The notes under the pieces were generated by a model. It was given only the letters and a program-made list of their open reading frames with translations, did not search any database and was not told the origin of the DNA. A stretch of 59,963 nt of DNA from Bacillota bacterium (GTDB lineage: Bacteria; Bacillota; Dethiobacteria; SKNC01). The DNA lies in contig SKNC01000091.1 of assembly GCA_007120745.1 (NCBI GenBank), positions 1-59,963 of the forward strand, written 5' to 3'. Made by a program: the position numbers and the translations under genes. Shown in pieces: positions 1 to 59,963 of this stretch (positions are counted from its first letter, which is position 1; every line of letters begins with the position of its first letter).

Positions 1-1
1 C

Positions 2-30
2 TTGCTTAATATTTAATTAAATGTTACTAT
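2..30 (+). promoter_or_regulatory. candidate promoter upstream of apbE
   Basis: TTGCTT at 2-7 and TACTAT at 25-30 are separated by 17 bases, and TG precedes the -10 box by one base (extended -10). It lies about 75 bases upstream of the apbE start in otherwise AT-rich DNA. The window begins here, so an upstream operon context cannot be excluded. This is pattern matching only. Confidence 0.4.
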
Positions 31-103
31 TAAATAGAATGTTTCAGGGAATACTGCTTACACTCTATACTCATTGAAATAACAGGCACCGGAGGGAATA
101 TGG

Positions 104-1147
104 ATGACTTTTAGAAAAGCGGTAGAAGTGCTGGCTGTAATCATCATTTTGGCACTCATTGTTTTTGCTGTTTTTAGAATATTAAATCCGGAAGACAGCG
201 GCAGCGGCATCCAAAGATTCAGCAAGACAGAACTGCTGATGGATACGGTTTTTGAAATCGCTGTTTTTACTGAAGATGAAGCGGAAGGCAATCGTCTTTT
301 GAGGGAAGCTTTCAGTGAAGTGAGGATGCTGGAGAAGACACTGAGCCGATTTATATCCGGCAGCGAAGTGGATAATATTAACCAGGCTGCAGGAGAAAAC
401 CCGGTAGAAATCAGCAGTGATTCCCTGCAGGTGATTAAGGAAGGAATCTATCTTGGTGAAGTTTCTCAGGGAAGCTTTGACATTACCATTGCTCCTTTGA
501 TGGATCTTTGGGGATTTAGCACCGGGGAACAAAGAGTTCCCACCCCGGAGGAAATTGAAGAGACTCTGCTGCTGATTGATTACACAGAAGTGGACATAAA
601 TGAACAAAGAAATACCGTGTATCTGCCCCGGGAGGGAATGTCACTGGATTTAGGCGGAATTGCCAAGGGATATATTGTGGACCGTATCATCCAGTATTTA
701 GAAAGCCAGGATGTCGAAACGGCCTTTGTTAACGCCGGGGGGGACATCCGGGTCATTGGAAACAGGCCGGATGGAACTCCCTGGAGAATTGGCATCAGGT
801 CTCCTAGAAATCGAGAAGGACAGGATCTTATTGCGGTGATTCCCATTTCAGACCAGGCAGTGGTGACCTCTGGCGACTACGAACGGTTTTTTACCAGTGA
901 TGGGATCCGTTATCACCATATTTTGGACCCCTCCCATGGTTATCCCGCTGCAGAAGCAATCAGTGTTTCTATTGTAGCCAGGGAATGCATGGCTGCGGAC
1001 GGGCTGTCCACAGCGATTTTTGTCCTGGGGCCCCAAAAGGGGATAGAGCTGCTGGAAAGTTTACCCGGAATAGAAGGAATTATTATCGATACAGAAGAGA
1101 AAGTCCATGTTTCTTCAGGCTTACAGGACATCGTAGAAATAAGGTGA
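104..1147 (+). CDS. apbE: FAD:protein FMN transferase (ApbE family), membrane-anchored
   Basis: ApbE enzymes covalently attach FMN from FAD to Thr/Ser residues of extracytoplasmic redox proteins, using Mg2+. The 347-residue protein has an N-terminal hydrophobic segment (about residues 8-27) and no lipobox cysteine, so it is probably anchored by that helix with the catalytic domain outside. Family motifs are visible: DLGGIAKGY near residue 183, NAGGDIR near 210, VTSGDYERFF, and the HHILDP block. ATG 104 sits 7 bases after GGAGGG; the ATG at 100 is out of frame and stops at once. The next two genes encode a NusG-domain-II protein and a Gx-type membrane protein, a grouping that suggests a flavin-linked redox role. 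The flavinylated target is not in this window. Confidence 0.93.
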   Translation: MTFRKAVEVLAVIIILALIVFAVFRILNPEDSGSGIQRFSKTELLMDTVFEIAVFTEDEAEGNRLLREAFSEVRMLEKTLSRFISGSEVDNINQAAGENPVEISSDSLQVIKEGIYLGEVSQGSFDITIAPLMDLWGFSTGEQRVPTPEEIEETLLLIDYTEVDINEQRNTVYLPREGMSLDLGGIAKGYIVDRIIQYLESQDVETAFVNAGGDIRVIGNRPDGTPWRIGIRSPRNREGQDLIAVIPISDQAVVTSGDYERFFTSDGIRYHHILDPSHGYPAAEAISVSIVARECMAADGLSTAIFVLGPQKGIELLESLPGIEGIIIDTEEKVHVSSGLQDIVEIR

Positions 1148-1151
1148 GAAA

Positions 1152-1529
1152 ATGTTTTCCCGTTACGACTTCATAATATGGATTATTATCGTGAGCCTTG
1201 CTGCAGGCGGCCTGTTATACTATCAGAATTATGCCCCGGGGGGAGAAACCCTGGTCAATATCAGCGTGAATGGGGAGAAATTTGAATCCATTCCCTTAAC
1301 GGTTTCCAACGGAAATCTGCGGAGAGAGATTGAAGGGTCAAACGGGTTAACCGTGGTAGAAATTAAAGACCGGAGAGTCAGGGTAATTTCCTCCGCCTGC
1401 CCGGATAAAATTTGTATTCACTCCGGGTGGATTGACCGGCCCGGGCAGATGCTGGTCTGCCTGCCCAACAGGGTAGTGGTTAAAATTGAGAGCAATGAGC
1501 AGCAGGACATTGATTTTTATACCAACTAA
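1152..1529 (+). CDS. membrane-anchored NusG domain II-containing protein
   Basis: This 125-residue protein has one N-terminal membrane helix (about residues 7-24) followed by a small beta-rich domain of the NusG_II/DUF1312 type. It is not the transcription factor NusG. The diagnostic stretch CPDKICIHSGWI contains C83 and C88, and a third cysteine, C103, follows in a PGQMLVCLPN motif. The ATG is 4 bases after the apbE stop, so the two genes are almost certainly co-translated. Proteins of this family commonly accompany ApbE and Gx-type membrane proteins. Their biochemical role is not established; a link to extracytoplasmic electron transfer is an inference from gene neighbourhood. Confidence 0.85.
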   Translation: MFSRYDFIIWIIIVSLAAGGLLYYQNYAPGGETLVNISVNGEKFESIPLTVSNGNLRREIEGSNGLTVVEIKDRRVRVISSACPDKICIHSGWIDRPGQMLVCLPNRVVVKIESNEQQDIDFYTN

Positions 1530-1631
1530 ATGGTATGAACTTCCCGCAGGGTTAGGCCTGCCTGTTATGCCGTGGCATAAAAAATGAGAAGCGTTGTAGT
1601 ATAGACACATTAATCAGGAAGGAAGAATAGA

Positions 1632-2183
1632 ATGAGCGGTAAAACGACAAAGCTGGTTTATCTGGCACTGTTAATTACCTTTGCGGTGGTGATTCATACC
1701 ATCGAATCCTCACTGGTATTTCTTATTCCTATACCGGTTCCGGGGGCCAGGTTGGGCCTGGCCAACATTATTACCCTTTTGGCTCTCATGCTTTATGGCT
1801 TTAGAAGCGGTATGCTGGTGTCGGTGATGCGTTCTTTTATGGGTTTCCTAATTGTGGGAAATGTAGTCAGTTTCTCTTTAAGCCTAAGCGGCGCGGTTTT
1901 CAGCACCGCAGTCATGGGCCTGGCTTTCATCTTTTACAAGAAAAAATGGATTAATATTCTCACCGTAAGCGTGCTGGGAGCTGTTTCCCATAACGTGGCC
2001 CAGATTGTGATGGCCAGTTTTGTGGTAAGCCAGTTTCACCTGATTACCTTTTACCTGCCGCTGCTGCTGCTTCTGGCCGTTCCCACCGGAGTCTTTACGG
2101 GCCTTTCGGCCATGTACCTTCATAAAGTAATTATGAAGAACGTTACGGTAAATCATTCCCTCAGTCAATTTAGAAAAATATAA
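1632..2183 (+). CDS. Gx transporter family protein (Hpre_diP_synt_I type)
   Basis: This 183-residue, very hydrophobic protein has five or six predicted membrane helices. It matches the family once called heptaprenyl diphosphate synthase component I and now usually annotated as a Gx transporter related to ECF substrate-binding subunits. The motif PVPGARLGLANI near the start of helix 2 and the SxMRSFMGFLIVGN-type segment are typical. GGAAGGA precedes the ATG. It is the third gene of the apbE group and lies 11 bases before maf. No prenyl synthase catalytic partner is nearby, so the old name is probably misleading here. Substrate unknown; a flavin, quinone precursor or other vitamin-like molecule is possible. 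Confidence 0.85.
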   Translation: MSGKTTKLVYLALLITFAVVIHTIESSLVFLIPIPVPGARLGLANIITLLALMLYGFRSGMLVSVMRSFMGFLIVGNVVSFSLSLSGAVFSTAVMGLAFIFYKKKWINILTVSVLGAVSHNVAQIVMASFVVSQFHLITFYLPLLLLLAVPTGVFTGLSAMYLHKVIMKNVTVNHSLSQFRKI

Positions 2184-2194
2184 AGGGGAACATG

Positions 2195-2770
2195 ATGTCA
2201 AAACTTATATTAGCCTCCGCCTCTCCCCGGAGAGCATCTCTGCTCAGGCAGGTGTGCCTGGATTTCAAAGTGATTCCCAGCCGGTTCGATGAAGACGATA
2301 CGTTACAAATGTCCCCCAAAAAACTGGCGGTACATTTTGCCCGTTCCAAGGCAGAAGAAGTGGCCTCCCGGGTGGAAGAGGGGATTATTATTGGAGCAGA
2401 TACGGTGGTGGAGTTAAACGGGGAGCTTTTGGGAAAACCCCAATCCACCGAAGAAGCCTTCTTAACGCTGAAGAAGTTAAGTGGAGATGTTCACCAGGTC
2501 ACAACGGGGCTGGCTGTCACTGACAAAGAGAAAAATGTTACCAGGACTGCATACTCCACCACCAGAGTGTGGTTTAGACCGGTAAAGGAGGAAGAAATAA
2601 CGGCATATATTGCTTCCGGTGAGCCAATGGATAAAGCCGGAGCCTATGGTATTCAGGGACGGGCTGCAATGTTTGTAAACAAAATAGAAGGATGTTACTT
2701 CAATGTGGTCGGACTTCCACTGTCTAAGCTGGCAGAAATTTTAACAGACGTAAGAGTAAAAATATTTTAA
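2195..2770 (+). CDS. maf: Maf-family nucleoside triphosphate pyrophosphatase
   Basis: Maf proteins hydrolyse dTTP/UTP or modified nucleotides to monophosphates and have been tied to septum formation and cell-division arrest. The N-terminus LILASASPRR is the family signature (the SxSPRR nucleotide-binding loop), followed by GADTVV and the GKP motif; the C-terminal KIEGCYFNVVGLP block is also typical. Length, about 191 residues, is normal. Two adjacent ATG codons occur (2192 and 2195); the second is better spaced from AAAGGGGAA and gives the usual MSKLILASASPRR start. The Gx-maf-radC-mreB order is common in Clostridia. Confidence 0.93.
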   Translation: MSKLILASASPRRASLLRQVCLDFKVIPSRFDEDDTLQMSPKKLAVHFARSKAEEVASRVEEGIIIGADTVVELNGELLGKPQSTEEAFLTLKKLSGDVHQVTTGLAVTDKEKNVTRTAYSTTRVWFRPVKEEEITAYIASGEPMDKAGAYGIQGRAAMFVNKIEGCYFNVVGLPLSKLAEILTDVRVKIF

Positions 2771-2792
2771 CCGGCTTAAGAGGTGAAGAAAT

Positions 2793-3488
2793 ATGGATGG
2801 TAACAGGGACCACATTACCATTAAGGAAATGCCTGAAGAGGAAAGACCCAGGGAAAAAATGATGAAGTATGGGTCAGATAAAGTGACCAATGCTGAACTA
2901 TTAGCCATCATCATAAGAACCGGAAGCAGAAGAGCATCCGCTGTAAACCTTGCGGACAAAATTCTTTCCAGGGCGGAGAATTTACGGGAACTTCCCAATC
3001 TTTCCATTCAAGAGCTGATGGAAATTAAGGGAATTGGTCTGGCCAAGGGGGTTCAAATTAAAGCAGCCCTGGAGCTGGGCAGGAGAATTGCTTCTTCATT
3101 TCGCCTGGAAACCAGGTCCATATCCTCCCCCAAAGACGTGGCGGACTACTTAATGGAAGAAATGCGCTACTACCAAAAGGAGTATTTTAAAGCAGTTTTT
3201 TTGAATACTAAAAACCAGGTCATATCAACAGAAATTATCTCCATTGGAAGCCTTAACTCCTCTATCGTTCATCCCCGGGAAATCTTTTGCGCTGCGGTGA
3301 AAAAAGCCAGCGCTTCGGTGATTCTGGTACATAATCATCCCAGCGGTGACCCCACTCCCAGCAGGGAAGACATTGAGGTTACCAAAAGGATTGTACAGGC
3401 CGGGGAAATTATTGGAGTCAGCGTATTGGACCACCTGATTATTGGGGAAGGAAGATATTACAGCTTCCGGGAAAGCGGATTGATTTAG
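2793..3488 (+). CDS. radC: RadC family JAB/MPN-domain protein
   Basis: The 231-residue protein has an N-terminal helix-hairpin-helix-like region (IQELMEIKGIGLAKGVQIKAA) and a C-terminal JAB1/MPN domain with the metal-binding HNHPSGDPTPSREDI motif, i.e. HxHx7-10D. The original DNA-repair assignment of RadC was not upheld, and the family's biochemical function is unresolved. AGGTGAAG precedes the ATG. The gene directly precedes the mreB promoter region, its usual place in many Firmicutes. Nothing in the sequence suggests loss of function. Confidence 0.93.
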   Translation: MDGNRDHITIKEMPEEERPREKMMKYGSDKVTNAELLAIIIRTGSRRASAVNLADKILSRAENLRELPNLSIQELMEIKGIGLAKGVQIKAALELGRRIASSFRLETRSISSPKDVADYLMEEMRYYQKEYFKAVFLNTKNQVISTEIISIGSLNSSIVHPREIFCAAVKKASASVILVHNHPSGDPTPSREDIEVTKRIVQAGEIIGVSVLDHLIIGEGRYYSFRESGLI

Positions 3489-3509
3489 AGGTACCTGTGG
3501 GGATCCATG

Positions 3510-3538
3510 GGGTCTAGTGACCCTGAGAGGATGTCACT
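3510..3538. other. two overlapping inverted repeats between radC and mreB
   Basis: GGGTC (3510-3514) pairs with GACCC (3519-3523), and AGTGAC (3516-3521) pairs with GTCACT (3533-3538). The arms overlap, so the two hairpins exclude each other. There is no U-run, so a simple Rho-independent terminator is unlikely. The site lies just upstream of the mreB promoter and could be an operator or a readthrough-mRNA structure. Confidence 0.4.
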
Positions 3539-3553
3539 GGAATATTATAACTG

Positions 3554-3582
3554 TTTCTGTGAAAAAAAAAGATTGATATAAT
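3554..3582 (+). promoter_or_regulatory. mreB operon promoter (extended -10)
   Basis: TATAAT at 3577-3582 is preceded by TGA, giving an extended -10 (TGnTATAAT). The -35 region at 17 bases' distance (TTTCTG) is weak, as is common when an extended -10 is present. It lies 60 bases upstream of the mreB GTG and would drive mreBCD-pbp2-rodA. Confidence 0.65.
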
Positions 3583-3642
3583 AGTAAGGTAGCAAATACG
3601 AATGCAAATGTATTAATTAAAGTAGAAAGGGGATTTTTTCAG

Positions 3643-4683
3643 GTGAGATTCATACTAAGATATTTCTCCAGAGACATCGGTATTGATCTGGGAACAGCCA
3701 ACACCCTGGTTTTTGTCAGAGGGAAGGGCATTGTCCTAAGGGAGCCCTCTGTGGTGGCAATTCGCAGGGATACCGGAGATATCCTGGCAGTAGGGGAAGA
3801 AGCAAAGAGAATGATCGGGAGAACCCCTGGAAATATTGTGGCCATACGTCCCATGAAAGACGGAGTTATTGCTGATTTTGATGTTACGCAGACCATGCTG
3901 AGACACTTCATATTAAAAGCGTACCGCAGAAAATCTATCTTAAAGCCTCAAGTTGTAGTTTGTGTCCCTTCGGGAGTTACTGAAGTGGAAAAGAGAGCCG
4001 TGCTGGATGCCACAAATCAAGCGGGAGCCAGGGAGGCGTTTTTGATAGAGGAGCCCATGGCAGCGGCCATCGGTTCAGGACTTCCGGTAGAAGAACCCAC
4101 GGGCAGTATGATTGTGGATGTGGGGGGCGGAACCACTGAAGTAGCCATTATCTCTCTGGGAGGAATCGTAACCAGTAAATCCATCCGGGTGGCTGGAGAT
4201 GAGATGGACGAGGCTATCGTACAGCACATAAAGAAAAATTATAATCTGCTGATTGGTGAAAGGACCGCGGAGGAAATCAAGATTGTTATTGGGACCGCTT
4301 TTCTTACCGAAGAAAAAGAAAAAGAAACCATGCAGATCAGGGGAAGAGACCTGGTAACGGGGCTTCCCAAAACACAAACCATTAATGCCCGGGAAATCGA
4401 AATGGCCCTGGCTGACCCTGTCAGCAGCATCCTTGAAGCCATAAAGATTACCCTGGAAAAATCACCCCCGGAACTGGCTGCCGACATTATGGACAAGGGA
4501 ATTGTTATGACCGGCGGCGGAGCCCTCTTACACGGCCTGGACCGGCTGGTCAGTAAAGAAACGGGAATGCCTGTAATTATTACGGAAAACTCACTGGATT
4601 GTGTAGCCCTGGGAACCGGCAAGGTGCTGGGAGAGATTGAATTGTTAAAAAGGGTGGCCATTTCCCCCAAAAAAATCATTTAG
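3643..4683 (+). CDS. mreB: rod shape-determining protein MreB
   Basis: This bacterial actin polymerises on the inner face of the membrane and guides the elongation machinery that inserts peptidoglycan along the cylinder. The 346-residue protein has normal family length and the actin-fold ATP-binding motifs: phosphate 1 [14 protein letters not shown], phosphate 2 [15 protein letters not shown], and an adenosine motif [12 protein letters not shown]. The start is GTG 3643 after GAAAGGGGA; the N-terminus [20 protein letters not shown] is a little longer than most but carries the expected basic/hydrophobic membrane-binding segment. First gene of the mreBCD-pbp2-rodA unit. Confidence 0.96.
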
Positions 4684-4701
4684 CAAGAAAGGCCGTTAAA
4701 A

Positions 4702-5598
4702 GTGCTTACCCCTCTTTATAAGAAAAAAAACCTGCTTACAATTTTAATTATCATAATGACCCTGCTTGTCCTGATGAGCCTGTCTCAACTGGAAAGGGAA
4801 AGGATGACCTTTGTAGAAGACCTGGTAATGGTAGCGGTCAGTCCCCTGCAGAATGGAGTGTATCAAGTTACCACCGGCGTCAGAGATTTTCTGGAGAATT
4901 TACGGGAGCGTCAAAACCTGGCCGTAGAAAACGCGCAGCTGAAACAAACCCTGGGTGATTATGAGAGAGTAAGCAGTCAACTGGAAGAGCTGAGACAGGA
5001 AAACCGGCGGCTCAGGGAGATGCTGAGTTTTAAAGAAAAAAGCTCTTATGGTCTTTTACCGGCGGAAGTGACTGCCCGGGACCCCAGCGGCTGGTTCAGT
5101 ACAGTTGTAATTAACAGGGGGTATAGCGATGGTGTGGCCAGGGATATGGCAGTAATAAATAATGACGGCCTGGTAGGCAGCATAATATCTGTTTCCAGGA
5201 ATTCCTCCAAGGTGCTGCTTTTAACCGATTCCCGCCGGGCTGTCAGTGGTGTTGTCCGGGACTCCCGGGATTCGGGAGTGATTGGTTTTGTGGAAGGGTC
5301 AGTAGAGCAGCCCGGGTACTGCCGCATGATTAACATTTTACGGGAGGCCGAAATAAAAACAGGGGACGTGGTATTGACCTCCGGAATGGGCGGCGTTTTC
5401 CCACCGGGCCTGGTCATTGGACAGGTTATGGAAACAGGCGACGATGAGTACGGATTATTAAAATATGCGCTGATTAAACCCATGGTGAATTTCAGCAGGC
5501 TGGAAGAAGTATTTGTGGTAAAGAGTACCAACATTGAAGAATACCCGGAGGAGGACCTGCCGGAACTGGAAGAAAACCAGGTGCCTTTTGATTATTAG
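4702..5598 (+). CDS. mreC: rod shape-determining protein MreC
   Basis: MreC is a bitopic scaffold of the elongasome that binds and activates PBP2 on the outer side of the membrane. The 298-residue protein shows a short basic N-terminus, a membrane helix (about residues 10-26), a coiled coil (about 65-115, rich in Glu/Gln/Leu), and the beta-barrel domain with VINRGYSDGVARDMAVIN, LLTDSRRAVSG and VLTSGMGGVFPPGL, all typical. The start is GTG 4702, 18 bases after the mreB stop. The C-terminal tail is acidic. It is the expected neighbour of mreB and mreD. Confidence 0.94.
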   Translation: MLTPLYKKKNLLTILIIIMTLLVLMSLSQLERERMTFVEDLVMVAVSPLQNGVYQVTTGVRDFLENLRERQNLAVENAQLKQTLGDYERVSSQLEELRQENRRLREMLSFKEKSSYGLLPAEVTARDPSGWFSTVVINRGYSDGVARDMAVINNDGLVGSIISVSRNSSKVLLLTDSRRAVSGVVRDSRDSGVIGFVEGSVEQPGYCRMINILREAEIKTGDVVLTSGMGGVFPPGLVIGQVMETGDDEYGLLKYALIKPMVNFSRLEEVFVVKSTNIEEYPEEDLPELEENQVPFDY

Positions 5599-5624
5599 GC
5601 CCCATCGAGAAGGACAGGATACCT

Positions 5625-6119
5625 ATGGGCAGGCTGAACATCTTAATAATTATGGTTATTTCTTTAGTGATACAGGGAAGCCTGTTCGCATTTTTCGGTT
5701 TTAGCGACAGACAGCCTGATTTATTATTAATTGTAATCATCTGCTTCAGCATCATGTGGGGCAGCAGAGACGGTGCAATGATTGGGGTTACTGCCGGCCT
5801 TCTTCAGGATATCCTTTTCGGACCCATGCTGGGGGTTTTTGCACTTACCAAGATGATTGCCGGATACCTGTCGGGATTTTCAGAGAAAAACATCTACAGG
5901 GATTTTGTGCTGGGTCCGATGATTATCGTATTACTTATGACGTTTTTACACGAAGGGCTGGTTTTTGTTTTTTCTGGAGAAGTAACCCGTCTCCCTTTAC
6001 ATACTGCTTTTATGAACGTCATCCTTCCTAAAGCCCTTTACAATTTTTGTTTAACTCCTTTTATCTATCTGCTTATCTATTTTGCCAACCAAAAAAAGTA
6101 TTTCAGACCTCTTCAATAA
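5625..6119 (+). CDS. mreD: rod shape-determining protein MreD
   Basis: MreD is a small integral membrane protein of the elongasome. The 164-residue sequence has about five hydrophobic segments and the conserved motif RQPDLLLIVIICFSI near the N-terminus, plus GLLQDILFG. Sequence conservation in this family is low, so the call rests on the hydropathy profile, the PDLLLI and GLLQD motifs and the position between mreC and the PBP2 gene. It is separated from its neighbours by short gaps of 26 and 15 bases. Confidence 0.9.
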   Translation: MGRLNILIIMVISLVIQGSLFAFFGFSDRQPDLLLIVIICFSIMWGSRDGAMIGVTAGLLQDILFGPMLGVFALTKMIAGYLSGFSEKNIYRDFVLGPMIIVLLMTFLHEGLVFVFSGEVTRLPLHTAFMNVILPKALYNFCLTPFIYLLIYFANQKKYFRPLQ

Positions 6120-6134
6120 ACCGGAGGGAAAATT

Positions 6135-8054
6135 ATGAGCAAAATTATCATAAAGCGCTTGAGATTGTTTTTCGCCTTTACAATACTAATTATGGTAGTG
6201 CTGGGTTTCAGGTTAGCCCACCTGCAGATTGTTATGGGCGAAGAATACCAAAAGCGTTCCGAAGAAAATATGCTGAGAGTTCTGCCCGTTACTGCCCCCC
6301 GGGGTGAGATGTATGACTCTGAGGGAATCAGGATGGTTTCTAACCGCACCGGCTTCACCGTTTCTTTAGGAGAGATACCCTCCAGCGAACGGGAAAGGGT
6401 GATAAGCTATCTCGGTGAAATATTAGAAATGGATGTCGAAGACATTCAAGAAGAAATCGATAAACAGCGTTTTAAAAGATACCAGCCCATTAAACTGAAG
6501 ACCGATGTGGCCATGGAAACCATTGCTCTCATTGAAGAGAGAAGGTTTGAACTTCCTGGGGTCATGATTGAATTAGAACCCATCCGGAGTTATATGGACG
6601 GCTGGCTTGCACCTCACCTCTTTGGGGTCACCTCTACAACTCCACCGGAAGAAAGTGTCATCGAGAGGTGGTCCTCCCAGGGCTATGAATACAGATATGG
6701 GGACAACATCGGTGTTTTTGGAATTGAAAGGGCCTGGGAACCATATCTCAGGGGCCAGGCCGGGGAAATTTTGGTAGAGGTCAACTCCGTGGGACGGCTG
6801 ATTCGGGTCCGGGAGAAAAGAGACCCGGTTCCGGGAAACAGCCTTTACTTAACACTGGATTCAAAACTTCAGGCGGATACCCAAAGGTTTTTAGAGGAAG
6901 GGCTGCAGCGGAGAGAGGAGCAGGGTTATAAATATCTCCGGGGGGCTGCGGCAGTGGTGCTGGATCCCAATTCAGGGAAAGTCCTGGCCATGGCCAGCTA
7001 TCCTGGATATGACCTGAGTCAATATCGCCAGAATATAACCGAACTCAGTGCTGATCATACCTACAAGCCGCTTTTGAACCGGGCAGTTAACGAATTTTAT
7101 CCGGGGGGTTCCACCTTCAAGCCCGTAACTGCAACCGCAGCCCTGGAGGAAGGGAAAGTAACACCGGGAGAGATTGTAAACTGCAGCGGTCGTATCACCC
7201 GTCATAATGTTACCAAGTCCTGCTATTTGGGGACGGTTCACGGTCCCATAAGTCTTTACCGGGCGCTGGTCCGTTCCTGCAACGTTTATTTTTACGAGAT
7301 GGGACTTAGAGTAGGGATTGATAAACTGGCCTATTATGCAGGGGAATATGGTTTTGGAAGGCCTACAGGACTGACTGATATTCTTCCCGGGGAAAGCTCC
7401 GGGACAGTAGCCAGCCGGGAGGTCAAACAAGATTTATTTGATAGGGGAAGAATAGAGTGGGGCACATGGGTTCCCGGGGAAACCATGGATGCCTCCATAG
7501 GACAGGGGTTTCACCAGTTTACCCCCCTGCAGCTGGCCAACTACGCAGCCATTATCGCTAACGGTGGGCGTAATTACAGGCCCTACCTGGTGGAAAAGGC
7601 AGAATCTCTTGAAGGGGAAGTAGTGTGGCAGGCTGACCCGAAATTCCAAAGAATCGATGTTTCCGACAGAACTATTCAACTGCTGCAGAATGCCATGGAG
7701 GGAGTCTGTCAGCCCGGGGGAACCGCCGGCTTTCTGGGTAGGCTGCCCATTCCGGTGGCGGGTAAAACCGGTTCAGCGGAGCACGGCATAAGGGACCGGG
7801 AAACCCATGGATTATTCGTAGGGTATGCTCCGGCCAACAATCCGGAAATTGCTTTTGCCGTGGTGGTGGAATACGGCGGTACCGGTGGAGGAGCTGCAGC
7901 TCCCATTGCTGAAAATATAATTAAAAGTTACTTTGATCTTTTTGAGGAAGAGGAGCTGGAGGAAGAAGAGACCGGTGAACCGGAAGGACAGGAAGAAATA
8001 GAAGAACAGCAAGAAGAGGCGAACGGAGAGAGCCTGTTAGATAACCAGCAGTAA
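6135..8054 (+). CDS. mrdA: penicillin-binding protein 2 (elongation-specific class B transpeptidase)
   Basis: This class B PBP cross-links new peptidoglycan together with RodA. The 639-residue protein has an N-terminal membrane helix (about 10-30), the PBP dimerisation domain, and a transpeptidase domain with all three catalytic motifs: S326-T-F-K329, S381-C-N383 and K544-T-G546. The start is ATG 6135 after CGGAGGG. The last 35 or so residues form a Glu-rich tail (EEEELEEEETGE and similar) that is not part of the catalytic fold and is unusual for the family. It follows mreD directly. The name mrdA/pbpA is by function and context. Confidence 0.95.
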   Translation: MSKIIIKRLRLFFAFTILIMVVLGFRLAHLQIVMGEEYQKRSEENMLRVLPVTAPRGEMYDSEGIRMVSNRTGFTVSLGEIPSSERERVISYLGEILEMDVEDIQEEIDKQRFKRYQPIKLKTDVAMETIALIEERRFELPGVMIELEPIRSYMDGWLAPHLFGVTSTTPPEESVIERWSSQGYEYRYGDNIGVFGIERAWEPYLRGQAGEILVEVNSVGRLIRVREKRDPVPGNSLYLTLDSKLQADTQRFLEEGLQRREEQGYKYLRGAAAVVLDPNSGKVLAMASYPGYDLSQYRQNITELSADHTYKPLLNRAVNEFYPGGSTFKPVTATAALEEGKVTPGEIVNCSGRITRHNVTKSCYLGTVHGPISLYRALVRSCNVYFYEMGLRVGIDKLAYYAGEYGFGRPTGLTDILPGESSGTVASREVKQDLFDRGRIEWGTWVPGETMDASIGQGFHQFTPLQLANYAAIIANGGRNYRPYLVEKAESLEGEVVWQADPKFQRIDVSDRTIQLLQNAMEGVCQPGGTAGFLGRLPIPVAGKTGSAEHGIRDRETHGLFVGYAPANNPEIAFAVVVEYGGTGGGAAAPIAENIIKSYFDLFEEEELEEEETGEPEGQEEIEEQQEEANGESLLDNQQ

Positions 8055-8107
8055 GACGTTGTTGAGCTATAAGGCAGTGATAGTAGAGAGAAGAGGCGGG
8101 ATACCCA

Positions 8108-9208
8108 TTGTTTGACGAAAAGCTGTGGCGGAACTTTGATTTATGGCTGCTCTTTATTATGCTGGCCATCTCTATATACGGTCTTGTGGTTTTAAGCAGT
8201 GCTACCAGTAATTTCAGTGCCGATCCCTGGTTTTACGTAAAAAGGCAGGCTATCTGGATTGCTGCGGGGTTGATTGGTCTTTTCCTGGTAATCAGTATCG
8301 ATTACTCCAACTTTTCCCGTCTATACAAATATATATATATTGGCAACCTGGCTCTCCTTGCCCTGGTGCTGTTTATCGGAAGGGAAACAGCGGGGTCCCA
8401 GAGATGGATTGATTTACGGTTTTTTGACCTTCAGCCGTCAGAGTTTGCCAAGCTGGCTATCATTATAACTCTGGCTAAATTCTTAGAACAGAAAGAAGGA
8501 GAAATGGACCAGGTAAAAAACCTTTTCCTGGCTTTTTTGCATGTGGCCATTCCCATGGCTTTAATTTTCCTGCAGCCTGACCTGGGAACTTCACTGGTCT
8601 TTCTGGCTATATTATATGGAATGCTCTTTCTGGGTGGAGCAAAAGTCAAGCATCTTTTCGTCAGTATTGCTGCGGGAATTGCCGCAGTCCCATTTCTGTG
8701 GAATTTTTTAAAGCCGTACCAGCAGATGAGGCTGGTTATCTTTCTCAACCCCGAGCAGGACCCCCTGCAATACGGATACCAGCTGATTCAATCGGTGATT
8801 GCCATTGGTTCCGGGAGGATCTGGGGTGCAGGCCTTTACGAAGGAACTCAAAATATTTATGATTTTTTGCCGGCGCAGCACACCGATTTTATCTTTTCAG
8901 TGCTCGGAGAGGAACTGGGGTTTGCAGGTGCGGTGGTTCTGCTGGTGCTCTACCTTTTGCTGGTCTATCGTATACTAAAGATTTCCAGTATGGCTAAAGA
9001 TACCTTTGGACTATTAGTTTGTATTGGAGTAGCTTCCATGCTGGTTTTTCAAGTCCTGGTGAATATCGGAATGACCATCAGCATTATGCCGGTTACCGGT
9101 CTGCCCCTGCCCTTTATGAGCTATGGAGGAAGCTCATTTCTGGTGAACATGCTTTCCATTGGCCTTGTACTCAACGTGGGTATGAGAAGGGAAAAGATAA
9201 TGTTTTAA
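8108..9208 (+). CDS. rodA: rod shape-determining protein RodA (SEDS glycosyltransferase)
   Basis: RodA is a SEDS-family polymerase that extends glycan strands from lipid II and works in a pair with PBP2. The 366-residue protein has about ten membrane helices and SEDS landmarks: QPSEFAKLAIIITLA, LQPDLGTSLVFLAI, the loop AQHTDFIFSVLGEELG containing the essential Asp, and the C-terminal GLPLPFMSYGGSSFLVNM block. The start is TTG 8108, about 8 bases after GAGGCGGG; no ATG is better placed. It immediately follows the PBP2 gene; in many Clostridia minC and minD lie between the two, but they do not here. Confidence 0.95.
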   Translation: MFDEKLWRNFDLWLLFIMLAISIYGLVVLSSATSNFSADPWFYVKRQAIWIAAGLIGLFLVISIDYSNFSRLYKYIYIGNLALLALVLFIGRETAGSQRWIDLRFFDLQPSEFAKLAIIITLAKFLEQKEGEMDQVKNLFLAFLHVAIPMALIFLQPDLGTSLVFLAILYGMLFLGGAKVKHLFVSIAAGIAAVPFLWNFLKPYQQMRLVIFLNPEQDPLQYGYQLIQSVIAIGSGRIWGAGLYEGTQNIYDFLPAQHTDFIFSVLGEELGFAGAVVLLVLYLLLVYRILKISSMAKDTFGLLVCIGVASMLVFQVLVNIGMTISIMPVTGLPLPFMSYGGSSFLVNMLSIGLVLNVGMRREKIMF

Positions 9209-9288
9209 AAGTGATGGCCCCTTATGCATATTTTGGTAATGTCCGCTATATATATAGAAAAGGACAAACTATGGTAAGGGGTGACATT

Positions 9289-10107
9289 ATGGCTAAAAAA
9301 AGAAAGAGGGGGGATTTTCCCCGGTTCAGCCTTAGAGATAAAATACGAAAAAGAAAAGATGAGAAAAGGGAAGATGAATTTCATTGGGACTGGGAGGAGG
9401 AAGAGAAGTACAGAGAACCCAGAGATCTCTGGAGCAAATTTCCTTTGAGCAGCCTGGTAGACATGCATAAATTTTTGTGGGAGAAGACTCTCGTTATCGT
9501 TGTATTTCTCATATTTGTATATCTTCTCAGCTTCTTTAGTTTTCCCCTGGCAGTAACGCTGAGAGAAACAATATATCATGCTGCCGCGGAAAACCTGGAC
9601 ATATCCAGGTATACGCAGCACATGGAACCTGTATTCAGTGGTGTCAGGGAGCTGTATCCCTTCGGGTTCCTGGAGGAAAAAGTGCCGGAAGAAGAACCCT
9701 CCGGTGACCCCAAGGAGAAGGATATGCAATTTGTGCTCCCCGTAGAAGGCCTGGTTGCTGGAAAGTTCGGCCTTCGGGAAGACCCTTTTACCGGAACCAG
9801 CCAGATGCACTATGGGATTGACCTGATGGGCGCTCCCCAGGAGTCAGTTATTTCCGTTGAATCAGGACAGGTTTCCGCGGTTTATGAACATCCCCTTCAC
9901 GGTCACACCGTTGAAGTAAGTCACCAGGGTCAAATTACTTCCTACTATGCCGGACTGGGGGAAGTTGTGGTTGAGGAAAATGACCCGGTTAATCGTGGGG
10001 ATACCATTGGCTTTCTTAAGGAAGAAGACAACCCCCTGCTGCATTTTCAAATAAGAGAAATGGGACATCCCGTTGATCCGCTGGATTATTTTCCCGGCAC
10101 AGGGTAG
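9289..10107 (+). CDS. membrane-anchored M23/LytM-domain protein, SpoIVFA-like, probably inactive
   Basis: This 272-residue protein (from ATG 9289, 5 bases after AAGGGGTG) has a highly charged N-terminus, one membrane helix (about 67-85) and a C-terminal M23/LytM domain (about 150-268). The first metal motif is present (H174xxxD178), but the usual catalytic His of the next motif is replaced in SYYAGLG, and HxH is reduced to L-L-H252-F. A peptidase role is therefore unlikely. SpoIVFA, which anchors and inhibits SpoIVFB in Bacillus, is also a degenerate LytM protein, and this gene directly precedes a SpoIVFB-like gene. The track's longer ORF from 9019 overlaps rodA and is not the likely start; ATG 9271 is an alternative. 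Confidence 0.8.
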   Translation: MAKKRKRGDFPRFSLRDKIRKRKDEKREDEFHWDWEEEEKYREPRDLWSKFPLSSLVDMHKFLWEKTLVIVVFLIFVYLLSFFSFPLAVTLRETIYHAAAENLDISRYTQHMEPVFSGVRELYPFGFLEEKVPEEEPSGDPKEKDMQFVLPVEGLVAGKFGLREDPFTGTSQMHYGIDLMGAPQESVISVESGQVSAVYEHPLHGHTVEVSHQGQITSYYAGLGEVVVEENDPVNRGDTIGFLKEEDNPLLHFQIREMGHPVDPLDYFPGTG

Positions 10108-10118
10108 AACCATAAACG

Positions 10119-11006
10119 ATGCAAATCGGCCGAATTTTTGGCGTTAAAATCGTCTTTAACTGGTTTTTTTTCTTCTTCCTGTTCTTTTATGCTTTGTTGG
10201 GTCGTCTGGCTGAATCCCTTACGCTGTTTTCAGTGGTACTGCTTCATGATTTTTTCCACCTGATTGTGGCCCGGGGATATGGTTTAAACGTGAAGGAAGT
10301 TGAGCTGTTTCCCTTCGGAGGGATGGCGCATATTGATGACCTGCTGGAATATGACCCTACCGTAGAAAGCCGGGTAGCACTGGCCGGTCCCCTTTTCAAT
10401 ATTTTCATGGTAGCGGCGGCCATGGTTATTTATACCAACTTTCATATTCTGGCACAGGATATTTTATTGTTTTTTATTCGATGTAACCTTATCATAGCTT
10501 TTTTTAACCTGCTCCCCTTGATTCCCCTGGATGGAGGCCGCATTCTACGGGCCGGCCTTTCCAGGCGGTTTGGATATCGCAGGGCTACAGCCCAGGCCGT
10601 GGTAGTTACCAAAATTTTGGCGGTTATTTTTTTCATTACCGGCACAGCCATTCTTTTTACCGGTTCGATGAATTTTAGTTTAATAGTGATTGCCCCATTT
10701 TTATATTTTGCTGCCCAGAAGGAACAAAGTCAGGCGGCCTATGTTTTTGTACGCTACCTTGCCAAAAAACACAAAGAACTGGACAGGGAAGGCATATTAA
10801 AAGCCGGGTATATAGCAGCCCTGGAAGATACCCCTTTGAATGAAATCGTAAAACAGTTCACCCACAAAAATTACCAGATAGTACTGGTCATTTCCCCCGG
10901 GTACAAAATTAAAGGGACCGTAACCGAAGGACAGATAATCGATGCCATCTTTAAAAGAGGCGCCCACCTCCCTGTCAAAAACCTCATCAATAGAAATAAG
11001 AAATAA
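10119..11006 (+). CDS. spoIVFB: M50 family intramembrane metalloprotease, SpoIVFB-like, HDxxH variant
   Basis: SpoIVFB-type proteases cleave substrates inside the membrane; in Bacillus the substrate is pro-sigmaK in the mother cell. The 295-residue protein has about six hydrophobic segments and a C-terminal CBS-like domain. The zinc motif lies at residues 43-47, exactly where Bacillus SpoIVFB has HExxH, but reads H-D-F-F-H, so the catalytic Glu is Asp. The second metal motif, NLLPLIPLDGGRI with D138, is intact. The start is ATG 10119, 11 bases after the M23 gene. The order M23-M50-radical SAM-DUF2344-rng is conserved in Clostridia. Activity is uncertain because of the E-to-D change. Confidence 0.85.
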   Translation: MQIGRIFGVKIVFNWFFFFFLFFYALLGRLAESLTLFSVVLLHDFFHLIVARGYGLNVKEVELFPFGGMAHIDDLLEYDPTVESRVALAGPLFNIFMVAAAMVIYTNFHILAQDILLFFIRCNLIIAFFNLLPLIPLDGGRILRAGLSRRFGYRRATAQAVVVTKILAVIFFITGTAILFTGSMNFSLIVIAPFLYFAAQKEQSQAAYVFVRYLAKKHKELDREGILKAGYIAALEDTPLNEIVKQFTHKNYQIVLVISPGYKIKGTVTEGQIIDAIFKRGAHLPVKNLINRNKK

Positions 11007-11034
11007 AAGCTAAAAAACTAAGAAAAATGCAACA

Positions 11035-11276
11035 CCGGGGACAGTTCTCAATGGTCGCCTTGAGACAGGATGACAGGGAAGACAGGGGAACAGTTCTGAA
11101 GAAAAGAAGGTTGTTGATAAAATTTAATAAAGTTGAGGAATTTTTAATTGATAAATTTGGTATAATATAAGTTGTACCATGTTTATTATTTGAAATATTT
11201 TAATATTTATATAGAAATAAACTGCACCCATGTAAAAACTAAATAAGACAGAGACCGTCCCCCTGTCTTTCCTGTC
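11035..11276. repeat. intergenic repeat pair, GGGAC(G/A)GTTCT family, inverted arms
   Basis: The 305-base gap between spoIVFB and the radical SAM gene holds no gene. It contains direct copies GGGGACAGTTCTC (11035-11047) and GGGGAACAGTTCTG (11085-11098), and an inverted pair: 11072-11097 is complementary to 11250-11276 over about 23 of 26 positions. The arms enclose AT-rich DNA with a promoter-like TATAAT. The same core occurs in other gaps (near 45668, 46583 and 47671), so this is a dispersed intergenic repeat, perhaps MITE-like. No transposase is present. Confidence 0.6.
11158..11166 (+). promoter_or_regulatory. extended -10 promoter element upstream of the radical SAM gene
   Basis: TGGTATAAT (11158-11166) is a perfect extended -10. 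No good -35 lies at 16-18 bases; TTGATA at 11148 is too close. It is 146 bases upstream of the radical SAM start, inside the inverted-repeat interval. Confidence 0.45.
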
Positions 11277-11311
11277 TTTTTGTTATAAGATTTTTGTTTA
11301 CAGGAGATTTT

Positions 11312-13192
11312 ATGAATATATTAAGAAAAAAATTGTACGAGATTCTACCCCAGGTAGAGAAACCCGCCAGGTATATCGGCGATGAATGGAACTCGTCTAA
11401 GGGTAGTGAATCTGATATGGTTGTTAAAGTTGCCCTGGCATTTCCCGAAGTTTACGAGGTGGGAATGTCACACCTGGGTTTACGAATTCTGTACGGCTTA
11501 TTAAATCAGCGTAAGAATACCACAGCGGAAAGGGTGTATGCTCCGTGGCCGGACATGGAAGAGAAGATGAGGGCACACGGCCTTCCGCTGTTTTCTCTGG
11601 AATCCGTTACCCCCGTGAAAGAGTTTGATTTCTTAGGCTTTACCTTTCAGTATGAATTGACGTATACCAATATCCTCAACATGTTGGATCTATCAGGGAT
11701 ACCCGTAAAAAGCGAAGACCGCACCCTGGAGCATCCCTTTGTGATTGCCGGGGGGCCTACCGCGTTTAATCCCGAGCCCATGGCGTCCTTTATAGATTTT
11801 TTTGTTATGGGCGATGGGGAAGAGGTCATCCTGGAAATTTTGGAACAGTATGAACACTGGAAACAAGAAGAGAAGAGAACACGCCTCAGCTTCTTAAAAA
11901 AGGCTGCAGAAATTCCTGGTATTTATGTTCCCTCCTTTTATAAGGACCAGTACAGTCCGGAAGGCAGCTATTTAAAGACGATTCCTCTGGTTGAAGAGGC
12001 GCCTCCGGTTATTACCCGCCGGGTAGTTCCGGATTTAAATGAAGCATTTTTCCCGGTCCAGTGGATGGTTCCTTACATTAACATAGTGCATGACCGCATT
12101 ATGTTGGAACTATTCAGAGGGTGTACCCGGGGCTGTAGATTTTGCCAGGCCGGTGTTTTATACCGGCCCCGCAGGGAACGGACCGCAGAAAAACTGAAGG
12201 ACATCTGTTTTCAGGCCATAGACCATACGGGATATGATGAAGTCTCTCTCAGTTCCCTGAGCAGCAGTGATTACAGCAGTATTGAATCTTTAATAGAAGA
12301 ATTACAAAAGCAGCTGAAACCCAGGGGAGTGAAAGTGACACTGCCCTCTCTCAGGGTGGACTCCTTTTCAGTCCGGCTGGCCCGGAATTTGCAGGATATT
12401 AAAAAAAGCGGCCTTACCTTCGCCCCGGAAGCGGGGACTCAAAGATTAAGGGACGTAATTAACAAAAACGTTACCGAAGAAGATCTGCTGACGACTGTAA
12501 CAGAGGCTTATAAAGCGGGCTGGAACACAATTAAGCTCTACTTCATGATTGGTCTGCCGAAAGAACAGCAGGAGGATTTGGAGGGAATCGTTGAGCTGGC
12601 CAAAAAGGCTGTGCAGAGATTTAGAGAAACGGTAGGGGAAAAAAGCAGAACAGGAAGGTTGAAAATTACTGTCAGCACTTCAACTTTTGTGCCCAAGCCC
12701 CACACTCCTTTTCAATGGGAACCACAAATCTCCATGGAGGAAGTTGAAAGAAAGCAGGCATATCTGAAAGAAAAATTAAAGGGAAGGAATCTGGCGTACA
12801 GCTGGCATGAACCCGCGGCCAGTTTTCTGGAGGCGGTAATCTGCCGGGGAGACCGAAGAATTTCTGAGGTTATCTTTACGGCCTGGCAGATGGGATGTAC
12901 TTTTGACAGCTGGTCTGAAAAGTTTGATTTTCGAAAATGGAGTCAGTCCTTTGAGCAGTGTGGGCTGAATCCCGAAGCTTTTGCATACCGACGGATGGAA
13001 ACCGGAGAAGCACTGCCCTGGGATCATATCCATACCGGAGTAACAAAAAAATTTTTAATCAGGGAGCATGAACGTTCTATCCAGGGAAGGACAACCCCTG
13101 ACTGCCGGGAGCACCGCTGTCAGGGCTGCGGCATTTGCACCTTTGAAGGCCTGGAAAATATGGGAGGAAGTATTATTGAGACTTCAGTTTAA
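11312..13192 (+). CDS. TIGR03960 family B12-binding-like radical SAM protein
   Basis: This 626-residue protein has an N-terminal B12-binding-like region (roughly residues 20-210), then a radical SAM domain with C271xxxC275xxC278 (RGCTRGCRFCQAG), followed by the AdoMet-binding strand region (FAPEAGTQRLRDVINKN) and a C-terminal extension with a CxGCGICxFE-type cluster of cysteines. The N-terminal region lacks a clear DxHxxG cobalamin motif. The family is almost always next to a DUF2344 protein and near rng, as here. To my knowledge its reaction is unknown; involvement in RNA or ribosome modification is only an inference from context. ATG 11312 follows AGGAG; the upstream in-frame TTG 11294 is less likely. 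Confidence 0.88.
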   Translation: MNILRKKLYEILPQVEKPARYIGDEWNSSKGSESDMVVKVALAFPEVYEVGMSHLGLRILYGLLNQRKNTTAERVYAPWPDMEEKMRAHGLPLFSLESVTPVKEFDFLGFTFQYELTYTNILNMLDLSGIPVKSEDRTLEHPFVIAGGPTAFNPEPMASFIDFFVMGDGEEVILEILEQYEHWKQEEKRTRLSFLKKAAEIPGIYVPSFYKDQYSPEGSYLKTIPLVEEAPPVITRRVVPDLNEAFFPVQWMVPYINIVHDRIMLELFRGCTRGCRFCQAGVLYRPRRERTAEKLKDICFQAIDHTGYDEVSLSSLSSSDYSSIESLIEELQKQLKPRGVKVTLPSLRVDSFSVRLARNLQDIKKSGLTFAPEAGTQRLRDVINKNVTEEDLLTTVTEAYKAGWNTIKLYFMIGLPKEQQEDLEGIVELAKKAVQRFRETVGEKSRTGRLKITVSTSTFVPKPHTPFQWEPQISMEEVERKQAYLKEKLKGRNLAYSWHEPAASFLEAVICRGDRRISEVIFTAWQMGCTFDSWSEKFDFRKWSQSFEQCGLNPEAFAYRRMETGEALPWDHIHTGVTKKFLIREHERSIQGRTTPDCREHRCQGCGICTFEGLENMGGSIIETSV

Positions 13193-13835
13193 ATTTTCCA
13201 AAGAAGGTCTGCTGCGGTTCATATCTCACCTGGACGTACAGCGGCTGTTTATACGGGCTTTTCGAAGGGCCGAGCTTCCCGTTGCCCGTAAGGGAGGATT
13301 CAGTCCCCAGCCCAAAATGTCTTTTGCTTCGGCCCTGCCCCTGGGATACACCAGCAGCGGGGAATTCCTTGAAGTAGAATTGACACAAAGTATGGATACT
13401 GCGGAAGTTAAAAAAAGACTGTCTTCACAGCTGCCGGATGGAATCCATGTCAGCCAGGTGGAGGAAATTTCTTTAGACAAACCCTCATTAATGTCCAGGC
13501 TGGAGTCCGCTATATACCGTGTCGCTTTTACCACGGCTGAACCCCTGGAAGAAAAAAAATTGAAAGATGCTGTAGACCATCTTTTAAACAGAGAAGAAGC
13601 AGTAATTGTAAGGCGCTCAAAAAAGAAAGTAAAGAGGTTTAACGTGATTCCCTTTATTTTAAATATCGAAGTTCTGCCCACAAACCATAAGTTCCAAAAA
13701 GAGATGAGGCTGCACCTGAAGTCCGGGCAGGGGGGCAGTGTAAAACCTTTAGAAATATTGGACCTGTTGGAAAAAGAGGATTCATTTGAAATCATGAAAA
13801 AAGAAGCACACCGGGAGGAATTATTAATTGATTGA
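13176..13835 (+). CDS. TIGR03936 family (DUF2344) radical SAM-associated protein
   Basis: The roughly 219-residue protein starts MRLQFKFSKEGLLRFISHLD, which is typical of TIGR03936/DUF2344. Its TTG start at 13176 lies 8 bases after GGGAGG and overlaps the end of the preceding radical SAM gene by 17 bases, indicating translational coupling. The track's longer ORF from 13068 would add about 36 unrelated residues translated from the upstream gene's other frame. Conserved blocks are GGFSPQPKMSFASALPLG and SGEFLEVEL. In some organisms this domain is fused to the radical SAM partner, which supports a joint function. That function is not known. Confidence 0.85.
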   Translation: MRLQFKFSKEGLLRFISHLDVQRLFIRAFRRAELPVARKGGFSPQPKMSFASALPLGYTSSGEFLEVELTQSMDTAEVKKRLSSQLPDGIHVSQVEEISLDKPSLMSRLESAIYRVAFTTAEPLEEKKLKDAVDHLLNREEAVIVRRSKKKVKRFNVIPFILNIEVLPTNHKFQKEMRLHLKSGQGGSVKPLEILDLLEKEDSFEIMKKEAHREELLID

Positions 13836-13867
13836 CCCAAGGAGTTACCAGAACAGGAGTTGAAAAT

Positions 13868-15556
13868 ATGAACAACAAAATTATCGTAAACTGTGACAAC
13901 CGGGAAACCAGGGTCGCCGTATTGGAGGAGGGCGAGCTGGTAGAAGTTTATATAGAAAGACCCATTCACCAGAGGGTAGTGGGCAACATTTATTACGGGG
14001 TAGTAGCCAATGTACTGCCGGGAATGCAGGCGGCTTTTGTGGACATTGGCTTGGAAAGAAACGCATTTTTATATGTGGATGACGTCCTTTTGGAGGAAGG
14101 CGAAGAGAATAACAATCAGGGGGGCAGGAAAAAATCCATAGAAGAGCTGTTACGGGTCGGGGATAAAATACTGGTGCAGGTGGTAAAGGAGCCCTTTGGA
14201 AGCAAAGGAGCCCGGGTTACCTGTCAGATTACACTGCCGGGGAGATACCTGGTACTGATGCCTACGGTAAAGTATATCGGTGTTTCCCGTCGAATAGAGA
14301 AGCCCGAAGAAAGGCAGCGCTTAAAAAGTTTGGGAGATGCCATAAAAACTGAGGATATGGGTTTGATTGTAAGGACTGTTGCAGAGGGTAAAGAGTCCGA
14401 TTATCTGAGCCACGATTTAGATTTCCTTCAAAAAATGTGGAAAAAGATTCAGCACCGGATGAACACAAAGGATGCCCCTGCCCTGGTTCACCAGGATTTG
14501 AATCTCATATACCGTATCGTCCGGGATTTATTTAATGATGATATCGACCAGCTGTTAATTGACACAAAGTATGAATATGAAAAAGTTTTGGAAATACTGG
14601 ATTATATCTCCCCTTCTTTGAAAAATAAAATATTTTACTACCGTGGGGAAAGACCCATCTTTGAAAAATATAACCTGGAAAATGAAATCGAAAAGGCCCT
14701 GAGAAGAACCGTTTGGCTGGACTGCGGGGGGTATCTGGTGTTTGACCAGACGGAAGCCCTTACGGTAGTTGACGTAAATACCGGTAAATTCATAGGCAGC
14801 ACCAATCTAGAGGATACCGTTTTTAAGACCAACATGGATGCTGCCAAAGAGATTGCCCGCCAGATCAGGCTTCGGGATATTGGCGGCATAATCATCATTG
14901 ATTTTATTGATATGAACAGTGAAAAACATGAAAGAAAGGTGCTGCAGACCCTGGAGGAAAGCATTAAGAAAGACCGGACCAAGGCCCATGTGCTGGGAAT
15001 TACCAACCTGGGTCTGGTGGAAATGACCCGCAAGAAAGTGAGGCAGGGCCTGGACGCTGTTCTCATGCAGCCCTGTCCATATTGTGACGGCAAGGGGAAA
15101 ATCTTTTCTCTGGAGGTTATGAGCGGAAAAATCGAAAGGCTTCTTAAAAAGATGCTTACCCAAGAAGATGGAGAGGCCATTCTCTTGGAAGTGAATCAAA
15201 ATGTAGCAGCCATGCTGATAGGAAGCAACGGCATCAACCTGAAAAAACTGGAGGAGGAAACTAAAAAATCTATCTTTATCAGGGGTTCTGATACCATGCA
15301 TATTGAAAAGTTTAAAGTGGTAATGATTGGAGAAGAACAGGAGGTTTCCAGGTTGGCTTCGCCGGTAATAAAAGGGGAAGTGTACCAGGTGAAGATTGAA
15401 GAACCCCACTTGAATAATCCCTATGACGGCATTGCCCGGATTCAGGGTTTTGTGATTGATGTGCAGGCTGCAGGGGCTTATGTGGGGGAAGAAGTTGAAG
15501 TTGAAATCACTGATGTAGCCAAAACCTACGCCCGGGCCCGGGTACTAAAAGATTAA
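13868..15556 (+). CDS. rng: ribonuclease G/E family, with C-terminal TRAM-like domain
   Basis: RNase G/E enzymes cleave single-stranded RNA endonucleolytically in rRNA maturation and mRNA decay. The 562-residue protein (ATG 13868, 8 bases after AGGAG) has an S1 domain (about 36-125), an RNase H/5'-sensor region, the catalytic DNase I-like subdomain with LTVVDVNTG and GGIIIIDFIDM (the two metal-binding Asp), and the zinc-link PCPYCDGKG. The C-terminal part, from about residue 490, resembles a TRAM RNA-binding domain (DGIARIQGFVIDVQAAGAYVGE). This makes it longer than classical RNase G, which is about 490 residues. It overlaps no neighbour and ends the radical SAM-DUF2344-rng group. Confidence 0.92.
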   Translation: MNNKIIVNCDNRETRVAVLEEGELVEVYIERPIHQRVVGNIYYGVVANVLPGMQAAFVDIGLERNAFLYVDDVLLEEGEENNNQGGRKKSIEELLRVGDKILVQVVKEPFGSKGARVTCQITLPGRYLVLMPTVKYIGVSRRIEKPEERQRLKSLGDAIKTEDMGLIVRTVAEGKESDYLSHDLDFLQKMWKKIQHRMNTKDAPALVHQDLNLIYRIVRDLFNDDIDQLLIDTKYEYEKVLEILDYISPSLKNKIFYYRGERPIFEKYNLENEIEKALRRTVWLDCGGYLVFDQTEALTVVDVNTGKFIGSTNLEDTVFKTNMDAAKEIARQIRLRDIGGIIIIDFIDMNSEKHERKVLQTLEESIKKDRTKAHVLGITNLGLVEMTRKKVRQGLDAVLMQPCPYCDGKGKIFSLEVMSGKIERLLKKMLTQEDGEAILLEVNQNVAAMLIGSNGINLKKLEEETKKSIFIRGSDTMHIEKFKVVMIGEEQEVSRLASPVIKGEVYQVKIEEPHLNNPYDGIARIQGFVIDVQAAGAYVGEEVEVEITDVAKTYARARVLKD

Positions 15557-15681
15557 GGCAGGCCATCGATTAGACAGCATAAAACCTGCATAAGGCGGAG
15601 GCATTGTGAATTTGGTAAAACTCCAGTGAAAGCTTCAATAAAAATAATAGCGGGGCAGGAGCACAAGGAGCCGGAAAAAAA

Positions 15682-15710
15682 TTGACAAATATATGGCATT
15701 GTGTTATTAT
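15682..15710 (+). promoter_or_regulatory. rpoBC promoter P1
   Basis: A consensus -35 TTGACA (15682-15687) and TATTAT (15705-15710) are exactly 17 bases apart. This is the best housekeeping-sigma promoter in the window, 149 bases upstream of the rpoB ATG, in a 302-base gap that holds no gene. Confidence 0.8.
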
Positions 15711-15747
15711 TATTAATTGCTTAACAAATTCATTTTAACCTGTTTTC

Positions 15748-15756
15748 TGGTATAAT
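15748..15756 (+). promoter_or_regulatory. rpoBC promoter P2 (extended -10)
   Basis: TGGTATAAT at 15748-15756 is an extended -10 without a convincing -35. It lies 46 bases downstream of the P1 -10 box and about 100 bases upstream of rpoB, giving tandem promoters for rpoBC. Confidence 0.5.
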
Positions 15757-15858
15757 ATCCATGCAATAAGGAAATGTTATTATAATGTTATCCTTTTTTA
15801 CCAGAATTTTTCTTTTTAATGCTTTGTAAGTAAAAAATTTTTAGGGGTGAAGCTTTTA

Positions 15859-18800
15859 ATGTTCAGCACTTTGAAAATGGGGGAAAGGGAAAGAAGAGAT
15901 TTTGCCCAGATTGACGAAGTATTAGACCTGCCGGACCTGGTGGAAGTTCAAAAAAGCTCTTATCAGTGGTTTCTTAACCAGGGTTTGCAGGAAATGTTTG
16001 ATGACATCTCTCCAATTAAAGACTTCACAGGAAACTTAATTTTAGAATTCATTGGCTACTCTCTGGGAGTACCCAAGTATTCCGTAGAGGAATGTAAAGA
16101 AAGAGACGTAACGTACGCAGTTCCCCTGCGGGTAAAAGTTCGGCTAATTAATAAAGAAACTGGAGAGGTAAAAGAGCAGGAAGTATTTATGGGGGATTTT
16201 CCCCTGATGACTGAAAACGGCACATTTATTATTAACGGTGCCGAAAGAGTCATCGTCAGTCAGCTGGTACGTTCTCCCGGTGTTTATTATAACTCCTCCT
16301 GGGATATGAGCGGAAAGCTTTTATTTACCGGAACCATTATTCCAAACCGTGGAGCCTGGCTGGAGTTTGAAACCGATTCCAACGATGTGATATTTGTCAG
16401 GGTGGACAGGACCCGTAAGGTCCCTGTAACCGTGCTGCTGAGAGCCATTGGATCCGAAACAGATCAAGACTTAAAAAAACTTTTTGATAACGACCCCAGG
16501 ATAGACAGTACATTAGAAAAAGACCACACTGATTCCAGTGAATCCGGTCTTTTGGAAATCTATAAAAGGCTCAGGCCGGGAGAACCGTTGAATGTGGAAA
16601 ATGCCCGGTCTCTTTTCGAATCCCTCTTTTTTGACCCCAGGCGGTATGATTTTGCCCATGTGGGGCGTTACAAGGTAAATAAAAAACTTTCGCTGACCAA
16701 TCGAATTATTGGAAGGCTTTTGGCAGAAGATGTAATGGACCCGGAAAATAAAGCGGTCCTGGTTGAGGCCAATCAGAGGGTTACGGAGAAGGTTTGCGAC
16801 CTTTTAAAGGAAAAGAAAATAGAAAAAGTAAAAGTGTACGGAGAAGATAATAAAGTTTGCACCGTGTTTACCAACGGTGATGTAGATTTAAAAGTTAAAA
16901 ATTTAACCCGGGAGGATATACTGGCCTCCGTGGGCTACCTGCTGAACTTGATGGACGGCCTGGGTACCACGGATGACATAGACCACCTGGGGAACCGGCG
17001 CCTGCGCAGCGTTGGAGAACTGCTGCAAAACCAGTTTCGAATTGGCCTGTCCCGGATGGAAAGAGTGGTTCGGGAAAGAATGACCATTCAGGATGTAGAT
17101 GCCATTACTCCCCAGGCGCTTATCAATATTCGTCCGGTTATTGCTTCCATTAAAGAGTTTTTCGGTTCAAGCCAGCTATCTCAATTTATGGACCAGACAA
17201 ATCCCCTGGCGGAATTGACTCACAAAAGGAGACTCAGCGCACTGGGTCCCGGGGGATTAAGCCGGGAGAGGGCAGGCTTTGAAGTAAGGGACGTTCACCA
17301 CTCTCACTATGGAAGGATGTGCCCTATTGAAACTCCTGAAGGGCCCAACATTGGACTGATTGGTTCCTTAAGTACGTACGCCAGAATTAATAAGTATGGT
17401 TTTATTGAGACCCCTTATCGAAAGGTGGACAAAGAAAGAGGAATTGCTACGGAGGAGATTGTCTATTTGACCGCAGATGACGAAGACAATTTTGTCATTG
17501 CCCAGGCCAATGCCCGCCTGGACGAAAAAGGACATTTTCTCAGCAATTTAATCAGCTGCCGTTTCAAACACGAAGTATTGACCAGGCCTCCCCAGGAGAT
17601 CGACTACATGGATGTATCTCCGAAACAGCTGGTCAGTGTAGCGACCGCGTTGATTCCTTTCCTGGAAAATGATGATGCCAACCGGGCCTTGATGGGCTCC
17701 AATATGCAGCGCCAGGCAGTTCCTCTTATGCAGACAGAGGCTCCTATGGTGGGAACAGGTATGGAGTATAAGGCTTCCAAAGATTCAGGAGTAGTGGTAA
17801 TCTGCCGGTCCGGTGGCGAAATAGTCAAAGTGACGGCAGAAGAGATTATCATAAAGAGGGATGATGAACTGGACTCCCGAATTATTAACGGAAGAACCGG
17901 AGAAATATTTGATAGTCCGGAACTTACTGCCCGTTTTGGGAAAGGGCTGGACACCTATAAACTGCAAAAATTTAAACGATCAAACCAGGGCACCTGCATG
18001 AACCAGAAACCTTTTGTTCGGAAAGGACAGCGGGTGGAAGAAGGCGATATCATTGCAGATGGCCCCTGCACCGATTTGGGTGAACTGGCCCTGGGTCGAA
18101 ACATACTGGTAGCTTTTATGCCCTGGGAAGGATATAACTACGAGGATGCCATTCTTCTCAGTGAAAAAGCGGTGAAAGAGGATGTATTTACCTCCATTCA
18201 TATAGAAGAATATGAAGCGGAAGCCCGGGACACCAAGCTGGGCCCGGAAGAAATCACCCGGGATATCCCCAATGTGGGGGAGGAAGCCCTGAAAGACCTG
18301 GATGAAAGGGGTATTATCCGATCCGGAGCGGAAGTTAGAGCCGGTGATATCCTGGTGGGGAAAGTGACTCCCAAGGGGGAAACGGAACTTACTGCGGAAG
18401 AAAGACTCCTGCGAGCCATCTTCGGTGAAAAAGCCCGGGAAGTCAGGGACACCTCTTTGAGGGTTCCTCATGGTGAGTCCGGCATGGTGGTGGACGTAAA
18501 GGTGTTTTCCCGGGAAGCGGGAGATGAACTTCCCCCTGGAGTGAACGAGCTGGTAAGGGTCTACGTAGCCCAGAAAAGAAAGATTTCCGAGGGCGACAAA
18601 ATGGCCGGCCGTCACGGCAATAAAGGGGTTATCGCCAGGATTCTGCCGGAGGAGGATATGCCTTTCCTTCCGGACGGTACTCCTGTAGAAATTGTCCTGA
18701 ATCCCCTGGGGGTTCCCTCAAGGATGAATATCGGACAGGTACTGGAAGCACACCTGGGTTGGGCCGCAAAAACCCTGGGGCTTCATATGGCCTCCCCGGT

Positions 18801-19686
18801 TTTTGACGGGGCCAACGAAGAAGACGTGTTTGACTGCTTAAGGGAAGCCGGCATACCTGAAAATGGAAAGACCGTCCTTTTTGACGGAAGGACAGGAGAA
18901 CCTTTTGATAATGAAGTTGCCGTGGGCTATGTGTATATGCTGAAACTGGCCCACCTGGTAGATGACAAAATACACGCCCGTTCCACCGGACCTTATTCCC
19001 TGGTTACCCAGCAGCCCCTGGGCGGTAAAGCACAGTTTGGGGGACAGAGATTTGGGGAAATGGAGGTCTGGGCCCTGGAAGCCTATGGCTCTGCCTATAC
19101 TTTACAGGAAATATTAACGGTAAAATCAGATGACGTGGTAGGCCGGGTAAAAACGTATGAGGCCATTGTCAAGGGAGAGAACATTCCGGAACCTGGAGTG
19201 CCGGAGTCCTTTAAGGTGCTGGTCAAAGAACTCCAGAGCCTGGGGATGGATGTTAAAGTCTTCAGTGAAGAAACTGGGGAGATCGCCATTCAGGAGGATG
19301 AAGAAGAGATAACCGACTTAAAGGAAGAACTGGAAATTGATATAGAGGGGAAAGAGTCTGGGGACGAAGTAGAGGACTCTGATGAACTGGAGGATCATCT
19401 AGAGGAGGATGAAAATTTAGAGGAAGATGCTGAAGATGTTGAAAACGCTGAAGACGCTCTTATCAAAGTATCCTTTTTAGATGACGAGCCGGAAATTGCA
19501 GAGGAACTGGATGATGTGGACTTCGACCTGGAGGAAGAAGATGATGTATTTGAAATTACCGGTGATAAGGAGGAAGATGAGGAGGATTTCCTGCTGGAAC
19601 CCCAGAGAAAAAAGAAAAACAGGTTTAAAGATATGTATATAGAGGACGACGAAGATGAAGATATAGACCTGGATGATTTAGAGTAA
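15859..19686 (+). CDS. rpoB: DNA-directed RNA polymerase subunit beta
   Basis: RpoB forms half of the RNA polymerase active cleft. The protein is about 1275 residues from ATG 15859 (8 bases after AGGGGTGA); GTG 15847 is the track's alternative but lies inside the ribosome binding site. All signature blocks are present, including the rifampicin region ([21 protein letters not shown], then SALGPGGL with the drug-sensitive Asp, His and Ser), GRHGNKG and the C-terminal [18 protein letters not shown]. After the conserved end (about residue 1142) comes an acidic tail of about 130 residues, roughly half Asp/Glu, closing with a short KKKNR cluster and another acidic run. Such a long acidic tail is unusual. 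The usual rplKAJL genes are absent upstream. Confidence 0.98.
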
Positions 19687-19741
19687 TGTGGTTACGGAGT
19701 GCGAAGAATAATTAATTCATTTGAAGGGAGAGTAATAGCCC

Positions 19742-22700
19742 TTGTTCGATGCAAATAATTTTGATGCGTTAAAGATTGGATTGGCTTCCCCTGAGCAGAT
19801 CAGGGAATGGTCCCGGGGAGAAGTGAAAAAACCGGAAACCATAAACTACAGGACTTTAAAGCCGGAGCGGGAAGGCCTTTTCTGTGAAAAAATATTTGGT
19901 CCGCAGCGGGACTGGGAATGTCATTGCGGAAAATACAAAAGGGTCCGCTATAAGGGCATTGTATGCGATCGCTGTGGGGTAGAGGTTACCCGATCAAAAG
20001 TGCGGCGGGAGAGAATGGGACACATTGAACTGGCAGCGCCTGTTTCCCATATCTGGTATTTTAAAGGGATCCCCAGCCGCCTGGGACTTCTGCTGGATAT
20101 GTCTCCCCGGGCCCTGGAAAAAATCCTTTATTTTGCCGCGTACGTGGTGATTGACCCCGGTGAAACCGGTCTGACTAAAAAGCAGCTGCTGACGGAAACG
20201 GAGTACCGGGAACTGCTGGAACAGCACAGCCAGGAGTTTAAGGCCGGAAAAGGATTCAAAGCGGAGATGGGAGCAGAGGCTGTAAAGAAGCTTCTAGGTG
20301 AGATTGATTTAGAACAGCTTTCCAGGGAGCTTCGTTCAGAATTAAAGTCCACTACCGGCCAGAAAAGAATCAGGGCGGTTCGCCGCCTGGAGGTGGCGGA
20401 GGCCTTTCGCAAATCCAAGAATTTTCCTTCCTGGATGGTTTTAGATGTCATTCCGGTGATTCCTCCGGACCTTCGCCCCATGGTACAGCTTGACGGCGGC
20501 AGGTTTGCCACCTCTGATTTAAATGACCTTTATCGAAGAGTCATTAACCGAAACAACCGGTTAAAAAGACTGCTGGACCTGGGAGCTCCCGATATTATCG
20601 TGCGCAACGAAAAGAGAATGCTGCAGGAAGCGGTTGACGCTTTAATCGACAATGGCCGGCGGGGAAGGCCCGTAACGGGCCCAGGAAATCGTCCTCTGAA
20701 ATCCCTGAGTGATATGCTCAAAGGGAAGCAGGGACGTTTCCGTCAAAACCTGCTGGGCAAAAGGGTAGACTATTCCGGCCGTTCGGTAATCGTGGTAGGT
20801 CCCGAACTAAAAATCTATCAATGCGGGCTGCCTAAAGAAATGGCCTTAGAGCTTTTCAAACCTTTTGTCATGAAAAAACTGGTGAATGATGGCTTAGCCC
20901 ACAACATCAAGAGTGCCAAGCGCATGGTGGAAAAGGTAAGGCCGGAGGTTTGGGATGTTCTGGAGGAGGTCATTAAGGACCACCCGGTACTTTTGAACCG
21001 GGCACCCACACTGCACCGCCTGGGAATTCAGGCTTTTGAGCCGGTTTTGGTAGAGGGAAGGGCCATTCAAATCCATCCCCTGGTATGTACCGCTTATAAC
21101 GCCGACTTTGACGGTGACCAGATGGCGGTTCACGTGCCCCTGTCCGCCGAAGCCCAGGCGGAAGCACGCCTGCTCATGCTCTCGGCCCATAATATTTTGA
21201 ACCCTAAAGATGGAGCACCGGTTACCACTCCCACTCAGGACATGGTGCTGGGATGTTATTATCTGACCATAGAAAAAGAAGGCGCCCGGGGTGAGGGCAA
21301 GTGTTTTTCCCACCCCATGGAGGCTATTATGGCGTACCATACCGGGGTAATTGATCTGCAGGCGAAGATCTGTGTAAGTATCAAGGATTATAAAAAAAGC
21401 TTTTCTCTTACCGGGAGTATAAATGAACTGCCGAATAAAGAAAATATGCCGAAGTATCTGATTACAACGGCAGGCAAGCTCATATTTAACGAGATATTCC
21501 CGGAGGATTTTCCCTTCATTAATTCTCATAAACTGGCTCAAAGTGTATCTGAAGATGATTTTATCTATAACAGTGGAACGGACCTCCTGGAAAAGGTGCG
21601 GCAGAGAGAAACCAGGGATACCATTAAAAAAGAGCTGCTGGGTAAGCTCATAGCCCTTTGCTTTCGAAAGTACGGAAGTACCCGGACAGCAGAAATTTTA
21701 GACCAGATGAAAAAACTGGGCTTTGCATATGCCACCAAAGCTGGGATTACCGTAGCTATTGCGGACATTATTATACCGGAGAAGAAACCTGAACTCATAT
21801 CTTCTTCTGAACAGGAAGTAGAAAAAATTGAGAAACAGTTTCGCCGGGGATTGATTACAGACGATGAGAGATATGACCGGGTAATTTCTGTCTGGACCAG
21901 GGCCCGGGAAGATGTTACGGAAGCCCTGATGAACAACCTGGACCGGTTTAACCCCATATACATGATGGCCCATTCAGGAGCCCGGGGTAACGTGGGACAG
22001 ATTTCTCAGCTGGCGGGGATGCGGGGACTGATGGCAGACCCCACCGGCCGTATTATCGACCTGCCTATTAAAGCCAACTTCAGAGAAGGTCTCACCGTGC
22101 TGGAATACTTTATTTCAACCCATGGAGCCAGGAAAGGACTGGCGGACACAGCCCTGAAAACGGCTGACTCCGGTTACCTGACCCGAAGGCTGGTGGATGT
22201 CTCCCAGGATGTCATCGTCCGGGAGGAGGACTGCGGAACGGAGAACGGTATTATAGTTACAGAAATTAAAGATGGTGGAGAGATTATCGAAGAGCTGTCC
22301 GACCGATTAATTGGCCGTTATGCCATGGAGGATACGTTACATCCCCAGACCGGTGAAGTAATTGTAGAAAAAAACCAGCTGATTGACGAAGAAAAAGGTC
22401 AGGAAATGTTGGATTCCGGCCTGGATGAAGCTCATATTCGATCTGTTCTGACCTGTCGTTCCCGCTACGGGGTGTGTGTTAAGTGTTACGGGCGAAACCT
22501 GGCAACCGGAAGAATCGTAGAAATTGGAGAATCCGTGGGAATCATTGCGGCTCAGTCTATTGGTGAGCCGGGTACCCAGCTGACCATGAGGACATTTCAT
22601 ACCGGGGGTGTGGCCGGTGATGACATTACCCAGGGTCTTCCCAGAATCGAAGAACTTTTTGAAGCCAGAAAGCCCAAGGGCTTGGCCATCATCAGTGAAA

Positions 22701-23461
22701 TTGAAGGAACTATTGAAATTCGAGAGACCCGAAACAAGAGAGAGGTCAGGGTCGTGCCTCAGTATGGTGAGGCGAAACTTTACAGTGTCCCCTATGGGGC
22801 CAGGTTAAAAGCTGCCAGTGGTGATGAAATTTCCGCGGGAACAGAATTAACCGAGGGCTCCATTAATCCCCACGACCTGCTGAAAGTAAAAGGGGCCAGG
22901 GGAGTACAGCTTTATCTTCTTCAGGAGGTGCAGCGGGTTTACAAGTTCCAGGGCGTGGACATTAATGATAAACACGTAGAAGTAATTATTCGCCAGATGC
23001 TGAAGAAAGTAAAGGTGGAAGACGCCGGGGATACGGACCTGCTTCCGGGAGGCCTGGTGGATGTCTTTGAATTTGAAGATGTTAACCGGGCCGTGGAAGA
23101 AGAAGGCGGTCAGCCGGCTTCAGCCCGTCCGGTACTGCTAGGGATCACCAAAGCCTCCCTGGCAACGGACTCTTTCCTGTCCGCTGCTTCTTTCCAGGAA
23201 ACTACCCGGGTGCTTACCGAGGCGGCCATCAAGGGCCGGATCGATCCTCTCCTGGGATTGAAAGAGAATGTGATTATTGGAAAGCTGATTCCTGCGGGGA
23301 CCGGGATGTCCCGCTATCGTAATATTCGCATTATGATGCCTGCACAGGAACAGGAGCAGGAATTGATACAGGAGTATGAGCAGCAGTCAGATGAAATATT
23401 GGGTGAAGAAACTCTGGAAAGCCCGGCAGAAGCTGTTGACAACCCGAATTTGAAGTGGTAA
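19742..23461 (+). CDS. rpoC: DNA-directed RNA polymerase subunit beta prime
   Basis: RpoC carries the catalytic Mg2+ site. The 1239-residue protein shows the N-terminal zinc finger [19 protein letters not shown], the absolutely conserved [12 protein letters not shown] catalytic loop, the bridge helix and trigger loop region (RNVGQ-like block, [13 protein letters not shown]) and the second zinc site ([13 protein letters not shown]). Length is normal for Firmicutes without lineage-specific insertions. It starts at TTG 19742, 11 bases downstream of AAGGGAGAG and 55 bases after rpoB. The C-terminus is Gln/Glu-rich. It is co-transcribed with rpoB. Confidence 0.98.
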
Positions 23462-23520
23462 ACTTATTGAGTGTGCCTTTTAACTTTCTGTTACTTCCTT
23501 ACGGTTAAGGAGGGAAAGAA

Positions 23521-23772
23521 ATGACATTGGAACGATTGCAGGGCGCCGGTAAGACAGTAATTGGTACCAAGCAGACAGTCAAAGCGGTCAAAAACCATGA
23601 GGCAAAACTGGTTTTTGTAGCCCAAGATGCAGAAAGCAGAATTATCAGGCCGGTACAGGACCTGTGTATAGAAAAAAATATTGAAATCATAGAAATTCCC
23701 CAGATGGATGAATTGGGAAAAGCCTGCGGTATTAAGGTAGGCGCAGCTATGGCTGCCATTTTAGAAGACTAG
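23521..23772 (+). CDS. ribosomal L7Ae/L30e-family RNA-binding protein (YbxF-like)
   Basis: This 83-residue protein belongs to the L7Ae/L30e/S12e/Gadd45 family, in which Bacillus YbxF binds kink-turn RNA. The features are GAGKTVIGTKQTVKAVKN near the N-terminus, the central LVFVAQDAE strand, and GKACGIKVGAAMAAIL at the C-terminus. Location between rpoC and rpsL is the normal Firmicutes position. AAGGAGGG precedes the ATG. The protein may bind rRNA, but its cellular role is not certain. A hairpin with a T-run follows the stop codon. Confidence 0.9.
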   Translation: MTLERLQGAGKTVIGTKQTVKAVKNHEAKLVFVAQDAESRIIRPVQDLCIEKNIEIIEIPQMDELGKACGIKVGAAMAAILED

Positions 23773-23778
23773 AATCCA

Positions 23779-23804
23779 GGGGCCGGAATTTCTGGCCCCT
23801 TTTT
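23779..23804 (+). terminator. Rho-independent terminator or attenuator between the L7Ae-like gene and rpsL
   Basis: GGGGCC (23779-23784) pairs with GGCCCC (23794-23799) around a 9-base loop, followed by TTTTTATTTTT. The structure sits just after the L7Ae-like stop and 46 bases before rpsL. It is probably a partial terminator that sets the level of transcription into the str genes from rpoBC. Confidence 0.7.
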
Positions 23805-23850
23805 ATTTTTAGGCATTTAGCATTTAAGTTTTACTGGAAGGAGGTGCAGC

Positions 23851-24222
23851 ATGCCTACCATAAGTCAACTGGTAAGAAAGGGACGGCGGGTGATTAAGAA
23901 AAAATCAACGTCTCCTGCCTTAGAAGAATCGCCCCAAAAGCGGGGTGTATGCACCAGGGTATCCACAACTACTCCCAAAAAACCCAACTCAGCCCTGAGA
24001 AAAATCGCCAGGGTCAGGCTCACCAATGGGATGGAAGTAACCGCTTATATTCCTGGTGTAGGCCATAACCTGCAGGAACACTCCGTTGTTCTGGTAAGGG
24101 GCGGTAGAGTAAAGGACCTGCCGGGAGTCAGATACCATTTGGTTAGAGGAGCCCTTGATTCCGCAGGAGTTGAAAACAGGGCACAAGCCCGAAGTAAATA
24201 CGGTACAAAACTAAAGAAGTAG
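23851..24222 (+). CDS. rpsL: 30S ribosomal protein S12
   Basis: S12 lies at the decoding centre of the small subunit and affects translational accuracy. The 123-residue protein has the expected motifs [50 protein letters not shown] and a basic C-terminus. The residues around the classic streptomycin-resistance positions (PKKPN and GGRVKDLPG) are wild type. GGAGGTG precedes the ATG. It heads the str group rpsL-rpsG-fusA-tuf. Confidence 0.97.
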
Positions 24223-24244
24223 TCTGGAAAGGAGGGAATGCCCG

Positions 24245-24715
24245 GTGCCAAGAAAAGGACCCGTGCCAAAACGGGATGTGTTAGCTGACCCGATTTATAA
24301 CAGCAAACTGGTAACACGCTTTATCAATAAGCTAATGCTGGACGGAAAAAGAGGAAAAGCCCAGGAAATCTTTTATTCTGCCCTGGACATTATAAAGGAT
24401 AAAACCGGCAGGGACCCCATGGAGGTTTTTGAAGAAGCCATCAAAAACGTTTCTCCTGTTTTAGAAGTAAAGCCCAGGAGAGTGGGAGGGGCCACCTACC
24501 AGGTGCCTCTGGAAGTAAGTCCTGACAGAAAAATGATACTGGCCATTCGCTGGCTGGTAGGTTACTCTCGGGCCAGAGGAGAAAAAACCATGGCCCAAAG
24601 GCTGGCCGGAGAAATTATGGATGCCGCCAGTTCTACCGGATCGTCTTTCAAAAAGAAAGAAGATACTCACAAAATGGCCGAAGCTAACAAGGCGTTTGCC
24701 CATTATAGATGGTAG
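24245..24715 (+). CDS. rpsG: 30S ribosomal protein S7
   Basis: S7 nucleates folding of the 16S rRNA 3' domain and contacts the E-site tRNA. The 156-residue length is exactly typical. The protein begins [31 protein letters not shown] and ends [15 protein letters not shown], both standard. The start is GTG 24245, 7 bases after AAGGAGGG. It lies 22 bases after rpsL and 41 before fusA. Confidence 0.97.
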
Positions 24716-24756
24716 ATGCAGCTTATCATACTTTTTAAAGAAAGGGGGGATACTAG

Positions 24757-26832
24757 ATGCCAAGGCTAATTGAACTAGAAAAAGTAAGAAACATAGGAAT
24801 TATGGCCCATATTGATGCCGGGAAGACCACCACCACAGAGCGAATCCTGTTTTATACAGGAAGAGTTCACCGCCTGGGAGAGGTTCATGACGGAGCAGCC
24901 ACCATGGATTGGATGGCCCAGGAGCAGGAAAGGGGTATTACTATCACTTCAGCTGCCACCACCTGTCTGTGGAAAGATTTCCAGATAAACATTATTGACA
25001 CACCAGGTCACGTGGACTTTACTGTGGAGGTGGAAAGGGCACTGCGGGTGTTGGACGGCGCCGTTGGAGTCTTTTGTGCTAAAGGTGGAGTGGAACCACA
25101 GTCGGAAACAGTTTGGCGTCAAGCAGATAAATATGGTGTTCCCCGTATTGCTTACATCAACAAGATGGACATTATGGGTGCGGATTATTATCATGTTCTG
25201 GAGGCCATGCGGGAAAAGCTGCAGGCTCAAGTACTTCCTTTACAACTGCCCATTGGAAGTGAAAGTTCCTTTAAAGGATTTGTGGACCTGATCCGCTCCA
25301 AAGCCATGGTTTATGTAGATGATTTAGGAACCAAGAGTGATGAGACGGAAATTCCCGATGACCTGAAAGAAAAAGCCGAGGAGTACCGGGAGAAAATACT
25401 GGAAACTCTGGCAGAAGTGGACGAAGACATCATGGAGAAGTACCTGGAGGGGGAAGAGATCTCCGTAGAAGAGATTAAAAAAGCAATTCGCAGGGCCACC
25501 TTAGGCACACAGCTGGTTCCGGTTTTTTGCGGCTCCTCTTATAAGAACAAGGGAGTACAGCCGCTGCTGGATGCGGTGGTAGATTACCTGCCCTCACCGG
25601 AGGACATTTTTGCCATTAAAGGGGTCACAGAAGACAACCAGGAGGAAACGCTGCGCAGATACTCCGACGATGAGCCCTTCTCTGCACTGAGCTTTAAAAT
25701 TATGACTGACCCCTACGTGGGAAAGCTTACGTTCATCCGAATTTATTCCGGTAAACTGGCCACAGGAACGGCCATATATAATTCCACCAGGGGCAAAAAA
25801 GAGAGAGTTGGCAGAATTTTAAGGATGCATGCAAACCACCGGGAGGAAGTGAAAGAAGCCTTTACCGGGGATATTGTGGCCCTGGTGGGAATGCGCTTTA
25901 CCTCTACGGGGGATACGCTGTGTGACGAAAGCGCCCCGGTATTGTTGGAAAACATCCAGTTTCCTGAGCCGGTTATTTCCGTAGCCATTGAACCTAAGAC
26001 CAAAGCGGACCAGGAGAAGATGTCCATTTCCCTGCAGAAGCTGTCGGAAGAGGACCCCACTTTTAGAACCTATACTGATGAGGAAACCGGACAGATCATT
26101 ATTTCCGGAATGGGGGAACTTCACCTGGAGATCATTATCGACCGCCTGCTTCGGGAATTTCATGTGGATGCCAATGTGGGTAAACCTCAGGTATCTTATA
26201 AGGAAACCATCCGTGAACCTGCCAGGATAGAAGGAAAGTTCGTCCGCCAGTCCGGCGGCCGCGGCCAGTACGGACATGTCTGGTTGGAACTGGAACCTTT
26301 GAAAACCGGTAAGGGGTACGAGTTTGAGGATAAGATCGTGGGGGGCAAAGTTCCCAGAGAATACATTCCTTCGGTGGATACTGGAGTCCAGGAAGCCATG
26401 ACCAATGGCGTTTTGGCAGGTTACCCCGTAGTGGATGTGAAGGTTTCCCTGGTAGACGGTTCCTACCACGATGTGGATTCCTCAGACATGGCCTTTAAAA
26501 TTGCTGCATCCATGGCCTTTAAACGAGGAGTATTAAAGGCAAAACCTGCGCTGCTGGAGCCCATGATGAAAGTTGAGGTAGTCATTCCTGAAGAATACAT
26601 GGGAGATATTATGGGTGACCTGAACTCCCGCAGGGGCAAAATCGAAGGGATGGAACCCCGGGCCGGGTCACAGGTGATTAGAGCCTATGTTCCCCTGTCG
26701 GAAATGTTTGGTTATGCCACAACTCTTCGCTCTAAAACCCAGGGAAGGGGAACCTATTCTATGGAATTTTCCTACTATGAAGAGGTGCCTGAATCTCTGG
26801 CCAAAGAGATTATCGAGCAGTACAGCGCGTAG
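24757..26832 (+). CDS. fusA: elongation factor G
   Basis: EF-G is the GTPase that drives translocation on the ribosome and, with RRF, subunit recycling. The 691-residue protein carries the GTP-binding motifs [15 protein letters not shown] (G1), [13 protein letters not shown] (G2), DTPGHVDF (G3) and NKMD (G4), followed by domain III ([15 protein letters not shown]) and domain IV ([18 protein letters not shown]). Length and motifs indicate the canonical translocase rather than the EF-G2 paralogue or a TetM-type protection protein. AAAGGGGGG precedes the ATG. Confidence 0.97.
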
Positions 26833-26848
26833 TATCTAACACCAAATC

Positions 26849-26898
26849 AGGGAAGGAATTCCCTATAAAAACTAAATAAAAAACTAATAAAAAACTAA
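26849..26898 (+). repeat. hairpin and AAAAACTAA tandem repeats between fusA and tuf
   Basis: The gap has a 6-bp inverted repeat, AGGGAA-ggaa-TTCCCT (26849-26864), followed directly by three copies of AAAAACTAA at 26867, 26879 and 26890. There is no U-run, so this is not an ordinary terminator. Single AAAAACTAA copies also occur near 11014, 11235 and 28143. Confidence 0.5.
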
Positions 26899-26923
26899 AA
26901 AAAACATTTGGGAGGTATTTAAA

Positions 26924-28126
26924 ATGGCAAAACAAAAATATGAGAGGACAAAACCCCACGTAAACGTAGGAACTATCGGTCACGTTGACCACGGGAAAAC
27001 CACTCTTACCGCAGCAATCACTTTTTGTCTTTCTAACCAGGGATATGCTGAAAAAATCACTTTTGACGAAATTGACAAAGCTCCGGAAGAGAGGGAGCGG
27101 GGCATAACCATCGCTACCGCCCACGTGGAGTATGAGTCCGACACCCGTCACTATGCTCACGTTGACTGTCCGGGACACGCTGACTACATTAAAAACATGA
27201 TTACCGGTGCTGCCCAGATGGACGGCGCTATCCTGGTAGTATCCGCAGCCGATGGCCCCATGCCCCAGACCCGGGAGCATATTCTACTGGCCCGTCAGGT
27301 AGGAGTTCCCTACATCATTGTATTCCTTAACAAAGTGGACATGGTGGATGACGAGGAACTGGTAGAGCTGGTGGAAATGGAAGTCAGGGATCTGCTCAGC
27401 GAATATGAGTTCCCCGGAGACGACACCCCCATCGTAAAAGGTTCCGCGCTGAAAGCCCTGGAACATGGTTGTGGGGAAAGAGATTGCCCTGACTGTAATG
27501 CAATCTGGGAACTGATGGATGCCATCGACAGTTACGTTCCCACCCCGGAAAGGGATGTAGAAAAGCCCTTCCTGATGCCCATCGAAGATGTTTTCACCAT
27601 CACCGGCCGCGGCACCGTTACCACCGGTAGAGTAGAACGGGGTGCTGTCAAGACCGGCGATGAAGTAGAAATTGTTGGTTTCGCAGACCGTTCCCGTAAA
27701 ACCGTAGTAACTGGCGTAGAAATGTTTAGGAAAATTATGGACTATGCGGAAGCCGGTGATAACATTGGAACCCTGCTTCGGGGAATTGACCGGGAAGAAG
27801 TAGAAAGAGGCCAGGTTCTGGCAAAGCCCGGTTCCATTAACCCTCATACCAAGTTTAAGGCGGAAGTTTATGTTCTGAAAAAAGAAGAAGGTGGAAGGCA
27901 CACCCCGTTCTTTAACGGATACCGTCCCCAGTTCTATTTCAGGACTACTGACGTAACCGGTGTTACCACCCTGCCCGAAGGCGTGGAAATGGTAATGCCC
28001 GGGGATAACGTAAACATGGATATTGAACTGATTACACCCATCGCCATCGAAGAAGGACTGCGCTTTGCCATTCGTGAAGGCGGCCGCACCGTGGGCGCTG
28101 GAGTAGTAACCGGGGTTATCGAGTAA
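26924..28126 (+). CDS. tuf: elongation factor Tu, with Cys-containing insertion
   Basis: EF-Tu delivers aminoacyl-tRNA to the ribosomal A site as a GTP complex. The 400-residue protein has [14 protein letters not shown] (G1), [12 protein letters not shown] (G3), NKVDM (G4) and SAL (G5), and the beta-barrel domains [13 protein letters not shown]-like and [11 protein letters not shown]. Between the G5 motif and domain II lies the segment [12 protein letters not shown] (C183, C188, C191), which is absent from Escherichia and Bacillus EF-Tu and could bind a metal. GGGAGGT precedes the ATG. The gene directly precedes the S10 operon leader. Confidence 0.97.
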
Positions 28127-28190
28127 TTACAAAACGGCAGACAAAAAACTAATAACAGCGGAAATACGTGATGAAGTAAAAGGTTGCCGT

Positions 28191-28209
28191 CCCTTCCCGG
28201 AAGGAAGGG
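28191..28209 (+). other. stem-loop in the tuf-rpsJ leader
   Basis: CCCTTCC (28191-28197) pairs with GGAAGGG (28203-28209) around a 5-base loop in the 141-base gap between tuf and rpsJ. Only a weak T-rich stretch (AATTTTTA) follows after eight more bases. It could be a weak terminator or a leader element controlling the S10 operon; no known ribosomal leader motif is recognisable. Confidence 0.4.
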
Positions 28210-28267
28210 GCCGGGGAATTTTTATGGAGCATGTCCGTTACTAAATCGGGCGATAAGGAGGAAAGAG

Positions 28268-28576
28268 ATGTCCACGCAAAAAATTAGAATACGTTTAAGG
28301 GCTTTTGACCATAACATTCTGGATCAGTCAGCCGGTAAAATTGTTGAGACGGCAAAAAAAACCGGGGCTTCCGTTTCAGGTCCAGTGCCGCTCCCCACGG
28401 AGAAAAGCATATACACGGTCATTCGAGCTCCCCATAAATATAAGGATTCCCGTGAACAGTTTGAAATGCGGACCCACAAAAGGCTTATTGACATTATGGA
28501 CCCCACTCCGGGTACTATTGACGCCCTGATGCGTTTAGACCTGCCCGCCGGGGTAGATATTGAAATCAAGCTGTAG
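28268..28576 (+). CDS. rpsJ: 30S ribosomal protein S10
   Basis: S10 is a small-subunit head protein and, with NusB, part of transcription antitermination complexes. The 102-residue protein starts [22 protein letters not shown], with the hallmark [31 protein letters not shown] block. ATG 28268 follows AAGGAGGAAAG at ideal distance; the track ORF from 28184 adds 28 residues that no S10 has. It is the first gene of the S10-spc-alpha run of ribosomal genes. Confidence 0.97.
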
Positions 28577-28615
28577 CTTTTTCTCTAAAATTTTATGGAT
28601 TGGGGAGGTGTAGAG

Positions 28616-29248
28616 ATGGAGAAAGCTATACTCGGCAAGAAAGTTGGCATGACCCAAATTTTTGATGATAAAGGGAATGTAATACCGGTAACGGTAGTTA
28701 AAGCCGGCCCCTGTACAGTTATCCAAAAGAAGACCGAAGAGACTGATGGTTACAGGGCTCTTCAGGTGGGATTTGAGGACCAGAAAGAACAAAGGGCGAA
28801 CAAACCGAAATCAGGACATTTTAAAAAGGCCGGAACAACACCCAAAAAATACCTGAAAGAACTGCCCCTGAGCAGTGTTGAGGAATATGAAGTAGGCCAG
28901 GAAATCAAAGCAGATATTTTTGAGACAGGTGACCTGGTGGATGTGACCGGAATATCCAAGGGAAAAGGGTTTACCGGTTCCATTAAAAGACACGGACAGA
29001 GGCGTGGTCCCATGACTCATGGTTCCCACTACCATAGGGGCCCCGGTTCCATGGGGTCTATTGACGCCGCAAGAGTATTTAAAGGGCGGCCCTTACCTGG
29101 CAGAAAAGGTGGAGACCGGGTAACGGTTCAAAAGCTCTCTGTAGCTAAAGTGTACCCGGATAAAGACCTCATTTTAATTCGAGGCTCAGTGCCGGGTCCC
29201 AGGGGAGTGCTCCTGGTGATTAAAGACACGACCAAAAAGAACGGGTAA
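28616..29248 (+). CDS. rplC: 50S ribosomal protein L3
   Basis: L3 binds 23S rRNA near the peptidyl transferase centre and is an early assembly protein. The 210-residue protein begins [28 protein letters not shown] and contains the long extension [26 protein letters not shown], both typical. ATG 28616 is 5 bases after GGGGAGGTG; the track start at 28595 would put the ribosome binding site inside the gene and add seven non-family residues. Confidence 0.97.
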
Positions 29249-29277
29249 AACTTCAGGTAGGAAAGGAGGAATAATTC

Positions 29278-29901
29278 ATGCCTAAGGTGGCGTTATACAA
29301 TACAGAAGGGAATCAAGTCGGAGAAGTAGAGTTGAACCCGGATATTTTTGATGTAGAAGTAAATGAAACCCTGATGCACAATGCAGTTTTAATGCACCTG
29401 GCCAATCGGCGGCAGGGCAATGCCTCCACCCGGGTCCGGTCAGAAGTCCGGGGAGGTGGGCGCAAGCCATGGCGACAGAAAGGTACCGGGCGGGCCAGGC
29501 ATGGTTCCATTCGATCTCCCCTTTGGGTGGGTGGAGGAATTACATTTGGTCCCCGTCCCCGAAACTTTGGATTTACCATGCCTAAGAAGGCCAAAAAGCG
29601 GGCCATTAAATCGGCATTGACCTCTAAAGTAAAATCCGGTTCCCTTAAAATTTTAGAAAATTTGATTTTTGAAGAACCAAAAACCAAAGAGATGGTAAGG
29701 GTGCTCAGCAGCTTGAAAGCCCCCACCAGGGTTTTGGTGGTAACGGGAGAATCGGACAGCAGAGTAGTGAAGTCAGCCAGAAATATACCCGGCGTCAAGA
29801 CTCTTCCTGCTTATCAATTAAACGTTTATGATATTTTAAACTGTGAAAATTTGATACTAACCCGGGAAGCTGTGAATAAAGCAGAGGAGGTATTTGCCTG
29901 A
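29278..29901 (+). CDS. rplD: 50S ribosomal protein L4
   Basis: L4 lines the peptide exit tunnel and helps initiate 50S assembly. The 207-residue protein has the tunnel-loop block [38 protein letters not shown] and the C-terminal [15 protein letters not shown]. Its TGA overlaps the next ATG by one base (TGATG), so L4 and L23 are translationally coupled. In several bacteria L4 represses the S10 operon; no clear L4 target is recognisable here. Confidence 0.97.
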
Positions 29902-30191
29902 TGCGGGATGCCAGAGATATTATAATAAAACCTATTGTAACGGAAAAAAGTACCATGCAGATGGAAGAGAATAAGTATACCTTTAAAGTGGACATCAAGT
30001 CCAATAAAGTGGAGATCAAAAAAGCCCTGGAGGAAATATTTGGGGTTAAGGTGAAAAGTGTGAATACCATGAAGGTTAAGGGTAAACCCAAGAGAATGGG
30101 AGTGCACAGGGGATACACCTCCGATTGGAAAAAAGCCGTTATCACGCTGGAACCGGACAGCAAACCCATAGAAATATTCGAAGGACTGTAA
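29901..30191 (+). CDS. rplW: 50S ribosomal protein L23
   Basis: L23 sits at the tunnel exit and is the docking site for SRP, trigger factor and the translocon. The 96-residue protein carries [23 protein letters not shown] at the N-terminus and a [30 protein letters not shown] loop. ATG 29901 overlaps the rplD stop. The ribosome binding site GAGGAGG lies inside the end of rplD. Confidence 0.97.
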
Positions 30192-30203
30192 GGAGGGATC
30201 GTT

Positions 30204-31031
30204 ATGGCTGTTAAAAAATTTGCTCCTACTTCCCCTGGGAAAAGACACATGACCGTTTCAACCTTTGAGGAGGTTACTTCTACTGACACGGAAAAGTCTT
30301 TGACCGCCCCCCTGAAAAACAAAGCTGGACGCAATGCCCAGGGACGAATCACCGTCCGACACCAGGGCGGAGGTCACAAGCGGAAGTATCGGATTATAGA
30401 CTTTAAGAGGGATAAAGATGGGGTTCCCGCAAAGGTGTCCCAGATTGAGTATGACCCCAACCGGTCTGCCAACATTGCCCTCCTCTTTTACGCCGACGGC
30501 GAGAAAAGATACATTCTCTCTCCCGTAGGCCTGAGAGTAGGGATGACGGTAATGTCCGGGCCGGAAGCGGACATTCATCCGGGAAACTGCCTTCCTTTAC
30601 GAAACATGCCTGTGGGTTCCATTATCCACAACATTGAGATGAAGAAAGGAAAAGGAGCCCAGATTGTTCGTTCTGCCGGTACAGCTGCCCAGCTGCTGGC
30701 AAAAGAGGGTTCCCACGCCCACGTGAGGCTGCCTTCGGGGGAAGTCAGGTTGATTCCCGTAGACTGCAAGGCAACATTGGGCCAGGTAGGTAACGTGGAA
30801 CATGAAAACCTCACCGTTGGAAAGGCAGGGCGGCAGCGCTGGAAGGGAATCAGGCCCACCGTAAGAGGTGTGGTCATGAACCCTGCAGATCACCCCCACG
30901 GCGGTGGTGAAGGAAAAGCGCCCATTGGAAGAAAAAGCCCGGTTACTCCCTGGGGTAAACCTACCCTGGGTTACAAGACACGGAAGAAGAATAAAGATTC
31001 TGATAAATATATCGTTAAGAAGCGCAAGTAA
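30204..31031 (+). CDS. rplB: 50S ribosomal protein L2
   Basis: L2 is needed for subunit association and supports the peptidyl transferase centre. The 275-residue protein has [31 protein letters not shown]-type and C-terminal [32 protein letters not shown] motifs, including the near-universal His of the HPHGGGEG loop. AAGGAGGG precedes the ATG 12 bases after rplW. Confidence 0.97.
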
Positions 31032-31063
31032 AGGTCAGTTGTTGAAGGGAGGGATATGAAAAG

Positions 31064-31348
31064 TTGAGCAGATCCTTAAAAAAAGGTCCCTATATTGATG
31101 AAAAGTTGTTTGCAAAAATTGAAAAAATGAATGAAAAGGGCCAAAAAAGAGTCATTAAGACCTGGTCCAGACGTTCAACCATTTTCCCGGAAATGGTAGG
31201 TCATACCCTGGCCGTACATGACGGCCGCAAACATGTACCCATCTATATTACGGAAGATATGGTAGGGCACAAGCTGGGTGAGTTTGCGCCTACCCGGACT
31301 TTCAGGGGGCATGGTCATCACACCGAAAGGTCGGCAGCCTTGAAATAA
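31064..31348 (+). CDS. rpsS: 30S ribosomal protein S19
   Basis: S19 binds in the head of the 30S subunit beside S13. The 94-residue protein [23 protein letters not shown] to the C-terminal [17 protein letters not shown] is standard. The start is TTG 31064, about 10 bases after AAGGGAGGG. The ATG at 31056 is out of frame and stops within three codons, so the unusual TTG start is well supported. Confidence 0.96.
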
Positions 31349-31371
31349 TTGGCGAAGGGGAGGAAATAGTT

Positions 31372-31710
31372 ATGGAAGCAAAAGCAGTGGCCCGTTACGT
31401 CCGCGTAACTCCTGGAAAAGTGCGCCTGGTAGCTGACCTGATCAGGGATAAAAATGTAGGTCAGGCGCTGTCAATATTAAAGTTTATGCCTCAAAAAGGG
31501 GCAAGGGCAATTGAAAAGGTTTTAAACTCGGCCATAGCCAATGCAGAACACAATTACGATATGGATGTCAATGAACTGTACGTAGCAAAGACCTATATAG
31601 ATGAAGGCCCTACCTTAAAACGTTGGCGTGCAAAAGCCAGGGGGCGGGTAGGTAGAGTGAAAAGAAGAACCAGTCATATAACCGTAGTTTTACAGGAAAG
31701 GGAGGGATAA
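31372..31710 (+). CDS. rplV: 50S ribosomal protein L22
   Basis: L22 extends a beta-hairpin into the peptide exit tunnel; changes there give macrolide resistance. The 112-residue protein has [25 protein letters not shown] and the hairpin [33 protein letters not shown] without visible deletions. GGGGAGG precedes the ATG. The gene is 6 bases upstream of rpsC. Confidence 0.97.
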
Positions 31711-31716
31711 ATTACT

Positions 31717-32391
31717 GTGGGTCAAAAAGTACATCCCGTCGGGATACGTATTGGCATAATCCGCGACTGGGATGCCAGGTGGTATGCCAAAAAAAATTAT
31801 AAAGAACTGCTGCACGAAGATCTGGCGATTCGAGATTTTATTAAAAAAGCCCTGGCCCAGGCCAGTGTATCCAGGGTTGAAATAGAAAGGGCTGCGAACC
31901 GCATCAGAATTTCCATCCATACCGGTAAACCAGGAATGGTTATCGGAAGGGGGGGTTCCGGTGTTGAACAGCTGCGAAAAAATCTGGAAAAGCTTACCGG
32001 AAAACAGGTGCATGTAAATATCATGGAAGTGAAAGTTCCCGAGCTGAATGCTCAGCTGGTAGCTGAAAACATTGCCTCTCAGCTGGTGCGCAGGATTGCT
32101 TTTAGAAGAGCCATGAAACAGTCGGTTACCCGCACTATGAGAGCCGGGGCCAAGGGGATTAAGGTTGCCTGCAGCGGTCGTCTGGGCGGAGCAGAAATCG
32201 CCCGGGCCGAAGCGTACCACGAGGGGACCGTTCCTCTGCAGACACTTCGGGCAGACATTGATTATGGTTTTGCGGAAGCAGATACCACGTACGGAAAGAT
32301 TGGAGTAAAAGTTTGGATTTATAAAGGAGAAATTTTACCTGAGGCGAAAAAAGAACCGGGTAAAAATGTAGGGATAGAAAGGGGCGAGTAA
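31717..32391 (+). CDS. rpsC: 30S ribosomal protein S3
   Basis: S3 forms part of the mRNA entry channel and has helicase-supporting residues there. The 224-residue protein has [24 protein letters not shown], a KH-type domain with [16 protein letters not shown], and the C-terminal [25 protein letters not shown] block. The start is GTG 31717, using the AGGGAGGG at the end of rplV. Confidence 0.97.
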
Positions 32392-32392
32392 T

Positions 32393-32830
32393 ATGGTGTT
32401 GATTCCCAAGAGGGTTAAGTATCGCCGCCAGCACCGCGGCCGCATGAAAGGTCAATCAAAAGGTGGCAGCACCATTGTCTTTGGTGAATTTGGCTTACAA
32501 GCCCTGGAACCGGCCTGGATTACCAGCCAGCAGATTGAAGCAGCTCGTATTGCCATGACCCGTCATATTAAGAGGGGCGGAAAAGTATGGATTAAAATAT
32601 TTCCCCACAAACCCGTTACGGAAAAACCTGCTGAAACCCGGATGGGAAGCGGTAAGGGTTCGCCGGAATACTGGGTAGCGGTAGTGAAGCCCGGCAGAGT
32701 GCTGTTCGAACTGGCTGGTGTCAGTGAAGAAGTTGCCCGGGAAGCCATGCGCCTGGCTGCTCATAAACTGCCTGTAAAGACCAAGTTTATTAAACGGCAA
32801 GAATTGGGTGGTGATACGCGTGAAAGTTAA
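32393..32830 (+). CDS. rplP: 50S ribosomal protein L16
   Basis: L16 contacts the A-site tRNA and the central protuberance. The 145-residue protein opens [26 protein letters not shown] and carries the [46 protein letters not shown] signature. ATG 32393 is one base after the rpsC stop, with AGGGGCGAG as ribosome binding site. Its 3' end overlaps rpmC by 11 bases. Confidence 0.97.
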
Positions 32831-33014
32831 AGAAATTCGTGATATGAGCGATGCAGAACTGCAGAAAAAGATTGGAGAACTAAAGGAAGAACTGTTTAAC
32901 CTGCGTTTTCAGATGGCCACAGGCCAGTTGGAAAATCACATGCGTATTCGAGATGTAAAAAAGAGTATTGCCAGGGTGAAAACCATAATCAGAGAGCGGG
33001 AGTTGAACGGCTAA
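32820..33014 (+). CDS. rpmC: 50S ribosomal protein L29
   Basis: L29 sits next to L23 at the tunnel exit. From GTG 32820 the protein is 64 residues ([39 protein letters not shown]), the normal length and start. The track start at 32808 adds four residues not seen in L29. The gene overlaps rplP and uses GGGTGGTGA inside it as ribosome binding site. Confidence 0.96.
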
Positions 33015-33052
33015 TCCTATGATCCAGGGTCGAAAGAAAGGAGGCCTGTAAT

Positions 33053-33310
33053 TTGGAAAGAGGAAACAGAAAAGTCCGGATTGGCAGAGTGGTCAGCGAT
33101 AAGATGGATAAAACTGTGGTAGTGGCCGTAGAAAGAACTACCCGGCATCCGCTGTACGGTAAAACCATACGGAAAACCAAAAAGTTTAAGGCTCATGATG
33201 AAAGCAATGCCTGCCAGATGGGCGATAAAGTAAAAATTATGGAAACACGGCCTATGAGCAAGGATAAAAGCTGGCGTGTTTTAGAAGTTCTAGAAAAATC
33301 CGAGCTGTAG
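33053..33310 (+). CDS. rpsQ: 30S ribosomal protein S17
   Basis: S17 is a primary 16S rRNA-binding protein with an OB fold. The 85-residue protein [39 protein letters not shown] is typical of Firmicutes. It starts at TTG 33053, after AAAGGAGG; no ATG or GTG is better placed. Confidence 0.96.
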
Positions 33311-33341
33311 TGGCGGCTAGCGCAGGAAAGGAGGGGCACCC

Positions 33342-33710
33342 ATGATTCAGAGCGAATCTTATCTAAATGTTGCGGATAACACCGGAGCCCGAAAAATTAT
33401 GTGTATCAAAGTACTAGGTGGTTCTCGCCGGAGATTTGCCGGTATCGGGGATACCATCGTCGCTACGGTGAAAGAGGCCAACCCCGGCGGCATGGTGAAA
33501 AAAGGGGATGTGATCAGGGCCGTAATCGTCCGGACCAGAAAAGGTCTTCAAAGAAAAGACGGTTCTCATATTAAATTTGATGAGAACGCTGCGGTTATTA
33601 TCAACGAGCAGGGAAACCCCAGGGGAACCCGTATATTTGGGCCTGTAGCCAGAGAACTGAGAGAAAAGGAATACATGAAAATTGTTTCCCTGGCTCCGGA
33701 GGTTCTATAA
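33342..33710 (+). CDS. rplN: 50S ribosomal protein L14
   Basis: L14 forms intersubunit bridges and binds the silencing factor RsfS. The 122-residue protein [28 protein letters not shown] to [17 protein letters not shown]-type end is standard and has exactly the usual length. AAAGGAGGGG precedes the ATG. Confidence 0.97.
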
Positions 33711-33754
33711 AAATGCTATTATCAGGATTGATTGAGCAATAAGGAGGTGGAAGG

Positions 33755-34084
33755 ATGACAACACCTAAGCTGCACGTGAAAAAAGGAGATACGGTAATCG
33801 TTTTGTCCGGAAAAGACAAAGGCAAAAAGGGAAAGATTATTTCCTGCCTCCCCAAAGAAGGTAAAATCGTGGTGGAAGGGGTCAATATTGTTAAGAAACA
33901 TACCCGCCCTACCCAAAAATCTCCCCAGGGAGGGATTAAAGAACAGGAAGCCCCCATCAGGACTTCAAAAGTTTCACTCGTGTGTCCTTCCTGCAAGAAA
34001 CCCACCAGAGTGGGCAAGAAAATTCTGGCTGATGGGACAAAAACCAAGGTATGCGGTAAATGCCAGGAAACCATCGAACGCTAA
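33755..34084 (+). CDS. rplX: 50S ribosomal protein L24
   Basis: L24 initiates 50S assembly. The 109-residue protein has an N-terminal KOW motif ([20 protein letters not shown]) and a C-terminal [13 protein letters not shown]...[12 protein letters not shown] zinc-ribbon-like tail with two CxxC pairs, as in many Gram-positive L24 proteins. AAGGAGGTGG precedes the ATG. Confidence 0.97.
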
Positions 34085-34108
34085 TTTCCGCTGAAAGGAG
34101 GTAGGGTT

Positions 34109-34648
34109 TTGTCCGGACTTAAGGATAAATACGTAAAAGAAGTTAGAAATGAAATGATGAAAAAATTTGAATATGATAATATTTGGGAAGTGCCGCGCCT
34201 GGAGAAAGTGGTAATTAATATGGGCGTAGGTGAAGCCAAGGAAAACCCAAAGCTTTTAGATGCTGCGGTCAGAGATCTTTCCGTCATCACCGGCCAGAAG
34301 CCTGTGGTTACCAAAGCCAAAAAATCCGTAGCCAGCTTTAAACTGAGAGAGGGAATGTCCATCGGCTGCAAGGTGACACTGCGGGGACAAAGGATGTATC
34401 ATTTTCTGCAGAGGCTCATCAATACAGCCTTACCCCGGGTAAGAGACTTCAGGGGCATCTCTCCCAAATCCTTTGATGGAAGAGGGAACTATTCCCTGGG
34501 ATTAAAGGAGCAGTTAATTTTTCCGGAAATAAACTACGATGACGTGGAAAAAATTATGGGTATGGATATAACCATCGTAACTTCTTCGAAAACCGATGAA
34601 GAATCGCGAGAACTCCTTAGGCTTTTAGGAATGCCATTTAGAGCTTAA
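34109..34648 (+). CDS. rplE: 50S ribosomal protein L5
   Basis: L5 binds 5S rRNA and contacts the P-site tRNA. The 179-residue protein [43 protein letters not shown] ends with [27 protein letters not shown], fully typical. The start is TTG 34109 after AAAGGAGGTAGG; the nearest ATG codons lie well inside the conserved domain. Confidence 0.96.
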
Positions 34649-34675
34649 GAAATTTGCACTTAAGGAGGGAATAAG

Positions 34676-34861
34676 GTGGCCAAAAAGTCGTTAATTGCTA
34701 AAGCAAAGCGGGATCCGAAATTTAAGGTAAGAAGGTACTACCGCTGCATGATTTGCGGACGTCCCCATGCTTATCTGCGAAAATTTGGCATGTGCCGTAT
34801 ATGCTTTCGCAAGCTGGCTCATGAAGGGAAAATACCTGGAGTTAAAAAAGCCAGCTGGTAA
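34676..34861 (+). CDS. rpsN: 30S ribosomal protein S14, zinc-binding type
   Basis: This 61-residue S14 is the short type Z form with two CxxC pairs ([21 protein letters not shown]), which bind zinc. The longer zinc-free S14 is not here. The start is GTG 34676 after AAGGAGGGA. The zinc form suggests a cell not adapted to replace zinc ribosomal proteins from this locus. Confidence 0.97.
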
Positions 34862-34890
34862 ACAGTACTTGTGAAAGGGGGTATCATGAT

Positions 34891-35289
34891 ATGACCATGA
34901 CGGATCCGATTGCAGATATGCTCACCAGAATTCGAAACGCCAACAGAGTTCAACATGAGCAGGTAGAAATACCCGCTTCAAAAATGAAACTGGCCCTGGC
35001 AGAGATATTGAAAAATGAAGGATTCATTAGAGAGTATGAATACCGTAAGGACAGTAAACAGGGATTGATCCGGGTTTACCTGAAATACGGGGGTTCCAAA
35101 GAAAGAGTAATTACCGGTTTAAAAAGAATCAGCAAACCGGGTTTAAGGGTATATGCAAATAAAGATGAACTGCCCAAGGTTTTGGGGGGTCTGGGAATTG
35201 CCGTTGTTTCCACATCAAGAGGTTTAATGACGGATCGAGATGCCAGAAGCTCCGGAGTAGGCGGAGAAGTGATATGCTACGTATGGTAA
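34891..35289 (+). CDS. rpsH: 30S ribosomal protein S8
   Basis: S8 is a primary 16S rRNA binder; in Escherichia coli it represses the spc operon. The 132-residue protein [33 protein letters not shown] and C-terminal [31 protein letters not shown] are standard. ATG 34891 is 8 bases after AAAGGGGGT; ATG 34897 is a possible alternative. An S8-binding mimic near rplE is not obvious. Confidence 0.97.
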
Positions 35290-35317
35290 AAGTACTATTG
35301 ATTGGAGGTCTTAAGTA

Positions 35318-35854
35318 ATGTCCAGGATTGGCAAAAAACCTATTAACATTCCCGAGGGCGTAGAAATCACGGTTTCCGATAACCTGGTCACGGTAGAAGG
35401 TCCCAAGGGGCAGCTGCAAAAAATAATCCCTAAGGACATCAGTGTTGAAATAAAAGATAATGTCCTGATGGTGACCCGCCCTTCGGACAGCAGCCAGCAC
35501 CGTGCTTTACACGGACTATCCCGGAGCCTTATCAACAACATGGTGGAAGGGGTTACGAAAGGGTATGAAAAAACCCTGGAACTGGTGGGTGTTGGTTACA
35601 GGGCTACGAAACAGGGGAATAACGTAAATATTGCCATTGGTTACGCTCATCCCGTAATTATTGAACCGGGAGAAGGACTTGAACTGGATGTGCCGGCACC
35701 CAATAAAATCGTGGTTAAAGGTATTGATAAAGAAGCCGTAGGGCTGTTAGCTGCCAATATTCGGGATGTAAGAAGGCCGGAACCCTATAAAGGCAAAGGA
35801 ATAAAGTACCTGGATGAGAAAATCAGGCGAAAAGTAGGTAAAGCCGGTAAGTAG
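35318..35854 (+). CDS. rplF: 50S ribosomal protein L6
   Basis: L6 lies near the factor-binding site of the 50S subunit. The 178-residue protein [31 protein letters not shown] has two duplicated domains and the C-terminal [27 protein letters not shown] signature. GGAGGT precedes the ATG by 8 bases. Confidence 0.97.
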
Positions 35855-35877
35855 TCCGTTGGAAGGGAGGAATAACA

Positions 35878-36246
35878 TTGTTCCGGAAAGAAAGCAGAAA
35901 TTTTTTAAGAAAAAAAAGACATATGCGCATCAGGTCCCGGGTCTCTGGAACATCCGAACAACCCCGCTTAAACGTTTTCCGCAGTTCCAGGCAGATTTAT
36001 GCTCAAGTTATTGATGATCTCAGCGGAACCACCATGGTCAGCGCTTCCAGCCTTGACCCTGAACTGTCAGGAAAACAGGAGGGGTTGAGTAAAAAAGAAA
36101 AGGCAAAGCTGGTGGGAGAATTATTAGCCAAAAGAGCCCTGGAAAAAGGTGTAGATAACGTCATATTCGACCGGGGAGGATACCGGTATCACGGCAGGGT
36201 GAAGGCCTTAGCGGACGGAGCCAGAGAAGCAGGCCTAAAATTTTAA
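35878..36246 (+). CDS. rplR: 50S ribosomal protein L18
   Basis: L18 anchors 5S rRNA together with L5. The 122-residue protein [46 protein letters not shown] and [26 protein letters not shown] are standard. The start is TTG 35878 after GGAAGGGAGG. A 63-base AT-rich gap follows before rpsE. Confidence 0.96.
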
Positions 36247-36309
36247 GTTTGGTTACATTTTATGATAATATTTTTGAGAATTTAATCTTCTGATAAAGGA
36301 GGGAAAAGC

Positions 36310-36819
36310 TTGCAAAGGAATAAACGCAAAGATCCTAAAGAATCCGAATTCATAGAAAAAGTCGTTAATATTAACAGGGTAGCTAAAGTGGTAAAAGGCG
36401 GCAGGCGCTTCAGCTTCAGCGCCCTGGTTGTGGTAGGAGATGGCAAAGGTAAAGTAGGAGCAGGCCTGGGCAAAGCTGGAGAAGTGCCGGAAGCCATTCG
36501 AAAAGCCATTGAAGATGCCAAAAAGAATATGATTGATGTTCCCATTGTGGAAGGTACCATTCCCCATGAAATCATGGGAAGGTTCGGTGCAGGAAAGGTC
36601 CTCTTAAAGCCTGCTTCCAAGGGAACCGGTGTGATTGCCGGTGGCCCCGTAAGGGCAGTCTTAGAAGCGGCAGGGATTAAAGATATATTAACCAAGTCCC
36701 TGGGTTCCGCCAATGCTATTAATATGGTGAAAGCAACTCTGGAGGGAATAAAGGGAATGAAGAGAGCAGAAGAAGTTGCCAGGCTTCGAAACAAAAGCGT
36801 TTCTGAGCTCTTTAGTTAG
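36310..36819 (+). CDS. rpsE: 30S ribosomal protein S5
   Basis: S5 helps decoding fidelity and unwinding of mRNA at the entry site. The 169-residue protein has [51 protein letters not shown] and the C-terminal [16 protein letters not shown]. The loop residues where spectinomycin resistance arises (KVVKGGRRF) look wild type. The start is TTG 36310 after AAAGGAGGG. Confidence 0.96.
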
Positions 36820-36829
36820 GAGGAATATC

Positions 36830-37012
36830 ATGAAAATGCTTCGGATAACCCTGGTAAAGAGCCCCATTGGTTATGCAGAGACCCAAAAAAGAACTGTGGC
36901 CAGCTTAGGGCTTACCAGGTTAAATACGAGTAAAGACCATAAAGACACTCCTCAAATAAGAGGGATGATTAATAAAATAAAACACCTGGTTAAAGTGGAA
37001 GAAATCAGCTAA
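36830..37012 (+). CDS. rpmD: 50S ribosomal protein L30
   Basis: The protein is about 60 residues, [35 protein letters not shown], typical bacterial L30. ATG 36830 follows TTAGGAGGA; ATG 36836 is a possible alternative. The track ORF from 36776 adds 18 residues overlapping rpsE and is not supported. L30 is missing in some bacteria but present here in its usual place. Confidence 0.96.
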
Positions 37013-37050
37013 AGGTTCGAGACGGTAACCATGAAAAGGAGGTGTTCAAA

Positions 37051-37491
37051 ATGCGCTTACATGAACTGAAGAGTTCACCGGGTGCCAGGCAGAAGGCCAA
37101 AAGAAAAGGCCGCGGCATCGGGACAGGACTGGGTAAGACCGCCGGCAGAGGCCATAAAGGACAGAAATCCCGCTCCGGCGGAGGAGTAAGGCCGGGTTTT
37201 GAAGGCGGGCAGATGCCTCTACAGCAGCGTCTTCCCAAAAGAGGTTTTACCAACATTTTCAAGAAACAAATTGTTGAAGTGAACACGAAAACCCTGAATC
37301 GTTTTGAAGACGGCACGGAAGTGACTCCCCAACTGCTTTTGGAAACGGGGATCATTAAGTCATTTAAAGATGGGGTAAAGATATTAGGCAGCGGTGACCT
37401 GAACAAAAAATTAACCGTAAAGGCGCATTACTTTAGTAAATCGGCAGTAGAAAAAGTGGAAGCTGCAGGCGGCAGGACCGAGGTGATATAA
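37051..37491 (+). CDS. rplO: 50S ribosomal protein L15
   Basis: L15 is a late assembly protein of the 50S subunit. The 146-residue protein [57 protein letters not shown] is fully typical. ATG 37051 follows AAAGGAGGTG by 6 bases. Its TAA shares one base with the secY ATG, so the two are coupled. Confidence 0.97.
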
Positions 37492-38747
37492 TGCTGGATA
37501 TCATCCGGAGCGCATGGAAGATAAAGGAGCTTCGCAACAGAATTACCTTTACACTGGTGATGTTTGTGGTTTTTCGACTGGGGTCCCATGTACCGGTGCC
37601 GGGAATCGATGTGGGGCTGCTGCAGGAATTTTTTCGCGGTGATACCCTTTTTGGATTTTTAAATGTTATCGGGGGAGGGGCTCTGAGCAACTTTACCATC
37701 TTTGCTATGAGTATTACCCCTTACATCAATGCCTCCATTATTATGCAGCTTCTGCAGGTAGTTATACCCAGGCTGGAGGAACTGGCCAAAGAGGGAGAAG
37801 AGGGCAGAAAAATTATTAATCGCTACATCCGTTATGCCACCATCGTACTGGCTTCCATTCAGGCGGTAGCCATGACCTTTGGGCTGATTCGGGGCGCTAT
37901 TATTAACCCCGGGGTCCTTTCTTATATTACCATTATCATGGCCCTTACGGCGGGCACAGCATTTCTGATGTGGTTGGGGGAACAAATTACGGAAAAAGGA
38001 ATCGGTAACGGTATATCATTAATTATCTTCGCCGGTATTATCGCCAGCTTCCCCGAAGGAGCCGCAGTGCTGTTTGAGAGAGTGCGGGTAGGTGAGGCAA
38101 ATATCCTGGGAATTCTGGCCATTGGAATATTTTTCCTTGCCCTGGTTGTCTTTATCATTATGCTTACGCAGGGGGAGCGCCGGATCCCGGTGCAGTATTC
38201 CAAAAGAGTTGTGGGACGTAAAATATACGGTGGACAGTCCACCCATATTCCGCTAAAAGTAAACCAGGCCGGAGTGATTCCTGTTATTTTTGCTTCTTCC
38301 ATACTTATGTTTCCGCCTACTCTGGCACAGTTTGTGAACCATCCCATCACGGTACGAATCGCTGCTGTGCTGGACTGGGGTTCACCTGTAAATACGGTTT
38401 TATATTTCACTTTAATTATTTTCTTCACCTATTTTTATACGGCGATACAGTTTAATCCGGTGGAAGTATCGCAGAACATTAAAAAACACGGGGGTTTTAT
38501 CCCGGGGCTGCGGCCGGGAAGGCCTACGGCGGAATTTTTGGAAAGAATCATGTCCAGGATTATCCTGGTAGGGGCACTGTCTCTGGCAGCGGTCAGCACG
38601 TTACCCATTCTTTTACAAAATACCACGGACTTAAACCTTATCTTCAGCGGTACCGGTCTTATCATTATTGTGGGTGTATCCCTGGAAACAGTAAAACAGA
38701 TCGAAAGCCATCTTTTGGTCAGGCACTATCAGGGCTTTATCAAGTAA
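37491..38747 (+). CDS. secY: protein translocase subunit SecY
   Basis: SecY forms the protein-conducting channel in the membrane with SecE and SecG. The 418-residue protein has ten membrane helices and the motifs [10 protein letters not shown] in the plug region, [14 protein letters not shown] and the C-terminal [23 protein letters not shown]. It overlaps rplO by one base and lies 16 bases before map. An adk gene normally sits between secY and map in Firmicutes; none is here. Confidence 0.97.
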
Positions 38748-38763
38748 CGGGGGTTTATTACGC

Positions 38764-39519
38764 ATGATTACCTTAAAATCAGACCAGGAAATTGAGCTGA
38801 TGAGGGAAGCAGGTAGAATTGTAGCCTTAACTCACGAAATTTTGGCTAAGGCCGTTCAGCCGGGGATTACCACAGCGGAACTGGATGTTATGGCGGAGAA
38901 AAACATAAGGACCCACGGGGGTGAACCGGCCTTTAAAGGATATAATGGTTTTCCTGCCAGTATCTGCACCTCCATCAACGAACAGGTGGTCCACGGGATT
39001 CCCAGCTTAAGAAAACTGAAAGAAGGCGAAATCATCAGCATCGATGTGGGTGTGTGTTACCGGGGGTATTACGGAGACGCAGCGGTGACGCTGCCGGTAG
39101 GGAAAATCAGTGACCAGGCAGCCAGACTCATTGAAGTTACCCGGGACTCCCTCTATAAAGGGATAGAATTTACCCGGGCAGGGAACCGCTTATCCGACAT
39201 ATCCCATGCGGTTCAGGCCTATGCTGAAGCTCATGGGTACCATGTGGTCCGCAGTTACGTGGGTCACGGGATCGGGAGCAGCATGCATGAAGAACCGGAG
39301 GTTCCTAACTTTGGGAAGCCGGGCCGAGGCCCTAAACTGCAAAAAGGGATGGTCTTAGCCATAGAGCCCATGATAAATATTGGTACCTGGCAGGTGGAGA
39401 CCCTGGAGGATAACTGGACAGTGGTGACCGGGGATGCCAGCTTTTCTGCTCACTTTGAACATACGGTTGCCATTCATGAAGAAGGAGCGGAAATCCTTAC
39501 CCGATGCGATGCCATTTAA
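38764..39519 (+). CDS. map: type I methionine aminopeptidase
   Basis: This enzyme removes the initiator Met from nascent proteins using a dinuclear metal site. The 251-residue protein has the five metal ligands in context: D in [15 protein letters not shown] (two Asp), H in [15 protein letters not shown] in LAIEPM and E in [11 protein letters not shown]. It lacks an N-terminal zinc-finger extension, so it is the short class Ia form. A weak ribosome binding site (ACGGGGG) precedes the ATG. It follows secY closely. Confidence 0.96.
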
Positions 39520-39555
39520 TGTTGCGGTGAATCAGGATTTGAAGGAGGGTTGGCC

Positions 39556-39837
39556 TTGACGATTCCAACCACGGGCCAGTTAGTGTGTTCCAATGCCGGA
39601 AGAGACCAGGGAAGTTATTATATTGTTACCCGGATTATTGATGAAAAGTTAGTTGAGGTAGCCAATGGAAGCAGCCGTAAATTGAACAGCTCAAAACGTA
39701 AAAATATTAAGCACTTAAAAATACTGCCATACGTGGATGAAGAACTGGGGAGCAGGTTGGAACTGCAGCAATCCAATGACCATGAGCTGGTTAAGGCACT
39801 GAATAAGCTGCTGCAAAAGAAAATCAAGCAGCATTGA
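39556..39837 (+). CDS. KOW-domain RNA-binding protein (L14e-like)
   Basis: The small protein is about 93 residues and has an N-terminal KOW-like motif (GQLVCSNAGRDQGSYYIVTRII), then a basic segment (NGSSRKLNSSKRKNIKHLK). Such proteins lie between map and infA in many Clostridia. The best start is TTG 39556, 6 bases after GGAGGG; TTG 39550 is the track's choice. Function is not established; ribosome or rRNA binding is likely from fold and location. Confidence 0.85.
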   Translation: MTIPTTGQLVCSNAGRDQGSYYIVTRIIDEKLVEVANGSSRKLNSSKRKNIKHLKILPYVDEELGSRLELQQSNDHELVKALNKLLQKKIKQH

Positions 39838-39858
39838 AAGGGAGGTTTTTACTGCCTG

Positions 39859-40077
39859 ATGTCCAAAAAAGATGTTATTGAAGTTGAGGGTACCGTGGTG
39901 GAACCTTTACCTAATGCCATGTTCAGGGTAGAAATTGAGGGTGGGCACAAAATATTAGCCCATGTATCCGGGAAAATAAGGATGCATTTTATCCGTATAC
40001 TGCCTGGAGACAGGGTTTTAGTAGAGTTATCGCCATACGATTTAACCCGGGGCCGCATCACTTATCGATATAAATAA
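39859..40077 (+). CDS. infA: translation initiation factor IF-1
   Basis: IF-1 blocks the A site during initiation. The 72-residue protein [53 protein letters not shown] is a normal OB-fold IF-1. ATG 39859 is about 13 bases after AAAGGGAGG, a rather long spacing, but no other start fits. It precedes rpmJ by 13 bases. Confidence 0.97.
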
Positions 40078-40090
40078 GGAGGCATGAGGG

Positions 40091-40207
40091 ATGAAAGTCA
40101 GACCATCCGTCAAGACAATCTGCGAGAAGTGCAAGATTATCAAAAGAAAAGGGAAAGTCATGATAATCTGTGAAAACCCCAAACACAAGCAGAGACAGGG
40201 GAAATAG
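40091..40207 (+). CDS. rpmJ: 50S ribosomal protein L36, zinc type
   Basis: This 38-residue gene is too short for the ORF track. It reads [20 protein letters not shown] and ends KHKQRQGK, with the zinc ligands C11, C14, C27 and H32. The ATG at 40091 follows AAGGAGGCAT. It lies in its normal place between infA and rpsM. Confidence 0.96.
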
Positions 40208-40281
40208 TATAAATGTGTATAATTTAAGGCGAAAAAGGGTACTTTATTTGTTTGTTGACTTTTTTAAAGGGAGGTGGAAAA

Positions 40282-40653
40282 ATGGCCAGGATAGCCGGAG
40301 TGGACTTACCCAGAGACAAAAGGGTAGAAATTGCCCTTACCTATATATTTGGAATTGGAAGAACTACTTCTCAAAGCATTTTGAATGAAACCGGAGTGAA
40401 AAACAATACCCGGGTCAGGGACCTTACGGAGGACGAAATCGCTCGCCTTAGAGATATTATTGAAAAGCAGCACAAAGTGGAAGGAGACCTTCGCCGGGAT
40501 GTTACCATGAACATTAAAAGACTCATTGAAATTGGCAGCTACCGGGGGATTCGTCACCGCCGGGGTTTACCGGTGAGAGGACAGAGCACAAAAAATAATG
40601 CCCGCACCAGAAAAGGGCCCAAACGAACCGTGGGAATTCGGAGAAAGAAATAA
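40282..40653 (+). CDS. rpsM: 30S ribosomal protein S13
   Basis: S13 contacts the P-site tRNA and forms intersubunit bridges. The 123-residue protein [34 protein letters not shown] ends [16 protein letters not shown], typical. ATG 40282 follows AAAGGGAGGTGG; the track's 10-residue extension from 40252 includes the ribosome binding site and is not real. Confidence 0.97.
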
Positions 40654-40668
40654 AAGGGGGGACAATGA

Positions 40669-41061
40669 ATGGCCAGAAGAAAAACCGCTCGCCCGCGCCG
40701 TCGTGAGCGTAAAAATATCGAACATGGGGTGGCTCACATCAAGTCAACCTTTAACAACACCATTATATCTATTACCGATTTAAAAGGAAACAGCATAGCC
40801 TGGTCCAGCGCGGGCACCGTGGGCTTTAAGGGTTCCAGGAAGTCCACTCCTTTTGCTGCCCAGATGGCTGCTGATGCCGCAGCCAAAGCAGCCATGGAGC
40901 ATGGATTAAAAGAGGTTGAAGTTTTTGTTAAGGGACCCGGGGCCGGCCGAGAGGCAGCCATCCGGTCGCTGCAGGCAGCAGGGTTGGAAGTAAACCTTAT
41001 CAAAGATGTTACTCCTATCCCTCATAACGGCTGCCGGCCGCCGAAAAGAAGAAGAGTATAA
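40669..41061 (+). CDS. rpsK: 30S ribosomal protein S11
   Basis: S11 forms part of the platform near the mRNA exit. The 130-residue protein has [43 protein letters not shown] and the C-terminal [18 protein letters not shown] signature. The ATG is preceded by AAAGGGGGGA. It follows rpsM by 15 bases. Confidence 0.97.
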
Positions 41062-41098
41062 ATTTTTAATCAATACAATGGAGGTGTTACTGTAAGGA

Positions 41099-41725
41099 AT
41101 GGCGAGATATAAAGAGTCAGTATGCAGGCTTTGCCGCCGTGAAGGACTGAAACTCTATCTGAAGAGCGAACGATGCTACACCGATAAGTGTGCAGTTGAC
41201 CGGAGAACCTATGGTCCCGGTCAGCACGGGCAGTCCCGGCGCAAAGTTTCAGAATTTGGCACTCAGTTACGGGAAAAACAAAAAGCCAGAAGAATCTATG
41301 GTGTATTGGAAAAGCAGTTTAGAAATTATTTTAAGCAGGCAGCCCGCAAAAAAGGTGTTACCGGAGAAGCCTTACTTCAGATTTTAGAAAGCAGGCTGGA
41401 CAACGTGGTGTACCGTTTAGGATTAGCCGGTTCCAGGAATGAAGCAAGACAAATGATTACCCATGGGCATTTCCGGGTAAATGACCACAAAGTTGACATT
41501 CCTTCGTACCTGGTGCGTTCCGGTGATGAAATAACTGTCCGGGAAAAAAGCCGCAGTATGACCAGGTTTAAAGAACTTTGGGAAATGGCTGAACAAAGGG
41601 CTCATCCGGAATGGTTGGAGTTTGATGCTGAGAAGTGGAAAGGCAGGATGGTTCGACTGCCTTCCCGGGAAGAAATTGATATTCCCATCAGTGAGCATTT
41701 AATTATCGAACTTTACTCCCGTTAA
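41099..41725 (+). CDS. rpsD: 30S ribosomal protein S4, zinc-binding type
   Basis: S4 is a primary 16S rRNA binder and limits errors in decoding. The 208-residue protein starts [31 protein letters not shown], carrying four Cys (CxxC and two more) of the zinc form, then the S4 RNA-binding domain ([29 protein letters not shown]). GGAGGTG lies about 11 bases before the ATG. S4 often represses its own operon; no leader structure is visible. Confidence 0.97.
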
Positions 41726-41776
41726 AAATTTACCCCTCAGAAGGTTTTCATGACTTATAAGAGGAGGTTTGATTGA

Positions 41777-42724
41777 ATGATAGAAATTGAAAAACCAAAA
41801 ATTGAGTGTGTCTATTCGGACGAGAGTAATTCATACGGTAAATTTGTAATAGATCCGTTAGAGAGGGGATACGGTATCACCCTGGGGAATTCGTTACGAA
41901 GAATCCTTTTGTCTTCCCTTCCCGGGTCCGCTATAACCTCAATCAAAATTGATGACGTGCTCCATGAATTTTCTGTAATCCCGGGCGTTTTGGAGGATAC
42001 TACGGAAATTATCCTTAACCTGAAAAAAATGTCCATGAAAATCAACGACCCTGAACCCCAAACCCTGGTTATTGAAGCAGACCAGGAGGGGGTAGTTACC
42101 GCTGGACAGATGAAGATTCCACCTTCGGTAGAGATATTAAATCCTGACCTGGTGATTGCTACACTGGAAGAAGGTTCCAGGCTTTACATGGAAATCATCG
42201 CGGAAAATGGAAGAGGGTATGTGCCGGCAGAACGAAATAAAAAACCCAATCAGCCTATTGGTATCATTCCCGTAGACTCGATTTTTACTCCTATTACCAA
42301 AGTAAATTACCAGGTGGAGGACACCCGGGTAGGACAGATTACCGACTATGACAAGCTTACCGTAGAAGTATGGACCGACGGGAGCATTCGGCCTGATGAA
42401 GCCATCAGCCTGGGTGCGAAAATATTAAATGAGCACCTCAGCCTTTTCATAAACCTCACCAAGGAAATTAACGATGTGGAAATCATGGTGGAAAAAGAGG
42501 AGGATGAAAAAGGCAAAATTCTGGAAATGACCATCGAAGAACTGGATTTATCCGTTCGTTCGTACAACTGCCTGAAAAGGGCAGGCATCAACAGTGTACA
42601 GGAACTGATTCAAAAATCTGAAGATGATATGATGAAAGTACGAAATTTGGGAAAAAAGTCCCTGGAAGAGGTGCAGAACAAACTGTCGGAGTTGAACCTG
42701 TCCTTGAAGGCCGGCAGCGAGTAA
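41777..42724 (+). CDS. rpoA: DNA-directed RNA polymerase subunit alpha
   Basis: RpoA dimerises to start polymerase assembly and its C-terminal domain binds UP elements and activators. The 315-residue protein has the N-terminal domain ([28 protein letters not shown]) and, after an acidic linker, the C-terminal domain ([44 protein letters not shown]). GAGGAGG precedes the ATG. It sits between rpsD and rplQ as in all Firmicutes. Confidence 0.97.
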
Positions 42725-42742
42725 AGAAGGGAGGGAAATAAA

Positions 42743-43081
42743 ATGGCTTACAGAAAATTGGGCCGCAGGAGCAGCCAGCGGAGAGCGATGTTACGAAATC
42801 TGGTAACATCCCTGATTCTTGCGGAAAGAATAGAAACCACAGAGGCCAAGGCGAAGACTGTCAAGAGGATTGCGGATAAAATGATTACTCTGGGTAAAAG
42901 GGGAGATCTGCATGCACAGCGCCAGGCCTTAAGCTATATGCTGGATGAAGATGCGGTGTATAAATTATTTCACGATATCGCTCCCAAATATGAAGATCGT
43001 CAAGGGGGCTACACCAGAGTATTAAAGAAAGGTCCTCGCCGGGGAGATGCTGCCCCCATGGCGATTTTGGAACTGGTGTAA
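42743..43081 (+). CDS. rplQ: 50S ribosomal protein L17
   Basis: L17 lies near the tunnel exit. The 112-residue protein [48 protein letters not shown] ends [24 protein letters not shown], standard. AGGGAGGG precedes the ATG. It ends the ribosomal run; the ECF transporter genes begin 31 bases later. Confidence 0.97.
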
Positions 43082-43112
43082 AACAATACAGCCCTTTAAA
43101 CAGGTGATTCAT

Positions 43113-43958
43113 TTGCAGGAAATTATCCAGGTTCAAGGAGTCAGTTATATCTATAACCAGGGCAGGGAAGACCAGGTCTTGGCCCTGGAAGATATTACCT
43201 TAAATATTGCAGAAGGGGAGTTTCTGGCAGTCCTGGGGCACAACGGCTCCGGGAAGTCCACACTGGCAAGGCTGCTAAACGCCCTTCTAAACCCTTCTTC
43301 GGGCAGAATTTTGGTGGACGACTTGTCCACCGGCAATCCCGACAACCTGTGGAAAATCAGGCAGAATGCCGGGATGGTTTTTCAAAATCCGGACAACCAG
43401 ATTGTGGCCACCACGGTAGAAGAAGACGTGGCCTTTGGCCCTGAAAATTTAGGCCTTCCCTCCAGGGAAATCCGCAAACGGGTGGATGAATCCCTGAAAA
43501 GGGTGGGGATTGGAGAACTGTCCAAGAGGCCTCCCCATTTTTTATCCGGGGGGCAGAAACAGAAGGTAGCCATCGCCGGAGTATTGTCCATGCGTCCCCG
43601 CTGTTTAATTCTAGATGAACCTACGGCCCTTCTGGACCCGGAAGGACGCCGGGAAGTGCTGCAGACGGTAAGAGATTTAAACCGGGAAGAAAAAATTACC
43701 GTAGTTTATATTACTCACTTCATGGAAGAAGCAGTGGCTGCGGACCGTATTGTGGTGATGGAGCAGGGAAAAATTGTGATGGAGGGGCCGCCCAGAAAAA
43801 TATTCCCACAGGTGGATAAACTGAGGTCACTGGGGCTGGATGTCCCACAGGTAACAGAACTGGCGCGGCTGCTAAAAAGGGAAGAAGGGTTTCAAGATCT
43901 TCCCGAAGACATTTTAGAAACAGAGGAACTGGTGAACTTCTTATGCTCCTCCAGGTAA
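43113..43958 (+). CDS. ecfA1: energy-coupling factor transporter ATPase EcfA1
   Basis: This is one of the two ATPases that power group II ECF vitamin and metal transporters. The protein is about 281 residues from TTG 43113 (after CAGGTGA); the track start at 43047 overlaps rplQ and adds non-family sequence. Motifs: Walker A GHNGSGKST, Q-loop FQNPDNQIV, signature LSGGQKQK, Walker B CLILDEPTALLDP and H-loop YITHFMEEA. All are intact. It overlaps ecfA2 by 16 bases, so the two subunits are co-translated. The substrate is not set here because no S component is adjacent. Confidence 0.94.
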   Translation: MQEIIQVQGVSYIYNQGREDQVLALEDITLNIAEGEFLAVLGHNGSGKSTLARLLNALLNPSSGRILVDDLSTGNPDNLWKIRQNAGMVFQNPDNQIVATTVEEDVAFGPENLGLPSREIRKRVDESLKRVGIGELSKRPPHFLSGGQKQKVAIAGVLSMRPRCLILDEPTALLDPEGRREVLQTVRDLNREEKITVVYITHFMEEAVAADRIVVMEQGKIVMEGPPRKIFPQVDKLRSLGLDVPQVTELARLLKREEGFQDLPEDILETEELVNFLCSSR

Positions 43959-44815
43959 AAAACTTAACCCACGTGTACATGCCGGGAAGCCCTTATGAGC
44001 ACCCGGCATTAAATAAGGTAAACCTGGAAGTTCATAAAGGTGATTTCCTGGGCCTTATCGGCCGCACCGGTTCCGGAAAAACAACCCTGGTGCAGCACCT
44101 GAACGGACTGCTGAAGCCAAGCGAAGGAACCATATTATTTCAGGGCAGGGATTTGTATGGGGAACAGAAACCGAACTGGGGGGAGATAAGACAGAAGATT
44201 GGGCTGGTATTCCAATATCCGGAGGAGCAGCTGTTTGGTGAGACGGTTTTCGAGGATGTGGCTTTCGGCCCCCGAAAACTGGGTATTCCAGAGGAAACTA
44301 TAGAAGAAAGGGTAAAAAAAGCCCTGGAGATGGTTACCCTGGATTACGCTCACTTTAAGGAGCGCTCTCCTTTCAATTTGAGCCGGGGAGAAATGAGGAG
44401 AGTTGCCATGGCCGGTGTGCTGTCCATGGAACCGGAAGTCCTGGTGATGGATGAACCCTCCTCCGGCCTTGATCCCAGGGGGAGGAAAATGCTGTTGGAT
44501 CAGGTAAAACAGTTCCACCGGCAGGCGGGGATTACCATCATTTTCGTGTCCCATAACATGGAAGAAGTAGCCCTGCTGGCTAACCGCCTGGCAGTGATGG
44601 AAGGTGGGCAGATCGCACTGGAGGGCAGTCCGGAAGAGATCTTTATGGAGGCGGAAAAACTAACCTCCATGGGCCTGGGAGTCCCCCAGGTTACCCGCTT
44701 GATGATGGAGCTGAATCATAAAGGGAAACAGGTAAAGTCAAACATTTTAAGTGTAGAGGAAGCCAGGCAGGAAATCCTGAACATGCTTGAAAAAGAGCAG
44801 GGTGGTAGATCGTGA
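43943..44815 (+). CDS. ecfA2: energy-coupling factor transporter ATPase EcfA2, unusual signature motif
   Basis: This second ECF ATPase is 290 residues long with Walker A GRTGSGKTT, Q-loop FQYPEEQLFG, Walker B VLVMDEPSSGLDP and H-loop FVSHNMEEV. The ABC signature, normally LSGG(Q/E), reads LSRGE in FNLSRGEMRRVAMAGVL; the second position of the Gly pair is kept but the first is Arg. Whether this alters ATP hydrolysis at the composite site is unknown. It overlaps ecfA1 by 16 bases and ecfT by 4. The C-terminal extension with SMGLGVPQVTRLM is typical of EcfA2. Confidence 0.94.
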   Translation: MLLQVKNLTHVYMPGSPYEHPALNKVNLEVHKGDFLGLIGRTGSGKTTLVQHLNGLLKPSEGTILFQGRDLYGEQKPNWGEIRQKIGLVFQYPEEQLFGETVFEDVAFGPRKLGIPEETIEERVKKALEMVTLDYAHFKERSPFNLSRGEMRRVAMAGVLSMEPEVLVMDEPSSGLDPRGRKMLLDQVKQFHRQAGITIIFVSHNMEEVALLANRLAVMEGGQIALEGSPEEIFMEAEKLTSMGLGVPQVTRLMMELNHKGKQVKSNILSVEEARQEILNMLEKEQGGRS

Positions 44816-45609
44816 TAAAAGACATTACCATGGGACAGTATTATCCGGCAAAATCTTATCTGCACGATCTGGACCCGCGCATGAAAATTGTGCTGTTATT
44901 TTTTTATGTCATATTAATTTTTTTTATCAGAACATTTTATGGTTTTTTATTTATCGCATTCATCACGTACGTAATGATTAAGGGAAGTCACCTGCCGGTA
45001 AAAATGTTTTTGAAGAGTTTACGCCCGGTTTTAGTTATCATCAGTTTTACTCTTTTCCTGCATGCATTTTTCACCAAAGGGGGAGAGGTTTTATTAACAC
45101 TGGGCCCTTTGACGGTAGAATCCGCAGGGGTGCTCACCGGTCTTTTTATGACCTTGAGATTGATGATTCTGGTGATTACCACTTCCCTGCTGACTTTGAC
45201 CACTTCCCCCATTGCCTTGACAGACGGGATTGAATACCTGCTGAGCCCTCTAAAAAAAGTTGGAGTCCCGGCCCACGAAATGGCCATGATGATGACCATT
45301 TCCCTGCGCTTTGTTCCCATACTAATTATGGAGAGCAGCAAAATCATGAAAGCCCAGCAGGCCCGGGGAGCAGATTTTAACCGGGGGAGCGTGGTGGAGC
45401 GGGCCAAAAACATGGTGCCACTAATTGTGCCCCTCTTTGTCAGCGCCTTCCGCCGGGCCGACGAACTGGCTACTGCCATGGAGGCCAGATGCTACCGGGG
45501 GGGAGAGGGAAGAACCAGGCTTTACACCCTGCAGCTTACCCCTAAAGATTTCTATGCCCTGACCTTTGTAGTTTTAGTTTTCGTATTGGTCCTGGCCACC
45601 GGACTTTAA
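44812..45609 (+). CDS. ecfT: energy-coupling factor transporter transmembrane protein EcfT
   Basis: EcfT links the ATPases to exchangeable substrate-binding S components. The 265-residue protein has about five to six membrane helices, the DITMGQYYPAKSYLHDLDPRMKI start and the two coupling motifs QQARGADFNRGS and AMEARCYRGGEGR. The start is GTG 44812, overlapping ecfA2. S components (e.g. for riboflavin, biotin, folate) would lie elsewhere. Confidence 0.95.
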   Translation: MIKDITMGQYYPAKSYLHDLDPRMKIVLLFFYVILIFFIRTFYGFLFIAFITYVMIKGSHLPVKMFLKSLRPVLVIISFTLFLHAFFTKGGEVLLTLGPLTVESAGVLTGLFMTLRLMILVITTSLLTLTTSPIALTDGIEYLLSPLKKVGVPAHEMAMMMTISLRFVPILIMESSKIMKAQQARGADFNRGSVVERAKNMVPLIVPLFVSAFRRADELATAMEARCYRGGEGRTRLYTLQLTPKDFYALTFVVLVFVLVLATGL

Positions 45610-45640
45610 TAGAATAAGACAAGGGAAGACAAGGGAAAAG

Positions 45641-45685
45641 AACCAAAGAGAACCAAAGAGAACCAAAGGGACGGTTCTTTTGGTT
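45641..45685. repeat. AACCAAAGAG tandem repeats forming a hairpin
   Basis: AACCAAAGAG occurs at 45641, 45651 and, as AACCAAAGGG, at 45661. The arm 45651-45664 is complementary to GGTTCTTTTGGTT (45673-45685), so the region can fold. The sequence between, GGGACGGTTCT, matches the dispersed repeat core. It fills part of the 223-base ecfT-truA gap, which holds no gene. Confidence 0.6.
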
Positions 45686-45832
45686 ACCAAAGGGTTCTTT
45701 TGATTAGAAAGATTTTCAACTCAGGGAACGGTATTCTGTCGTAAACGGTTACTAACCAGGCACTCCCTGCTCAGCTATGCCGGTCTGTGCAAGGGCTTAA
45801 ATTGTTATCATAGTTTAAGGGGTGGAAGGGAT

Positions 45833-46570
45833 ATGCTTAATGTTAAATTAACCCTTGCCTATGACGGCACCTGTTACCATGGATTCCAAAGGCAGAAAAA
45901 TGCTGTCAGCATACAGGAGGTTTTAGAGAGAACATTAAAAAGAGTTTATGGAGAGGACATTTCCATAACCGGTTCCGGAAGAACCGATGCGGGAGTTCAT
46001 GCTCGCGGACAGGTGGTAAATTATTATGCTCCCTTCGAGATTCCCGTAGAACGAATTCCGTATGCGTTGAACTCCATACTTCCGGATGACATTAGAGTTC
46101 TTATGGCAGATTATGTTTTACCTGAGTTCCATGCCCGTTTTGATGCCAGGAGTAAAATCTATTCTTATACCATTGACCAGGGAGAGTTTCATTCGGTATT
46201 TACCCGTCTTTATTCTTATCATCTCCCGGTGTCCCTGGATGTTAAGGCTATGGAGCAGGCCTCCCGCTATTTTTTAGGGAGGCATGAGTTTTCTGCTTTT
46301 TGTTCCTCCAAAAGCCTTGTTAAGGACCGGAACAGAGAGGTTAAAAAAGCCCAATGGGGAAAAGAGGGGGAGCTCCTGCGTTTTATCATTGAAGCTGATG
46401 GATTTCTCTATAATATGGTGAGAATCATCGTAGGAACGCTTTTGGAAGTGGGCCAGGGCAGAATTCAATCAGAAGCTATTTCCCGGATTATTGACTCCGG
46501 AAACCGGAACACAGCAGGCCCCACAGTACCGGCCAGGGGATTGTGTCTGGAAAAAGTATTTTATAAGTAA
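45833..46570 (+). CDS. truA: tRNA pseudouridine(38-40) synthase TruA
   Basis: TruA makes pseudouridine at positions 38-40 of the anticodon arm. The 245-residue protein has the catalytic motif GRTDAGVHARGQV with Asp52, and YDGTCYHGFQRQ at the N-terminus and FLYNMVRIIVGTLLEVG near the C-terminus. ATG 45833 follows AGGGGTGGAAGG. ecfT-truA-rplM-rpsI is the standard order in Firmicutes. Confidence 0.96.
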   Translation: MLNVKLTLAYDGTCYHGFQRQKNAVSIQEVLERTLKRVYGEDISITGSGRTDAGVHARGQVVNYYAPFEIPVERIPYALNSILPDDIRVLMADYVLPEFHARFDARSKIYSYTIDQGEFHSVFTRLYSYHLPVSLDVKAMEQASRYFLGRHEFSAFCSSKSLVKDRNREVKKAQWGKEGELLRFIIEADGFLYNMVRIIVGTLLEVGQGRIQSEAISRIIDSGNRNTAGPTVPARGLCLEKVFYK

Positions 46571-46618
46571 AGATAAGACAAGAGAACCGTCCCCTTGTCT
46601 TGGTCTTGCTTATCTCTT
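46570..46618. repeat. dispersed repeat with hairpin after truA
   Basis: AAGATAAGACAAG (46570-46582) can pair with CTTGCTTATCTCTT (46605-46618). The interior holds AGAACCGTCCCC, the reverse complement of the GGGACGGTTCT core found near 11035, 11085 and 45668. No U-run follows, so it does not look like an intrinsic terminator. Confidence 0.55.
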
Positions 46619-46661
46619 GAAGACAGAGGGGATAAATATGCAGCATATCAAAGGCTTTTAC

Positions 46662-46691
46662 TTGACAGTAAAGGTTAAAGTATATTAAAAT
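46662..46691 (+). promoter_or_regulatory. rplM-rpsI promoter
   Basis: Consensus -35 TTGACA (46662-46667) and -10 TAAAAT (46686-46691) are 18 bases apart, 70 bases upstream of rplM and downstream of the repeat. This gives rplM-rpsI their own promoter. Confidence 0.65.
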
Positions 46692-46761
46692 ACCTTTGTG
46701 TGGATTATATTCAGGAAATGATTACCCCGGCTGATAAGCGGTGTTAAAGGAGGGATAATAT

Positions 46762-47193
46762 ATGCGAACTACTCAAATGGCAAAAGCTCACGAAGTGGAG
46801 AGAAAATGGTACATCATTGATGCTGCCGGCAAGCCCCTGGGAAGGGTTGCTACCGAGGCTGCACGCCTTTTAAGGGGCAAGCACAAGCCCATATTTACAC
46901 CCCATGTGGATACAGGGGATCACGTGATTGTGATAAATGCTGAAAAAGCAGTTCTAACAGGAAATAAACTGCAGCAGAAAAAATACTACCGTCATTCCGG
47001 ATATCCTGGTGCTTTAAAAGCAACTGGTTATGATGTTTTGATGAAACAAAAACCGGAACTGGCCATGTATCAGGCTGTTAAAGGGATGCTTCCCCACAAC
47101 CGGTTGGGACGGTCCATGTTAAAGAAACTAAGAGTATACCGGGATGATAAACATACACAGGAAGCCCAAAAACCGGAAATTTGGAATTACTAA
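46762..47193 (+). CDS. rplM: 50S ribosomal protein L13
   Basis: L13 is an early 50S assembly protein. The 143-residue protein has [42 protein letters not shown], the [22 protein letters not shown] block and the C-terminal [27 protein letters not shown] precedes the ATG. It is paired with rpsI as usual. Confidence 0.97.
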
Positions 47194-47229
47194 AAATTTT
47201 AAAGATTTTTCGATGAAAGGAGGAGAAGA

Positions 47230-47622
47230 ATGGCACAGGTACAGTACTACGGAACCGGAAGAAGAAAAAGTTCTGTGGCCAGGGTTCGACTGGTTCCCGG
47301 AGACGGCCAGATTATTATAAATGGGTTACCATTGGACCAATATTTTAGTTTAGAAACCCTCAAAGTAATTGTAAAACAGCCCCTGACCGTAACCAAGACT
47401 TTAGATAAGTTTGATGTGATAGCCACAGTTGAGGGGGGCGGAAATACCGGCCAGGCAGGAGCAGTAAGGCACGGGATTGCCAGGGCCCTCTTAGAGGCAG
47501 ATAATGAGATGCGCTCCATGCTGAAAAGAGCAGGATTTTTAACCCGGGATCCCAGGATGAAGGAACGAAAAAAATACGGTCTGAAAAAAGCCCGGAGAGC
47601 TCCCCAGTTCTCCAAGCGTTAA
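47230..47622 (+). CDS. rpsI: 30S ribosomal protein S9
   Basis: S9 reaches the P-site tRNA with its basic C-terminal tail. The 130-residue protein [32 protein letters not shown] ends [16 protein letters not shown], the normal terminal motif. AAAGGAGGAG precedes the ATG. A strong terminator follows. Confidence 0.97.
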
Positions 47623-47630
47623 TACCCACA

Positions 47631-47660
47631 AAAATACCAGTCACGCTGGTATTTTTTTAT
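47631..47660. terminator. bidirectional Rho-independent terminator after rpsI
   Basis: AAAATACCAG (47631-47640) pairs perfectly with CTGGTATTTT (47646-47655) around TCACG, and T residues continue to 47658. Read on the other strand it also ends in a run of five T, so it can terminate both rpsI and the converging chromate transporter genes. Confidence 0.9.
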
Positions 47661-47726
47661 TGAGTATGTCAGAGGACGGTTCCTTGACTCAGCAATGATT
47701 AAAGTAGTGACTATGAGAATTTCTTA

Positions 47727-48254
47727 TTAAGAGTACATTATTAAACCGGCGGCTCCGGCGGCGATTATGACCAGGATGGGGTTGGTACGGGTAAAACTAA
47801 GCAGTATGAAACTGGCCAGGGCAATGAGAATACTTCTCAGGTCACCTAAAGTGACGGTAGAACGAAGAATGGTAATGGCCGCCAGGCTGATCAGGGCGAT
47901 GACTGCCGGCCTCAGCCCCTTAAAAACAGCCTGGACCAGGGGGAGTTTATAAAATTTTTGTAAAAATTTAGCTGTAATCAAAATAATTATTAATGACGGC
48001 AGAACTACTCCCAGAGTTGAAGCCAGTGCTCCGGGGATTCCGGCAATGCGAAATCCCACAAAAGTGGCCAGGTTAATGGCAATAGGTCCCGGGGTCATTT
48101 CGGCGATGGCTATGATGTCAATAAACTCCGGGTAGCTCAGCCAGGTATTTGCGCGAATTACTTCATTTTCAATGAGAGGAAGCATTACGTAACCTCCTCC
48201 GAAACTGAAAAAACCAATTTTTAAGAAACTGAGAAAAATTTGAAGTTCCAGCAC
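47727..48254 (-). CDS. chromate transporter family protein, second half (short-chain CHR)
   Basis: The 175-residue membrane protein has the CHR signature FSFGGGYVMLPLIENEV at its N-terminus and EMTPGPIAINLATFVGFRIAGIPGALASTLGVVLPS. Short-chain CHR proteins work as pairs encoded by adjacent genes. The start is GTG (CAC at 48252-48254). It lies 24 bases downstream of the sister gene on the same strand. The family is named for chromate efflux, but the natural substrate in organisms of this kind is often unknown. Confidence 0.9.
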   Translation of the reverse strand: MLELQIFLSFLKIGFFSFGGGYVMLPLIENEVIRANTWLSYPEFIDIIAIAEMTPGPIAINLATFVGFRIAGIPGALASTLGVVLPSLIIILITAKFLQKFYKLPLVQAVFKGLRPAVIALISLAAITILRSTVTLGDLRSILIALASFILLSFTRTNPILVIIAAGAAGLIMYS

Positions 48255-48278
48255 AGGTAAACCCCCGTAAACGTATTA

Positions 48279-48863
48279 TTAATCATCATTTCGATAAAAC
48301 ACCAGTCCCGTAAATCCACCCATTACAATAATTAGTATGGGGTGAAATTCAAGAAATAGGGCAAAGAGAAGAAACAGGACAATAAAGGCCAGGCTTTTTA
48401 TTTGGGTCAGGGAAGTCCTGCCCACTTTAAATACGGCAGCAGCAATAAAAGCACCTACTGCCGGACGAATTCCGCTGAATACAGCTTCTACCCCGGGAAG
48501 ATTCTGAAACTGCAGAAAAAACACCGCAATCACTAGAATCACCGAAAAGGAGGGCAGCGCAGCTCCCAGGACAGCAGCCAGGGAGCCGGCCGTGCCCTTT
48601 ATTTTATATCCAACATACACCGCACTGTTGATTATGATAGCCCCCGGAGCAGACATGGCAACGGCCACGATGTCCACAAATTCCTGGGGCGACACCCATT
48701 TTCTATGATCTACAATCTCCTGTTTCACCAAAGGAAGCATGGCCAGGCCGCCACCGAAAGTAAAGGCCCCGATTTTCAAAAAGATGATAAAGATTTGAAG
48801 CAGTATTTTTTGGGGGTTTTCCCCCTGGCTTTCAGCAGTCAGAGAGTTTTTTTCCTGAGACAT
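48279..48863 (-). CDS. chromate transporter family protein, first half (short-chain CHR)
   Basis: The 194-residue membrane protein carries a hydrophilic N-terminal stretch of about 20 residues, then the CHR signature FTFGGGLAMLPLVKQEI and SAPGAIIINSAVYVGYKIKGTAGSLAAVLGAALPS. The ATG at 48863 (minus strand) has AGGAG about 8 bases upstream. It is the upstream gene of a two-gene operon; pairs like this form a heterodimer with antiparallel topology. It is transcribed against all the other genes of the window. Confidence 0.9.
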   Translation of the reverse strand: MSQEKNSLTAESQGENPQKILLQIFIIFLKIGAFTFGGGLAMLPLVKQEIVDHRKWVSPQEFVDIVAVAMSAPGAIIINSAVYVGYKIKGTAGSLAAVLGAALPSFSVILVIAVFFLQFQNLPGVEAVFSGIRPAVGAFIAAAVFKVGRTSLTQIKSLAFIVLFLLFALFLEFHPILIIVMGGFTGLVFYRNDD

Positions 48864-48897
48864 ATGTGGTTTCTCCTGCGTTAATAAATTTTATAAT

Positions 48898-48906
48898 ATT
48901 ATATCA
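48898..48906 (-). promoter_or_regulatory. chr operon promoter -10 (extended, minus strand)
   Basis: On the minus strand TGATATAAT (48906-48898) is a perfect extended -10, about 35 bases upstream of the first CHR gene. The -35 region (TGGTAA at 17 bases) is weak. Confidence 0.5.
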
Positions 48907-48918
48907 CTTGAATCATAC

Positions 48919-48953
48919 GTTTACCACAAACACCACGTAAGGCTGTGGTTACC
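48919..48953. other. inverted repeat upstream of the chr operon
   Basis: GTTTACCACA (48919-48928) and TGTGGTTACC (48944-48953) match as inverted repeats at 8 of 10 positions, centred 33 bases upstream of the minus-strand -10 box. It may be an operator for the chr genes or cwlD, but no regulator gene is adjacent. Confidence 0.35.
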
Positions 48954-49119
48954 TTGTGAAATTTTCATTGCCTCGAATCTTGATGAAATATTACTTTGAG
49001 GAACAACGTGCATTATTTCAAAGGACAAAATCTAATTTTTATACATAAGCATTTTTTATGAATTCTATAAATAGATTATAAATGAGAATTAAATTGATAG
49101 GCAGGGAAAAATTTACATT

Positions 49120-49836
49120 ATGGTAAAATTAGCGCTGTATTTTACTCCTAAAACAAAAGCCCGTATTTTCACTATGCTTTTACTTTTTATTGCAGCAGGA
49201 AGTTTGTTTTACTGGCAGTTTACTAAATTAAGTTCCAAACCGGTAATTTTTTCAATGCCCCTGCAGGGAAAAGTAATTGCAGTTGATCCGGGACATGGAG
49301 GATATGACCCTGGTATAAAAATCGGCGAGGTCCTGGAAAAGGAAGTAAACCTGGCTGTTTCCCTGGCCTTGAGAGATTACCTGCAGCAGGGGGGTGCCCG
49401 GGTGGTAATGACCCGGGAAAAAGATATGGACCTGCTGCAGCCGACGGCCGGGCCTAAAAAGAAACTGGAAATGAAGAACAGGTTGAAGGTTATAGAAGAA
49501 TGTGGTGCCCATCTCATCCTGAGTATTCACAGCAATGCGATTTCCTCCAGTTACTGGTCCGGTGCACAGACTTTCTACCAGCATGGCGATGAAGAAGGAA
49601 AGTTATTGGCAGAATATATACAGGCAGAGTTAATTCGGGTTCTTCAAAATACGGACCGGAAGATTAATCCAGGAGATTATGTTCTTCTGCGGGAATCCTC
49701 TATGCCGGGGGCAGTTGTTGAAGTAGGCTTTCTATCCAATCCTGCTGAAGCCAGGCTTCTTGTGACTCCTGAATACCAGCGTAAAGTGGCCTGGAGCATT
49801 TATGGTGGGGTAGTAAGATATTTCGAATCTAATTAA
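49120..49836 (+). CDS. cwlD: N-acetylmuramoyl-L-alanine amidase CwlD
   Basis: CwlD cleaves the muramic acid-peptide bond as a step in muramic delta-lactam formation in the spore cortex. The 238-residue protein has an N-terminal hydrophobic segment (about 16-34) and an amidase_3 domain with the zinc and catalytic residues H59 (DPGHGG), E73, H137 (SIHSNA) and E201 (VEVGFLSNP). Length and location after rpsI match cwlD of Clostridia. Together with the SpoIVF-like pair it suggests spore formation, or a recent ancestor that formed spores. Confidence 0.88.
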   Translation: MVKLALYFTPKTKARIFTMLLLFIAAGSLFYWQFTKLSSKPVIFSMPLQGKVIAVDPGHGGYDPGIKIGEVLEKEVNLAVSLALRDYLQQGGARVVMTREKDMDLLQPTAGPKKKLEMKNRLKVIEECGAHLILSIHSNAISSSYWSGAQTFYQHGDEEGKLLAEYIQAELIRVLQNTDRKINPGDYVLLRESSMPGAVVEVGFLSNPAEARLLVTPEYQRKVAWSIYGGVVRYFESN

Positions 49837-49895
49837 AAACCTTTTGAATCAGCGTGGAGGGAAAAGGCGAGGTTAATTTTAAAAAATTTTCACCG

Positions 49896-49919
49896 GCGGA
49901 GTAAATCCGCTTTTTTTTT
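49896..49919 (+). terminator. Rho-independent terminator after cwlD
   Basis: GCGGA (49896-49900) pairs with TCCGC (49906-49910) around GTAAA, followed by nine T. It lies 60 bases after the cwlD stop. Confidence 0.8.
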
Positions 49920-49975
49920 ATTAAAAAAATTTAACGCTCAATCTGTGACAGGTACACAAACAATCACACGTAAAC

Positions 49976-50004
49976 TTGCATGCACCAAATTTTGTATATA
50001 TAAT
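49976..50004 (+). promoter_or_regulatory. promoter of the AmmeMemoRadiSam genes
   Basis: TTGCAT (49976-49981) and TATAAT (49999-50004) are exactly 17 bases apart, 75 bases upstream of the MEMO-AMMECR1 gene and right after the cwlD terminator. So this locus has its own housekeeping-type promoter. Confidence 0.7.
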
Positions 50005-50079
50005 GGGTTTAAGAATACCAGGGAGAGTTAGAAGCTTTGATTTCTTTGGTAAGCTGGAGAAGTAAAAGGAGGGAATTCC

Positions 50080-51486
50080 ATGAACAGTATTTTACTGGCA
50101 GGTATAACTCCACATCCCCCCATTATTATTCCCGAGGTAGGGGGACGAGAGACTGAAAAGGTTAAAAACACCATAGAAGCTCTTACAACGCTGGCAGAGG
50201 AAGTTAAGGAGTGCGGCCCGGAAACTGTGGTAATTATCACACCCCACGGGACCGTATTTAGAAATGCCATCGCAGTAAATGGACAGGACCAGTTATCAGG
50301 TTCTTTGGAACAGTTTGGCGCGCCCCAGGTGAAAATCCAGGTGTCCAATGACCCGGACCTGGTGGATACCATTATCAGGGAGGCAGAAACGGAGGGCATT
50401 TTAGGAGTAGAGTTGGACCAGGAACAGGCGATAAATTATGATATCAGCCTGAATCTGGACCACGGGTCCCTGGTTCCCATGTATTTTCTTCAAAAAGCAC
50501 AGGTGGAGGCATCTTATGTTCACGTTACCATAGGGTTTTTAAGCTGCCCGGAGATTTATTCTTTTGGCAAGTCTATTCAAAGGGCGGCGCAGAAGGAAGG
50601 TCGTAAAATCGTGGTGCTGGCCAGTGGTGACCTGTCTCACTGTTTAATTCCTGGCGCCCCCGCGCAGTATAACCCGGCGGGAAAGGAGTTTGACTCTAAA
50701 ATGAAGACACTCCTCCAGGAATACAATGTGGAGAAAATTATGAATCTGGATGAAAGTCTGGTCAGCAGTGCCGCTGAATGTGGATTAAGGCCAATCATCA
50801 TGGCACTGGGCTCGCTGGATGGATACAGGGTAGAATCCCAGGTTTTATCTTACGAAGGGCCTTTCGGGGTGGGTTACCTGGTGGCTCTTTTAAGGCCGGG
50901 AAAATTTAATGAAGAAGATGAGGCGGGAGAGCGGTACCGCAGGGAAGAACAGCAAAAAATAAAAGCCCAACAGGAGAAGGAAAGCATCTATGTTAAACTG
51001 GCCCGGGAAGCTCTTGAAACCTATATAAGAGAGGGGAAAAAGCCTGAACTCCCTGACCCCCTACCGGAGGAGTTAAGAGATAAAGCCGGGGTTTTTGTTT
51101 CTATTAAATCTAAAGGACAGCTCAGGGGTTGTATTGGCACCATTGAACCAACCCGGGATAATATTGCTGAAGAAATAACCCAGAATGCCTTAAGCGCTGG
51201 ACTCTCAGATCTCCGGTTTCCCCCTGTTACTTCCGAAGAACTGCCTTATCTAAATTATTCTGTAGATTTATTGATGCCGCCGGAACCGGTGGAGGGACTG
51301 CAGAACCTGGATCCTCAAAAATTCGGAGTGATTGTAAAAAGCGGTTTGAAGACCGGTCTTCTTCTACCTAAGCTGGAAGGGGTAGATACCGTTGAAAAAC
51401 AGGTAAATATTGCCCGGGAAAAAGCAGGGTTAAACCCGGGAGAAAAAGCGGATTTATACCGGTTTGAAGTGAAAAGATACTATTAA
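50080..51486 (+). CDS. AmmeMemoRadiSam system proteins B and A fused (MEMO + AMMECR1)
   Basis: The 468-residue protein fuses two conserved domains that are separate in other organisms. Residues 1 to about 265 form a MEMO/LigB-like domain (class III extradiol dioxygenase fold) with ITPHPPIII, IITPHGTVFRN, DHGSLVPMYF and SGDLSHC, which contribute metal-ligand-like His/Asp. After a charged linker, residues from about 300 form an AMMECR1 domain with the invariant-type LRGCIGTIEP and FPPVTSEEL motifs. AAAGGAGGG precedes the ATG. The gene is followed 36 bases later by a radical SAM gene. The three domains form the so-called AmmeMemoRadiSam system; to my knowledge the reaction is unknown. Confidence 0.92.
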   Translation: MNSILLAGITPHPPIIIPEVGGRETEKVKNTIEALTTLAEEVKECGPETVVIITPHGTVFRNAIAVNGQDQLSGSLEQFGAPQVKIQVSNDPDLVDTIIREAETEGILGVELDQEQAINYDISLNLDHGSLVPMYFLQKAQVEASYVHVTIGFLSCPEIYSFGKSIQRAAQKEGRKIVVLASGDLSHCLIPGAPAQYNPAGKEFDSKMKTLLQEYNVEKIMNLDESLVSSAAECGLRPIIMALGSLDGYRVESQVLSYEGPFGVGYLVALLRPGKFNEEDEAGERYRREEQQKIKAQQEKESIYVKLAREALETYIREGKKPELPDPLPEELRDKAGVFVSIKSKGQLRGCIGTIEPTRDNIAEEITQNALSAGLSDLRFPPVTSEELPYLNYSVDLLMPPEPVEGLQNLDPQKFGVIVKSGLKTGLLLPKLEGVDTVEKQVNIAREKAGLNPGEKADLYRFEVKRYY

Positions 51487-51522
51487 ATCGCGGTAATACA
51501 TTGAACGAAGGAGGAAGCTTCA

Positions 51523-52560
51523 ATGTTCAGGGGAAAATTAGCAAAGGAAGCCATGTTCTATGCCTTAGATTCGGTAAAAGACCTGGTGCTCTGCCGGTTA
51601 TGCCCCCACTACTGCCGAATCAAGGGGGGAGAGATCGGTAAATGCAGGGTCAGGGGCCGCCAGGGGAAAGAACTAATCAGCCTTAATTACGGTGAATGTG
51701 CATCGTACTGCCTGGACCCCATAGAAAAAAAGCCCCTTTATCATTTTTACCCTGGAAGCCACATATTTTCCCTGGGCTCTGTGGGCTGTAACTTTTCCTG
51801 CGAGTTCTGCCAAAACTGGAACATTGCCCAACAGTTTGAGTCGGTAAATACCACATCCATAACTCCCGAAAATGTTCTGGAAATCATGGAGAAGAGAGTC
51901 CCGGAGGAACACCGCTTGGGAGCTGCCTATACCTATAACGAGCCTACGGTGTGGTACGAATTTGTTTACGACACCTCCCGCCTGCTTCATGCAAAAGGGT
52001 TCAAAAATGTGCTGGTCACCAACGGTTTTATCAATGCTGAACCCCTGGAAAAGATTCTGCCGTATATTGATGCCATGAACATCGACGTGAAAAGCTTTAC
52101 CCGGAAGTTTTACCAAAAGTACTGCGACGGCAGCTTGAAGCCGGTGATGCGTACCGTTGAGATGGCGGCTTCCCAATGCCATGTGGAACTTACCACTTTA
52201 ATTATCCCGGATTTGAATGATTCTCCCCAGGAGATTGAAGGGCTGGTAGACTGGATTGCCGGAATTAACCGGGAAATTCCCCTGCACCTTTCTCGTTACT
52301 TCCCAAGTTACAGGATGACGAAAGAGGCTACACCGGAAAAAATCCTGGAGAAAGCCCGGGAAATTGCCCTGCAAAAACTCCGGTACGTGTATACCGGGAA
52401 TCTTTTTGGCAGTGATTATGCCAGCACCTATTGTCCAGAGTGTAATGACTTATTAATCAAAAGAACCGGTTTTGCCATAAGCAATGAAGGGATAGATGAT
52501 AAATTCGGCTGCCGTCGCTGTGGTGAGAAAATTGCAATTAAGGGTAAGATAATAGAATAA
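51523..52560 (+). CDS. AmmeMemoRadiSam system radical SAM protein
   Basis: The 345-residue protein resembles pyruvate formate-lyase activating enzymes. It has C89xxxC93xxC96 (GCNFSCEFCQNW) for the SAM-binding 4Fe-4S cluster, YTYNEPTVW (with the Glu/Asn-Glu-Pro block), and extra cysteines at both ends: C24xxC27xxxC31 with C41 near the N-terminus, and two CxxC pairs (YCPECN and GCRRCG) near the C-terminus, likely for more metal or Fe-S sites. No glycyl-radical enzyme gene is nearby, so it is not a plain PFL activase. It is co-transcribed with the MEMO-AMMECR1 gene. Confidence 0.92.
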   Translation: MFRGKLAKEAMFYALDSVKDLVLCRLCPHYCRIKGGEIGKCRVRGRQGKELISLNYGECASYCLDPIEKKPLYHFYPGSHIFSLGSVGCNFSCEFCQNWNIAQQFESVNTTSITPENVLEIMEKRVPEEHRLGAAYTYNEPTVWYEFVYDTSRLLHAKGFKNVLVTNGFINAEPLEKILPYIDAMNIDVKSFTRKFYQKYCDGSLKPVMRTVEMAASQCHVELTTLIIPDLNDSPQEIEGLVDWIAGINREIPLHLSRYFPSYRMTKEATPEKILEKAREIALQKLRYVYTGNLFGSDYASTYCPECNDLLIKRTGFAISNEGIDDKFGCRRCGEKIAIKGKIIE

Positions 52561-52755
52561 CCCTCTTTTTGCAGCCAATGAGAAGAGAATTCTTCCACAG
52601 GAAGATTGTCTTACTTTTTCTTACAAAGCAGGGCCGCAGTTAAAAGTCAATTCCTAATCATAAATGAAAGAAGAACAGAATAAAATAAGGTCGGAGAGGA
52701 GCAAATTTGCCTTCGGGGGATTGGATAAATTAACTCAAAAGGAGATTGCAAATAA

Positions 52756-54114
52756 ATGAATAATCCGGCCGTACCTTTATTTCAGTTCTTGACTTTAATA
52801 AATCAGGCAGTTAATGAATTGGTCTGGGGAATCCCCTTGATTGTGTTAATCCTGGGTACCGGGATATATCTAACCTACCGGACCCGTTTTATTCAGGTTA
52901 CTAAAATAGGAATCATTATCAAAACCGTGGTCTCGGGATTTATCCACCGGAAAAAGGGAGAGGGGGATATTTCTCCCTTCCAGGCGCTGACTACAGCCCT
53001 GGCGGCTACTGTGGGAACCGGAAATATTGCCGGCGTGGCCACAGCCATTTCCCTGGGAGGAGCAGGAGCCATGTTTTGGATGTGGTTTTCTGCTTTTTTT
53101 GGGATGGTAACCAAGTACAGTGAAATCGTCCTTGCGGTTCATTACCGGGAAAAGAAGCCCGGGAGCGGAACTGTGGGAGGGCCCATGTATTTCCTGCAAA
53201 ATGGTTTAAACAACAGGGTACTGGCGGTCCTCTTTGCATTTTTTGGCTCCCTGGCGGCCTTTGGAATTGGGAACATGGTTCAGGCCAACTCGGTGGCCGA
53301 TGCGGTAAACAAAGCTTTTGGTCTTCCCACTTTCCTGACCGGTTTGGTGCTGGCAGTGGTAGCCGGAGCGGTAATTTTGGGGGGCATCAAAAGGATAGCC
53401 TCCATAACAGAAAAGCTGGTGCCGGTTATGGCTGCCCTCTATGTACTGGGAGCAGTAACAATACTCATATTAAATTTCAACCTGATTCCAGGCGCCCTGT
53501 CCAGTATTTTCAGCCTGGCTTTTACCGGGGAAGCAGCAGCAGGAGGCTTTGTAGGGGCAGGAGTTCGGGAGGCAGTACGGTTTGGAGTGGCCCGGGGTAT
53601 TTTTACCAATGAAGCTGGACTGGGCAGCGCCTCCATTGCCCATGCCTCCGCCAGGACCGACCACCCCGTGGCCCAGGGAACCTGGGGAATCATTGAAGTA
53701 TTCATCGATACCCTGGTAATCTGTACCCTGACTGCCCTGGTAATTTTGGTGACCGGAGCATTGGAATCAGGCCTGGAGGGGGCTGCCTTAACCACGGAGG
53801 CCTTTAACCGGGGACTTCCCGGGCCGGGGGGATTGATTGTTGCAGTGGGACTGATATTTTTTGCCTTTACCACCCTTCTGGCCTGGTCTTTCTACGGGGA
53901 AAAGTGTTTTGAATTTCTCTTTGGTACCAGGGCATCCCTGAGATATCGACAGGTTTGGATCCCCTTTATTCTGGTAGGTGCCGTGGGGGGCTTGAGAGGT
54001 ATATGGAGTCTGGCGGATACCTTGAATGGCTTGATGGCTGTTCCCAACTTGATAGGCCTGGTAGGTTTAAGTGGTTTGGTGGTGAAGCTTTCCCGAGAAT
54101 ACTTTAGAGGGTAG
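52756..54114 (+). CDS. sodium:alanine/glycine symporter (AGCS family)
   Basis: The 452-residue protein has about ten or more membrane helices and clear AGCS motifs: ALTTALAATVGTGNIAGVATAISLGGAGAMFWMW, GGPMYFLQNGL and FTNEAGLGSASIAHASARTDHPVAQG. The family imports alanine or glycine with Na+ (sometimes H+). AAAAGGAGA precedes the ATG. The gene stands alone after a 195-base gap; that gap contains GCAAATTTGC (52701-52710) and a GGTCGGAGAGG stretch, but no riboswitch I can defend. Confidence 0.93.
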   Translation: MNNPAVPLFQFLTLINQAVNELVWGIPLIVLILGTGIYLTYRTRFIQVTKIGIIIKTVVSGFIHRKKGEGDISPFQALTTALAATVGTGNIAGVATAISLGGAGAMFWMWFSAFFGMVTKYSEIVLAVHYREKKPGSGTVGGPMYFLQNGLNNRVLAVLFAFFGSLAAFGIGNMVQANSVADAVNKAFGLPTFLTGLVLAVVAGAVILGGIKRIASITEKLVPVMAALYVLGAVTILILNFNLIPGALSSIFSLAFTGEAAAGGFVGAGVREAVRFGVARGIFTNEAGLGSASIAHASARTDHPVAQGTWGIIEVFIDTLVICTLTALVILVTGALESGLEGAALTTEAFNRGLPGPGGLIVAVGLIFFAFTTLLAWSFYGEKCFEFLFGTRASLRYRQVWIPFILVGAVGGLRGIWSLADTLNGLMAVPNLIGLVGLSGLVVKLSREYFRG

Positions 54115-54258
54115 TAATACCAAAAAAATTAATTTTTCTTAATATTTAACAGAAAGTTTAAGAATTTGGGGAAGGTTTTTTGAAAATCTTAGTAGAACTA
54201 TTTAAAGATAAGAAAGACAAGATAAGAAAGAGATAGTATAAACGGGGGTCAAAACATC

Positions 54259-55074
54259 ATGTGGGAACAGGTCCAGAATCTTGTGATGCAATTCGGATGG
54301 CGGGATGTTCTGGATATTGCCATTATTGCTTTCATTCTTTATAAATTAATTATTATGATCAGGGGTACCCGGGCAGTTCAGCTTTTGAAGGGTTTAATTC
54401 TTCTGCTCATTGCCACGGTGGCCGTTCGACAGTTGGGTTTAACTGCCATTGACTGGGTGCTGCGGCAGGTAATGACCATCGGGATAATTGCCATACCCAT
54501 TGTTTTTCAACCGGAACTCAGGAGAGGGTTGGAACAGCTGGGCAGGGGCAAAATTTTTGTACGGACTTCTTATCAGTGTGCAGAAAGAGATATAGAACAA
54601 AGCATTGAGGAAATTATTAAGGGAATTCAGGTTCTGGTAAAAAACAGAATCGGGGCCCTCATCGTCTTTGAAAGGCAGACAGGTATTAATGAATTTATTG
54701 AAACAGGGATTCGTATTGACAGCCTGGTATCAGCAGAACTCTTGATTAACATTTTTATGCCCCGGACACCGCTGCATGACGGAGCGGTAATCATCCGGGG
54801 AAACCGGGTCATGGCTGCCGGCTGCTATCTTCCCCTGACGGAGAATCCTCATCTCAGCAAAGAACTGGGCACCCGTCATCGGGCGGCTCTGGGTATCTCA
54901 GAACAATCTGATGCTGTTTCCATTATTGTTTCTGAAGAGACCGGGACCGTATCCCTGGCCAACAACGGAAAACTAACCCGCTACCTGGATAACAAAACCC
55001 TGGAAAAAATGTTGTTAAACTTGTTTAAACCCACTTCTAACGGCAATTATTTCTGGCAGTGGAGGTCCTCGTAA
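54259..55074 (+). CDS. cdaA: diadenylate cyclase CdaA
   Basis: CdaA condenses two ATP into c-di-AMP, a second messenger controlling K+ and osmotic balance and linked to cell-wall synthesis. The 271-residue protein has three N-terminal membrane helices (within about 1-80) and a DisA_N domain with the catalytic D174-G-A and R206-H-R motifs, both intact. AACGGGGG is the probable ribosome binding site. It abuts cdaR with no gap. The cdaA-cdaR-glmM-glmS locus is conserved in Firmicutes. Confidence 0.96.
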   Translation: MWEQVQNLVMQFGWRDVLDIAIIAFILYKLIIMIRGTRAVQLLKGLILLLIATVAVRQLGLTAIDWVLRQVMTIGIIAIPIVFQPELRRGLEQLGRGKIFVRTSYQCAERDIEQSIEEIIKGIQVLVKNRIGALIVFERQTGINEFIETGIRIDSLVSAELLINIFMPRTPLHDGAVIIRGNRVMAAGCYLPLTENPHLSKELGTRHRAALGISEQSDAVSIIVSEETGTVSLANNGKLTRYLDNKTLEKMLLNLFKPTSNGNYFWQWRSS

Positions 55075-56013
55075 ATGATTGACCGCCTGTTACAAAACAA
55101 TACTGCGGCAAAAATAATTTCCATCTTTTTAGCCTTTATCTTATGGTTTTATATTACCGGAGATACGAGGGATCCTGGCCCAATGGAAAGCAGCAGGACC
55201 TTTGATAGGCTTCCTATTGCCGTGTACAATCTGGCCGACTTTCATGCAATTACGGAAATGGAGAGAGAAGTGGATATTGTTTTACGGGGAACATCAGAAG
55301 ACCTGGCCAACATTACACCGGACAACCTGGATATTTATGTAGACCTCAGTGGTTTAGGGGAGGGGGAACACACGGTGCGGGTCAGAACCAGTATTCCTCC
55401 CGATGTGAAAATACAAAATATCTCCCCTTCATCCATCACTGTGGTAATTGAAGAAATAGTTACCAGCCAGCTGGATGTGATTCCCGTCCTGATGGGTGAA
55501 CCCGGTGAAGGATTTATCACCGGGGAGGTTACTGTAGAACCTCAATACGTGATGGTCAAGGGTACCCGAAATGTACTGTCCCAGATTAATGAAGTGGTAG
55601 TTATGATTGATGTGGAGGGCGCTGTTGAACCAGTCAGACAGAGCCTTCCCGTCACAGCCCTGGATGCCCAGGGTAGAGAGATAGATGAAGCAGAGATCGA
55701 GCCTGAGGAAGTTGAAGTGAACGTGGATATCCTCTTACCGGAGGCTGAGTTCCCCATAGAAGTTGTTTGGGAAGGAGAACTGCCTGAAAACTTTGAGATT
55801 AAGGAAGTTTCCAAAGAGCCCAATAGAGTGACACTTTCTGGCTTAGGGGAAATATTGGATTCTATAGAAGCCGTAGAAACTCTACCCATTGATCTTACGG
55901 GCCGGGAGGAGAGCTTTACCTACGAAGTGGAACTGGAGCTTCCAGAGGGGACAAGCATAAAAAATGATAGTAAAATTGTAGTAAATGTAGTAATTGGCAC
56001 GGTTGAGGAATAA
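55075..56013 (+). CDS. cdaR: CdaA regulatory protein CdaR (YbbR-domain protein)
   Basis: CdaR is a membrane-anchored extracytoplasmic protein that binds and modulates CdaA. The 312-residue protein has one N-terminal membrane helix (about 12-29, IISIFLAFILWFYI) and three or so YbbR repeats (VDIVLRGTSEDLANI, VMVKGTRNVLSQINEVVVMIDVEGA, VTLSGLGEILDSIEAVET). ATG 55075 immediately follows the cdaA stop. The protein is acidic overall. Confidence 0.93.
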   Translation: MIDRLLQNNTAAKIISIFLAFILWFYITGDTRDPGPMESSRTFDRLPIAVYNLADFHAITEMEREVDIVLRGTSEDLANITPDNLDIYVDLSGLGEGEHTVRVRTSIPPDVKIQNISPSSITVVIEEIVTSQLDVIPVLMGEPGEGFITGEVTVEPQYVMVKGTRNVLSQINEVVVMIDVEGAVEPVRQSLPVTALDAQGREIDEAEIEPEEVEVNVDILLPEAEFPIEVVWEGELPENFEIKEVSKEPNRVTLSGLGEILDSIEAVETLPIDLTGREESFTYEVELELPEGTSIKNDSKIVVNVVIGTVEE

Positions 56014-56017
56014 TATA

Positions 56018-56026
56018 TGGTATAAT
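56018..56026 (+). promoter_or_regulatory. possible internal promoter before glmM
   Basis: TGGTATAAT (56018-56026) is an extended -10, 27 bases upstream of glmM and just after the cdaR stop. The -35 region is poor (TTGGCA is 21 bases away). It would let glmM be expressed apart from cdaAR. Confidence 0.45.
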
Positions 56027-56052
56027 AGTGGAAGTTTAGGAGGAAATATTCA

Positions 56053-57393
56053 ATGGGTCAGCTTTTTGGAACAGATGGAATCAGGGGCGTAGCCAATAGA
56101 GACCTTACCGCCGAACTGGTTTATAAAATAACCAGGGCCGGAACCTATCTTATAACCCGGGGAGAAGAGCAGCCTTTCATGGTGGTAGGAAAAGATACCA
56201 GAATTTCCGGAGACATGCTGGAAGGTTCCATTATATCGGGCATAACCTCTCTGGGGGTTAATGTTTATACGGTGGGCATTATGTCAACACCCGGCGTCGC
56301 TTACCTCATTAAAAACTTGGGAGCCCGGGGGGGCGTGATGATTTCTGCCTCTCATAATCCGTTGGAGGACAACGGGATAAAATTTTTTAATGCAGAAGGC
56401 TTTAAACTCAGCGATGACCAGGAAAAAAAAATAGAAGAGCTTTATTACTCCGAAGTGGATGACCTTCCCCGTCCTGTGGGTACAGAGGTGGGACGGGTCT
56501 ACCCGCTGCAGGATTCTGAACGTCGATATGTGGATTACTTGAAACAGGTGAGTCCGGTTGATTTGACAGGCTATAAAATAGTTCTGGACTGTGCCAACGG
56601 TGCAGTTTATAGTACAGCTCCCCTGCTTTTCAAGGAGCTGGGGGCAGAAGTGGTGGTGCTAAACGACTGCGCAGATGGAAAAGACATCAACGCAAACTGC
56701 GGTTCCACTCATCCTGAGGTGGTGGCAGAGGCAGTGAAGAGCAGCGGAGCCGATGCAGGGTTCTCCTTTGATGGAGACGGCGACCGTTTGATAGCTGTGG
56801 ATGATCAGGGAAATGTGGTTGATGGTGATTTTATTTTGGCCATCTGTGGAAAGCATTTAAAGGAAAAAGGCCAGCTGAAAAAGAATACTATTGTTACCAC
56901 GGTCATGAGCAACCTGGGACTGGACCTGGCAGCCCGGGAACAAGGCTTTGAACTGATTAAGACGAAAGTGGGGGACCGGTATGTTTTGGAAACCATGCTT
57001 TCAGGGGAATATAACTTTGGAGGAGAGCAGTCCGGACATGTTATTTTCTTAGATTATAATACCACCGGAGACGGCATCCTGTCTGCCCTGCAGCTGACCC
57101 GGGTCCTGGTTGAGCAAAATAAACCCCTGTCTCAGCTGAAGGGAATGATGATGAAGCTTCCCCAGGTCTTAAAAAATGCCAGGGTCAAAAAAATAGGTTA
57201 TTTTCCCGATAACCCGCGTATTAATGAGGCTGTTTTGGCGGCTGAAAAAAAGTTGGGAAGCGCCGGCAGGGTATTGGTGCGGCCCTCGGGAACAGAACCC
57301 CTGGTCAGAGTAATGCTGGAGGGTCAAAATGAAGAGGTACTGCATATAATGGCAGAAGAGATAGTAAACGTGATTAAAGAAGAACTGTCTTAA
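56053..57393 (+). CDS. glmM: phosphoglucosamine mutase
   Basis: GlmM converts glucosamine-6-phosphate to glucosamine-1-phosphate on the way to UDP-GlcNAc. The 446-residue protein has FGTDGIRGVAN, the catalytic phosphoserine S100 in ISASHNP, the metal loop DGDGDR and the sugar loop GGEQSGH, followed by the C-terminal RPSGTEPLVRVM phosphate-binding motif. GGAGG precedes the ATG. In the cdaA-cdaR-glmM group GlmM can bind and inhibit CdaA (known in other Firmicutes). Confidence 0.97.
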   Translation: MGQLFGTDGIRGVANRDLTAELVYKITRAGTYLITRGEEQPFMVVGKDTRISGDMLEGSIISGITSLGVNVYTVGIMSTPGVAYLIKNLGARGGVMISASHNPLEDNGIKFFNAEGFKLSDDQEKKIEELYYSEVDDLPRPVGTEVGRVYPLQDSERRYVDYLKQVSPVDLTGYKIVLDCANGAVYSTAPLLFKELGAEVVVLNDCADGKDINANCGSTHPEVVAEAVKSSGADAGFSFDGDGDRLIAVDDQGNVVDGDFILAICGKHLKEKGQLKKNTIVTTVMSNLGLDLAAREQGFELIKTKVGDRYVLETMLSGEYNFGGEQSGHVIFLDYNTTGDGILSALQLTRVLVEQNKPLSQLKGMMMKLPQVLKNARVKKIGYFPDNPRINEAVLAAEKKLGSAGRVLVRPSGTEPLVRVMLEGQNEEVLHIMAEEIVNVIKEELS

Positions 57394-57534
57394 TCATGGG
57401 TGCTTTGTTGTAAAGAACTTCAGAAGAAAGGGGTGAACTGTAAAGAACCAGCGGTAAGGATTTATAGTATGTGGTGTTTTATTTAGCAGGACTATTCATA
57501 ATATCTTTTTATGAAAAATCCGGATTAAATCAAT

Positions 57535-57680
57535 TTATATTATTAAAGCGCCAGAACATGTCTGAAGCATGTTGACGAGGAGGAGGTTTATCGAGTTTTT
57601 CGGCGGGTGCCTCCCGGTCTGCCACGACCGTTAAAAATTCTTTAAAACTGGGGAGTGATCCCCAGGACAAAGGGAATTGG
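57535..57680 (+). ncRNA. glmS ribozyme: glmS ribozyme (glucosamine-6-phosphate activated self-cleaving riboswitch)
   Basis: The leader of glmS contains the conserved ribozyme core: AAAGCGCCAGAAC, then GTTGACGAGGAGGAGG, TTATCGAG and TTTTTCGGCGGGTGCCTCCCGG. Cleavage is expected between A57547 and G57548. Helices can be traced: P2 (AACATG/CATGTT), P2.1 (GGAGG/CCTCC), P3 (CGGTC/GACCG), P4 (AATTC/GGAATT region) and P4.1 (CTGGGGA/TCCCCAG). In Bacillus, GlcN-6-P binding triggers cleavage and RNase J decay of the glmS mRNA. It lies in the 424-base gap between glmM and glmS. The 57394-57534 stretch upstream holds no gene or convincing promoter. Confidence 0.95.
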
Positions 57681-57686
57681 GTGGAT

Positions 57687-57754
57687 AATCCGGAAAAGGG
57701 TTGAACCCGTTTTACATCTATGTAAACCGGGCGACCTGATTTGCGGATTTTCTT
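57687..57754 (+). other. second stem-loop between the ribozyme and glmS
   Basis: CCCGTTTTACAT (57706-57717) pairs with ATGTAAACCGGG (57720-57731) with one mismatch, and AATCCG (57687-57692) pairs with CGGATT (57744-57749) around it. A T-rich run (TTCTTTTT) follows. It lies beyond the ribozyme core and before the glmS ribosome binding site, so it could be an attenuator or an mRNA-stability element. Confidence 0.5.
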
Positions 57755-57817
57755 TTTGCAGTCATTTATAACTATAAGCTTCAAATTTCTATAAATATAA
57801 ATGGGGGTAATCAAAAG

Positions 57818-59650
57818 ATGTGTGGAATCGTTGGATACATTGGAACTCAACAGGCCTGTCCTATATTGATCGAAGGTTTAAAAAAATTGGAATACCGCGG
57901 ATATGATTCTGCAGGAGTTGCCCTCCTGAACGGGGGGTATATAGACATAATAAAAACAGTGGGGAGGCTTTATGACCTGGAACAAAAACTAGATGGGGTT
58001 TCACCTGAGGGCAGCATGGGAATCGGGCATACCCGTTGGGCTACCCACGGACGCCCCTCGGACGTTAATTCTCATCCCCACAAAGCCTGCGATAGTGATT
58101 TTGTGGTGGTGCACAATGGAATCGTGGAAAACTACCTGGAGTTAAAGGGTTGGCTCACTGCCCGGGGGCACGTTTTTTGCTCCGAAACAGATACAGAGGT
58201 GTTAGCCCATCTGGTAGAAAACTATTACCAGGGTGACCTGCTGGAGGCTGTACGGAAAGCGGTTTCTAAAGTGGAAGGTTCGTATGCCATGGCAGTAATG
58301 TCCGACCGGGAAAAAGATAAAATTGTATGCGTAAGGAAGGAAAGTCCCCTGGTCATCGGACTGGGGAACGGAGAGCAGTTTATCGCCTCGGATATTCCGG
58401 CAATTCTCAATCATACCCGGGAAACCTATATTATGGATGACGGAGAAATTGCCGTGGTTCAAATTGATGATGTTTCAATTTACAATGGAAGCGGAAGTAA
58501 AGTAAATAAACAGGTATTCAAAGTGAACTGGGATCAGCAGGCGGCGGAAAAGGGAGGTTTTGAGCACTTTATGCTCAAGGAAATCTATGAACAGCCTCCA
58601 GCCATCAAAGATACTTTGAAGGATCGTCTGAACGTTCTCGATTACAAAGTAGAACTTAAGGAACTCAGCCTGGAGAACCAGTACCTGAAAAACCTCAATA
58701 AAATATTCATTGTAGCCTGCGGCACCGCGTATCATGCAGGGCTCATCGGAAAACATGTGATAGAAAAGATGACCCGCATACCCGTCGAGGTGGAGCTGGC
58801 TTCCGAATACCGGTACCGGGACCCTATCATTGACCCGGAAAAAAATTTAGTGATGGTAATCAGCCAGTCTGGAGAAACGGCAGATACCCTGGCAGCCATG
58901 AAACTTTCTAAAGGAATGGGGGCCAAAGTGCTGGCGGTGACCAATGTAGTGGGAAGTTCCGTATCCCGGGAGGCAGACTCTGTTATTTATACCTGGGCAG
59001 GCCCAGAGATTGCCGTGGCTTCCACAAAAGCTTATATAACCCAGTTGGTAGCCATGTATCTTTGGGGATTGCACATAGCTCAGTTAAAAGAAACCCTCTC
59101 CCGGGATCAGGTTACAAAAATCATAGATGGTTTGAGACGCATTCCCAGTCAGGTTCAGGCCATCCTGGAGCAGGCACCAAAGGTTGAAAACATCGCTGAA
59201 ACTGTCCATCAAAAGGAAGATCTTTTCTTCATAGGAAGGGGCCTGGACTACGCCGTAGCCCAGGAGGGTTCACTGAAGTTGAAGGAAATATCCTATATCC
59301 ATGCGGAAGCCTATGCAGCGGGGGAACTAAAGCACGGCACCCTGGCCCTGGTTACCGAGGATACACCGGTAATGGCAGTAATAACTCAAAAAGATATATA
59401 TGAAAAGACCCTGAGCAACATTAAAGAAGTCAAGGCCCGGGATGCGTATGTAATTGCGGTAACCGTTAAAAGCAATCAATCCATAGAAAGTGAAGTGGAC
59501 GAAGTGTTTTACGTCCCTGAAAATGAAAATATCCTGATGCCCCTTTTGACCGTTGTACCCCTTCAGCTTTTGGCTTACTACGCCGCTCTAATGAGGGGCT
59601 GTGACGTCGATAAGCCCAGAAATTTGGCCAAAAGCGTTACTGTGGAATAA
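57818..59650 (+). CDS. glmS: glutamine--fructose-6-phosphate aminotransferase (isomerizing)
   Basis: GlmS makes glucosamine-6-phosphate from fructose-6-phosphate and glutamine, the first step to UDP-GlcNAc for peptidoglycan. The 610-residue protein has the N-terminal glutaminase domain with nucleophile Cys2 (MCGIVGYIG), GIGHTRWATHG and HNGIVENY, then two SIS domains (VACGTAYHAG, MVISQSGETADT, ASTKAY) and the C-terminal DVDKPRNLAKSVTVE end. GGGGGT precedes the ATG by 9 bases. Expression is controlled by the upstream ribozyme. Confidence 0.98.
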   Translation: MCGIVGYIGTQQACPILIEGLKKLEYRGYDSAGVALLNGGYIDIIKTVGRLYDLEQKLDGVSPEGSMGIGHTRWATHGRPSDVNSHPHKACDSDFVVVHNGIVENYLELKGWLTARGHVFCSETDTEVLAHLVENYYQGDLLEAVRKAVSKVEGSYAMAVMSDREKDKIVCVRKESPLVIGLGNGEQFIASDIPAILNHTRETYIMDDGEIAVVQIDDVSIYNGSGSKVNKQVFKVNWDQQAAEKGGFEHFMLKEIYEQPPAIKDTLKDRLNVLDYKVELKELSLENQYLKNLNKIFIVACGTAYHAGLIGKHVIEKMTRIPVEVELASEYRYRDPIIDPEKNLVMVISQSGETADTLAAMKLSKGMGAKVLAVTNVVGSSVSREADSVIYTWAGPEIAVASTKAYITQLVAMYLWGLHIAQLKETLSRDQVTKIIDGLRRIPSQVQAILEQAPKVENIAETVHQKEDLFFIGRGLDYAVAQEGSLKLKEISYIHAEAYAAGELKHGTLALVTEDTPVMAVITQKDIYEKTLSNIKEVKARDAYVIAVTVKSNQSIESEVDEVFYVPENENILMPLLTVVPLQLLAYYAALMRGCDVDKPRNLAKSVTVE

Positions 59651-59820
59651 GTTAGTCTGCCTTGAAAACCTAATAATTATTATGTGGAGGTCTATAGATA
59701 CCAAATTTAATAATATTACATTTCAAAATGGGGAGATTATAAAGAAACTAGATAAAATTAAATAAAAAAATAGCTATAATTGATCCGATTACTGGTCACA
59801 TTTAGATCGAAAATGTGACA

Positions 59821-59850
59821 TTGTAAAAATAGTTAGGAAAGGGGTATAAT
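59821..59850 (+). promoter_or_regulatory. promoter of the HicB-like gene
   Basis: TTGTAA (59821-59826) and TATAAT (59845-59850) are 18 bases apart, and a perfect GGAGGTGAT ribosome binding site follows. The rest of the 220-base gap after glmS is AT-rich and shows only a 27-codon ORF at 59682-59765 without family resemblance. Confidence 0.55.
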
Positions 59851-59870
59851 TAAATTTGGAGGTGATTGGT

Positions 59871-59963
59871 GTGAGAAGCTATCCCGTAATTATTGAACAG
59901 GATGAGACCGGCTACGTTGTATCTTGCCCTGTTTTTAAAGGATGTTATTCTCAAGGGGATACA
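59871..59963 (+). CDS. HicB-like antitoxin-family protein (partial, cut by the window end)
   Basis: The 31 visible residues, starting at GTG 59871 about 4 bases after GGAGGTGAT, read MRSYPVIIEQDETGYVVSCP and end GCYSQGDT. This matches the start of HicB-family proteins (a partial RNase H fold with PxxxGCxSQGDT). HicB usually neutralises the mRNA interferase HicA. No hicA is seen in the 220 bases upstream; it could follow downstream or be absent. The gene continues past the window. Confidence 0.8.
   Translation, partial: MRSYPVIIEQDETGYVVSCPVFKGCYSQGDT

Follow-up and report, generated by a model that had tools for sequence, protein, structure and literature searches.

The window, the 59,963-nucleotide stretch of DNA analysed here, is one contig of a 1.44-Mb draft genome (about 90% complete) and carries two neighbouring genes on the forward strand. 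The first (50080..51486, +), defined by its ORF and profile matches, encodes a 468-residue fusion of a LigB/MEMO-fold domain and an AMMECR1 domain; the second (51523..52560, +), assigned by ORF and TIGR04337, encodes a 345-residue radical SAM enzyme of the AmmeMemoRadiSam type. As an earlier note on this DNA had described, the two ORFs are separated by 36 bases. Each has a strong Shine–Dalgarno sequence, read directly from the DNA (AGGAGGG at 50067..50073 for the fusion gene, AGGAGG at 51509..51514 for the radical SAM gene, both +). The same note gave the pair its own promoter behind a terminator. Terminator scanning and the sequence itself place an intrinsic terminator 3′ of cwlD (49895..49921, +, with 49895–49911 given by the scan; 6-bp stem and T run), downstream of which the sequence reads TTGCAT-N17-TATAAT (49976..50004, +), with a perfect −10 box and a weak −35 box; the promoter scan did not report this element because its −35 box matches at only three of six positions. 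A complete genome of the same genus (G002) has TTGCAC-N17-TATAAT at the matching locus, with the −10 flank TTTTGTATATATAATGGGT retained and the remaining spacer diverged, and such recurrence across a diverged spacer supports a real promoter. An Rfam search of the leader matched no riboswitch or structured-leader family.

Gene order in the window runs chrA pair, cwlD, fusion, radical SAM gene, sodium:alanine symporter, cdaA, cdaR, glmM and glmS, the names cdaR, glmM and glmS being drawn from sequence and gene order. A seat between cwlD and cdaA–cdaR–glmM–glmS is common to families of the class, with single genes lost or inserted. The symporter gene directly downstream (window 52756–54114; PF01235, 461.9 bits) adjoins the pair in many class relatives. 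Across a phylum sample of 59 loci, nearly all from different families and with gene names read from representative sequences, the upstream side holds a cwlD-like amidase in most of 29 loci and rpsI and rplM in 19. Genes resembling argC, argJ, argB and argD lie downstream in 14–18 of the 59, which we judge to reflect conserved gene order instead of a functional link to arginine genes. Just upstream of the fusion, L119, L120, L129 and L130, and five loci of the phylum sample, have an arginase/agmatinase-like gene. We take the pair to be an old locus kept by vertical descent.

A named system in its usual form

All three profiles of the AmmeMemoRadiSam system, suggested beforehand as a check, exceed their cut-offs: TIGR04335 for protein A (AMMECR1) at 132.3 bits against 99, TIGR04336 for the MEMO-like protein B more modestly at 34.7 against 26, and TIGR04337 for the radical SAM enzyme at 320.8 against 220. 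The genes adjoin as in the known system, and the assignment is right; it is almost certain that the pair is a housekeeping-like member of AmmeMemoRadiSam in an anaerobic-looking bacterium, with a neighbourhood kept across the class. It departs from the three-protein description in that B and A share one polypeptide, whose B domain is the modest match, but such fusion is the norm for the phylum, being found at 53 of 59 sampled loci. The locus had been put forward as the strongest candidate for an undescribed system. This does not survive, since NCBIfam names the system already and the fused form is usual; the locus is unremarkable, a well-preserved copy of a system that is known and named but functionally unsolved.

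Co-occurrence of the genes in relatives had been set in advance as a refutation test, and it holds with two true exceptions. Among class relatives, TIGR04335 matches occur in 52 of 60 genomes, and a TIGR04337 gene adjoins AMMECR1 in 51 of these 52 (one of the 51 truncated at a contig end); in the single exception the AMMECR1 gene itself sits at a contig end. Genomes G003, G014, G039 and G041 gave no strong match to either the AMMECR1 or the radical SAM family. Across the phylum, the gene caller places a radical SAM gene nearby in 53 of 59 loci and two more were confirmed, giving about 55; in G087 the radical SAM gene is elsewhere in the genome, and in G060 the AMMECR1 locus is at a contig end. 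The true exceptions are G232 (complete) and G081 (near-complete), which keep the LigB–AMMECR1 fusion with no TIGR04337 match over cut-off, suggesting that the radical SAM step is not always needed.

Fusion of LigB and AMMECR1 is common and not special, as 70 of 90 loci have it and 20 are split, with at least eight changes of state on the radical SAM tree. Split loci of the class retain the order LigB, AMMECR1, radical SAM gene. A mirror-tree correlation of 0.52 was discarded as evidence because shared ancestry alone yields such a value. One distant relative (L002:526-2884) has the order radical SAM gene, shortened LigB, then AMMECR1 as a separate ORF; its LigB has no LDHG segment and has Asn-Cys in place of Glu-Cys.

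Domains and the putative metal site

The fusion is modular, formed by a LigB-fold domain at residues 9–268 (50104..50883, +; PF02900, 172.6 bits), with predicted metal residues H12, H56 and E233/C234, and an AMMECR1 domain at residues 305–466 (50992..51477, +; PF01871, 156.3 bits, and TIGR04335). The latter resembles archaeal and human AMMECR1 (1VAJ, 1ZQ7) in its domain and its LRGCIG motif, present in 43 of 43 sequences, and differs in standing at the C-terminus of a LigB-fold protein. The description of the protein as a MEMO–AMMECR1 fusion is sound as to the fusion and the AMMECR1 half; the name MEMO is loose, the N-terminal domain being LigB-like first and MEMO-like second. The Memo profile PF01875 barely clears its cut-off of 27 with 28.5 bits, and profile scores place the domain closer to the LigB extradiol dioxygenases (173 bits) than to MEMO (28.5 bits). 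Foldseek searches with the predicted fusion structure, a low-confidence model, return AMMECR1 and aminophenol dioxygenases, and MEMO1 more weakly. The structure models (window protein and one relative; pLDDT 51 and 53) are too poor for placing ligands and serve for fold matches only, so that our view of the fold draws on a low-confidence model together with sequence profiles.

Conserved residues of the LigB-fold domain are H12, H56, H128 (with few exceptions), S182, D184, S186, H187 and D205; by conservation, H128 and H187 are putative active-site residues within 50104..50883 (+). Conservation and alignment also mark the E233–C234 codons (50776..50781, +) as a putative third metal ligand, either Glu as in LigB or Cys as in MEMO1. 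Counted over 100 sequences (after removal of a duplicate row for the window and omission of one row that did not align), C234 is invariant (100/100) and E233 occurs in 94, the others having Gln (five) or Asn (one). Alignment to the beta subunit of 2-aminophenol dioxygenase (3VSG/3VSH) sets H12 on H13 and E233 on E251, both iron ligands in that enzyme (PMC11081632). The domain shares with LigB extradiol dioxygenases (2-aminophenol 1,6-dioxygenase, DesB, HpaD) the fold, the H12/H56 positions, a Glu on E251 and a conserved His in a GDLSH motif. It differs from them in its invariant Cys beside a variable Glu, its AMMECR1 fusion and its anaerobic-looking host.

MEMO1 is the second point of reference: its iron site is H49, H81 and C244, and it had no dioxygenase activity with the substrates tested (PMC11081632). 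The domain and MEMO1/Mho1 have in common the superfamily, two His and a Cys near the third-ligand position, and are set apart by the weak profile score (28.5 bits), the Glu–Cys pair, the AMMECR1 fusion and the radical SAM partner. No match was obtained when the LigB-fold domain was compared with MEMO1 by sequence profile, and a profile comparison with a putatively exported MEMO-like family ended before the third ligand. Cys234 recalls the MEMO1 ligand Cys244, a match that we take from the motif. On sequence grounds, Cys234 may be no less likely a metal ligand than Glu233.

Pfam finds Radical_SAM as the sole domain of the partner protein, with no SPASM domain, and its core aligns closest to PFL-AE by both profile comparison and foldseek. 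Conservation defines three cysteine groups (all +): a putative N-terminal metal or Fe-S site, Cys4 of the form C24-x2-C27-x3-C31-x9-C41 (51592..51645); the radical SAM CxxxCxxC, C89/C93/C96 (51787..51810); and a zinc-ribbon-like C-terminal CxxC-x22-CxxC, C304/C307 and C330/C333 (52432..52521). The Cys4 group, the C-terminal pairs and a genome lacking a Gly_radical domain distinguish the protein from PFL-AE, with which it shares the radical SAM core. The further cysteine groups reported at both ends are indeed there, and all three sets are invariant in 23 of 23 sequences. In the phylum sample CxxxCxxC and the N-terminal Cys4 are found in 53 of 53, the C-terminal cysteines in 42–43. The suggestion that the extra cysteines hold Fe-S clusters is possible for the universal Cys4; the C-terminal CPxC...CxxC is zinc-ribbon-like and absent from around 10 of the 53 relatives.

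Candidate reactions of the pair

The host looks anaerobic. COX1 was sought in its genome and none was found, and the genome has six matches to the prismane/CODH family, some of them fragments. AMMECR1 (PF01871) is itself an anaerobe marker, present in 3.38% of aerobic versus 50.66% of anaerobic genomes (PMC13386939). The earlier idea that the MEMO domain oxidises the substrate is therefore doubtful as a reaction with O2. The Gly_radical domain PF01228 is absent from G000, G001 and the complete G002, all of which have the pair, and is present in many other class members. The earlier remark that no glycyl-radical enzyme is adjacent can be widened, for PF01228, to cover the entire draft genome as well as the complete same-genus genome. 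Because the host looks anaerobic and the complete same-genus genome is without Gly_radical, neither O2-dependent ring opening nor glycyl-radical activation is likely.

Gene order and co-occurrence are what suggest that the fusion and the radical SAM enzyme may co-operate. Our leading reading, held tentatively, is that the radical SAM enzyme and an iron site may act in sequence, without O2, on one substrate held by AMMECR1. The AMMECR1 domain would bind this substrate, a small molecule or nucleic acid; the radical SAM enzyme, with its PflA-like core, would cleave SAM and take hydrogen from the bound substrate. The LigB/MEMO domain would hold one Fe(II), its ligands being H12, H56 and C234 and/or E233; H187 and H128 would serve in acid–base catalysis, and the domain would perform the second step on the radical SAM product, again without O2. 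Fusion would keep both of the non-radical parts side by side. Anoxia is probably the main condition under which the substrate is produced or required, and a glycyl-radical enzyme is an unlikely substrate. A bolder version, in which an anaerobic, O2-free pathway uses a dioxygenase-fold iron site with a Glu–Cys ligand pair for chemistry new to the LigB superfamily, is doubtful; if true, it would also indicate the ancestral function from which those of MEMO1 and AMMECR1 derive. These two proteins are linked to human disease, and to our knowledge there is no agreement on what they do biochemically. A compact bacterial version with two genes, which occurs mainly in anaerobes, is a tractable system for finding their reaction, and the very low likelihood of glycyl-radical activation and the defined question of Glu233 or Cys234 add to this.

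The substrate could instead be a nucleobase of tRNA or rRNA, modified by the radical SAM step and by the LigB/AMMECR1 fusion, which we consider unlikely. Burroughs reportedly proposed nucleotide-base or isoprenoid modification in JBC in 2019. The pair often lies near truA–rplM–rpsI in the phylum, but that conserved block also contains cell-wall and arginine genes; the radical SAM profile matches RlmN and TYW1 structures, but weakly and in a way generic to the superfamily. Archaeal AMMECR1 has been linked to PIN and Zn-ribbon proteins (PMC6393860); no RNA-binding domain was detected here. It is less probable that the pair handles iron or redox state, the LigB/MEMO domain storing or sensing Fe(II) in the service of Fe-S or metal homeostasis. 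An invariant His2-plus-Cys site would suit this role, and MEMO1 is an iron-binding protein with an effect on iron homeostasis (PMC11081632); however, the strictly conserved S182, D184, S186, H187 and D205 look catalytic, and storage would not be expected to need a dedicated radical SAM partner.

Maturation of a peptide by the radical SAM enzyme, as for a RiPP, is improbable. Peptide-processing systems do contain a radical SAM domain related to those of the Memo–Ammecr1 type (PMC7159879), but the short gap between the two genes, 36 bases here and under 100 in most phylum loci, leaves little space there for a conserved peptide gene, and no small neighbour recurs among the genes of at least 90 residues in phylum loci. 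A true O2-dependent extradiol ring-cleaving dioxygenase, which the LigB fold and ligand positions would allow, is very improbable in so anaerobic-looking a genome and with an anaerobe-marker family (PMC13386939) as fusion partner, where, moreover, E233 varies and the adjacent Cys is invariant. That the radical SAM protein is a glycyl-radical enzyme activase has next to no likelihood: in its core it most resembles PFL-AE and other activases, but its score is far under the activase profile cut-offs, and the searches for PF01228 in its own draft genome and in the complete same-genus genome largely refute the idea.

Possibly exported paralogues in relatives

Class relatives, not the window's genome, have a second TIGR04337-type radical SAM protein of about 390–510 residues (332–360 bits; loci L033-L039, L041, L042, L044-L047, L070-L077 and L080-L082), whose N-terminus has an RRxF/L motif resembling a Tat signal and a lipobox-like Cys. 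Signal assignments for these paralogues, and for the MEMO-domain proteins described below, come from motifs judged by eye and a simple pattern; export would be unusual for a radical SAM enzyme. In 10 of 11 loci a further radical SAM gene runs convergently to that of the paralogue, and its product often has a similar N-terminus (TIGR01409 at 21.7 bits in one); in 11 of 11, a large membrane protein that carries a spermidine-synthase domain (PF01564; NF037959) is encoded close by. No LigB or AMMECR1 gene was found near this second enzyme in the class relatives. In phylum relatives L103-L115, proteins with a MEMO domain (111 bits to PF01875 in L103) begin with a segment that resembles a signal peptide or a lipobox, and their genes follow one for a protein of ~420 residues that matched no Pfam or NCBIfam family where tested. 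Several genomes with MEMO proteins of this type also have the LigB–AMMECR1 fusion.
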